From positions 46,685,590-46,749,589 of the forward strand of contig NC_091292.1 in assembly GCF_038502225.1 (NCBI RefSeq): 64,000 nt of DNA, given 5' to 3'. The translations under genes were made by a program, and so were the position numbers. Below the pieces are notes generated by a model. That model was not told where the DNA came from, made no database searches, and saw only the letters and a list, made by a program, of their open reading frames with translations. Positions 1 to 64,000 of the stretch are shown piece after piece. Position 1 is the first letter of the stretch, and each line of letters starts with the position of its first letter. This DNA comes from Cherax quadricarinatus (lineage: Eukaryota; Arthropoda; Malacostraca; Decapoda; Parastacidae).

Positions 1-130
1 TCAGGAAGAGGGACTGACTGCATCGTCTTCACATCTCCACTATTTATGTTGCCTCTGTAGTCTACTGAAGAAGTCTATTGTGTCGGCGAAACGTTTCGAA
101 ATAAAGATAGCTAACTGTTGTCATGCCTTA
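1..130 (+). repeat. Penelope-terminus-like fragment (GAAACGTTTCG family)
   Basis: The stretch contains CTGAAGA at 65-71, then GGCGAAACGTTTCG followed by AATAAAG. The same block in reverse orientation lies inside the 368-bp insertion at 25606-25973, so this is a dispersed repeat rather than host sequence. Its layout (short hairpin, GAAA, then a mini-palindrome) resembles the Penelope-type termini elsewhere in the window. The 5' part of the repeat lies outside the window. Confidence 0.5.
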
Positions 131-460
131 ATTATCAATTTGTTGCTATTGTCTACCATAATAGTCACCCTCTTTACCTCACTATCCTACCAATCATTCC
201 TCTTCCTTCCTGTACTCATCCTCCAGTACACACAAACTTCTGCTCTACACTCTGCATTCTACGCACTACATTCTTAAATCAACCCCATTGACTTTTGTCC
301 TCTACTAATTCCCTCAGTAAGGAAAGCCCAAGCCCCTTACTTGCTGAAGTTAATTTCATCTTTCTATACGTACCCAAGCACATGCATTTCTGGACTAAAC
401 ATCTTCCCTTCAACGTGTAACTTCACTCCCCCTGGATGAAACAAAGTGTTAGCAACTCAC

Positions 461-618
461 TTGGCACACACTGTGAAGGTGAAGGACTCATCAGTGGCCA
501 AGATGTAGCTGGGTGGCTTCAATGTCACTTCAAAGCGAGGCAACACAAAGTCCTCCACCTTAAAGTTTGTGGTCGAGTGTGACTCCTCTTGAGTGTCCAC
601 GTAGATAGTGTACAATCC
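461..618 (-). CDS. alpha-2-macroglobulin family protein, exon encoding MG3 region
   Basis: This 158-bp exon is bounded by a CAG acceptor (619-621) and a GTGAGT donor (455-460). It begins in phase 0 with GLYTIYVDTQEE, continues with the family hallmark FKVEDFVLPRFEVTL, and ends at FTVCA plus two bases. In alpha-2-macroglobulins and related thioester proteins this is the end of MG2 and the start of MG3. These are large secreted protease-trapping or opsonic proteins of haemolymph. The exon joins in phase to the exon at 12801-12917. The rest of the protein (bait region, thioester, receptor domain) would lie to the left of the window. CD109 or a TEP is not excluded. Confidence 0.85.
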
Positions 619-620
619 CT

Positions 621-2160
621 GAAGAAAATAACATTATGTTTAGTAATTAGAATACTGACAGTTTACACACTATTTATATTACTTTGAATTGAAGAGTTTA
701 TAGGGATGCTCAGTGTCTTAAGCCAAAATATCATTGTGATTCTGACGCACTTACTGACGTGGAAATATCTCTTCTTACTAGCGTCCATCCTTTTTTATTT
801 TTTTTTGTTGTGTCATGTGAGCGGCTAAGTTATTGTACAGCTCTTGTTCATCCTGCGAGAGCCAGGCACAAAAAGCAGGATTCCAGAGTAAAAATTTTCC
901 TCATATGCTCAATGTCTTTTTTGGTTTAACCTTACCAAAATAGTTGCAATAAAAGTGTTGTCATATATATCTGTTTAAATACTTTTTTATACTATTGTAT
1001 ACAGACACTCTTCTATTTGCTTCAGTTTTCGACTGCTTTAAACATTTGTTCACATATATAACAGGCAGTGGTAATGTTATTAAAACTGTTGTAGAGATTC
1101 AATGTATAGTGGTGTTTTACATTCCCTTCAGCCATACAGTATATATGGTGTATCCCTCTACTAAGTAGGTCATCTTGTGGTGTGAATAATGAGCACAGCA
1201 GCGCTGGTGATGTGCTGCTGCTGTGAACCTGGCATTTCTTTATTGTTTGTCTGAAGAAGACAGTTTAGTCGGTGTATGTCGATCTGTTCCCAGTCTTGAC
1301 CTGATAGATTTTGTATGTATTCAGCATTGCAATGCCTACAAAATGAAAATTAAACTTTTATGTACTACTTGTAACTCTTTCGGACACAACCAATAAAGCC
1401 AATCTGCATGTTATATTTGTGTACATAATCTGCATGTTATATTTGTGTACATAATGCATGATATTAGTGTAGTTAATGACAGCAACTAGTCTTTCAATAG
1501 GCTCGTTAGTTTCGCTCTTCACCTTTTCACTTTCTTTCATTTCTTTCAAGTGGAATGATGTCAACAATATCACGTCACGATCTTCTTGCCACTAAAATGC
1601 CATGATGTCATTGGCATAAAACACCTGCACATCAGAAACAGCAATACCTGCGTTGAAGCTGGGAATATGTTTTCCTTTTTTCTACGCGTTTTACCACACA
1701 TGTCTGTCACGTTCAGACACAAAAAGCGAGTAAACGGTGTACATATATTTAATAACAGTCTGCCGCTGCAGTGCTCTGAAAGGAACAAAAGAAGTCCCTG
1801 AAATTATTTGAAATTACAAAAAACTGGCATAATATAGTATAAAATACAGTGTTGAGGTTCAAGGTTACTCTTGCCTGAGAAATGCACATACGCAGCAACA
1901 AGAAGGAATAAGATCAAGGAGTGTCGGAGTGCGTGTAAGTAGACCTATCGACTAGTCTCTTGTACTACTGTGCTTATACACGTTTAACATAAGCAGAATT
2001 GTGGTAAAAGCAGATATACATCTCGGCAACAGTTGCGTCTTTCCAGTGGCTAAGTCTTGAGCGTTTTGCAACATACGTGTTTGCTTTTGTTTATTGGTAA
2101 TACCTGTTTGTTCTCATCACTGGCAGTTTCATTAATGAATTTCAAAATACAGTTCAAAGA
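621..2160. other. intron sequence, no gene recognised
   Basis: AT-rich intron DNA between the MG2 and MG3 exons. The only local structure I see is a tandem duplication of a 26-bp unit at 1401-1452 (AATCTGCATGTT and following). Short open frames here have no recognisable content. Confidence 0.5.
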
Positions 2161-2179
2161 CATCGAATTAATCTGAGTC

Positions 2180-2730
2180 GTCGTTCACGGTACAACTCGG
2201 CAAGTGGGGTGGGTGAGTGCTCCCTTCCAGGGCTGACGATGATGCTGAGAGTATCTTTCACCCAACACCCGGTGTCGCATGCCTGGCTGTCACTGCCCGC
2301 CCTGCACTTCCAATCCCAACTGTAGCCCTTTCATATTTGCTATTGCTCTTACTAGATGGTAGTTTGATGACGTAATTTACCTTACGTTGGGAACGGCCCT
2401 AGGTATACTACTAGACCACTTGTAGCGATGCGAATAATTAGCATCGCTCTAACTTGTATCATCGTCAATTCCCAAAAAGTCAAACTCATCTTCACTGTTA
2501 TCATTACTTCTCACATCGGCACCAACCCCACAAGAATGCTAGTTTTCACCTATGAGGTTAGAGGGTTGCCGATCATCAGGGTTTGCAGCGCTCTTCTTTT
2601 CGTTTTCTCTGTCACTTTCGCCAATTTCGTTTCAACTGTATAGAACTCAATTCCTTAATCAATATCCTCAATGTCACTATCATCATCAAACAATAACCGG
2701 TTAACCTTCTTGAGAGTAAGAGTATCAGAG
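2180..2730 (-). pseudogene. acidic transposase-like N-terminal remnant (possibly piggyBac type)
   Basis: Read on the minus strand, this stretch gives broken segments such as KKVNRLLFDDDSDIEDID and SNDNSEDEFDFLGIDDD, separated by stops and frameshifts. Acidic Asp/Glu/Ser-rich N-termini of this kind are common in piggyBac-type transposases, but no catalytic domain is present and no terminal repeats were found. Treat it as an unidentified remnant. Confidence 0.25.
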
Positions 2731-2739
2731 CAGCATGCA

Positions 2740-3490
2740 GTTGTGAACAAGTGTCGACTAACACACTTTTCCCTTGATGCACTGCGGCGGACCCAATTCT
2801 TGTGCTATGTTTAGGCCTCCCAGGTCTCTCGTGGCAAATTTGAAAGCACTTTGATTTACACAGATTTACTGCACTGATACTGACTACAATCACATAGATA
2901 TACGTGAATGGCAGTGAAAGGGCTAGGTAACATTGTTTTGATCACCTTGCAGAAACTACAGTCCTTTCATGACATACAATTCACATATTCTTTTCTCATA
3001 CTCAGTTTTGGGAGTTTCAGGACTACCAAGAATATTTCTTAATCCATTTCATGGTTTTATTGTTTGACATTTTAATCAACCAGTAGCCTATTGTTAGCTA
3101 AGTACATATTGAGAACACATAGTCATTAACCTTTAGTTTGGTGGTTCACTTATACGATTTCCAATGTGTCTATTCAGCACTTAATTTGTTCTACAGAAAT
3201 TATCTGTATATAATAAAGCATGATTTACTAATAACGGTATTACTGGAGGTATCAGCTAAAAATTATAATAGGGCATTGATTAATATACTGTACAGTGTAG
3301 GATATCATAGGACATAATATACAGTGTAGGATCTAATACACTGTCTTGAGGAGTGTCATGTTACATTTCTTTATTTTTACTGTTGTAGTCTTGAAACAAT
3401 GCAACAGATTTTCTGTTAGTGAGACAGCCAGGTATCCAGTATAACAGTATACCACCAATGTTCATTTCAGTTAGTTCATACGAAATCACT
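2740..3490. other. intron sequence left of the BEL element; 3' LTR not identified
   Basis: AT-rich, with no recognisable coding content. The 3' LTR of the adjacent BEL/Pao element should lie here, but I could not match it by eye to sequence right of 10430. Confidence 0.35.
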
Positions 3491-3493
3491 TTA

Positions 3494-5289
3494 TTAAGGC
3501 GTTTGAGTATACGTCTGAGAAACAGGTTCGAGCCTTCTGCAATGGAGTAAATGGGATGGACTTAATACTTCTAAATTGTCCAAATCATCGGTAACATAAG
3601 TTAGAGGTCTGTTGTTGACTCTATTTTCTATTTCAGTCATAACCGTGCGAAATTCTTCTAAGTCGATTCTCTGACGATGAAGAGTCTTCCTTAAACAACG
3701 TTTTACAATGCCGATCATTCTCTCATAAAATCCGCCGTGCCATGGAGATTTAGGAGGAATGTATCTCCAACGACAACTGCTTTCATTCAGCATCTGTTGT
3801 ATTTCAGGCTGATCAAAGATCTTGCAGCACCAGCAACAAAGTTCGCTGCATTGTCTGAAATCATCAGTCTGGGACATGCCCTTCTGGTTGCAAACCTTCT
3901 AAATAATTTGATAAAGGCTTCAGCAGACATGTCAGTGGCTACTTCTAGATGTACTGCTCTAGTTGTAGCACAAGTGAACAAACAGATGTACACCTTGAAG
4001 GGAACTTTGTCAACTGTTTTGGTTAAAATTATTGGTCCAGCGTAATCTACACCTGTCACCTCAAATGGAGTGACATGACAAACTCTTTCAGAGGGATATG
4101 GAGGTGGACCTGGATACTGACATACGCGCATATCGTAATGAAGACAAGTAATACAGTCCTTTATTTGTTTTTTCACACTTTGTCGACCTTGAGGTATCCA
4201 GTAGGATTGTCGTATATGACAAAGTGTGTCAGCTACCCCACCATGTAACACGTTACTGTGGGAGTTTTGCACAATCAGTTTTGTTAGCCAATGATTCTTG
4301 GGGATCAATATTGGATGTATGGCGTCTATAGGTAGTGAAGAATTATGAATTCTTCCTCGACATCTTATAATCTTTTCTGAGTCGAGATAAAGTCCTAAAG
4401 AATTAATCATAACAGGTCTCTTTGGGGATTTATCTTGTGTTTTCAGAAATTTATGTTCTGTAGAGAAAACATCTTTCTGTATTAGTTTCGACCAGTATTT
4501 AATGGGTTCAAGATATTCATAATCAGGTTTTATTCCTTTAATGAATTTAAAGACAAGAGCTGTAACTCTTAAGAGTTTACCCAAAGATGAGTACTTAGAT
4601 CCATCATTGCCTATTTCTGTTGTGTCTGCAGTATTTACACAACTTATTTCTGCCGTGTTCAAGCAAATTGTTTCTTCTGGCATAATGTGAGCTTTTCGCT
4701 GAGGCCAGTTATTTTCATTAGAGAGCCAGTTCGGTCCATGGAGCCATAATTTATTATCCACAAATTTCTTAAGTGAGCCACCACGTGACAACATGTCAGC
4801 TGGATTCTCTTGGGTAGAGACGTGGAGAAAGAGATAATCTCTCTGCATCTCTTTTATTTCTGCTACTCTGTTTTGTACATAGACCAACTTACTCTTATTA
4901 TTTCTTAACCACTGAAGAACTGCTTCATTATCACTCCAGATCACGGTTTTTCAATAGTGAGATGATCGAGTACTTTGTTGAGATAGACAGCTAATTTTGT
5001 ACTTACATAGAGTGCTGTCAGTTCCAATTGTGGTACTGTTCTGACCTTCAAGGGTGCTACCCTAGCCTTTGAAGTAATTAGTGTACTTTCTTCAGCATTA
5101 CTCATGTAAGCTACAGCGCCATAACCTCTGGTTGACGCATCACAGAACACATGTAATGTGTACTTGTTTCACTCTTGACCTATGTCTGGGAAATTGAATT
5201 TGATGAAGTTGTTTAAACTCCTTGGATATTTCATCCCATGCTTGACTCATTTTTAGAGGCAAGTTCTCATCCCATCCAATTTTGAGCTT
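3494..5289 (-). pseudogene. BEL/Pao RNase H and integrase region
   Basis: RNase H is seen as FCDASTRGYGAVAYM (around 5150), followed after a frameshift near 4945 by WSDNEAVLQWLRNN. Next comes an H2C2 zinc-binding region and an integrase core with TGVDYAGPI, then LMISDNAANFVAGA, then after another frameshift near 3830 PPKSPWHGGFYERMIG. These give the three DDE-type acidic residues. The C-terminal NRPLTYVTDD and SPSHLLHCRR segments are typical of Pao integrases. The product would have removed the RNA template strand and integrated the cDNA. At least two frameshifts make it non-functional. Confidence 0.85.
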
Positions 5290-6303
5290 CTATGCATCTT
5301 GCATAAGCATTTTACCTTTTATGGTAATAGGTGAGACGAGTCCTAGAGGATCAAAACATTGTGATACTTCTGACAGTAAACTACGTTTAGTGAGTGTACT
5401 GCATGAATTATTGTTTATCCTTTTGAGACTCAAAGTATCTTCCTGTGTGTTCCAATTAAGTCCCAGCATATTGTTGCAATCAGGAATTTCAGCTTCAGGG
5501 AAATCTTCTTTGATAAGTTCCCTTAATTGCTTTGAATTAGTATTCCACATCCTTAGAGGCATATTTGCTTCTTTCATCTCCTTGTTAGCTTCTCTGTATA
5601 AGGATTTCAAATCCTCTTCTTTATTCACACTACCTTGAAGATTGTCCACATAGAAACTTTTCTTTAAGATTTCTTTGAAGGGACTTTCTGATTTCTTCAA
5701 ATGTGTATTTAGAGTAGCTTCTAGTAAGAATGGAGAGGATGTTGCACCAAATAATACTGACTTGAATCGATAAGTTTTCACAGGACTTTGAGGATCATGT
5801 GGATTTTCAGGCCACAAGAATCGAGTATAATCTCTATCTATTTCTTGTAGTCCTACTCTTAAGAAAGCTTTGGAAACATCAGCCGTGTAGGCATTTGGGT
5901 TTGTGCGAAATTTCATAAGCACGTCTCCAAGTTTCTCAGTTAGTGAGGGTCCGGTCATCAGACAGTCATTAAGACTTGCTACATCTTTATTTGCACGTGC
6001 GCTGCAATTGTATACAACACGTAGTGGAGTGGTTTCAGAATCTTTTCTGACTCCATGGTGCGGGAGATAATGAGCTACTGTCTTCAACTTATCTTCGACT
6101 ACTTCCTCAATGAATTTATTGTCCAACTGTTCTTGTATGATATTATCATAGACAGTCAGTAGCTCTGGATTCTTCCGGAACTCATGTATTTGTGCTTTCA
6201 TTTGTCCGAAAGCCATGCGATAATTGCTAGGCAGATGTGGTGGATTTAATTTCCATGGTAACCTAACCCAGTACTGTCCATCTTTATATTTGACAGTGTC
6301 CAA
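5290..6303 (-). pseudogene. BEL/Pao reverse transcriptase
   Basis: An open stretch of 337 codons contains RVVYNCSARANKD, YTADVSKAFLRVGL (motif A), FKSVLFGATSSPFLLEATL (motif B) and FYVDNLQGS (motif C in the YVDN form often seen in Pao elements). A TAG at 5287-5289 interrupts the frame before RNase H, although homology (KLKIGWDENLP and following) continues past it. The upstream frame also contains stops. This would copy the element RNA into DNA inside particles. Confidence 0.88.
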
Positions 6304-6372
6304 ATATTGGTTATAAGTCTGAGACTCTTGTGGGCTTGGTTTATTTACATCAATACCTATCGCATCTAAATC

Positions 6373-7241
6373 CTACAACTTATCAACTGGTTCATTCATT
6401 TTTTCCAGTAATGATAATTTTTGCTGTGGTACATGATCAGCGGTTATTCTTGTAACCAGTACATTTTCCACTGAATCAATATCAGCTTCTTTCCCACTTT
6501 GATAGGGAATGGGACCACATATCATGTGGCCTCCTGTTTTCAGCAAGTGAACATCATGTTTACTTACTATATTTTGCACAAAACAGTGATAATAATCACT
6601 TCCAATGATTAAATCAATTGGACTAATTGTGTCCGTCTGTATGTCAGGACAGGCTAACTTGACCTTAGCTGCTTTCAGTGCTGCAACTGTTTCTTTTAAT
6701 CCCTAGATCTGCACAGACTTAGGCAAATCATCTACTACCACAGCTTCTACTGTCTTTTTCCTGTTTCCTAGACCAACAGTGATTCTGGCTACGTCATATG
6801 TCTGTTTACCAGAATTGTGGAAAAAACCAGCTATATCTAACTGTATTTTGGCATAGGGTTGTTTCTGCAACACTCTTCCTCTTATGAAGGACCTTTGTGA
6901 GCCTTGATCAAATAATGTTAGCACATTGGTTTTATGTAATTTATTAGATAACTCAACTCGAGCTATCGGGAGAGCAGTTGCTTTAAACTTATCTCTCACA
7001 TTTAATGCTGTTGCTTGTTGACTTCCTGATTCTGTGGAAGTCTTCTGTTGTTCAGCAAAAGTATTTGGGCATAATGCTGTATGATGCATACCCTTGCATA
7101 TAAAACACTTCTTCAGTGAGCATTTACCTCCCTTGCGTTCTCCTAAACACTTGGTGCACCTTTCAGCTGATGAGCACAGCGTTTACGTGCCTCCATTGTT
7201 GTGTATTGACTACAATACTGTGCCCAATGTGTTCCGTCACA
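6373..7241 (-). pseudogene. BEL/Pao gag zinc knuckle and aspartic protease
   Basis: At 7241-7085 the minus strand reads CDGTHWAQYCSQYTTMEARK, then after a frameshift CTKCLGERKGGKCSLKKC and FICKGMHHTALCP, a double zinc-knuckle arrangement typical of BEL/Pao gag. The protease follows with LTLFDQGSQRSFIRG, where a DxGSQ motif holds the catalytic aspartate. A stop near 6703 and another near 6373 break the frame, which otherwise matches that of the reverse transcriptase. Confidence 0.82.
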
Positions 7242-8605
7242 TAAGAACATAAGAACATAAGAAAGGAGGAACACTGCAGCAGGCCTGTTGGCCCATACTA
7301 GGCAGGTCCTTTACAATTCATCCCACTAACAAACATTTGACCTACCCAATTTTCAATGCTACCCAAGAAATAAGCTCTGATGTGCAAGTCCCACTCAAAT
7401 CCAACCCATCCCACTCATGTATTTATCCAACCTAAATTTGAAACTACCCAAGGTCCTAGCCTCAATAACCCAACTAGGTAGACTGTTCCACTCATCTACT
7501 ACCCTATTTCCAAACCAATACTTTCCTATGTCCTTTCTAAATCTAAACTTATCTAATTTAAATCCATTACTGCGGGTTCTCTCTTGGAGAGATATTCTCA
7601 AGACCTTGTTAATATCCCCTTTATTAATACCTATCTTCCACTTATACACTTCGATCAGGTCTCCCCTCATTCTTCGTCTAACAAGTGAATGTAACTTAAG
7701 AGTCTTCAATCTTTCTTCATAAGGAAGATTTCTAATGCTATGTATTAATTTAGTCATCCTACGCTGAATGTTTTCTAAAGAATTTATGTCCATTCTGTAA
7801 TATGGAGACCAGAATTGAACTGCATAATCTAGGTGAGGCCTTACTAATGATGTATAAAGCTGCAGTATGACCTCTGGACTTCTGTTGCTTACACTTCTTG
7901 ATATAAATCCCAGTAATCTATTTGCCTTATTACGTACGCTTAGGCATTGCTGTCTTGGTTTAAGGTTGCTGCTTACCATAACCCCCAAGTCCTTTTCGCA
8001 ATCTGTATGGCTAAGTTCTACATTATTTAACTTATAAGTGCTAGGGTTATGGACACTCCCGAGCTTCAGAACCTTGCATTTATCTACATTGAACTGCATC
8101 TGCCACTTTTCTGACCAAGAGTAGAGTTTGTCTAAATCCTCCTGAAGTTCCCTAACATCTACTTTTGAATCAATTATCCTACCTATCTTCGTGTCATCGG
8201 CGAATTTGCTCATATCACTAGTAATTCCTTCATCAAGATCATTGATATAAATTATAAACAACAACGGGCCCAAGACTGATCCCTGTGGAACGCCACTTGT
8301 TACTGATCCCCACTCGGATTTAACCCCATTTATGGACACTCTCTGCTTCCTGTCTGTGAGCCATGATTCGATCCACGAGAGCACTCTTCCCCCAATGCCA
8401 TGGGCTGCTACTTTCTTCAACAGTCTTTGGTGCGGAACTCTATCAAATGCCTTACTAAAATCTAAGTAAATAATATCAAATTCTTTATCGTGGTCAACAG
8501 CCTCAAAAGCTTTACTGAAAAAAGTTAATAAATTAGTTAGACAAGACCGGCCTCTTGTGAATCCATGCTGAGTATCATTAATCAAGCTATGCTTATCGAG
8601 ATGGC
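7242..8605 (-). mobile_element. CR1 non-LTR retrotransposon copy A1, 5' truncated
   Basis: The copy lies in BEL gag and ends at its 3' side in the octamer-like tail ACATAAGAACATAAGAAC (TTCTTATG repeats on the element strand). The 5' end is truncated at SHLDKHSLINDTQHGF. The flanking gag reads PKFVL on one side and CDGTHWAQ on the other, so it is a clean insertion between codons. Confidence 0.88.
7395..8605 (-). CDS. CR1 reverse transcriptase, C-terminal 400 codons open
   Basis: Uninterrupted reading frame with motif A YLDFSKAFDRVPH, motif B SGVPQGSVLGPLLF, motif C KFADDTKIG, and the CR1-type C-terminus (VRPHLDYAVQFWSP, NSLENIQRRMTKL, FRFRKDIGKYWFGN, VVDEWNSLPS). Catalytic aspartates are all present. 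The endonuclease and RT fingers are missing because of 5' truncation, so this copy cannot be autonomous, but its open frame suggests a fairly recent insertion. Confidence 0.85.
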
Positions 8606-8900
8606 AAGTACAAATTTTGGAGTGCGTTTATGTGTGACAGTCTGTTTACTGTTTGTTCTATTCACAGCTTGATAAATGCCTATATGGGATTTCCCATTCT
8701 GTGGTTTAGTGGGAGTTATACTCTTTTTATACTGAGTTGAAGGTTTGTTATCCACAGGATTTGTGGATGTTTCATCTTGTCTCATTGCTTGCATGTAAGA
8801 AATTATTGCTGGAAAACTATTGCTAATTTCTTCACAAGTGAAATAGCGTTCATTGAACATAATATTTAATCGTTCAATAGTTTGAGGTGGCAATGCCACT
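8606..8900 (-). pseudogene. BEL/Pao gag, middle fragment
   Basis: Minus-strand reading gives VALPPQTIERLNIMFNERY, FTCEEISNSFPAIISYMQ and finally KRTPKFVL. It lies between two CR1 insertions and links the N-terminal gag piece (9693-10400) with the zinc-knuckle region (below 7241). Confidence 0.7.
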
Positions 8901-9692
8901 GATTGCGAAAAAGATTTAGGAGTTCTGGTTAGCAGTAATCTGAAACCAAGACAACAGTGCATAAGTGTTCGCAATAAAGCTAATAGAATCCTTGGCTTCA
9001 TATCAAGAAGCATAAATAATAGGAGTCCTCAGGTTGTTCTTCAACTCTATACATCCTTGGTTAGGCCTCATTTAGATTATGCTGCACAGTTTTGGTCACC
9101 TTATTACAGAATGGATATAAATTCTCTGGAAAATGTACAAAGGAGGATGACAAAGTTGATCCCATGTATCAGAAACCTTCCCTATGAGGATAGACTAAGG
9201 GCCCTGAAACTGCACTCTCTAGAAAGACGTAGAATTAGGGGGGATATGATTGAGGTGTATAAATGGAAGACAGGAATAAATAAAGGGGATGTAAATAGTG
9301 TGCTGAAAATATCTAGCCTAGACAGGACTCGCAGCAATGGTTTTAAGTTGGAAAAATTCAGATTCAGGAAGGATATAGGAAAGTACTGGTTTGGTAATAG
9401 AGTTGTGGATGAGTGGAACAAACTCCCAAGTACCGTTATAGAGGCCAGAACGTTGTGTAGCTTTAAAAATAGGTTGGGTAAATACATGAGTAGATGTGGG
9501 TGGGTGTGAGTTAGACCTGATAGCTTGTGCTACCAGGTCGGTTGCCGTGTTCCTCCCTTAAGTCAGTGTGACCTGACCTGACCTGACTAGGTTGGGTGCA
9601 TTGGCTTAAGCCGGTAGGAGACTTGGACCTGCCTCGCATGGGCCAGTAGGCCTTCTGCAGTGTTCCTTCGTTCTTATGTTCTTATGTTCTTA
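8901..9692 (+). mobile_element. CR1 copy A2, 3' fragment (plus strand)
   Basis: Open frame from 8901 to the stop at 9507-9509: DCEKDLGVLVSSNLKPRQQC, VRPHLDYAAQFWSPYYRMD, FRFRKDIGKYWFGNRVVDEW. This is the C-terminal part of a CR1 ORF2 only, without motifs A to C. The 3' UTR ends in TTCTTATGTTCTTATGTTCTTA, as in the other CR1-A copies. It inserted into BEL gag in the opposite orientation to copy A1 and resembles copy A3 more closely. Confidence 0.87.
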
Positions 9693-10400
9693 TAAACCAA
9701 TCGCATTGCTGTAGGTCATATTTAGCACCTAGAGATCTGAGGCTAGTGTCTAATGTGATCCTAAATTACTGTAAGTCTGAAAAATGTTTGGGTGGCTTCT
9801 AGCTTGATATTAAGACTGCACGTGTAACCCTGGCTTTGTCAGCATCAAATTAATTGTCTGCTAAGATACTTAGGCTAGGTGATTTACTTAATCAGTTCGT
9901 AGGGTTCTCCCTTCACAAGACATTTAAGATAATTGAACTTAGCAGTTCGTGAATTTACTATGGATTGAAAACCACTAATAAATTCGTCGTAATTATGACC
10001 TTGTAAAATAGGCATTGACAATGTAAGCAAGCTTGGTAATGGAATACCTGGTGTAACAGTTGTTGTGACAAGTGTAACAGGTATCTGACCACTAGTTACA
10101 ACAGGTCTCTGTGATAGAGTTTTTCAGCAGGTAGCCTGTGCTCCTGTCCACCTTAATTGTTGATCACTAAAAGTACCCAAAACGTTTTTAATGTCATCCT
10201 CAGATGGATTTGATTCTGGGAATTCACTTTCATATTTTGCATAATCTGAATTGATTTCCAGACGCTGTGTAAGTAATTCCAGTTTTGTCTCAAGATCATC
10301 AGAATCTAGGTTAGTATCTTGAGTTAACCCTGTACAGACTGAAATTATTTTGTGTAATTTTATTCTGTAAAGAGGTAAACTGAGTATTCAAACAAGCCAT
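9693..10400 (-). pseudogene. BEL/Pao gag, N-terminal fragment
   Basis: An ATG at 10400-10398 opens MACLNTQFTSLQNKIT. After a frameshift the reading continues with TQDTNLDSDDLETKLELLTQ, FPESNPSEDDIKNVLGTF, then PILQGHNYDEFISGFQSIV and FNYLKCLVKGEPYELIK, a gag-like region shared by BEL/Pao elements. Stops follow before the CR1 insertion at 9692. Confidence 0.72.
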
Positions 10401-10414
10401 TTTACTTGAAAACT

Positions 10415-10430
10415 GATGATTCTAGCACCA
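10415..10430 (-). other. candidate primer binding site of the BEL element
   Basis: On the minus strand TGGTGCTAGAATCATC lies about 15 bp upstream of the gag ATG. TGGTGC complements a tRNA 3' end with discriminator (GCACCA). The 5' LTR would end just right of 10430. Confidence 0.4.
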
Positions 10431-12800
10431 CACTTACAGTGTTTACACACTACACTGCTATAACAGCTGAGTTTTTGTTATTCTTAAGTCAACAATAATC
10501 GAGTCAGACATTACTGACCTTGAAGGGTACATATGGCTGGATGATGGCAGCTGTGTGATGCGGTCTCAACTTGGAACGCTGCTGAGTCATCATAAGTAAT
10601 GCACTTCATTCACTATACATCTATATAAATGTTACTGTATAACTGTATATCTCATGTATATTTCTTACACACATATAAATGTCACTTTTAATAGATGAAA
10701 GCTTACACTTAATATAACTTTCTTTATTATATAACAGTTAAATCTATAAGAGACAAACATAAACACAAACTCGTCTCTTAATTTCCATCTATAAATATTA
10801 TAAACACTACATGTATATACACTCGGACAAACTGAATGCCATCTGGGTTGATGCTGTTCTCAGCGATTCCTGAGCATGATCGCCAGTGGGTGACAGGTGC
10901 CATTCCCCGTTTTCTGTTGGGTGATTGGGTGAGCCAGATAGCCCTTGTTTTCTTTGGGTGACAGGTGATAGCTGGGTGAGAGCCTCCCCTTTTCTATAGC
11001 TAGTGACATCTGCCCATTCTCTGTGATTGAGTCTGAAGAGACTCATTTATTCTGATTTATATTGAAAAACACTAGTTTTACAGTTTTTTTGAAGGACCTT
11101 GGCTCATAATTTATTTGTACACTAGTACAAGGTTTGGACTACCATGTGGCCACATATCCGGTTCGAACGACCAACTCTGTTCTATAGTTTATCTAACCAA
11201 AACTATGTAGAGTTAACTTGTAGAGTTAACAAAGGTACACTTAGCTTTGTTGCGGTCTCTGCCTACCGCAGCCTCTCCCAGTAAGCACCTTCGATGGAAG
11301 ACAGAGCTCTACTACCATGCTGGGCTGTGATAAAGATTATTGGTAAGTATAAGTACCCCTAAGGAGTGTTGTGTCAGTATTTTCATAACTGAATACTGAC
11401 GGGAATCTATACTCAAGTGTGTTGAGCTAAAAAAAAGTCCGCCCATAATTGGGTTTATGGTAAGTTGCTAGATGGTATCTTGGTTCTCATCTGCTCAGTT
11501 AATTGAACTACAATACATCATAGTAGACTTACTTGGGTATATTTATCAGACCCTTATTAATAACCCGAGTGTTGGTGTCTTGATTGAAGCAGACATATTC
11601 TTTGAAGAATGTCACACTACACACTGTCAGGATTGCAACACTCGTTGTTATACACTGTTCATCAAGTATTGTGTATCATTCACAGTCATATTACTAAAGA
11701 AGCTGATCACACTTCTCTGTATCTCTTTGAGATACTTTTAGTTACAAAAACACGTGGATTAGTGTTCTTTGTTCATTATCCCGGCGTTAATGTTTCCTCT
11801 GGCAGGGTTAAAAGTAATCTGAGCTATAACATCCCTTGCCACACTTCACTTGCCCTAAGCTACAGAGGAAAAGCTGACATAGCATATTTCCCCTACTTGC
11901 CAAACTTCCACCAGGAAACAGAGCAGAATGATTGATTTCTTGCTATATTTCAAACACTGATAGTTCATTATGTCCCACATGTGAATAAAGTGAGGTAGTA
12001 GTTTCCCTGTACCTTTCCTGTTATGGTACAAAGATTAATCACTCTTGTTATAACTCACATTGGTTGCAACACTGTTGTATGTGTAGCTTGTCGACTCTTT
12101 CCAATTATTTTACTAAGTTCGTCTGAGAGGAGTGTGTTGGTTGAGTCCGCAAACAGTTTTCTTAGAATTTTTGCCTAATTTAAGTTATTCTTTCCCATAC
12201 AGCAAGAGTGGATTGAAATCATTTTAAACATTTAGGAGGTCCTGAGGCGCGGAGAGTTTTCCTTATTTGTCTAACTAATAATTTAAATTCTCTCAAATTA
12301 AGGTCATCATGTTTAAACACTCCTGCTGAACTCTGTCTCAGTTACTGCTGTCAAAACACTGTAGCACGCCGGCATTTCAGACTTCTCTTAGTTCGACGTC
12401 TTCATACTCATTGTTGGAATAGCCAAATATAATTTGATAGCTAGTTATCTTGCAGAATCCTCAGCCATCGCAGGCTAGCATAAAAAAAAATTAGATTTAA
12501 CCCTCTCATAAATAGACACATGCATATGTTTTTCATTCGTCTCCATACAGCCTATTTTCTTCAAATAATATGTTCTAGAGAAGCAGACCACTTTTACTGT
12601 GAATATCTTTTCGGTCTTCATATTTACTAAGAGCAAATGTGGATTCGATAAAATAATTAAACGACGCTTTTATTACACGATTAATCAAAATTTTTATCAC
12701 CATAATACTTCAGTATTCCTCTCTCTATAAATCCGTTCGTTTCCCACCCAGGCTTGTCACCACCGTCTCTCACCTTCTGGAGTTAGATACAGAGTCTCAC
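10431..12800. other. intron DNA, no gene recognised; may hold the BEL 5' LTR
   Basis: No coding similarity seen in any frame. The part adjoining 10431 should be the BEL 5' LTR, but without a recognised 3' LTR I cannot set its edges. A direct repeat GTAGAGTTAAC occurs twice near 11206-11230. Confidence 0.35.
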
Positions 12801-12917
12801 CTTCTCGGGTTCATCAGCGAGGTCGAAGTCGAGGTGGACGAGGCCAGCAGTGTTGTCAACTGTCTTCCACTGAGCGATACGTGTGCGCGAAGGAGTTTCG
12901 ATCCATACCAACGGATA
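12801..12917 (-). CDS. alpha-2-macroglobulin family protein, exon encoding MG2 region
   Basis: Exactly 39 codons between a CAG acceptor (12918-12920) and a GTGAGA donor (12795-12800), phase 0 at both ends. It reads YPLVWIETPSRTRIAQWKTV and continues to LDFDLADEPEK. The IETPSRxRIAQW signature is the classic MG2 motif of A2M, TEP and CD109 proteins. It joins in frame to the exon at 22770-23008 (ending STDQ) and to the exon at 461-618 (starting GLYTI). GC content is visibly higher than in the surrounding intron. Confidence 0.9.
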
Positions 12918-13072
12918 CTGTTAGAAAGGTGACCAGATTAGTTATATAAACTGAATGATGGATCATTATGTATTAAAGTGTAACTTCATATATAGCGTGG
13001 TCCATGCAGTGTCGTTATTCATTCAATATCACTCATTCGTGGTTACAATGTAAGTGTATATATATGTGTGGT

Positions 13073-13073
<1 letters not shown>

Positions 13074-13164
<91 letters not shown>

Positions 13165-13192
13165 TATGCATATTCATATACATATATATGCA
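13074..13192. repeat. (TA)n microsatellite with imperfections
   Basis: Alternating TA with a few AAA and GCA interruptions. It abuts Penelope-like copy P1. Confidence 0.95.
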
Positions 13193-13218
13193 AAACAACC
13201 ACTGTGAAAGAATAGAGA

Positions 13219-13259
13219 AATTCCAAGCGCTTTCGTGACTACTCACATTATCAAGGAAC
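13219..13259 (-). ncRNA. hammerhead-ribozyme-like motif in PLE terminus (P1)
   Basis: Read on the minus strand: GTTCC, TTGATAA, T, GTGA-GTAG-TCAC, GAAA, GCGCTT, GGAAT. The outer GTTCC/GGAAT arms pair (one G-T), GTGA/TCAC pairs around a 4-nt loop, and AG-CG-CT can form a mini stem III. The core differs from the CUGANGA consensus at positions 3 and 8 (U and A instead of C and G, which can still pair), with one extra base before stem II. Activity unknown. Confidence 0.4.
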
Positions 13260-13634
13260 AATGAAAGTAAAGCATCAAAGGAAGGTATATAAAGGGGTAA
13301 CCCACACCTTACTATCAGATCCCACAACAACGAAACGCGAGACAGCAAGCTCGCCGGCCGAACTAGACAGGTCCTTCACACAACCCACCAACAAACTATT
13401 CTACCCAAGAAATAAGAAATTTAAAAATTTATTATTTGTCCAATGTATTATTAAATTCTTCCCAAATTCTTATAATTATAAATGGATCTAATTTATATAA
13501 ACCAAAGGAAATATTCATATTATTGTCAAAACGGCTTTTTATGAAACAAGATTCAATTATATTCCTGTCGACCATGGACTTGCTTGATAGTACTTTCTCA
13601 ACTTTTTGAAAATCAATTAGATGGTTAAAATCTC

Positions 13635-14077
13635 TTACATAAATAAACAGAAATCTTGTCCAGTTCTAATGCTATATTTATGTTGTTTTAATCTTAGTTC
13701 GAGATTTTTACCAGTTTGACCGTAATAAACTTTATCGCAAATTTTACAAGGAATCTTATAGACACATCCATCAGCATTTTGGGGGGAATTCTTTATCAAA
13801 AGTTTTTTTACTGTATCAAGATTTTTGAATACAACTTTAATATTAAAAGTCTTAAGAAGAGAGGGCATATCAACCAAGTTTTCATGGTAAGGGAGAACCA
13901 ACATATTTTTAGTTGAATAAGGCTGGTTGTCCTTTTTGGATTGTAAAAAGTATTTGTAGCAACTTTAAAAGATTTATCAATTACATTTCTCGGGTATTTC
14001 AAATCATTACCTATTTCATAAATTTTGGATATTTCCTCATCTATGAACTCTGAACTACAAATTCGTAAAGCTCTCAC
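13635..14077 (-). pseudogene. Penelope GIY-YIG endonuclease region
   Basis: Frames at 13635-13904 and 13808-14077 together encode the C-terminal part of a Penelope protein. Recognisable pieces are LVLPYHENLVDMPSLLKTFN, DGCVYKIPCKICDKVYYGQT, then GKNLELRLKQHKYSIRTG. KVYYGQTG corresponds to the GIY-YIG motif of the endonuclease that nicks target DNA. A frameshift near 13900 separates it from the upstream linker. The RT domain is absent. Confidence 0.75.
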
Positions 14078-14125
14078 AGCGATTGTTTTGCATATTCTGA
14101 AATCACCTGTTTACTGTGATCTTAT

Positions 14126-16212
<2,087 letters not shown>

Positions 16213-16358
16213 GTCGTACCGAATAGGCAGAACTTGCGATCTTGGCTTAAATAGCAACGCTCATCTTGCCATATAGGACAAGTGAAAATTTGTGTATGCA
16301 ATAATTTCGCCAAAATCATTCTTAACCTAACGAAAAAAATATATTTCATTGTGTTTGT

Positions 16359-16585
16359 CACTACCACTACTACTACTACTACTACTACCACTAGTGAACA
16401 TCGAAATGGTACCTCACTAGTATTCACCTCACTCTGAGCCTTTATATACCCTCTGTGTCCATGTATTGTTTGTAATGGCTTGATAAAGCTCCTGGAGAGC
16501 GAAACGTTGCCACAATAGGTGTCACATTGGTTGCACTTGTGTCCTTTTACTTTACATATTGTCGGTAATTCTACCAACTTTATTA
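16359..16585 (+). mobile_element. short non-autonomous Penelope-terminus-like insertion in M4
   Basis: Begins with an (ACT)n stretch, contains TTTATATACC (TATA-like) about 35 bp before a hammerhead-like fold (16476-16512). The order TATA box, fold, then short tail matches the termini of PLE copies P1 and P3, but the primary sequence differs. Confidence 0.45.
16476..16512 (+). ncRNA. hammerhead-ribozyme-like motif inside the M4 insertion
   Basis: TGGC (16476-16479), TTGATAA core, A, GCTC-CTGGA-GAGC, GAAA, CGTT, then GCCA (16509-16512). TGGC/GCCA and GCTC/GAGC both pair. The helix sequences differ from those of P1 and P3 while the TTGATAA-N-stem-GAAA order is kept. Same deviations from consensus as in P1. 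Confidence 0.38.
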
Positions 16586-16797
16586 CAAAATATATTTAGT
16601 TGGGTTAGGCTAAAATAAATTGCTCTTGTTATAATAAGGTTATGTAAGTTTTCTAAGATTCTTTTGGTGCAAAATTAAATTTTTTTACATCAACATAAAT
16701 GAAAAAAATATATCTTTAAACGTATAAGAGAAAATTTCAGAAAGGACTTAATTTTAAATGAATTCTTGCTAATTGACCAGTTTTACATATTCGGCAC

Positions 16798-17104
<307 letters not shown>

Positions 17105-17118
17105 ATTACGATTTACCA

Positions 17119-17532
17119 TTGCCTTTTATCATTAAGCTTATTAAACTTTGCATTGTTGATGCAAAATTTGCATTAAATGATAAATTTTACACTCAGAAGT
17201 TTGGTATGGCAATGGGAAACCCTCTCTCACCTGTTTTTAGTAACCTATACATGGAACTTTTTGAAACAAGGTTGCTTAACACAATTCTCCCTAATAGAGC
17301 TAAATGGTTCAGATATGTTGAAGATATTTTGTGTCTTACGCCCAAGAATGAAGATATACACTATTTCCTTGTTAAATTAAATAGCTTAGCCCATTCTGTA
17401 AATTTTACTGTTGAGTTTGTGGAAAATAACTCATTGCATTTTATAGATGTTTTAATTATTAAAGGTAATAATGAATTCAAATGTATAATTTACAGAAAAC
17501 CTACAAATAACTGTTCATATGTACACTATTAA
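17119..17532 (+). pseudogene. Penelope reverse transcriptase, C-terminal part
   Basis: Contains FYTQKFGMAMGNPLSPVFSN (the GxPLSP motif typical of Penelope RTs), then LYMELFETRLL and WFRYVEDILC. That last motif stands where YVDD should be (Asp replaced by Glu), followed by FTVEFVENNSLHFIDVLI. The N-terminal half is missing and the frame ends at 17532. It would have primed reverse transcription at the nicked target. Confidence 0.8.
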
Positions 17533-17654
17533 ACTGTGTGTTTTCTCATCAATGTTTTTCAGAGTTTCGCGAATTTGTATTCCGGAGTTCATAGATGAAG
17601 AAAAATCCAAAATTTATGAAGTAGTTAATGATCTGAAATACCCATGAAACGTAA

Positions 17655-18146
17655 TTGACAAATCTTTTAAAATTGCTAAAAATACTTATTAGAATCCAAA
17701 AAGGGGCAACCAACCTTATTCAATTAGAAATAAGTTGGTTCTCCCTTACCATGAAAACTTGGTTGATATGCCTTCTCTTCCTACGATTTTTAATATCAAA
17801 GTTGTATTTAAAAATCTTGATACAGCAAAAAAACTTTTGATAAAGAATTCCCCCCATAATGCTGAAGGATGTGTCTATAAGATTCCTTGTAAAATTTGCG
17901 GTAAGCTTTATTACGTTCAAACTGGAAAAAGATTCTAATGCTCTATTTATTCATGTGGGAGATTTTAACCATCCAATTGATTTTCAAAAAGTTGAGAAAG
18001 TTGTATCAAACAAGTCCATGGTTGACAGGAATATAATTGAATCTTGTTTCATAAAAAGCAGTTTTGAAAATAATATGAATATTTCCTTTGGTTTATATAA
18101 ATTTGGGAAGAATTTAATAATACATTGGGCAAACAATAAATCTTAA
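17655..18146 (+). pseudogene. Penelope GIY-YIG region, frameshifted
   Basis: Frame 17735-17938 reads PYHENLVDMPSLPTIFN, CVYKIPCKICGKLYYVQTGK. The second Gly of the YYGQTG motif seen in P1 is Val here. A deletion then shifts the frame into 17859-18146 (HPIDFQKVEKVVSNKSMVDR, IIESCFIKSSFENNMNISFG), which is the C-terminal tail shared with P1 and P3. Confidence 0.72.
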
Positions 18147-18452
18147 TTCTTGGGTAGAGTACTAGGGTTGGGCAAATGTTTTGTTAGAGGGATGTCGTGA
18201 AGGACCTGCCTATCTGAGGTCAAAAGGCCTGCTGCAGTGTTCTTTTCTTATGATTCGGTGTCATCGCGCATGAGGTGTTTCTTTGTTGTGGGATGTGATG
18301 GTGAGGTGTGGTCTCGACCCTTTATGAGCCTTCCTTTGATATATCGTTATTATAGTTCCTTAATGTGAGAAGTCACGAAAGCACTTGGAATTTCCTCATT
18401 CTTTCAGAGTGGTTGTTTTGCATATTCTGATATCACCTGTTTACTGTGATAC

Positions 18453-18590
<138 letters not shown>

Positions 18591-18597
18591 CGTATAT

Positions 18598-18778
18598 TTC
18601 TTTTTTATTTATTAACACATCGGCCGTCTCCCACCAAGGCAGGGTGGCCCCAAAAAGAAAAACTTTTATCATCACTCACTCCATCACTGTTTTGCCAGAG
18701 GCGCGCTTACACTACAGTTATAAAACTGCAACATTAACATCCCTCCTATACACAGGGCTCCTGACTAGCAAAATTTGA
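18598..18778 (-). mobile_element. RTE-like LINE 3' end fragment (R5)
   Basis: Contains ACATCGGCCGTCTCCCACC and AAGGCAGGGTGGCCCCAAAA, the 3' UTR shared with R1 to R4. Only the last 180 bp are present. Confidence 0.8.
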
Positions 18779-18799
18779 TCAGTCATGAGGGTGTCTTCA

Positions 18800-19620
18800 C
18801 AAAATTCAATTTCAATGGCAAAAACATACAATAAGAACAAGTTAACCATGTCCTAGATGAAACAAGCTGTAAGATATCCTAAACAACACAGATCCGAACA
18901 TTTGCCTAGAAAAAGTAAACTCTGTGGTTTTTCAGATCTGCTCAAGACATTCCATTAAGAAGAAAAAAGAGAAGATGTAACCTGGAAAGAGAGAGACGAT
19001 TCCTATAGAGACAAAGGCAAAAAGTCACAGAGCTGCTAAGAGGGGCCAGTGGTTAATGAAACTGCAAATATCGAACTTAAGATCAATTAATCTTACAGGA
19101 GACAACAATTGCAGGAAGAACTAAAAGCCATAAAGGAAATTAAAAATAAGCAAAGTACATCTTCCATTATGCCAAATCTAAGGGAAAAACAACATCCAGT
19201 ATTGTGCCCCTGCTTAGGCGAAATGAGACATACACAGATGACAGCCAAGAAATGAATGAGATACTGAAATCCCAGTATGACTCAGTGTTTGTGAGCCGCT
19301 GCCCAGACTAACGGTCGACAATCCTAACGAATTCTTTATGAACGAGACCCAAAATTTGGTCATCTCATAAAATCTCGGATATTAACCTAACACCACAAGA
19401 CTTTGAAAAGGCAATAAATGACATGCCCTTACACTCTGCACCAGGCCCAGGCCAGGCTCATGGAACCCGTGTTCATCAAGAACTGCAAGAAGCCTCTGTC
19501 GCCTGCAAACCAGTTTGCAGGTGCAGTCCTCCCTGGTCTTCCAGCACCCAGCCAATTTTGGAGGATATCCTAGCTATGACACACCTCCCTCATGAAGTCC
19601 CTTGATTTCTTGAAGTTCTC
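18800..19620 (+). pseudogene. degenerate LINE remnant, RT N-terminal region
   Basis: Broken frames give IVPLLRRNETYTDDSQEMNE-like sequence, then ILKSQYDSVFVSRCP, DINLTPQDFEKAIN and SAPGPG, which match the region before RT finger motifs in CR1/Jockey-type LINEs (a serine-alanine-proline-glycine-proline signature). Many stops. Unlike the other LINE families here, it has no close relative in the window. Confidence 0.5.
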
Positions 19621-19734
19621 AACAGTACTCTCTCTGCAATAGCAGTAGACAGTGAGCCAATGGGTTTAACATTACTTATCTATCACCATATTCCTTGCGA
19701 TAAAGACACTAAAGCATAAAGAATCTTCACTGAA

Positions 19735-20345
19735 GAACTCGTTACTAAGTTGTTCCATGATGGAGTTACTGAAGATTCCACTTCTCTGTGGAATACTCTG
19801 CTCATGGGACATAGCCTCCTGCAACTGATTACAGGAAATTAGATTCATGTATGATCCAGATAGTTTCTCACTGACAATACTGAATGACCTATGGTAAAAC
19901 ACTGGCAATAAAAAATAAAATCTACATTTGACCTCTTACAGGGGTTTTGGCAAATTCTTCTTGAAGACCTAAATAAAGAATTGACAGCATTCCCTATTCC
20001 TACTGGTCAGTATCAGTTCAATAGAATGCCTTTTGGAATAAGGAGCAGCCCAATAACATTTGGTCTACCTAAGTAATGTTACTGTGATGTCTCAGGATGT
20101 ACCTATGCATCTCATAAAACTTGAATGGATAAGGGAAAAATTACCAGAGGCTGAACTCAAAGTCAATCTCTCCAAATGTCATTTTCTTAAGAAATGAAGT
20201 TTCTGGGACATATAGTGACTTAGAACAGCCTAAAGATAGACGAGCCCGAACTCGCTGCTGTTTAGAAATTCTCTAGACCTATGACAGCAGATGCTTTTCA
20301 CTTCATCATTGGCTTAGAAAGATTCTACCGCACCTTCGTAGCCAA
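19735..20345 (+). pseudogene. gypsy reverse transcriptase remnant
   Basis: Pieces read ELVTKLFHDGVTEDSTSLWN, STFDLLQGFWQILLEDLNKE, LTAFPIPTGQYQFNRMPFG and later KVNLSKCHFLKK. These match the finger, motif A and motif B regions of Ty3/gypsy RTs. The YxDD segment is not recognisable and stops are frequent. Confidence 0.75.
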
Positions 20346-20537
20346 AGTTTCCACAAAATGTCGTTCCAGGTGCCTTGTAGAGATATTGCTTTTGTTAATA
20401 CAGACAACTCATTCTCCATCGAGAATCTAAAGACAGCTGAACATCAAGACCCTGTGTGGTCACCAGTCCTTCAATTCCTGACCAGGGAGGCTGCTGACCT
20501 GCAGGTTTTAAAGCGCCTGTACTGCTGAGGGACTTAC

Positions 20538-20589
20538 GTGTCAGGCAAGGAGTACTGTGCCAGGTGGCACAGCACTCCTTGCCTGACAC
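20538..20589. repeat. near-perfect palindrome, 25-bp arms
   Basis: GTGTCAGGCAAGGAGT at the left edge is answered by ACTCCTTGCCTGACAC at the right edge, with one mismatch and a two-base centre. Confidence 0.9.
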
Positions 20590-20599
20590 TTAAGTCAGG

Positions 20600-21800
20600 C
20601 AGCTGGTGAACAGTTCTGCCAGGAACTGGCAGAACTGTTCACCAGCTGGTGATCCCAGAACCCCTAGTACTTGCAACTCTGAAGATGATTCACGACATCC
20701 AAGATGCAGTGCATGTCTGTCTGACTGCAGTGTTAGATGGGCAAGAATGAAATACTTCTGGCTTAAGATGGCAGTGGAAATTGCAAAAAAAAAAATGTAC
20801 TTAAGTGTGTTGTCTACCTCCAGCACAAAGGTACTGTCACCTGTCCTCCTCATATTCTCTAGTATCTCATTACAAAGCAACCATGGGAGAGAACTTCTGT
20901 CGACCTGTAATAAACACCTGCCTGTGATGGTGGATAACTTGACACGGTACTGTGAGCAGTACCCATTCCTAACAAAACCACCGAGACAGTTGCTAATGCT
21001 TTCGTTTCCTGTTAGTCAATGGGTCGGAGTTCATCAATGCCACAATGCAGGATCTTTGCTCTAGATTTGATATACATAAAATGCCAGGAGCTCCACGCCA
21101 TCCTGCTGAACATACAAATCACAAAACTCTAGAGGTGCTCAGAGTGACCATCAATCCGAGTTGTACCACATGGGACGAGGTCATTCCAGATGTGTAGAGT
21201 ACTCTAAACTCGCACAACAGCACGATTAGAGAGACACCCCTCTCTGCATTGTAAGGCTATGACAAGCATTTGCGATATTAATTTTTTCTTACCCCACCTC
21301 AGTCCGCATCTCGTTGACACTTACATTGTCAGCGTCAACAAGATGTGGACTCCACAGCTTGTCTCTCAGAGAGTACGAGAAAATCTCAAGAAAGCAACTC
21401 AAAAGTTTACGTCTAATCGTAACGCTAATGCTGAGGAGAGTAAAGTTGTATCAGGTTGCAAGGTAATGTTGCAAAACCCTACACAACACCCCATATATGC
21501 ATAAGCTAGTTCCCTAATTTGTTGGTCCTTACCGTGTCCTCAGACAGCTCCATGGCAACAAGTTCGAGGTGAGGGAGAATGGAACGATTAAGGAAATTCA
21601 TCGTGACTACATGAAATACACTGACAATGTGCAAGCCGAAACTGTCCAATCACATACCTATGATCTGAGACCCAGGACAGCAGTACTAGTACATTTCTTT
21701 GACATTGAGAAGCCTGTCGACCTATCCAACTCCTGCTCTGACTACACTGTCTTCTGGCTGCACTGGGCATCAATGCTCATACGCATTATAACTAGTTAAA
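20600..21800 (+). pseudogene. gypsy integrase remnant
   Basis: Zinc-binding remnant LKMIHDIQDA and KYFWLKMAVEIAKK is followed by core pieces LPVMVDNLTRYCEQYP, VNGSEFINATMQDLC, KTLEVLRVTINPSCTTWDEV, and C-terminal pieces MWTPQLVSQRVRENLKKATQ (21259-21504) and FEVRENGTIKEIHRDYMKY (21569-21799). Several frameshifts. Confidence 0.78.
20601..20647. repeat. perfect inverted repeat, 21-bp arms and 5-bp spacer
   Basis: Left arm 20601-20621, spacer GGAAC, right arm 20627-20647, all bases complementary. It starts 11 bp after the previous palindrome. Confidence 0.92.
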
Positions 21801-22769
21801 ACCTCATGTAACGGAGTCAGGGTGGACTATGTATATATGTAAAGGAAGCATGTTTTGTGTAAAGATACCTATAAATAGCTATAATATTTTCCAGTAAAGT
21901 AGCTGCAAGTTTTTCACATGCAGTGTGTATTAGATGGTCTATATTATAGGTCAGGGCAGTGCCTCCCTTTCATGTCATATTGCTTGCAGATGTATGGATG
22001 GAAAAACGTTTCTTAACGTGCAGACAGTGCCTGACACCCGGTGCACCCCTGTGAACCTGTACATAAGAATTATGTTCCAATTCTGTCCTGACGTCCCATG
22101 GCCCCATCCAGTATTAAGCAGAATAGCATGTTTTTTCTCTCCCATATAAAATGTAGAAAGTTTTTCGAGGATTTCTAATTTTTTGGTGTTGTTGGTATCA
22201 GGGTATGCAAAAAGCCAAGTTCTATGAGTGTATTTAATTTTTTTCTGTCTTGAACACCATTACTGTCACGTCGGGGCTACCCGAGATGTGTGGCAGAGCA
22301 AAATGTAGACAGTATGTCTACCCACCTGCTTCACATGCTTCCCACTAAAGTGAGTTACTGGCTTAGGCCTAGTTTCACGAGTGACCGGTAGATGGCAGTC
22401 CCCCCTAGGTCTAACCTCACGGCCTGTTCTCGTTCTCACTTTGTACCCATCTGACCTTCCATCAAGACCTACCTACAGACCCCTAACACGTCCTGCCTGT
22501 ATACCCATTTACAGAATAAATCCACGCCAGTCTACGCCACTTAATTAGCCTTCCATGCTACTTATTCTACCAGAAGATACGACACATCAGTGGTTTTACA
22601 CTTGCTGCTATTATAGAATCTTACCTTCCAAGATAATGGACGCTTACATACTTAAAATTAATTGCAGTATTTTCATGTTGCTTGGGTAAAAAAATAAGTT
22701 AATCTGCTGCTGTTATAAGTGACCTGCTGCTATTAAAGAGGCCCATTTGCTGGTATTATTGACTCTCAC
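21801..22769. other. intron sequence, candidate gypsy LTR at 22264-22586
   Basis: TGTCACGTCGGGG at 22264 and GATACGACACA ending near 22586 could be TGT...ACA ends of an LTR, with AATAAA near 22515. No second copy was recognised, so this is a guess. The remainder shows no coding content. Confidence 0.3.
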
Positions 22770-23008
22770 CTGGTCAGTAGAGACGTTTAAATAAGGTCCA
22801 GTCACTGTGAGAATTCTGAACTTGACGTTCTCGCCAGGCTCGTAGAGGTACTTGTCAGTCTGGATGAAGGTAACCTGGTTGGAGCTCTTCAAAGATATAC
22901 TCACTGTACGACTGATGTTAACACCAGCCACACTGCCAAAGATGTGCAGGTGACCGTAGTAATATGTCGAACTTGGCACTGCGACTTCATAGCACTTCTC
23001 AGTCTTCC
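22770..23008 (-). CDS. alpha-2-macroglobulin family protein, exon spanning MG1-MG2
   Basis: A 239-bp exon between a CAG acceptor (23009-23011) and a GTGAGA donor (22764-22769). It begins with two bases completing a Gly codon, then KTEKCYEVAVPSSTYYYGHL, and ends VTFIQTDKYLYEPGENVKF, RILTVTGPYLNVSTDQ. The FxQTDKxxYxPGxxVKFR signature marks the MG1-MG2 junction in all A2M/TEP/CD109 proteins. Phase matches the exons on both sides. A Gly replaces the usual Gln in PGQ. Confidence 0.92.
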
Positions 23009-23767
23009 CTGAAATTAATAAATTAGATAAATTAGAGTCACTCGAACTCTCAGTATTCTACAAAATTATCTATATTTCTTCTCCGTACTCAGCATCTACA
23101 TTTCATCTTGTTCTTGATTTCTTATTTTGTGGATTAGTTTTCCTGATGTAAGTGTGTATGTAGTAACATTAATTTAGACTATAGGTGTCAAACCTGACAA
23201 ACTATCTTTCCTTCCTTTCAGTTTCTAAATATTTTAGAAAACACTATCAATTTTTCTACAGTTATACCTTAAACAAATAATCCATATTTTATTTACGTTA
23301 CATAACTAATGATTTTGTGGATTTACTGTATTTGTAATTTTGTTTAGTGCACTAAAGACCAACTTATTTGTTGGTAAACTCTGTTACTTGTTAAGTTTGT
23401 TAACAGAGATGTTACCATGAACACAATGTGTATTATATTTAAGCACTGGAGACGGACTAAATTAATACATATAACTTGCCTGAAGACACTCAAATTTCAA
23501 GAGACTGTAAAAACCTGAATTGAGTGGTTATAAATATGGCACAGCAGCTGTATGAGCATGAGAGGAATACAAATTGACTTTTATACCTCCCTTGAAATCA
23601 AAGTTTTTGAGACTAGCTGTTAGACAAACTAGCACTGTGGAAGCCACTAACCTGGCTTCTCAGAATATGAAATTCATGCGTGCATATACGAGAATTTCAA
23701 AATTAATTATTGTACTTGCCTGTGAATGAAGTTGAAAGTTCTCAACTAACCATCTTGATCCACTAAC
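23009..23767 (-). other. short intron of the macroglobulin gene
   Basis: A 759-bp intron with GTTAGT donor and TTTCAG acceptor. The only one of the three complete introns in the window without a recognisable mobile element. Confidence 0.8.
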
Positions 23768-23955
23768 CTCCAGGAATCAGGATAGAAGTGTTCGGAACAA
23801 CGGTGACGTTCCGATCTGCATCAACTTGTTGCCAGTCATAAGCCGTCACAGCGAAGGTCAGCTTACCTTCTGGAGCAGAAGGGTTGTCCACGTAGACACA
23901 TACCTGGGCAGGAGCTCCTGACACCCACTGTCTTGGCGTGGTGATTATGTAGCCC
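23768..23955 (-). CDS. alpha-2-macroglobulin family protein, exon encoding MG1 N-terminal part
   Basis: A 188-bp exon with CAG acceptor (23956-23958) and GTTAGT donor (23762-23767), phase 1 at both ends. It reads GYIITTPRQWVSGAPAQVCV, then YVDNPSAPEGKLTFAVTAYD and NVTVVPNTSILIPG. GYxxxxPRxxxxG matches the start of mature A2M (MG1). The preceding exon should encode the signal peptide and lies to the right; it was not found. Together the four exons give about 233 residues covering MG1, MG2 and the start of MG3. Confidence 0.87.
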
Positions 23956-24001
23956 CTGCGAGAGTTATGGTTAATTTTATTAGAATTAAATTAACACTCA
24001 C

Positions 24002-24292
24002 ACACACACAAACAGGGATGTTAGTATTTCTTCATAGAGCTTTTAGGAAGTGGAACAATCTGGGAAGTGATGTAGTGTGATCAAGACCCATATATAGCTA
24101 CAAGGTTAGGTAGAGATTTGCCGGTACTTCCGGCCCGGGTCTTCTACAGATGGTGACCCTGCGTATAGCTACAAGAAAATATACGATATAGCTAATGGAG
24201 CAGAGAAAGGGTGGAGCTAGTATTGACCAGTAAAGAGGCGGGGCCAGAAACTACGACTCGACCCCTGCAACCACAAATTGGTGAGTACTCAT

Positions 24293-24296
<4 letters not shown>
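24002..24296 (+). mobile_element. family-B CR1-like LINE, 3' end only (B1)
   Basis: Contains the shared tail AGGAAGTGGAACAATCTGGG, then GAGGCGGGGCCAG and GACCCCTGCAACCACAAATT, followed by GTGAGTAC and a CA run. It begins about 45 bp upstream of the MG1 exon acceptor, antisense to the host gene. Confidence 0.8.

Positions 24297-24366
<70 letters not shown>
24295..24366. repeat. (CA)n microsatellite between B1 and B2
   Basis: Pure CA run joining the tail of B1 to the truncated 5' end of B2. Confidence 0.97.
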
Positions 24367-24368
<2 letters not shown>

Positions 24369-26215
24369 AGAGCACTGAGTACTGACGGTACTGATTACTG
24401 AGTACTCAGAGGCGCTATGTGTACCAATAACAACAATCTTCAACACATCTATCGAAACAGGACGACTAGTCCCAATATTTAAAAAAGGACATAGACACGA
24501 AGTATTAAACTACAGAGCAGTGTCACTGACATGTATGGTATGCAAAGTTATGGAGAAGATTATCAGGAGAAGAGTGGTGGAGCACATAGAAAGGAATGAT
24601 CTTATCAACAAGAGCCAACATGGTTTCAGGGACGGGAAATCCTGTGTCACAAACCAACTAGAGTTACATGACAGGGTGACAGCAGTAAGACAAGAGAGAG
24701 ACGAGTGGGTAGATTGCGTTTCCTCGGGCTGTCAGAAGGCGTTTGACACACAAGAAAGCAGTGCAAACGCTGGAAGATCAGACAGGGATAACAGGGAAGG
24801 TACTGCAATGGATTAGGGAATACATGTGAGGAAGATAACAGCGAGTCATGGTACGTAGCGAGGTGTCAAAGTGGGCGCCTGTGGCGAGCGGAGTTCCACA
24901 GAGGTCAGTCCTAGGACCGGTGCTGTTTCTGGTGTTTGTGGACGACATGACGGAAGGAATAGACTCAGAAGTGTTCCTGTTTGAAGATGATGGGAAGTTG
25001 ATGAGAAGAATTCAGTAGCACGAGGATCAAGCAGAACTACAAAGGGATCTGGACAGGCTGCAGGACTGGACCAGCAACTGGCTCCTGGAGTTCAACCCCA
25101 CCAAGTGCAAAGTCATGAAGATTGGGGAAGGGCAAGGAAGACCGCAGACGGAGTACAGTCTATGGAGCCAGAGACTACAAACCTCACTCAAGGAAAAGGA
25201 TCTTGGGGTGAGTATAACACTGGGCACATCTCCTGAGGCGCACATCAGCCAAATAACTGCTGCAGCATACGGGCGACTGGCAAACCTAAGAACAGCATTC
25301 CGACATCCCAAATAGGAATAATTCAGGAAACTGTACACCGTGCACGTTAGGCCTATATCGGAGTATGCAGCAGCAGTTTGAAACCCACACCTAGCCAAGC
25401 ACATAAGGAAACTAGAGAAAATGCAAAGGTTTGCAACAAGAGTAGTCCCGGAGCTAAAAGGCATGTCCTACGAGGAGAGGCTAAGGGAAATCAACCTGAT
25501 GACACTGGAGGACAGGAGATATAGTGGGGATATGATAAAGACATAAATTACTGAGAGGAATCGACAAGGTGGACAGAGGCAGGATGTTCCAGAGATGGGA
25601 CACAGTGAATATTAAAATTGAATAAAATACCGATAGGTTGCTAGATAAGACACATATGCAACAGTTAGGTATCTTTATTTCGAAACGTTTCGCCTACATA
25701 GTAGGCTTCTTTAGAAAAATTGATAGAAGAGACGTGAAAAGCATGTAATCAGTCCATCACCCTTGATGTTTTGAGGTGGTCAGTCCCTCAGTCTGGAGAA
25801 GAGTATTGTTCCATAGTCTGAAACAACATGGGATTGAAGTGACAAGATGGAGCCTTATATACCGCCAGGAGGTGAGATGTAGGCCACTAGTAGAAGTAAG
25901 AATGTGGTCGTTGGGAGGTCACGTCCCACTCAAATCCAGCCATTCTCACTAGGACAACTTCTACTGGTGAGAATGGGACACAGTAACAAGGGGCCACAGT
26001 TGGAAGTTGAAGATAAATCACGGGGATGTTTGGCAGCATTTCTTCAGTCACAAAGTTGACAGGAAGTGGAATAGACTGGGAAGTGATGTAGTGGAGGCAG
26101 GATACATACATAGCTGCTCATAGAGCAGGAAGAGTGATCTAGAGTGATTTAGTAGTGACCAGTCAAGAGGAGCTGTGATCCGACCCCTGCAGCCACAACT
26201 AGGTGAGTACAACAA
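24367..26215 (+). mobile_element. family-B LINE copy B2, split by a 368-bp insertion
   Basis: RT homology starts near 24440 (AVSLTCMVCKVMEKIIRRRV), continues with SQHGFRDGKSCVTNQLEL, motif A region CVSSGCQKAFDT (degenerate, Asp lost) and the C-terminal LEYAAAV, RFATRVVPELKGMSYEERL segments. The insertion at 25606-25973 is flanked by TGGGACACAG duplicates; the 3' tail resumes after it and ends in GTGAGTAC. Many stops. Confidence 0.8.
25606..25973 (-). mobile_element. 368-bp non-autonomous retroelement, GAAACGTTTCG family
   Basis: Flanked by a perfect 10-bp direct repeat TGGGACACAG (25596-25605 and 25974-25983). On the minus strand it has GGTATATAAGGC (TATA-like) and, about 130 bp later, CTAAAGA-A-GCCTAC-TAT-GTAGGC-GAAACGTTTC, a 6-bp stem before GAAA. 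It ends AATAAAATTG-like AT-rich sequence. The block at 1-130 belongs to the same family. No coding capacity. Confidence 0.65.
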
Positions 26216-26221
26216 GGAGAA

Positions 26222-26224
26222 CAC

Positions 26225-26310
<86 letters not shown>
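26222..26310. repeat. (CA)n microsatellite between B2 and B3
   Basis: CA run after the GTGAGTAC tail of B2. Confidence 0.97.
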
Positions 26311-27689
<1,379 letters not shown>

Positions 27690-27830
27690 AAGTTGAAGGG
27701 AAGACTTATGAAGCAAGAAGACAGGAGGAGAAAAAAAGCGATTGAAAGTATCATGAGAGCGATAGAAGAGGATGACACGACCCAGTTGACTAATTTTCTG
27801 AGAATTGGTTGGTTTGCAAGAGAAACCATC

Positions 27831-27914
27831 CCATACCCCGGCCGGGATTGAGCCCGCGGTCATAGAGTCTCAAAACTCCAGCCCGTCGCGTTAGCCACTA
27901 GACCAGCTAGCCAC
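27831..27914 (-). repeat. tRNA-like head of SINE unit 1
   Basis: The minus strand has an A-box-like TAGCTGGTCTAGTGG and a B box GGTTCAATCCC (GGGCTCAATCCC in this unit) at tRNA spacing. The same head recurs at 28102-28185, 28373-28456 and, truncated, at 28644-28708. The anticodon stem has a 6-nt loop (TTTGAG), so it is not a functional tRNA. Confidence 0.7.
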
Positions 27915-28607
27915 AATAAGATTCATCCAACTAGGTATATTTCTACACCATAGGAAGGTTAGCACAGGCACCACTGTGACCACAAATGCAAGTTTTTACA
28001 GACGAATCTCCAGCTAGCGTGGCCGTGACGAACTCTAGCTCAAGTCCCTTCACTGCCGTCAACATGACTCACGAAATCGTAATGACACGATTGCAAACAA
28101 ACCATACCACGGCCGGGATTGAACCCGCGGTTATAGAGTCTCAAAACTCCAGCCCGTCGCGTTAGCCACTAGACCAGCTAGCCACAATAAGATTCATCCA
28201 ACTAGGTATATTTCTACACCATAGGAAGGTTAGCACAGGCACCACTGTGACCACAAATGCAAGTTTTTACAGACGAATCTCCAGCTAGCGTGGCCGTGAC
28301 GAACTCTAGCTCAAGTCCCTTCACTGCCGTCAACATGACTCACGAAATCGTAATGACACGATTGCAAACAAACCATACCCCGGCCGGGATTGAACCCGCG
28401 GTCATAGAGTCTCAAAACTCCAGCCCGTCGCGTTAGCCACTAGACCAGCTAGCCACAATAAGATTCATCCAACTAGGTATATTTCTACACCATAGGAAGG
28501 TTAGCACAGGCACCACTGTGACCACAAATGCAAGTTTTTACAGACGAATCTCCAGCTAGCGTGGCCGTGACGAACTCTAGCTCAAGTCCCTTCACTGCCG
28601 TCAACAT

Positions 28608-28793
28608 GACTCACGAAATCGTAATGACACGATTGCAAACAAACCATACCCCGGCCGGGATTGAACCCGCGGTCATAGAGTCTCAAAACTCCAGCCCGTC
28701 GCGTTAGCTGGAGTTTTGAGACTCTTTGACCGCGGGTTCAATCCGGCCGGGGTATGGTTTGTTTGCAATCATGTCATTACGATTTCGTGAGTC
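28608..28793. repeat. large inverted repeat, about 88-bp arms, 11-bp loop
   Basis: Left arm 28608-28695 and right arm 28707-28793 are complementary except for a few mismatches; the loop is about CCGTCGCGTTA. The right arm ends at the target duplication. Confidence 0.9.
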
Positions 28794-29245
28794 GTTTGCA
28801 AGAGGTAAAAACGTCTAGTAAAAGTGATCTTCAAGGCTGAATCAGTTCGAAACAGGATCCTGCAGGAGAAAGCTTGACTAAAGGACATACCGAAGTACAA
28901 GAGGGTATACCTCGACTGCAAGAGAATACATGAAAAAGGCAGAAACTGAAAGAGAGAGTACAAAGATGCAAGGAAGAACGAGAGGCAAAGACAGAGATGA
29001 GCAGAAGAAACCAGACTCAGGAAGAAGAGCAAACACTACTTCCCTCAAAACCACCCACAGAAGGACCTCAACCATGACAAAACCAATGCAACCAAACAAT
29101 CTAAACCAAAACCCACATACTGAACCCTCTGTCAACACACCTCTCATCGCAAACTCCACCCCCACAGCAACCGCCCATAATTCCCCACCAGGTCTTCTGC
29201 TCCTCGAACCCCAACGTTCTCCATTGACCACAGTTTAAAAAGAAG

Positions 29246-29960
29246 TTGAAGGTTTGGTATATGCATGCGGATCGAACAACAAATAAATGGGAGGAGCGCC
29301 ATGAAAGAATCAAGGAGACTTTCCCAGACATCACAGCAGTCACAAAAATGAAACTCTCAGGGACGATAACAGATGCAATCTTCCCACCTGGATATCAGAT
29401 CCAGAGGAAAGATAGAGGGAGCAGAGGGGGAAGAGGAGTGCCACTGTTCATTAAAAACTGATGGGGATTTGAGGAAATAGAAGGAATGGGACAACATAGC
29501 AGGTACAATGCAGCATTGGGGACATAAGGTAGTCATTGCAGTGATATAACCCACCAAGAGAAGAATAAGAAAAGAGCAACTGAACAATGGTGGACACACT
29601 AGCTGAGTTATGGGTGATTTCACTCACAAGGAGAATGACTGGGAAAACCTGGAGTCACATGAGGGTCCTGTAACTTGGAGAGCCAAGACGATGGATGTGG
29701 AGCCACATGGGGACCCTGAAACATGGAGAGCCCGGATGATGGATCTGGTACCGGAAAACATCATGGATCAACATATTAGGGTCACTACCAGAGTGAGAGG
29801 GGAGAATGAACCAGCAAGACCGGACCTCGTGTTCACCCAGAGTAGCTCTGATATTGAGGACATGTCATATGAAAGGCCCTTTAAAGGTAGTGATCATGTG
29901 GTTCTGAGCTTTGAATACATAGTAGAGCTACAAATGGAGAGGGTAACAGGAATAGGATAG
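29246..29960 (+). pseudogene. family-B LINE endonuclease remnant (in B4)
   Basis: Reads LKVWYMHADRTTNKWEERHE, TDAIFPPGYQIQRKDRGSRG, then MGDFTHKENDWENLESH and LVFTQSSSDIEDM, FKGSDHVVLSFEYI. These are the N-terminal, GDFN-like and SDH-type motifs of an APE-like endonuclease. A stop at 29461 and a duplicated segment (TWRAKTMD/TWRARMMD) disrupt it. Confidence 0.7.
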
Positions 29961-30539
29961 GAAAATCCAAACTATAAATGGGGGGACTACACAAGTATGA
30001 GAAACTCCCTGTAGGAGTTTCAGTGGGAAAGAGAATTGGTAGGAAAGTCAGTAAACAAAATGATGGACTACATAACAGTAAAATGCATGGAGGCAGATGA
30101 AAGGTATGTTCCCAGGTATGCAACAGAAAAAATGGGAAGAACAGAATGAGCCCTTGATTTACCCAAAGGTGAAGGGAGGCAAAAACTAAGTGAACTAGAA
30201 ACTGGAAAAATTACAGAAGGCAAAGGACCCAGGAAAATAAAGAGATTAGTAGATGATCCAGAAACAAATATGCACAGATAAGGAGGGAGGCCCAGCCACA
30301 GTACAAAAACAACATAGGATCAAAAGTCAAGTCTGACCTGAAGCTGTTGTATAGCCACATCAGGAGGAAGACAACAGTCAAGGACCAGTAATGAGGCTGA
30401 GGAAAGAAGGTGGGGAGCTCACATGAAACGACCAAGAAGTATGTGAGTAGCTCTACATGAGATTTAAGGAAGTATTTACAGAGGAGAGGGAAAGGACTCT
30501 GGGAAGTCAGAACAAGAGGGTACACTAACAAGGTATATA

Positions 30540-31292
30540 TCAACAAGTGTTGGATGAAATGCACTCAACCGAGGAGGAGGTGAAGAAGTTACTAAGTGAC
30601 CATGATATCTCAAAGGCGGTGGGACCGGACAATATCTCTCCGTGGGTCCTTTGAGAGGGAGTAGAGACGCTGTATATGTCACTAACAACAGTTTTCAAGA
30701 CATCCATTGAAATTGGGTAACTACCTGAGGTACTGAAGACAGCAAAGTCATGGAGAAAAGAATTTCAGGAGGAGAATGAAGGAGCACATAGAATGGAACA
30801 AGCTTATAAACGAGAACCAGCACGGATCCATGAAGGCCAATCCAGTTTGGCAAACCTATTGGAGTTCTGTGACAAGGTAACAGAAGTAAGAAACTAGAGA
30901 GTGGGGTGGGTAGACTGCATTTTCTTGGACTACATGAAATTAGTTCAACAGCTAGAGGATCAGGCACATGTAACAGGAAGGGCACTGCAATTGATCAGAG
31001 AATACCTGACAGGGAGGCAACAACGAGTAGTGGTACATGGCGAGGTATCAGTGGGCACCTGTGACAAGCGGAGTTCCACAGGGGTCAGTCAAAGGACCAA
31101 TGCTATTATTGGTACATGTGAAGGACATGACGGAAGTGTCCCTGTTTGCAAATGATGTGAAATTAATGAGGAGAAGGAAATCGGATGAGGATCAGGCAGG
31201 ACTACAAAGAAATCTGGATAGGCAGGAAGGTTGGTCCAGCAACTGGCTCCTTGAATTTAACCCCGCCAGAGTATAGGCTAGGTGGCCAAAGA
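30540..31292 (+). pseudogene. family-B LINE RT remnant (in B4)
   Basis: Fragments include a STEEEVKKLLSDHDISKAVG-like region, GWVDCIFLDYMKLVQQLEDQ, LIREYLTGRQQRVVVHGEVS, SGVPQGSVKGPMLL and FANDVKLMRR (FADD changed to FAND). Internal deletion removes part of motif A. Confidence 0.68.
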
Positions 31293-32556
31293 CCTAGTCT
31301 ATACTTAGGGTACTTACCTAATTGTACTCACCTAATTGTGGTTGCATGGGTCGAGACTCAGCTCCAGCTACTAGGTCCTCTCTCTCCCTGCTCTGTGAGC
31401 TTTATCAAACCTCATCTTAAAGCTATGTATGGTTCCTGCATACATTATCTCACTTGCTAGGCTATTCCACTTCCTGATTACTCTGTGAAAAGAAATACTT
31501 CCTAACATCCTTTTGATTCATCTGGGTCTTCAACTTCCAATTGTGACCCTTTGTTTCTGTGTCCCCTCTCTAGTACACCCTGTCTCTGTCCACCTTGTCT
31601 ATTCCACGCAGTATTTGGTATGTCGGTATCATGTCTTCCCTAACTCCCCTGTCCTCCAGTGTCGTCAGGCCGATTTCCCTTAAATTTTCTTCGTAGGACA
31701 TTCCCCTTAACTCTGGAACTAACCTTGTCGCAAACCTTTGCACTTTCTCTAATTTCTTGACGTGCTTGATCAAATGTGGGTTCCAAACAGGTGCTGCATA
31801 CTCCAGTATGGGCCTAACGTACACGGTGTACAGTGTCTTGAACGATTCCTTACTGAGGTATGGCAACGCTATTATCAGGTTTGCCAGGAGCCCATTTGCT
31901 GCAGCAGTTATCTGGTTGATGTGTGCTTTCGGAGACGTGCTCGGTGTTATACTCACCCCAAAATCTTTGTCCTTGACCGAGGTTTGCAGTTTTTGGCCAC
32001 CTAGCCTATACTCCGATCTTCATGACTTTTATTTGGCGGGGTTAAATTCGAGAAGCCAGTTGCTGTTCCAGGTATCCAGCCTGTCCAGGTCTCTTTGAAG
32101 TCCTACCTGATCCTCATCTGATTTAATTCTCCTCATTAACTTCACATAATCTGCGAACAGTGACACTTCTGAGTCTAACCTTTCCATCACGTCATTCACA
32201 TATACCAGAAATAGCATTGGTCTTAGGACCGACCCCTGTGGGACCCCGCTCGTCACAGGCGCCAAATGTAATGCCTCATCATGTACCATGATTTGTTGTT
32301 GCCTTCCTGTTAGGTATTTTCTGATCCATTGCAGTGCCTTTCCTGTTATACACACCTGATCCTCGAGCTTCTGCACTAATCTCTTGTGAGGAACTGTGTC
32401 GAAGGCCTTCTTGCAGTCCAAGAAGATGCAATCAACCCACCCCTCTCTCTCGTGTCTTACTTCTGTTACTTTATCATAAAACTCCAGTACGTTTGTGACG
32501 TGATTTGCCTTCAGTAAATCCGTGCTGGTTGGCGTTTATACTCATCTTCCGTTCCA
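31293..32556 (-). mobile_element. family-B LINE copy B5, inserted in reverse into B4/B6
   Basis: Starts at its 3' tail (ACTCACCTAATTGTGGTTGC, 31327 onward). The minus strand reads VRPILEYAAPVWNPHLIKHV and RFATRLVPELRGMSYEENLR (31570-31956), then DCKKAFDTVPHKRLVQKLED, SGVPQGSVLRPMLF and LFADYVKLMRRI (32029-32421; FADD changed to FADY). It is 5' truncated at the NANQHGF region. B4 sequence stops at its left and resumes as B6 at its right. Confidence 0.82.
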
Positions 32557-33190
32557 GGGTGAGTGTAATACCGAGCACATCTCCTGAGTAGCACATCTCC
32601 TACTGCAGCATATGGGCGCCTGGCAAACCTGAGAATAGCCTTCCGATACCTCAGTAAGGAATCGTGTAGATTAGGCCCATCCTGGATTACGCAGCACCAG
32701 TTTGGAACCCACACCTGGTAAAGCACGGCAAGAAATTACAGAAAGTGCAAATGTTTGTAGAAAGATTAGTTTAAGAGCTAAGGGGATATCCTACGAAGAA
32801 ATGTTAATGGAAATCGGTTTGACGACATTGGAGGACAGAAATATTAGGGGGAACATAATAACGACATACAGAATGCTGCATGGAACTGACAAGGTGGACA
32901 GAGACAGGATGTTAGAGATGGAACACAGAAACAAAGAGTCACAATTGGAAGTTGAAGACTCAGATGAGTCAAAGAGATGCCAGGAATTATTTCTTAAGTC
33001 ATAGAGTGGTCAGGAAGTGGAACAGTCTTGCAAGTGACGTAGTGGAGGCACGAACCATGCATAGTTTTAGGACGATACATGATACAGCTCATGGAGCAGG
33101 GAGAGAGAGGTCCTAGTAGCGATAAGTGAAAAGACGGGGCCAGGAGTTATGTCTCGACACCTCTGTAACCACAAATAGATGAGTACACAT
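32557..33190 (+). mobile_element. family-B LINE B6, right part of the copy interrupted by B5
   Basis: Resumes at the ITPSTSPEAHI-equivalent region (GTAATACCGAGCACATCTCC), continues through LTTLEDRNIRGNIITTYRML (32702-33004) to the GGGGCCAGGAGTTATGTCTC tail and GATGAGTACAC. Confidence 0.75.
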
Positions 33191-33223
33191 ACACATGCAC
33201 AGTAGGCATATGTATATACATAC

Positions 33224-37312
<4,089 letters not shown>

Positions 37313-38864
37313 CAATACATACTTCCTCTCAGTTTTCACCCAGGAAAATACAAGCGATATTCCTGAAATAATAGATTATGTAGAACAGGAGGATAATAAA
37401 TTATGCACGACTGCGGTAACTAGTGACATGGTCCTCAGACAAATAGAGAAACTAAGACCTAACAAATCCCCAGGCCCTGATGAACTGTTTGCAAGGGTGT
37501 TAAAGGAATATAGAGAGGAACTTAGCATACCTTTGGCTAATCTTTTTAACATATTACTACAAACTGGCATATTGCCTGATAAGTGGAAAATGACAAATGC
37601 AATACTTATTTACAAGGCAGGTGGCAGGTCTTTGGCTACGAACTATAGACCAATAAGCCTTACCTCCATAGTGGGAAAATTTATGGAAACAATAATTGCC
37701 GAAGCAATTTGTAGCCATCTTGACAGGCACAGCTTGATTAATGAATCTCAACACGGTTATACAAAGGGACGTTCCTGCCTTACGAATTTACTAACATTTT
37801 TCACTAAGGGGTTTGAGGAGGTAGATCATGGTAATGCATATGATATTGTGTATATGGACTTCAGTAAGGCTTTCGATAGAGTTCCTCATAAGAGGCTATT
37901 TAGGAAACTTAAGGCACACGGAATAGGAGGAGAAATTTTTTCCTGGGTAGAGGCATGGCTGACAAATAGGCAACAGAGAGTTTGCATAAATGGGGAGAAA
38001 TCAGAATGGGGGCATGTCACAAGCGGTGTTCCTCAGGGGTCAGTGTTGGGCCCATTGTTGTTCACAATTTACATAAACGACATAGATGAGGGAATAAATA
38101 GCGACATAAGCAAATTTGCTGATGACACCAAAATAGGCAGTCCAGTTCATTCTAATGATGACACTAGAGCACTCCAGGATGATTTGAATAGACTGATGCA
38201 ATGGTCGGAGAAGTGGCAGATGCAGTTTAATATAGACAAATGCAAAGTTCTAAATGTTGGACAGGAAAATAACCATGTAACATACAAACTAAATTATGTA
38301 GATCTTAATACAACTGATTGCGAAAAGGATTTAGGAGTTTTGGTTAGCAGTAATCTAAAACCAAGACAACAGTGCATTAGTGTTCGCAATAAAGCTAACA
38401 GAATTCTTGGCTTTATATCTAGAAGTATAAATAATAGAAGTCCTCAGGTTGTTCTTCAACTCTATATATCCTTGGTTAGGCCTCATTTAGACTGTGCTGC
38501 TCAGTTCTGGTCACCGTATTACAGAATGGATATAAATGCTCTGGAAAACGTACAGAGGAGGACGACAAAGATGATCCCATATATCAGAAATCTTCCCTAT
38601 GAAGATAGACTGAGGGTCCTGAATCTGCACTCTCTCGAAAGGCATAGAATTAGGGGGGTTATGATCGAGGTGTATAAATGGAAAACAGGAATAAATAAAG
38701 GGGATGTAAATAGCGTGCTGAAAATTTCCAGCCAAGACAGGACTCGCAGCAATGGTTTCAAGTTGGAAAAATTCAGATTCAGGAAGGATATAGGAAAGCA
38801 CTGGTTTGGTAATAAAGTTGTGGATGAGTGGAACAAACTCCCGAGTACAGTTATTGAGGCTTAA
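37313..38864 (+). CDS. CR1 reverse transcriptase, open over about 517 codons
   Basis: Continuous frame: YFLSVFTQENTSDIPE, KLRPNKSPGPDELFARVL, NYRPISLTSIVGKFMET, ESQHGYTKGRSCLTNLLT, motif A YMDFSKAFDRVPHKRL, motif B SGVPQGSVLGPLLFTIY, motif C KFADDTKIGS, and a C-terminus ending FRFRKDIGKHWFGNKVVDEW. All catalytic Asp residues are present. A TAA at 38862-38864 (PSTVIEA then stop) removes about 25 residues compared with copy A2. The frame is fused by chance at its start to antisense R2 sequence. The endonuclease is missing. Confidence 0.87.
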
Positions 38865-39096
38865 ACGTTGTGTAGTCTTAAAAATAGGTTAGATAAATAC
38901 ATGAGTTGGTGTGCGTGGGTGTGAGGTGAACCTGACTAGCTTTAGCTGCTGGGTCTGGTGCCGTGCTCCTTCCTTGAGTGGACGTGACCAGACTGGGTGG
39001 GTCATTGGACTAATCCGGTGGGGGGTTATGGACCTGCTCCGCATGGGTCAGTAGGCTTGTCGCAGTGTTCCTTCTTTCTTATGTTCTTATGTTCTT
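37313..39096 (+). mobile_element. CR1 copy A3, 5' truncated, intact RT core
   Basis: Inserted in R2 in the opposite orientation. It ends in TTCTTATGTTCTTATGTTCTTA. The RT core is open and the next feature describes it. Confidence 0.88.
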
Positions 39097-39406
39097 ATTA
39101 TATTCACGCCACACATTGCCCTCAGACATATCTCCACTGCCTTCAGCCTTTTCTTCGCTACAACATTCATCACCCATACTTCGCACCCACATAAGAGCGT
39201 TGGTAAAACTATACTCTCATGCATTCCCGTCTTTGCATCCAAAGACAAAGTTCTTTGTCTCCACAGACTCCTAAGTGCACTGCTCACCCTTTCCCCTCAT
39301 CAATTCTATGATTCACCTCATCTTTCATAGACCCATCTGCTGACATGTCCACTCCCAAATATTAGAATACATTCACCACCTCCATATTCTCTCTATCCAA
39401 TCTGAT
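39097..39406 (-). pseudogene. RTE copy R2, RT middle fragment
   Basis: Reads SSALRSLWRQRTLSLDAKTG, MHESIVLPTLLCGCEVWVMN on the minus strand. It lies between CR1 insertions A3 and A4. Confidence 0.8.
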
Positions 39407-39484
39407 GACCTGTACTTAGCGGTGGTGACCTGTACTTAGCTCTGTGAGGACGTGTCGAGTGTGCTCTCTACGGACTGAACCAAG

Positions 39485-40321
39485 ATGCCCTCCATCGAAC
39501 AACTTTACCAACAATTTAAGGAAGAATTGAGGGTGGCGAAGATGGAGATTCGGCGATTGACCGAGGAAAACAAGAGGATTCGTAGTAGTCCCACTGTTTT
39601 GAGTCCTCAGGTCAAGAAGGGAAACTGGACAGTGGCTGGACAGCATGGAACGAAGTTGACGATCAAGAAGACGAATGGAAAGGTAGAAACGATGAAGAAA
39701 AAAGAGACTGCTGTGGAAACTGTTGTGGAAACATCTAATGCATTCTCCGTGCTACCCGACGAATGTGAGTCGACTACTGGGAACGTCACGACGAACGACA
39801 CCAAGAAAGATAAGAATATTGTTGTTGTTGGGGATAGCCAAGTTAGGTACATGGGTAGGGCCTTCTGCTTGAAGGACAGAAGTAGGAGACAGAGGGTTTG
39901 CTTTCCTGGGGCTGGAATGGAGGATATTGTTAGCCATCTGGATGACATCATGAGAGGTAATGGGAGCAATCCTATTATCCGTCTCAGTGCTGGAGGCAAC
40001 GATGTTGGCAGACGTAGGAGTGAGGACCTCATTAGCAGGTATAGGTCAGCAATAGAAATAATTAGGAGGCAGGGTGGGAACCCTGTCATATGTGGTATTT
40101 TGCCAAGGAGAGGAGTTGGAAATGAATGGTTGTCCAGAGCAATTGGTGTCAATTGCTGGCTGGACAAATACTGTAAGGAAAATGCGGTAACATTCATTGA
40201 CGGCTGGGACCTCTTCTGTGGCAGAAATGTCATGTATGAAAGGGATGGGGTTCACTTATCTAGGTCTGGGGTGGGGGCACTGGCAACTGCAGTGGAGGTA
40301 GCTGTTAGGACTTTAAACTAG
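39485..40321 (+). CDS. CR1 ORF1 protein with SGNH-type esterase domain
   Basis: 278 codons with ATG at 39485, fully open. The N-terminus (about residues 3-35) is a charged coiled-coil-like stretch (YQQFKEELRVAKMEIRRLTE). From about residue 115 an SGNH hydrolase fold is indicated by VVVGDSQVRYMG (block I with Ser), RLSAGGNDVGR (block III, GxND) and DGVHLSRSG (block V, Asp and His). ORF1 esterases of this kind are known in CR1/L2 LINEs and are thought to act in membrane or RNP handling. Start chosen because it is the first ATG and precedes the coiled coil. Confidence 0.88.
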   Translation: MPSIEQLYQQFKEELRVAKMEIRRLTEENKRIRSSPTVLSPQVKKGNWTVAGQHGTKLTIKKTNGKVETMKKKETAVETVVETSNAFSVLPDECESTTGNVTTNDTKKDKNIVVVGDSQVRYMGRAFCLKDRSRRQRVCFPGAGMEDIVSHLDDIMRGNGSNPIIRLSAGGNDVGRRRSEDLISRYRSAIEIIRRQGGNPVICGILPRRGVGNEWLSRAIGVNCWLDKYCKENAVTFIDGWDLFCGRNVMYERDGVHLSRSGVGALATAVEVAVRTLN

Positions 40322-40380
40322 GAATAGTTAGTGGTATGGGTTTTGGCGGGAAAACAGTGAAGTCCCAGTGAAGTAATATT

Positions 40381-43118
40381 ATGAGTTCTAGGGGAACTAA
40401 TATTAAGCAGAACGAGGTAGATATTGAAAAGCCAGTGACACTAGGTGATAAGGGCAGTAATAGGTTTAGAAGAAAAACAGAAATGAGCAGGAAGGGTAAA
40501 CAGGAAGGAGGGTCTTTCAATGTATATTATGCTAATAACCGTAGTGCTAGGAATAAGATGGACGAGTTGAGATTAGTTGCTAGTGCAGGTAACATTGATT
40601 TATTTGCCATAACTGAGACGTGGTTTAATTAAAAAAGTCGGGACATGCCTGTATTCAGGGTTTTAAATTGTTCCAAGTAGATAGAAATATTGGGAAGGGG
40701 GGTGGAGTGGCATTGTATGTCCTAGATCGCCTGAACTGTTGTATAAAAACGGGAATTAAGTGTGATATACCGTCTCCCAAACTTAGAGAGGGACCAAGGG
40801 AGACTACTATGGGAGAAAATTGTTAAGGCCACAAGGCACAATAATGTAGTAATTCTAGGAGACTTTAACTTTAGTTATATTGATTGGAATTTATTGACTG
40901 GGAATTTAGAATCGTACGACTTCTTAGTAGTTCAGGATTATTTTTTGAAGCAGTTTGTGACAGAACCTACAAGGGGAAATAACCTGCTTGACTTAGTTCT
41001 GGCAAACAGTGAATCCCTTGTTAATAATTTAGAAATTTCAGAGGAACTTGGTGCTAGCGACCACAAATCAATTACATTTAGCATAGAATGGAAGTATGAT
41101 AGTAGGGATAACTCACTAACAATCCCAGATTTTCGCTTAGCAGATTACGATGAGCTTAGAGAACACTTATCATCTGTTGACTGGGGTAACGAAGAGAGCT
41201 ATCAATATGACAGTTTTCTGAACACTATACATGCTGCCCAAAGAACATTTATACCTTATAAAGAAATTAGATCAAACAGAAATGATCCAAAATGGATGAA
41301 TAATAGGCTCAAATATCTTTTAGGGCATAAGAAAGGACTTTATAGGTGCATCAAAAGAGGTGAGAGTCATCTTATGAATCAGTATATTGACATTAAGAGG
41401 GACGTCAAAAAGGGGATAAGAAATGCTAAACTGGACTATGAAATTAAAGTTGCCAGGGATTCGAAAACTAACCAAAAAAGTTTTTTCCAGGCCTATAGAA
41501 CAAAAGATAGAGATAAGATAGGTCCCTTTAAAAATAACTCTGGGCATCTTACTGACATAGAGAACGAAATGTGCTCAATTTTAAATAATTATTTTCTCTC
41601 GGTTTTTACACAGGAAGACACTAACAATATCCCAGTAATTAATTTTGATAGTGGGCCTGAAGAAGATAAATTATGTAACATCACAGTCACTAGTGAAATG
41701 ATTGTGAAACAAATAGATCGACTGAAGCAAAATAAGTCGCCGGGTCCTGATGAGCTTTTTTCAAGGGTTCTTAAGGAATGTAAAATGGAACTCTGTGAAC
41801 CATTAACTAATATTTTTAATTTATCTCTTCAAACAGGTATAGTGTCTGATATGTGGAAGATGGCTTATGTAATTCCTATTTTTAAATCAGGGGACAAGTC
41901 GTTACCGTCAAATTACCGCCCAATAAGCCTGACCTCAATTGTAGGCAAATTGCTGGAGTTAATTATAGCTGAGATTATAAGAAGCCATCTGGATAAGCAT
42001 AATCTGATTAATGATACTCAGCATGGATTCACGATAGGCCGTTCTTGTCTAACTAATTTAATGACTTTCTTCAGGAAAGCTTTTGAGGCTGTTGATCACG
42101 ATAAAGATTATGATATTATTTACTTAAATTTTAGTAAGGCTTTTGATAGAGTTCCGCACCAAAGACTGTTAAAGACAGTGGCAGCTCATGACATTCAGGG
42201 AAAAGTGCTCTCATGGATCGAGTCATGGCTCACAGACACGAAGCAGTGTCCATAAATGGGGTAAAATCCGAGCGGGGATCTGTAACAAGTGGCGTTCCAC
42301 AGGGATCAGTCTTGGGCCCGTTGTTGTTTATAATACATATCAATGATCTTGATGAGGGAATTACTAGTGAAATGAACAAATTCGCCGATGACACAAAGAT
42401 AGGTAGGATAATTGATTCAAACGTAGATTTCAGGGAACTTCAGGAAGATTTAGACAAACTCAAAGTAGATTTAGACAAGTTCAATGTAGATAAATGCAAG
42501 GTTCTGAAGCTCGGGAGTGTCCACAACCCTAGCACTTATAAGTTAAATAATGTAGAACTTAGCCATACAGATTGCGAAAAAGACTTGGGGGTTATGATAA
42601 GCAGCAACCTAAAACCAAGAGAGCAATGCCTAACCGTACGTAATAAGGCAAACAGTTTACTGGGATTTATATCGAGGAGTGTAAGCAGCAGAAGTTCAGT
42701 GGCTGTATTACAGCTTTATACATCATTAGTAAGGCCTCACCTAGATTATGCAGCTCAGTTCTGGTCTCCATATTACAGAATGGACATAAATTTGTTAAAA
42801 AACATTAAGCGTAGAATGACTAAATTAATACATAGCATTAGAAATCTTCCCTATGGAGAGAGATTGAAGACCCTTAAATTACATTCACTTGTTAGACGAA
42901 GAATGAGGGGAGACACGATCAAAGTGTATAAGTGGAAGATGGGTATTAATAAAGGGGATATTAATAAGGTCTTGAGGATATCTCTCCAAGAGAAAACCCG
43001 CAGTAATGGATTTAAATTAGACAAGTTTAGATTTAGAAAGGACATAGGAAAGTATTGGCTTGGAAATAGTGTAGTTGATGAGTGGAACAGTCTACCTAGT
43101 TGGGTTATTGATGCATGA
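40381..43118 (+). pseudogene. CR1 ORF2 (endonuclease and reverse transcriptase)
   Basis: Endonuclease: VYYANNRSARNKMDELRL, LFAITETWFN, then stop and frame loss until VVILGDFNFSYIDWNLL, LLDLVLANSESL and LGASDHKSITF. RT (frame 40762-42255): QNKSPGPDELFSRVLKECK, NYRPISLTSIVGKLLEL, GFTIGRSCLTNLMTFF, motif A YLNFSKAFDRVPH, where the catalytic Asp is Asn. A frameshift near 42235 leads into 42213-43118: SGVPQGSVLGPLLFIIH, KFADDTKIGR, then an altered stretch replacing the conserved YSWSEKWQMQ, and the usual C-terminus. Inactive from several defects. Confidence 0.86.
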
Positions 43119-43293
43119 GTGAGACGGGTTGGATTTGAGTGGGACTTGCATATGGGTGGATAGACTTATCAGAGCTTATTTCATGGGCAGTTTTAAAAAT
43201 TTGTTTGGGTAAATGTTTTCTTAGTGGGACTGATTGTAAAGGACCTGCCTAGTATGGGCCAACAGGTCTGCTGCAGTGTTCTTATGTTCTTAC

Positions 43294-43795
43294 ATCAAAT
43301 CTTTCATCACCTAATCTTTTTGTTTTCCTCATAACCTTACTCTTTCCTATATTCACTTTTAATTTTCATCTTTTACATACCATACCAAATTCATCCACCA
43401 ACCTCTGCAACTTCTCTTCAGAATCTCCCAAGAGCACAGTGTCATCAGCAAAAAGCAACTGTGGCAACTCCCACTCTGTGTTTGATTCTTTATCTTTTAA
43501 CCCAACACCTCTTGCCAATACCCTCGCATTCACTTTTCTTACAACCCAATCTATAAATATATTGAACAACCACGGTGACATCACACATCCTTGTCGAAGG
43601 CCTACATTTACTGGGAAATAATCTCCCCCTTTCCTACCTGCTCTAACCTGAACCTCACTATCCTTGTAAAAACTCTTCACTGCTTTCAGTAACCTACCTC
43701 CTATACCATACTCTTGCAACATCTGCCACATTGCCCCCCAATCCACCCTGTCATATGCCTTTTCCAAATCCATAAATGCCACAAATACCACAATA
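43294..43795 (-). pseudogene. RTE copy R2, RT core fragment
   Basis: Minus strand gives VAFMDLEKAYDRVDWGAMWQ, GLRQGCVMSPWLFNIF and LLFADDTVLLGDS in one open frame (43366-43795), so motifs A, B and C are intact. Truncated at 43795, where PLE terminus sequence starts. Confidence 0.83.
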
Positions 43796-44094
<299 letters not shown>

Positions 44095-44421
44095 GCAAGT
44101 CGGCCGTCTCCCACCGAGGCAGGGTGACCCAAAAAGAAAGAAAATCCCCAAAAAGAAATACTTTCATCATCACTCAACACTTTCACTTCACTTGCACGTA
44201 ATCACTCTTTTTGCAGAGGTGCTCAGAATACAACAGTTCAGAAGTATATACGTATAAAGATACACAACATATCCCTCCAAACTGCCAATATCCCGAACCA
44301 CTCCTTTAAAGTGCAGGCATTGTACTTCCCATTTCCAGGACTCAAGTCCGGCTATATAAAAATAACCAGTTTCCCTGAATCCCTTCACTAAATATTACCC
44401 TGCTCACACTCCAACAGATCG

Positions 44422-45946
44422 TCAGGTCCCAAATACCATTTGTCTCCATTCACTCTTATCCAACATGCTCACGCACGCTTGCTGGAAGTCCAATCCCATC
44501 GCCCACAAAAACTCCTTTACCCCATCCCTCCAACCTTTTCGAGGACGACCCCTTCCCCGCCTTCCGTCCCCTGCAGATTTATACGCTCTCCATGTCATTC
44601 TACTTTGATCCATTCTCTCTAAATGACCAAACCACCTCAACAACCCATCTTTAGCCCTCTGACTAATACTTTTATTAACTCCACACCTTCTCTTTATTTC
44701 CACACTCCGAAGTTTCTACATAATATTTACACCACACATTGCCCTTAGACAGGACATCTCCACTGCCTTCAACCACCTCCTCGCTGCTGCATTCACAACC
44801 CAAGCTTCACACCCATATAAGAGTGTTGGTACTACTATACTTTCATATATTCCTTTCTTTGCCTCCATAGATAACGTTTTTTGTCTCCACATATGCCTCA
44901 ACGCACCACTCACCTTTTTTCCCTCATCAATTCTATGATTAACCTCATCCTTCATAAATCCATCCGCCGACACGTCAACTCCCAAGTATCTGAAAACATT
45001 CACTTCTTCCATACTCCTCCTCCCCAATTTGATATCCAATTTTTCTTTATCTAAATCATTGGATGACATCATCACCTTCCTCTTTTCTATGTTCACTTTC
45101 AACTTTCCTCCTTTGCACACACTCCCAAGCTCGTCTACTAACCCTTGCAGTTTTTCTTTAGAATCTCTCATAAGCATAGTACCATCAGCAAAAAGTAACT
45201 GCCAGTTCCCATTTTGTAGTTGATTCCCCAAAATTTAATCCCACCCCTCTCCCGAACTCCGTAGCATTTACTTCTTTTACAACCCCATCTATAAATATAT
45301 TAAACAGCCATGCTGACATTACGCATCCCTGTCTAAGACCTACTTTTACCGGGAAGTAGTCTCCCTCTCTTCTACACATCCTAACCTGAGCCTCACTATC
45401 CTCATAAAAACTCTTTACAGCATTTAGTAACTTACCACCTATTCCATATACTTGTAACATCTGCTACATTGCTCCCCTATCCACTCTATCATATGCCTTT
45501 TCTAAATCAATAAATGCAATAAAAACTTCCCTACCTTCATCTAAATACTGTTGACATATATTCTTCAATGTAAACACTTGATCTACACATCCCCTACCCA
45601 CTCTAAAACCTCCTTGCTCATCCGCAATCCTGCATTCTGTCTTACCTCTAATTCTTTCAATAATAACCCTACCAGACACTTTTCCTGGTATACTCAGTAA
45701 ACTTATTCCTCTATAACTTTTACAATTTCTTTTGTCCCCATTCACTTTATATAAAGGGACTATACATGTTCTCTGCCAATCCCTAGTTACCTTCCCCTCT
45801 TTCATACATTTATTAAACGAGAATACCAACCACTCCAACACTATATCCCTCCCTGCTTTTAACATTTCTGTCATGATCCCGTCAGTTCCAGCTGCTTTAA
45901 TCCCTTTCATTCTACGTAATGCCTCATGCACTTCCCCCACACTCAC
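44422..45946 (-). pseudogene. RTE copy R3 reverse transcriptase
   Basis: From right to left: MKGIKAAGTDGIMTEMLKAG, SYRGISLLSIPGKVSGRVI, EQGGFRVGRGCVDQVFTL, motif A FIDLEKAYDRVDRGAM, GLRQGCVMSAWLFNIF, LLFADGTMLMRDS (FADD is FADG), LLYGCEAWVVNAAARRWL, GRRGRGRPRKGWRDGVK. Four frames are needed to follow it. The motif C change alone would abolish activity. Confidence 0.82.
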
Positions 45947-45959
45947 ATCCTGCTCTTCT

Positions 45960-47192
45960 TCACCCCAGACCAGTGCATGAAATTACCGCCTCCCTTTCTT
46001 CGTCGACATTTAAAAGTTCCTCAAAATGTTCTCGCCATCTACCCAAAACCTTCATCTCCCCATCTACTAACTCCGCTACTCTGTCTTTAACTGACATATC
46101 AATTTGTTCCCTAGGCTTTCTGAACTTGTTTAACTCGCTCCAATTTTTTTTCTTATTTTCATTAAAATTTCGTGACAGTGCCTCTCCCACTTCTTTTGCA
46201 CTCTATCACCACTCTCTTCACCTTCCTTTTACTCTCCATATACTCTACTCTTCGTATAACACTTCTGCTTTGTAAAAACCTCTCATAAGCTAACTTTTTC
46301 TCTTTGATCACACCCTTTACTTCATCATTCCACCAATCGCTCCTCTTTCCTCCTGCACCCACCCTCCTACAACCACAGACTTCTGCCCTGCATTCTAATA
46401 CTGCATTTTTAAAACTGTTCCAACCCTTTTCAACCCTCCCCCCTCTATTCATACTTGCACCAGCCCACCTTTCCGCCAATAGTTGCTTATATCTCACCCG
46501 AACTTCCTCCTCCCTTAGTTTATACACTCTCACCTCCCTCTTACTTGTTGTTGTCATTTTCCTCTTGTCCCGTCTACCTCTTACTCTAACTGTAGCTACA
46601 ACTAATTAATGATCTGATATATCAGTTGCCCCTCTATAAACGTTTACATCCTGGAGCCTACTCATCAACGTTTTATTCACCATTACATAATCTAATAAAC
46701 TACTTTTATTGCGTATTACATCATACCTTGTATATTTATCCTCTTTTTCATAAAATATGTATTACTTATTACCAAACCTCTTTCTACACATAGCTCAATT
46801 GAAGGTTCCCCATTTTCATTTACCCCTGGCACCCCAAAATTACCTACTACTCTCTCCACAACATTTTTACCCACTTTAGCATTGAAATCCCCAACCACCA
46901 TTACTCTCACACTTGGTTCAAAACTCCCCACTCATTCACTCGACATTTCCCAAAATCTCTCACTCTCCTCTACACTTCTCTCTTCTCCAAGTGCATATAC
47001 GCTTACTATAACCCACTTTTCACATCCAACCTTTATTTTACTCCCCTTAATCCTTGAATTAATACATTTATAGTCCTTCTTTTCCTGCCATAGCTTATTC
47101 TTCAACATCATTGTTAATCCTTCTGTAGCTCTAACTCTATTTGAAACCTCTGACCTAATCCAATTTATTCCTCTCCAATGAAACTCTCCCAC
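45960..47192 (-). pseudogene. RTE copy R3 endonuclease and linker
   Basis: Pieces: FHWRGINWIRSEVSNRVRAT, CEKWVIVSVYALGEERSVEE, VRVMVVGDFNAKVGKN, then KREVRVYKLREEEVRVRYKQ and [41 protein letters not shown] is kept. The SDH motif region (about 46610-46640) is in a broken frame. Confidence 0.75.
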
Positions 47193-47450
47193 CCCAGGAC
47201 ATCCAGCTTCTTCTCATTCATAACAACCACAATCATCTCTTATCATCCGTACAACATCCACGCACATTCAGACATCCCACTTTCACAATTTTTTTATTAT
47301 TATTCTTTTTAGTAATTATTACAGGAAAAGGGGTTACTAACTCATTGTTCCCGGAATTTTAGTTGACTTTAACAACACGCATGGCTTATGGAGGAAAGAT
47401 TCTTATTTCACTTCCCCATGGATATAAAAGGATGGTTAAAATCTCTTACA

Positions 47451-48060
<610 letters not shown>

Positions 48061-48065
48061 ATATA

Positions 48066-49363
<1,298 letters not shown>

Positions 49364-49376
49364 GAAACCAGTGTTG
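49364..49376 (+). repeat. target-site duplication, left copy
   Basis: GAAACCAGTGTTG, repeated exactly at 58519-58531 just after an A-rich tail. Confidence 0.88.
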
Positions 49377-49487
49377 CATTGTCCTCATCGCTCTCGGGCC
49401 GTGTGGACCTACTGCGCAGAAGCGCAGTGGTGTGAGGTGGTGCTGTCGCGCCTCTGCTGACAATATAGGAGTGCTGTTGTTGTCAAA

Positions 49488-50663
49488 ATGGCGGTTAGTC
49501 TAAGACGCCGGATTAATACTGTCGGCATAGAACTACTTCGAGGAACGATTATGCCTAGTTCTGTGCAAGTCTTATTACCCAAGATGAACCGGGAGACGTA
49601 CGGCATACAAGATGGTGACTTATATGGGGTTGCATTAAATGGAGCCCAAAGAATTTTCGTAAAACTGCTAACGGCGACGGTCTATGAATCGTTGGTCACC
49701 CGGTTTCAGGATGTGAGTCTTACCGTCACACCAGCTGTCTATATGAGAATGATTGATGTTTCACGGTATTATACCTGGATCAAGTTATGCAACGTTCCCT
49801 TTGAGGCGGACGAGACAGATATCAGGAAAGTTTTTGAGAAGTATGGAACAGTTCATTATGCTCAGCATGGTACGTGGGTGGCAGGCACCTATGCTGGTCT
49901 GCAAGAGGGTACTTTCAACCTCAAAATGACTCTGAGACACCCAATACCGTCCTATGTTTATGTACAAGAATTCAGGACGCAGGTCATGGTTATGTATCCA
50001 GGGCAACGACGTAAGTGCCGCCTATGTGGTGAGTATGATCACAGAGCGGCGACTTGTGGCAAGCGGAGACGTGTGCCTGGACATGTGGACGTCGCAGCCC
50101 CTGCTTCAAAGGTGGCAGGTGTGGAACAACCATCGGACGGAGGGTGTGGTGTTTTGTGGAGTGAGATAGTGGATCAGGCACACAGAACTGGAGGTGGGTT
50201 GGAGTCCCTCACCCAGTTGCCTGACCCGGTGTCTCCACCTGTGGATAAGGAGGAGCAGCAACTACAGGAGCAGGTTATTGAAATTGAGGAGGAATTGGTG
50301 GAGATTTTGAAGACTTTGTCACCGCCTGAGGGGGACATTACATCCGAGCTAGGTGCCACTGGAGAGTCGTCGCTTCCAGTAAGTCGGGGACGTGATATTT
50401 TGGGAAGTGATGGTGTGTTGGAGTCGTCCCTAGAATCACTAAACCATTGTCACGTGGAGGTGGAGGTTCATCGTGAGGCAACATCTGATCAAGATACGTG
50501 TAACGTGCCTGTCACGAGAAAGAGGGCGGCTATGTCAGATTCTGATGATGTCCTGACGCCAGCGCAAAAGCCTGGGAAACAAACTGAGGTGGAGTGTGAA
50601 GGTAGTGGTGTAGGTGGTGGTAGCCATGATAGGAGGCACCGGAAGAAGGGGGGAGGGGGATAA
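49488..50663 (+). CDS. Tx1-like LINE ORF1 protein (RRM-like and CCHC zinc knuckle)
   Basis: 391 codons, fully open, ATG at 49488 in a CAAAATGGC context. Residues about 95-172 look like an RNA-recognition domain (WIKLCNVPFEADETDIRKVF, FNLKMTLRHPIPSYVYV). A zinc knuckle CRLCGEYDHRAATC (C-x2-C-x4-H-x4-C) follows at about 176-189, then an acidic, low-complexity C-terminus rich in Glu (QVIEIEEELVEILKTL) ending in basic HDRRHRKKGG. Such proteins bind LINE RNA in the RNP. Open frame against a broken ORF2 suggests the insertion is not very old. ORF2 starts about 100 bp downstream. Confidence 0.82.
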   Translation: MAVSLRRRINTVGIELLRGTIMPSSVQVLLPKMNRETYGIQDGDLYGVALNGAQRIFVKLLTATVYESLVTRFQDVSLTVTPAVYMRMIDVSRYYTWIKLCNVPFEADETDIRKVFEKYGTVHYAQHGTWVAGTYAGLQEGTFNLKMTLRHPIPSYVYVQEFRTQVMVMYPGQRRKCRLCGEYDHRAATCGKRRRVPGHVDVAAPASKVAGVEQPSDGGCGVLWSEIVDQAHRTGGGLESLTQLPDPVSPPVDKEEQQLQEQVIEIEEELVEILKTLSPPEGDITSELGATGESSLPVSRGRDILGSDGVLESSLESLNHCHVEVEVHREATSDQDTCNVPVTRKRAAMSDSDDVLTPAQKPGKQTEVECEGSGVGGGSHDRRHRKKGGGG

Positions 50664-50734
50664 GAGAGCACTCTGAAGGTGTCAAATATGAATTCAGGTT
50701 CTGGAGTTGTAAAGAGTGAGGAGAGGAGGCAGGG

Positions 50735-53700
50735 GTGGAAACTTTAAAAGGCCTTACGTGTATGACTGTAAATGTTAATGGTTTATGTAGCAGTATGAAG
50801 AGAGATTGGTTTCGTACTTTCCTGAATAAATCTAGAGTGGATGTTCTGTTCCTGCAGAAGCATTATTTTAAAGAGGGTAGGGTGTTGGAGGTGGCAGGGT
50901 TTCGAGTAGTTACCCTGCCATCTCCCCGTCTAAAAGGTGGTGTGGGTATTTTAATAAGGGAAACGAGCCCGTTTGTTTTGCAGAGAAACGAGGGAGGTGG
51001 GGGACGGAGGGTGTTGTGTGTGGATGGGTGGTGGATGGGTAAGTGTGTGTCTTCTGTGAGTGTGTATGCACCGGCGGAAAATAACGTACAGGTAAAGAAT
51101 GATTTTGTGTGTGAGGATCTTGTGTTTTTCTTACGTGCACTGCCAGAGGTGGCAATAGTTGGTGGGGACTGGAATTGTGTAATCAGGGTGGCTGACGTGG
51201 ACCCAAAAGGGACTGGATGTATGTCTGTTAGGGAATTGTTAAAGGATGTCAGGTTACGTGATGCATTTGGGGGGGGGGGAGACTGAACATACGTTCGTTA
51301 GGAGTGGATATGCTGCGAGGCTAGATAGAGTGTACCTTTCTCAGGGAGTGGATGTGAAATCTTTCAGTACTGTTGAGGCTACTATATCAGATCATAGGGC
51401 AGTGATGGTGGAGGTTGGGTGGGGGGGGGGAGCGCTCGTGGAAATATACAGAAGTTATTGGAAACTAAATATAAGTATGTTAGGTGAAGAGGAGGGGTTG
51501 GAGGGGTTTTCAGTCCTATGGAGGGAGCTTAGTGTGGAAGAACAGAGGGTGGACGACATTGTGACATGGTGGGATTGTGTTGCAAAGGAAAGGATTAGAA
51601 AGCTTTATGTGAGGCAAGGAAAACGTATTAATAATTTAAAATATGGACTGGCTAACTATTTAGAGGATAGGTTAAGAGGTTGCTATGGGCGGGGGGTGAT
51701 TGGGAATAATTTTCCTATGGATGAAATAGTTGAAATAAAAGGGAGATTGAGGGTGTTACAAAATAAAAGGTTTCAAGCTGTAAGGGTGCAGGCAGGGGTG
51801 GAAGAAGTGTTTTGGGGCGACAAGCCGTCTGTGTGTGTTTTGCGGCATCAAAAGCAAAGGCAGGCAGTGACGGCTATCCCAAGTTTGGGGATGTGTGCAT
51901 ATGCACACATCCCCACGAAGGGGATGTGTGCATATGCAGAGGCTTGGTATGAGAAGTACTGGACAAGTGGGGGGGTGGGTGCCGGGGCGTTAGACAAAGT
52001 GTGTACGTATGAGACTTGTAATTTAGGAAATAGCGACAGAAAGGCTTTTAGGTGGGATTATTACGGCAGAGGAAATAGAGAATGCGTTAAGGGGAATGAG
52101 GAAGGGGAAAACTCCAGGAAACTGACGGTCTCCCGGTAGAATTTTATTTACAATATTGGATGTTAATACGGGGATTTATAGTTAGGTTATTTAATCGTAT
52201 GAAGGAGAAGAGTAAGTTGGGGGAGAAGCAGGCTACAGCACGTGTAGTGTTGGTCTCGAAGGGCATGGGGCAGCCCACCCTACGGGAGTACCGAGCCATA
52301 TCGCCGATGTGTGCAGACTATAAGGTTTTTGCAGAAATTTTAGGTAATAGGTTCATATGTGTTGTGGGGAGGGTGGTGTCGAAATCTCAGTTTGGGTTGC
52401 CAGGAAGGTCGATGATTGAAGGACATGGGATACTGCCAAGTTTTGTGGAAGCTAAAGGTGGGGGTGGGGGTGGGGGGGTTTTGTTGGCTCTAGATTAGCA
52501 GGGAGCTTATGATAGAGTAGAAAGGAGAGCTTTGCAGGTTATACTTAGGAGACAGGGTTATGGGGAGGAAATAGTCGAGTGGGTAAATACGTTGTACAAG
52601 GGGGCGAAAATGAGGATGCAGATTAATGGGTGTATGGGGAGGTAGATTGCAATGGGTAGAGGCCTTAGATAGGGATGTCCCATGTCCCAAATATTGTCTG
52701 CGTGTTTTCAGGACCCCTTTTATAGAATGGTTGACCGTAGCTTATGTACTCAAGGTGAGGGAAGTGTGGGGGTGGGAGGGCCTGGCCGGGTTTAATTGGA
52801 TATATAGACGACACCACTGTTCTCATTCGTGAAGGGATGTCAATGGGAGTATTGGACGAGGTTGTGCAATTGTTTGGAAGTGCCACGGGGCGGTGTCTTT
52901 AAAGATTTGTTGTATTATTTATAGGGATGACATGGTTGCGGCGCGGGTGGAAAACTCGGATAGGTTATTGGAAAGGATCGTGGGGCGTCTAGGTGTTTTG
53001 AGACCCCAGCACCTAACTCTTATACAGCGAGTGATAGTTGTAAATATTTTATTGTATAGTAAGGTTTGGCATGTTGCAGCTGTGTTCCCAATTACAGGGA
53101 CAGCGATTGCGGGGATCTTAAGACGGGTGTACAAATTTTTGTGGGGTTCACGTTGTGATTGGTTAAGGAGAGAAGTTGTAATGTTACCTGTACGTCAGGG
53201 TGGGTTGGGGTTGATGGATGTGAGACGGAGGGCTAAATGTGTGTTTCTTAAATGGGAAGTTTTGCGTGTGGGTGTGAACGCGGGGCAGCTGGGAAGGATA
53301 CATGACAGGCTGGGTATGTGGTATCGAGGAATGGAGTTGAGGGAATGCGAAATCGTTTTGAGGGCCGTGATGTTGGTTAAGGAATTGAGAAAGGTTCGCA
53401 TAAGGGTTTTGTGTAGGTTGCTTGTAGGTAGGTGCGTTGTCCCAGTTGAGGGCTTGTTCCCCATGTATACGTGGAAGAGTATTTGGTATAGATTTAGTAA
53501 GTTGAAGTTAAACCCTCGGGCGCGTGAGGTGATGTTTCGTTTTCTGCATGGTATCCTTCCGTCTGGAGCGATACTACGAAACAGAAAGGTTGTAGAGGGT
53601 GGGGTGTGTGGTATCTGTGGAGGGGACGAGACTGCGTTCCATGTAGTTTATTTTTGTGAGGGGTTAGAAGAGGTCAGGTGCTGGTTAGGTAGGTTGGAAC

Positions 53701-53741
53701 AGAGGGTGGGAGGCCGTGGGGTGTCGGTTCTGCGTGGGTGA
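50735..53741 (+). pseudogene. Tx1-like LINE ORF2 (endonuclease, RT, zinc finger), broken
   Basis: Endonuclease: MTVNVNGLCSSMKRDWF, VDVLFLQKHYFKEG (the catalytic Glu of the usual QETH is Lys), AIVGGDWNCVIRV, then after a slip in a G run near 51275 ARLDRVYLSQG and TISDHRAVMVEV. RT: QPTLREYRAISPMCADYKVF, SQFGLPGRSMIEGHG, LLALD, a TAG stop at 52496-52498, then QGAYDRVERRALQVI (motif A), GCPMSQ in another frame, and GYIDDTTVLIREG (motif C). C-terminal frame 52893-53741 ends with CGICGGDETAFHVVYFCEG, a CCHC finger. At least three frame slips, a stop and the EN substitution make it inactive. Confidence 0.83.
51887..51937. repeat. 28-bp perfect palindrome plus third copy of its half
   Basis: GGGGATGTGTGCAT joins ATGCACACATCCCC at 51887-51914. 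Five bases later GGGGATGTGTGCATATGC (51920-51937) repeats the first 18 bases. It lies in ORF2 before the RT fingers. Confidence 0.9.
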
Positions 53742-54697
53742 TGAGGGGGAGAAGGGATAGTGAAGAGCGAAGGGAGGTTCTGGCGATAACGTTCTATCGT
53801 AACAGAGATTTGTATGGGAGGAGGTGGGATCAGGTTTTCTCAGAGGGGTATAGAATGCTGACGTTAGGAATTCTCATGAATCTGTGAATGATACTGAGTG
53901 AATGAAGGGGTTTTCATAGGTAGAGAGGGAGTCAGGGGGTCACAGTGGGCTCCCCTCCTGGGGGGTGGGGTCGTGAGAGTGTTGTGAATGTGGGTATGGA
54001 ATGGTTTCCTGGCTTTCATTAATGCATTATTGCATCAACCTTGTGGTTATCATGCCACATGTGGATGTAGAGTTTGAGGTCTCGTTATGATCTATATAAC
54101 ATATTTAAAATGATCCATATAACATATTTAAAATGATCTATATAACATATTTAAAATGATCTATATAACATATTTAAAACTTTATGTATGATTTCGATTC
54201 ATTTTAAAGTTTACATAATTTAGGTCAGTGATCTCATACCAGTTTGTTTTCATTGCGATGTTCTTGATGTAAGTTTTTAGCTGTATGGTAGACAGACACA
54301 TCTAGCCAGTTTATAGACGCATTGCTTTTGTGTCTGAGATTTTTGTATACGTGTTTATTGTACCAGTAATGGACCTTCGGTTTTGAGATATAAGCTGTTT
54401 TCTTTTTTATGTTTATTCGTATTTTAGTATATATTACAGCTGTATTGTTAGTGATAAATATGTAGATGTTCTAGTAAGATTATGTTGTTAGGTTTTGGTT
54501 TATTGATTAATGCGAAGAATGGGATTAATTGATACATTTTCTTGTATATATTCTTTTCTATTGTATTGAGCCTTTGTCATGTCATGTTATATGTACAATT
54601 TATATATATGTAAGGTTTTGAATCATTGAATGTTTATCGATTTTTCAGTTCATGACCCTGTTACTGTGTTTATTTGTAGCTATGTTCTTGCCCTAAG
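53742..54697 (+). other. proximal 3' UTR of LINE T1
   Basis: No coding content. Contains four copies of a 23-bp unit at 54088-54179 (TGATCTATATAACATATTTA and three more bases). AT-rich from about 54180. Confidence 0.7.
54088..54179 (+). repeat. four tandem copies of a 23-bp unit
   Basis: Starts at 54088, 54111, 54134 and 54157 with one substitution (CC for CT in copy 2). Confidence 0.93.
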
Positions 54698-57600
54698 TTA
54701 TTGTTGTATGTTATACAGCAATATCTTGCGAGTATATTGTTGTATGTTGTACAGCAATATCTTGCAAGTATATTGTTGTATGTTATACAGCAATATCTTG
54801 CGAGTATATTGTTGTATGTTATACAGCAATATCTTGCGAGTATATTGTTGTATGTTATACAGCAATATCTTGCGAGTATATTATTGTATGTTATACATCA
54901 ATATCTTGCGAGTATATTGTTGTATGTTATACAGCAATATCTTGCGAGTATATTGTTGTATGTTATACAGCAATATCTTGCGAGCATATTGTTGTATGTT
55001 ATACAGCAATATCTTGCGAGTATATTGTTGTATGTAATACAGCAATATCTTGCGAGTATATTGTTGTATGTAATACAGCAATATCTTGCGAGTATATTGT
55101 TGTATGTTATACAGCAATACCTTGCGAGTATATTGTTGTATGTTATACAGCTATATCTTGCAAGTATATTGTTGTATGTTATACAGCTATATCTTGCGAG
55201 TATATTGTTGTATGTAATACAGCAATATCTTGCGAGCATATTGTTGTATGTTATACAGCAATATCTTGCGAGTATATTGTTGTATGTAATACAGCAATAT
55301 CTTGCGAGTATATTGTTGTATGTTATACAGCAATATCTTGCGAGTATATTGTTGTATGTTATACAGCAATATCTTGCGAGTATATTGTTGTATGTTATAC
55401 AGCTATATCTTGCAAGTATATTGTTGTATGTTATACAGCTATATCTTGCGAGTATATTGTTGTATGTTATACAGCAATATCTTGCGAGTATATTGTTGTA
55501 TGTTATACAGCAATATCTTGCGAGTATATTGTTGTATGTTATACAGCAATATCTTGCGAGTATATTGTTGTATGTTATACAGCAATATCTTGCGAGTATA
55601 TTGTTGTATGTAATACAGCAATATCTTGCGAGTATATTGTTGTATGTTATACAGCAATATCTTGCGAGTATATTGTTGTATGTAATACAGCAATATCTTG
55701 CGAGTATATTGTTGTATGTTATACAGCAATATCTTGCGAGTATATTGTTGTATGTAATACAGCAATATCTTGCGAGTATATTGTTGTATGTAATACAGCA
55801 ATATCTTGCGAGTATATTGTTGTATGTTATACAGCAATATCTTGCGAGTATATTGTTGTATGTTATACAGCAATATCTTGCGAGTATATTGTTGTATGTA
55901 ATACAGCAATATCTTGCGAGTATATTGTTGTATGTTATACAGCAATATCTTGCGAGTATATTGTTGTATGTAATACAGCAACATCTTGCGAGTATATTGT
56001 TGTATGTAATACAGCAATATCTTGCGAGTATATTGTTGTATGTAATACAGCAATATCTTGCGAGTATATTGTTGTATGTAATACAGCAATATCTTGCGAG
56101 TATATTGTTGTATGTAATACAGCAATATCTTGCGAGTATATTGTTGTATGTAATACAGCAATATCTTGCGAGTATATTGTTGTATGTAATACAGCAATAT
56201 CTTGCGAGTATATTGTTGTATGTTATACAGCAATATCTTGCGAGTATATTGTTGTATGTTATACAGCAATATCTTGCGAGTATATTGTTGTATGTAATAC
56301 AGCAATATCTTGCGAGTATATTGTTGTATGTTATACAGCAATATCTTGCGAGTATATTGTTGTATGTAATACAGCAATATCTTGCGAGTATATTGTTGTA
56401 TGTAATACAGCAATATCTTGCGAGTATATTGTTGTATGTAATACAGCAATATCTTGCGAGTATATTGTTGTATGTAATACAGCAATATCTTGCGAGTATA
56501 TTGTTGTATGTTATACAGCAATATCTTGCGAGTATATTGTTGTATGTAATACAGCAATATCTTGCGAGTATATTGTTGTATGTAATACAGCAATATCTTG
56601 CGAGTATATTGTTGTATGTTATACAGCAATATCTTGCGAGTATATTGTTGTATGTAATACAGCAATATCTTGCGAGTATATTGTTGTATGTAATACAGCA
56701 ATATCTTGCGAGTATATTGTTGTATGTAATACAGCAATATCTTGCGAGTATATTGTTGTATGTAATACAGCAATATCTTGCGAGTATATTGTTGTATGTA
56801 ATACAGCAATATCTTGCGAGTATATTGTTGTATGTAATACAGCAATATCTTGCGAGTATATTGTTGTATGTAATACAGCAATATCTTGCGAGTATATTGT
56901 TGTATGTTATACAGCAATATCTTGCGAGTATATTGTTGTATGTTATACAGCAATATCTTGCGAGTATATTGTTGTATGTAATACAGCAATATCTTGCGAG
57001 TATATTGTTGTATGTAATACAGCAATATCTTGCGAGTATATTGTTGTATGTAATACAGCAATATCTTGCGAGTATATTGTTGTATGTTATACAGCAATAT
57101 CTTGCGAGTATATTGTTGTATGTAATACAGCAATATCTTGCGAGTATATTGTTGTATGTAATACAGCAATATCTTGCGAGTATATTGTTGTATGTAATAC
57201 AGCAATATCTTGCGAGTATATTGTTGTATGTTATACAGCAATATCTTGCGAGTATATTGTTGTATGTAATACAGCAATATCTTGCGAGTATATTGTTGTA
57301 TGTAATACAGCAATATCTTGCGAGTATATTGTTGTATGTAATACAGCAATATCTTGCGAGTATATTGTTGTATGTAATACAGCAATATCTTGCGAGTATA
57401 TTGTTGTATGTAATACAGCAATATCTTGCGAGTATATTGTTGTATGTAATACAGCAATATCTTGCGAGTATATTGTTGTATGTTATACAGCAATATCTTG
57501 CGAGTATATTGTTGTATGTTATACAGCAATATCTTGCGAGTATATTGTTGTATGTTATACAGCAATATCTTGCGAGTATATTGTTGTATGTTATACAGCA

Positions 57601-58373
57601 ATATCTTGCGAGTATATTGTTGTATGTAATACAGCAATATCTTGCGAGTATATTGTTGTATGTAATACAGCAATATCTTGCGAGTATATTGTTGTATGTA
57701 ATACAGCAATATCTTGCGAGTATATTGTTGTATGTAATACAGCAATATCTTGCGAGTATATTGTTGTATGTTATACAGCAATATCTTGCGAGTATATTGT
57801 TGTATGTAATACAGCAATATCTTGCGAGTATATTGTTGTATGTTATACAGCAATATCTTGCGAGTATATTGTTGTATGTAATACAGCAATATCTTGCGAG
57901 TATATTGTTGTATGTTATACAGCAATATCTTGCGAGTATATTGTTGTATGTTATACAGCAATATCTTGCGAGTATATTGTTGTATGTAATACAGCAATAT
58001 CTTGCGAGTATATTGTTGTATGTTATACAGCAATATCTTGCGAGTATATTGTTGTATGTTATACAGCAATATCTTGCGAGTATATTGTTGTATGTAATAC
58101 AGCAATATCTTGCGAGTATATTGTTGTATGTTATACAGCAATATCTTGCGAGTATATTGTTGTATGTAATACAGCAATATCTTGCGAGTATATTGTTGTA
58201 TGTTATACAGCAATATCTTGCGAGTATATTGTTGTATGTTATACAGCAATATCTTGCGAGTATATTGTTGTATGTAATACAGCAATATCTTGCGAGTATA
58301 TTGTTGTATGTTATACAGCAATATCTTGCGAGTATATTGTTGTATGTTATACAGCAATATCTTGCGAGTATAT
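54698..58373 (+). repeat. 36-bp minisatellite, about 102 units, each a 12-bp hairpin
   Basis: Each unit is arm ATATTGTTGTAT, loop GTT or GTA, arm ATACAGCAATAT, spacer CTTGCGAGT. The arms pair over 12 positions (11 Watson-Crick, one G-T). The main variation is the third loop base (T or A); rarer changes (GCTATAT, GCAAGT, GAGCAT) cluster in the first 20 units. Because 36 is a multiple of 3, long frames stay open on both strands; they are not genes. Confidence 0.97.
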
Positions 58374-58499
58374 GGGTGTAATCCTTTTGTGTCAGTTAAT
58401 TTGTGTCGGGTTTATTTGGTCAGTGTTCGAACCTTCAGGACTGAGATCCATACTGATACCTTTTTATTTTTTATTTTTATGTTACGCTGTATTGGTTTT

Positions 58500-58518
58500 A
58501 AATAAAATATAAAAAAAA
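58500..58518 (+). terminator. poly(A) signal and oligo-A end of LINE T1
   Basis: AAATAAAATATAAAAAAAA directly before the right target duplication. Confidence 0.75.
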
Positions 58519-58531
58519 GAAACCAGTGTTG
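58519..58531 (+). repeat. target-site duplication, right copy
   Basis: GAAACCAGTGTTG, identical to 49364-49376. Confidence 0.88.
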
Positions 58532-58600
58532 GACAGCGGTGGAGCATTGTGTACCTAGTTCCAAGGTTCCAAGGTTTGAGTCTCCTTCGGCCTGAGATTA
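58526..58600 (+). repeat. tRNA-like sequence at the insertion target
   Basis: A-box-like GACAGCGGTGGAGC (58532-58545) and B-box-like GGTTTGAGTCTCC (58573-58585) at tRNA-like spacing. Probably a tRNA-derived SINE head; too diverged for a tRNA gene. Confidence 0.35.
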
Positions 58601-58939
58601 GTGTTTGTGAATATCTCGCCTGTACTGGGAATTGTGAACATACATATATATTTATATACATGGATTGAGAAATACACTTTTCATTGAATATATCATTATG
58701 AAATGAATATCGCACCTTGAAGCACCGAGTTACTTACATAAATATATGTTTAATAAACGCAAGTATGACAAATACGTTAGCAAAATCAACACCAACTGTA
58801 ATCGAGGAAGAAGATGACTCTGTATTTACCAAGTGGACTCCCAAGGCTGTTACAGGAGTGCATATCATCATGGAAAATAGGATATAACATTGGTGTTAAA
58901 AATTAGATTCAAGTAAAAATAGATTTATGTGTTTACGGT

Positions 58940-58943
<4 letters not shown>
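58601..58943. other. spacer without recognisable gene
   Basis: Unremarkable AT-rich sequence between LINE T1 and the CA array. Confidence 0.5.

Positions 58944-59026
<83 letters not shown>
58944..59026. repeat. (CA)n microsatellite
   Basis: Pure CA run preceding the truncated 5' end of B7. Confidence 0.97.
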
Positions 59027-59028
<2 letters not shown>

Positions 59029-60701
59029 AGATTTAAGGAAGTTTTTACAGTAAAGACAGGAAGGGCTCCGGGAAGACAACACAGAAGGGAACATCAAGAG
59101 GGAATATACCAACAAGTGTTGGATGACATACGAACAACCGAGGAGGAAGTGCAGAAGGTGCTAAGTGACCTTGATACCTCAAAGGCGATGGGACCAGACA
59201 ACATCTCCCAGTGCGTCCTTAGAGAAGGAGCAGAGATGCTGTGCGTGCCCCTAACCACAATCTTCAACACATCCCTTCAAACTGGGCAACTACCTGAGAA
59301 ATGGAAGACAGCAAATGTAGTCCCCATATTTAAGAAAGGAAATAGAAACGAGGCACTAAACTACAAACCTGTGTCTCTGACATGTATAGTATGCAAAGTC
59401 ATGGAGAAGATTATCAGAAGGAGAGTGGTGGAACACCTGGAACGGAACAAGATTATAAATGAAAACCAGCATGGATTCAAGGCAAATCCTGTGTCACAAA
59501 CCTTCTGGAGTTTTATGACAAGGTAACAGAAGTAAGACACGAGAGAGAGGGGTGGGTTGATTGCATTTTCCTGGACTGCAGGAAGGCCTTTGACACAGTT
59601 CCTCACAAGAGATTAGTGCAGAAGCTGGAGGATCAGACGCATATAACAGGGAGGGCACTGCAATGGATCAGGGAATACCTGACAGGGAGGCAACAACGAG
59701 TCATGGTAGGTGAAGAGGTATCACAGTGGGCGCCTGTGACGAGCGGGGTTCCACAGGGGTCAGTTCTAGGACCAGTGCTATTTTTGATATATGCGAACGA
59801 CATGATGGAAGGAATAGACTCTGAATTGTCCCTATTCGCAGATGATGTGAAGCTGATGAGAAGAATTAAATCGGATGAGGATGAGGCAGGATTGCAAAGA
59901 GACCTGGACAGGCTGGACACGTGGTCCAGAAACTGGCTTCTCGAATTCAACTCTGCCAAATGCAAAGTCACGAAGATTGGGGAGGGGCAAAGAAGACCGC
60001 AGACAGAGTATAGGCTAGGTGGACAAAGACTACAGACCTCACTCATCGAAAACGATCTTGGGGTGACCATAACACCGAGCACGTCACCGGAGGCACACAT
60101 CAACCAAATAACTGCTGCAGCATACGGGCGCCTGGCAAACCTGAGAATAGCGGTCCAATACCTTAATAAGGAATCGTTCAAGACACTGTACACTGTGTAT
60201 GTTAGGCGCATACTGGAATATGCAGCACCAGTCTGGAACCAACACCTGGTCAAGCACATCAAGAAGTTAGAGAAAGTACAAAGGTTTGCAACAAGGCTAG
60301 TTCCAGAGCTCAGGGGAATGTCGTACGAGGAATTGTTGAGGGAAATCGGAATGACGACACTGGAGGACAGAAGGGTCAGGGGAGACATGATAACGACATA
60401 CAAGATACAAGGTGGACAAAGACAGGATGTTCCAGGGAGGGGACACAGAAACAAGGGGTCACAATTGGAAGTTGAAGACTCAGACGAGTCACAGGGACGT
60501 TAGGAAGCATTTCTTCAGTCATAGAGTCGTCAGGAAGTGGAATAGTCTAGCAAGTGAAGTAGTGGAGGCAGGAACCATACATAGTTTTAAGAAGAGGTAT
60601 GACAAAGCTCAGGAAGCAGAGAGGGAGAGGACCTAGTAGCGATCAGTGAAAAGGCGGGGCCAGGAGCTGAGTCTCGACCCCTGCAACCACAATTAGGTGA
60701 G

Positions 60702-60702
<1 letters not shown>
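59027..60702 (+). mobile_element. family-B LINE copy B7
   Basis: 5' truncated in the linker (GDLRKFLQ-type start), ends GACCCCTGCAACCACAATTA then GTGAGTAC and a CA run. Best-preserved RT of family B in this window. Confidence 0.86.
59116..60636 (+). pseudogene. family-B LINE reverse transcriptase (B7)
   Basis: Frame 59116-59526: TTEEEVQKVLSDLDTSKAMG, NIIP-like KTANVVPIFKKGNRNEALN, KVMEKIIRRRVVEHLERN. A one-base deletion near 59485 (FKANPVS in place of the GKSCVTN motif) shifts into the frame with motif A CIFLDCRKAFDTVPHKRL, motif B SGVPQGSVLGPVLFLIY and motif C LFADDVKLMRRI, then RRILEYAAPVWNQHLVKH and LTTLEDRR-type C-terminus (to 60503). A further frame (60412-60636) carries the last residues. 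Catalytic Asp residues are intact. Confidence 0.84.
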
Positions 60703-60893
<191 letters not shown>

Positions 60894-60937
60894 CTGAGTT
60901 GGCAAGAAGGGCTCACTAGAGTATAGCAAGTTACTGG

Positions 60938-61643
60938 TTATGGGCGACTTCAACTAGAGGGAGATTGATTGGGAAAACCTGGAGTCACGTGGGGGTCTCG
61001 AAACATGGAGAGCCAAGATGATGGATGTGGTACTGGCAAACCTCATGCACAAACATGTTAGAGACACTACCAGAGAGAGAGAGGGAAAGATGATCCAGCA
61101 AAACTGGACCTTGTCTTCACATATGAAAGGCCCCTTGGAGCTAGTGACCACGTAGTTATAAGCTTTGAATACATCGTGGAGCTGAAAGTGGAGGGGGTAA
61201 CAGGAGTAGAAAGGGAAAAGCCAAACTATAAAAAGGGGGACTACAGAGGAATGAGGACCTTCCTGTGGGAGGTTCAGTGGGAACAGGAGTTGGAAGGAAA
61301 GTCAGCAAACGAAATGATGGACTTCGTAACAACAAAATGCAAGGAGGCAGATGAAAGGTTTGTTCCCAAGGGAAACGAAAATAATGGGAAGACCAAAATG
61401 AGCCCCTGGTTTACCAGAAGGTGTAAGGAGGCAAAAACTAAGTGCTCTAGAGAATGGAAAAAGTACAGAAGGCAAAAGACTCAGGAAAATAAAGAGATTA
61501 GTCGACGAGCCAGAAACGAGTATGCACAGATATGGAGGGAGGCGCAGCGGCAGTATGAAAACGACATAGCATCGAAAGTCAAGTCTGACCCGACACTGCT
61601 TTACAGCCCATCAGGAGGAAGCCAACAGTCAAGGACCATGTAA
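60938..61643 (+). pseudogene. family-B LINE endonuclease end and linker (B8)
   Basis: GDFN-type segment (TTACTGGTTATGGGCGACTT), then LGASDHVVISFEYIVELK across a frame break, and the open linker 61176-61643 (MSPWFTRRCKEAKTKCSREW, NEYAQIWREAQRQYENDIAS). Confidence 0.72.
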
Positions 61644-61708
61644 TCAGGCTGAGGAAAGAAGATGGGGAGCTCACGAGAAATGACAAAGAAGTATGTGAGG
61701 AGCTCAAC

Positions 61709-63345
61709 ATGAGATTTCAAGAAGTATTTACAGTGGAGGCTGAAGGGACACTAGGAAGACAAAACAGTGGGGTACACCAACAAGGTATATACCAACAAGT
61801 GTTGGATGAATTATACACAACTGATGAGGAGGTGGAGAAGCTCCTAAGTGGCCTAGATACCTCGAAGGCGGTGGGACCGGACATCTCTCCATGGGTTCTT
61901 AGAGAGGGAGCAGAGACACTATGTGTGCCACTAACCAAAATCTTCAACACTACCCTTGAAACTGGGCAACTACATGAGGTATGGAAGACGGTAAATGTAG
62001 TCCCTATCTTTGAGAAAGGAGACAGAAATGAAGCACTAAACTATAGACCAGTGTCACTGACATGTACAGTATGCAAAGTCATGGAGAAGATTATCAAGAG
62101 GAGAGTGGTGGAGCACCTGGAGCGGAACAAGTTTATGAACGACAGCCAGCACGGATTCATGGAAGGCAAATCCTGAGTCACAAATCTACTAGAGTTTTAT
62201 GACAAGATAACTGAAATAAGAAATGAAAGGGAGGGGTTGGTTCATTGCATTTTCTTGGACTGTATGAAGGCCTTCGACAAAGTTCCTCGCAAAAGATTAG
62301 TGCAGAAGCTAGAGGATCAGGCACATATAACAGGAAGGGCACTGCAATGGATCAGAGAATACCTAACAGGCAGGCAACAGCGAGTCATGGTCCGTGATGA
62401 GGTATCACAGTGGGCGACTGTGACGAGCGGGGCCCCAAAAGGGTCACTCCTGGGACGAGTGATATTCTTGGAATATGTGAACGACATGACAGAAGGGATA
62501 GACTCAGAAGTGTCCCTGTTTGCAGATAATGTGAACTTAATGAGGAGAATTAAATCAGATGCAGACCAGACAGGTCTACAAAGAGACCTGGACAGGCTGG
62601 GTGCCTGGTCAAGCAACTGGCTACTAGAGTTTAACTCCGCCAAATGCAAAATCATGAAGATTGGAGAAAGGCAAAGAAGACCGCAGATAGAGTATAGGCT
62701 AGGAGGCCAAACACTGCAAACCTCGCTCAAGGAGAAGATCTAGGAGAGAGTATAGTACCGAGTACATCGCCAGAAGCACACATTAACCAGATAACTGCTG
62801 CGGAATATGGGCGCCTGGCAAACCTGAGAATAACATTCCGGTACCTCAGTAAGGAATCGTTCCAGACATTATACACTGTGCACGTCAGGCCCATACTGGA
62901 GTACGCAACACCATTTCGGAACCCACACCTGGTCAAACACGTCAGGAAATTGGAGAAAGTGGAAAGGTTTGCAACAAGGCTGGATCCAGAGCTAAGGGGA
63001 ATGTCCTATGAAGAAAGGTTAAGGGAAATCGGTCTGATGACACTGGAGGACAGGAGGGTTAGGAGGGACATGATAACGACATACAAAATACTGCGTGAAA
63101 TAGATAAGGTGGACAGAGACAGGATGTTCCAGAAATGGGACACAGAAACAAGGGGTCACAACTGGAAGCTGAAGACTCAGATGAGTCTTGAGATGTTAGG
63201 AAGCATTTCTTCAGTCACAGAGTTGTTAGGAAGTGGAATAGTTTGGCAAGCGATGTTGTGCAGGCAGGAACCATACATAGTTTTCAGACGAGGTATGATA
63301 AAGCTCATAGAACAGGGAGAGAGAAGACCCAGTAGCAACCAGTGA
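61709..63345 (+). pseudogene. family-B LINE reverse transcriptase (B8)
   Basis: DTSKAVGPDISPWVLREGA, KTVNVVPIFEKGDRNEALNY, stop TGA at 62174-62176 after EGKS, then CIFLDCMKAFDKVPRKRL (motif A), SGAPKGSLLGRVIF (motif B altered from SGVPQGS), LFADNVNLMRRI (ADD is ADN), and a C-terminal frame 62878-63345 (HVRPILEYATPFRNPHLVKH). Inactive. Confidence 0.82.
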
Positions 63346-63410
63346 AGAGGCGGGGCCAGGAGCTGAGTCTCGACCCCTGCAACCACAATTAGGTGAGTAC
63401 AACTAGGTGT

Positions 63411-63427
63411 GTACACACACACACACA
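63411..63427. repeat. short (CA)n between B8 and B9
   Basis: GTACACACACACACACAGG joins the two copies. Confidence 0.9.
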
Positions 63428-63718
63428 GGATGTTCCAGAGATGGGATACAAGAACAAAGGGTCACAATTGGAAGCTGAAGACTCAGATGAGTCAAAGGGA
63501 TGTTAGGAAGTATTTCTTCAGTTATAGAGTAGTTAGGAAGTGGAATAGTCTGGCAAGCGATGTAGTGGAGGCAGGAACTATACACAGTTTTAAGACGAGG
63601 TATGATAAAGCTCATGGAGCAGGGAGAGAGAGGACCCAGTAGCGGTCAGTGAAGAGGCGGGGCCAGGAGCTGAGTCTCGACCCCTGCAACCACAATTAGG
63701 TGAGTACAATTAGGTGAG
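63428..63718 (+). mobile_element. family-B LINE 3' end only (B9)
   Basis: Starts MFQRWDTRTKGHNWKLKTQM (63409 frame) and ends in the shared tail and two GTGAGTAC repeats. A near repeat of the last 290 bp of B8. Confidence 0.85.
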
Positions 63719-63722
63719 TACA

Positions 63723-63753
<31 letters not shown>
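63719..63753. repeat. short (CA)n
   Basis: CTCACACACA run after B9. Confidence 0.93.
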
Positions 63754-63756
<3 letters not shown>

Positions 63757-64000
63757 TTCTTTCTTGGGGCCCATGGTCACTTATTTTTCAGGTGAAATCA
63801 CTATAAAAAGGCTGTAATAATATGAAATGTTCCGATTGTATGCTTGAATGTTACCGCGGAGGCTGGCTTGTAAACAATGCCACTGGCAGAACAAGTGAGG
63901 CTGGCTCACGCCGCATGGACGTGTCTCGGACGAATCGTGTTGAGCGAATTTTTTAGCACTATGCAAGGCAAAATTTTAGCGATAAAATGTATCGCTATGC
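63754..64000. other. unassigned sequence at the window edge
   Basis: No gene seen. AGCGATA and TATCGCT form a 7-bp hairpin at about 63979-63997. Confidence 0.4.

Follow-up and report, generated by a model that had tools for sequence, protein, structure and literature searches.

The question raised by this locus is how a LINE of a crayfish came to hold 102 self-complementary units of 36 bp downstream of its coding region, and whether the fold predicted for them serves the element or is a consequence of how the repeat grew. The initial annotation had described about 102 tandem 36-bp hairpins in the 3' UTR of a LINE, and this description was confirmed within the window, i.e., the whole 64-kb stretch of DNA that was analysed. 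The array was called by TRF at 54699–58380 (period 36, 102.3 copies, 98% matches), and counting in register gave 102 full units followed by a partial unit, ATAT, up to 58373. A 24-base core of the unit (three mismatches or fewer, both strands) was matched 102 times in the window, each time within the array, where the number expected by chance is 0. As annotated, each unit can form a hairpin with a 12-bp stem containing one T·G pair (T7·G21) and a triloop, GTT or GTA. The units are less uniform than had been proposed: position 15 of the consensus is W, with T in 50 units and A in 52, so that the hairpins are not all identical, and the 9-nt spacer, taken to be constant, carries G33A in three units and T36C in two. 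The features of the element and of the array are collected in Table 1.

Table 1. Positions in the window of the LINE insertion, its coding remnants and its tandem arrays.
Feature	Position	Strand	Basis
Left target-site duplication copy, GAAACCAGTGTTG	49364–49376		Exact match to 58519–58531
LINE insertion, 9,142 bp including the array	49377–58518	+	Target duplication, ORF1, ORF2 remnant, A-rich end
ORF1, with weak RRM-like stretch, CCHC zinc knuckle and premature TAA at 50661	49488–50744	+	Homology; CCHC by eye
ORF2 remnant: endonuclease, reverse transcriptase, zf-RVT-like C-terminus	50720–53887 (start approximate)	+
Second small tandem array in the LINE 3' UTR, 23 bp × 4.0	54087–54179	+	TRF
Tandem array, 102 units × 36 bp, consensus ATATTGTTGTATGTWATACAGCAATATCTTGCGAGT	54698–58369	+	TRF, in-register count, core-pattern search
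Units 1–36, holding all 11 units that vary outside position 15	54698–55993	+
Units 37–102, no variation except T/A at position 15	55994–58369	+
LINE 3' end: ATAT unit remnant, non-repeated sequence, AATAAA (58501–58506), A-rich tail	58370–58518	+
Right target-site duplication copy, GAAACCAGTGTTG	58519–58531		Exact match to left copy

The boundaries of the insertion are sharp. The 13-bp repeat is the only match of at least 9 bp between the compared flanks, 49301–49480 and 58471–58620, and the A-rich end adjoins its right copy, whereas a self-comparison of the element without the array revealed no terminal repeats (LTRs); a target-site duplication, an A-rich 3' end and the lack of LTRs are together what is expected of a LINE. 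The array follows the ORF2 remnant and precedes the A-rich end, 145 bp before the end of the LINE, and the claim that it lies inside an element bounded by an exact target duplication therefore stands. The second, smaller array in the same 3' UTR folds weakly when taken as six copies (−12.5 sense, −16.5 antisense).

The coding remnants are decayed and were assigned by homology. ORF1 was found to be 83% identical to the Cherax quadricarinatus protein P0001 over its 419 aa (98% of the query), and 15 of the 23 protein matches at E 1e-3 or better were named Cherax quadricarinatus; its RRM_1 match (E 0.068) fell below the Pfam cut-off, and a comparison with the PDB gave 0 matches up to E 1. The ORF2 remnant carries at least six frameshifts and three premature stops (52496, 52643 and 52670), the frameshift count and the coding pieces used for the stops being approximate, as the reading frames were judged by eye. 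Its pieces matched Exo_endo_phos (E 2e-4) and zf-RVT (E 7e-5), neither of which reached the Pfam curated cut-off, and RVT_1 gave no match in the five broken pieces scanned. The endonuclease found the L1 endonuclease in the PDB at E 8e-5, and the reverse transcriptase region was identified by alignment of RT-bearing (RVT_1) homologues, so that ORF2 combines an APE-type endonuclease with a reverse transcriptase, as in a LINE. When the joined ORF2 was used as query, 10 matches with 21–25% identity were obtained among the best 7990 candidates scored, one of them named Transposon TX1 protein. By judgement rather than by a tree, the remnants look L1/Tx1-type, and the label 'T1' given to the element earlier was borne out by no result. 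ORF1 carries a premature stop of its own, and the notion of an intact ORF1 beside a decayed ORF2 was therefore dropped. Within the ORF2 remnant, a short inverted repeat surrounds GGGGATGTGTGCATATGCA (51886–51938; 30 bp at 100% and 43 bp at 88% in self-comparison).

Other repeats and elements were observed elsewhere in the window. A LINE-like RT fragment (59026–59858) adjoins the element in a stretch (59026–60890) that also holds an (AC)n run at 60703–60890, and further RT fragments lie near 8, 26 and 32–46 kb. At 27548–27687 and 63692–63753, 14-mers like CAACTAGGTGAGAA and ACAATTAGGTGAGT are followed directly by (AC)n, as if a shared element 3' end had seeded a microsatellite at both places. 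A 271-bp tandem repeat (27831–28708; 3.2 copies, 99% alike, TRF) contains a tRNA-like stretch on the reverse strand, with A- and B-box-like motifs seen by eye, and continues at about 28709–28760 into the tRNA-like part in inverted orientation; no tRNA was called by ARAGORN in the 64-kb window.

The fold of an array RNA had been pictured as a string of about 100 hairpins. The hairpin of the single unit was recovered, whereas separate hairpins are not the predicted minimum of the whole. The 9-nt 'spacer' CTTGCGAG is self-complementary across units, CTTG pairing with CGAG (C·G, T·A, T·G, G·C) with one bulged T, so that base pairs can form between neighbouring units as well as within a unit. For the sense strand of the whole array the predicted minimum was one rod (−2112 kcal/mol, 91% of bases paired, 2 hairpin loops), compared with −1485 kcal/mol and 88% paired for the 102 hairpins obtained when the pairing span was limited to 36; at kilobase scale such energies are values of the model, and folding during transcription may favour the local hairpins. 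Folding of a few units, proposed in the initial annotation as a check, was run on four tandem copies, which gave −76.3 (T form) and −74.1 (A form), values reached by 0/2000 and 6/2000 dinucleotide-shuffled units, respectively, and self-complementarity thus goes beyond that of shuffles. A 144-nt stretch had a z of −12.1 against shuffles of itself, but a single out-of-register 36-nt piece (56810–56845) was not unusual, 38 of 200 shuffles folding as well. Real sequence served as a second control. Among 3000 36-mers of the window, from which the array and stretches of few dinucleotides had been dropped and in which GC-rich ones were included, 20 reached the T-form energy and 25 the A-form energy when tandemised four times; for overlapping 36-mers of the same 3' UTR, also in four copies, the counts were 27 and 28 out of 772. 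Depending on the control, at most a few per cent of sequences thus fold as well as the unit. A tandem array of this kind is far outside what chance would give, but a unit with this degree of palindromy is no more than uncommon.

The distribution of variants along the array bears on its age. Outside position 15, 15 substitutions were counted in 3,672 bp (0.41%), spread over 11 of the 102 units and all within units 1–36, with 0 in the 2,376 bp of the 66 units 37–102. The hypergeometric probability of this confinement is 3.4e-6; it treats the units as independent, which the 11 variant units are not, and uses a boundary picked once the data had been seen. Variants recur seven units on (the pair 13–14 at 20–21, T36C at 8 and 15), the other block positions differing, a pattern expected of an imperfect block duplication. 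At position 15, neither clustering nor a period was significant in the T/A order (runs test p 0.10; an autocorrelation as high as the best one in 309/2000 shuffles), and the longest repeated block, of 9 units, was close to the mean of 8.6 in shuffles. A higher-order repeat structure at this position was accordingly rejected, with nothing beyond shuffles, and recent block expansion is not directly visible there.

This variation was set against the lesions of the coding region, where 4,359 coding bases contained four premature stops (one in ORF1, three in ORF2). Under transition weighting, 3.7% of random substitutions create a stop, so that four stops imply a divergence of about 2.5%, with a rough range of 0.7–6.3% from the Poisson limits for a count of four; the lesions may predate insertion if the source copy was defective, in which case the estimate is not a date for the array. 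At 1% divergence, 37 array substitutions are expected and the probability of empty units 37–102 is 5e-11; it is 7e-6 at 0.5% and 8e-4 at 0.3%. At 0.5%, the count for the whole array is unremarkable (15 against 18 expected, P 0.26), and only the empty units 37–102 stand out. The unchanged state of these units, in a LINE with four premature stops, thus favours growth or homogenisation in place, although an array already present at insertion and homogenised later would look the same. The two origins offered earlier, carriage inside the insertion or expansion afterwards, were the right alternatives to pose, and the data lean to the second, at least for units 37–102.

On this evidence, the 36-bp unit probably grew into its 102-copy minisatellite mostly or wholly after the LINE had inserted, the fold being most likely a by-product of that growth. 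Also counted in favour of this reading were the exact target duplication that encloses the element together with its array, the second tandem array of this 3' UTR and the self-complementarity of the unit. The element would have been a full-length LINE of L1/Tx1 type that entered the genome of a Cherax-like crayfish through target-primed reverse transcription and later decayed; a 36-bp unit made of two short palindromes would originally have been part of its 3' UTR. The unit would then have expanded to 102 copies by replication slippage and out-of-register exchange, both favoured by foldback of the palindromic units, and expansion-proneness of this kind would alone account for the bias in fold. 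Growth or homogenisation may have been active in the 3' two-thirds of the array, leaving behind an older, mutated 5' edge. A sense transcript, if made, could form one long imperfect double-stranded rod, which would be a natural substrate for Dicer or ADAR.

The main alternative, which we consider unlikely, is that the array is a heritable trait of the LINE family, whose self-complementary 3' UTR would help active copies through binding of the ORF1 protein, protection of the RNA or the decoying of dsRNA factors. The place of the array within the insertion, so close to the end of the LINE, is in keeping with such a trait, as is the weak RRM-like stretch retained by ORF1. The sense strand also folds far better than the antisense strand (−2112 against −1159 kcal/mol), owing to two wobble positions that are both T·G in the sense orientation. 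However, two positions sharing one orientation is a 1-in-4 outcome, and two wobble positions cannot show selection; a sense/antisense difference as large as that of the unit was reached by 32/2000 and 48/2000 shuffled units, and the antisense fold itself is ordinary, its energy being reached by 842/2000 and 814/2000 shuffled sense units. A stretch of LINE body of the same length (50700–54371) was much less structured (−1046 sense, −589 antisense) with about the same strand ratio, so the stronger sense folding of the array is not special, and strand asymmetry was rejected as a sign of RNA selection. The variants point the same way: of eight types of change at paired positions, two keep the pair and six break it, close to the 18/96 kept by random change, and they give no sign of stem maintenance or of a selected fold. 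An array carried at insertion should moreover have diverged more, if the coding lesions postdate insertion, and the reverse transcriptase would have to cross a foldback template of 3.7 kb before reaching ORF2. Resemblance to known RNAs was also sought with Rfam. No match in the 64-kb window reached the gathering cut-off; with an E-value threshold, 55 matches were obtained in 53880–58540, all to miRNA precursor models and below their cut-off (the best at 35.6 bits against 139), and these were rejected as generic hairpin matches.

That an independent crayfish satellite or minisatellite entered the 3' UTR by insertion, conversion or template switching, without being part of the family, appears improbable. 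Nothing like the unit was found in the 200 bp upstream or the 140 bp downstream of the array, where local alignments scored 18 and 16 (reached by 185/500 and 237/500 shuffles); this agrees with an arrival from elsewhere, and a degenerate ancestral unit in the flanks was rejected. Freshwater crayfish genomes are, in passages of PMC13130569, described as rich in minisatellites. Against this, passages of the same source describe Parastacidae, the family of Cherax, as dominated by Class I elements rather than satellites, and the unit has no other copy in the 64-kb window. Peptides of the array also had no homologue (0/1900 candidates at E 1 or better), although a peptide search suits repeats poorly. 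A pattern scan of viral contigs for the array gave 0 matches in a set from which records near the source genome were possibly left out.

A bolder form of the family reading is a long shot: a Cherax LINE lineage with a built-in, self-expanding palindromic 3' UTR would have a sense RNA that forms a dsRNA rod on the kilobase scale, each copy being a source of dsRNA or endo-siRNA that tames or serves the element. It is very improbable that copy number or homogeneity is partly a product of assembly (a collapsed or inflated repeat): a near-identical array of 3.7 kb would be hard for short reads, but the irregular T/A at position 15, with no block longer than shuffles give, is not what a looped assembly is expected to show, and no further copy of the flanks occurs elsewhere in the window.

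The plant element Ogre already offers a precedent for tandem repeats in a retrotransposon 3' UTR, and the crayfish array is a variant of such repeats. In plant Ogre/Tat LTR retrotransposons, 3' UTR tandem repeats expand into satellites, according to PMC7004042, whose reference list includes Macas et al. 2009. As far as described there, both cases have a short tandem array downstream of the coding region that is capable of local expansion to a longer, homogeneous one; in the single crayfish copy examined, the place of the array fits this pattern. Unlike Ogre, an LTR element of plants for which many copies were compared, the present element is a LINE from a crustacean, seen in one copy and with a self-complementary unit. 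Local stems shorter than those of the crayfish array occur in hp-CG4068, a Drosophila locus. Passages of PMC10317233 describe it as a tandem hairpin RNA cluster, with 20 hairpin copies in D. melanogaster and 9 in D. simulans, whose Dicer-2-dependent siRNAs target mus308. Both loci place tandem hairpins in one transcript, and the copy number of hp-CG4068 evolves fast in that account; it is a Dicer-2 siRNA locus with a target, whereas the crayfish array lies in a dead LINE. Tetris of Drosophila virilis is, by the title of PMC4079207, a foldback transposon providing building blocks of an emerging satellite; to judge from that title, a transposon is the source of a satellite in both cases, a DNA transposon there and a LINE 3' UTR here. 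Among decapods, a repeat table in PMC3124438 gives a 177-bp tandem repeat × 1.9 for the LINE/I family FAM9_1-14 of the shrimp Penaeus monodon. Going by that table, both are decapod LINEs with a tandem repeat somewhere inside the element. Xenopus Tx1 is a LINE-type element with internal tandem repeats of about 400 bp; it resembles the crayfish element in combining an L1/Tx1-type coding region with such repeats, and differs from it, as here they are palindromic units of 36 bp in the 3' UTR. The terms '36 bp' and 'palindrom' are absent from the main text of the crayfish satellite papers PMC13130569 and PMC7859515, as are 'Tx1' and 'UTR' from the portion of PMC10454600 consulted. By title or abstract start, no LINE with such a 3' UTR was found among the matches listed for open-licence papers, which is no proof of absence.

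If the array recurs in other copies of the element, the transcript of this LINE would itself be a long dsRNA, and the element would be a direct test case for the sensing of transposons by the host and for the birth of satellites from LINEs. If the array is confined to this copy, the locus would illustrate cleanly how a palindromic minisatellite expands within an element that is itself dead.
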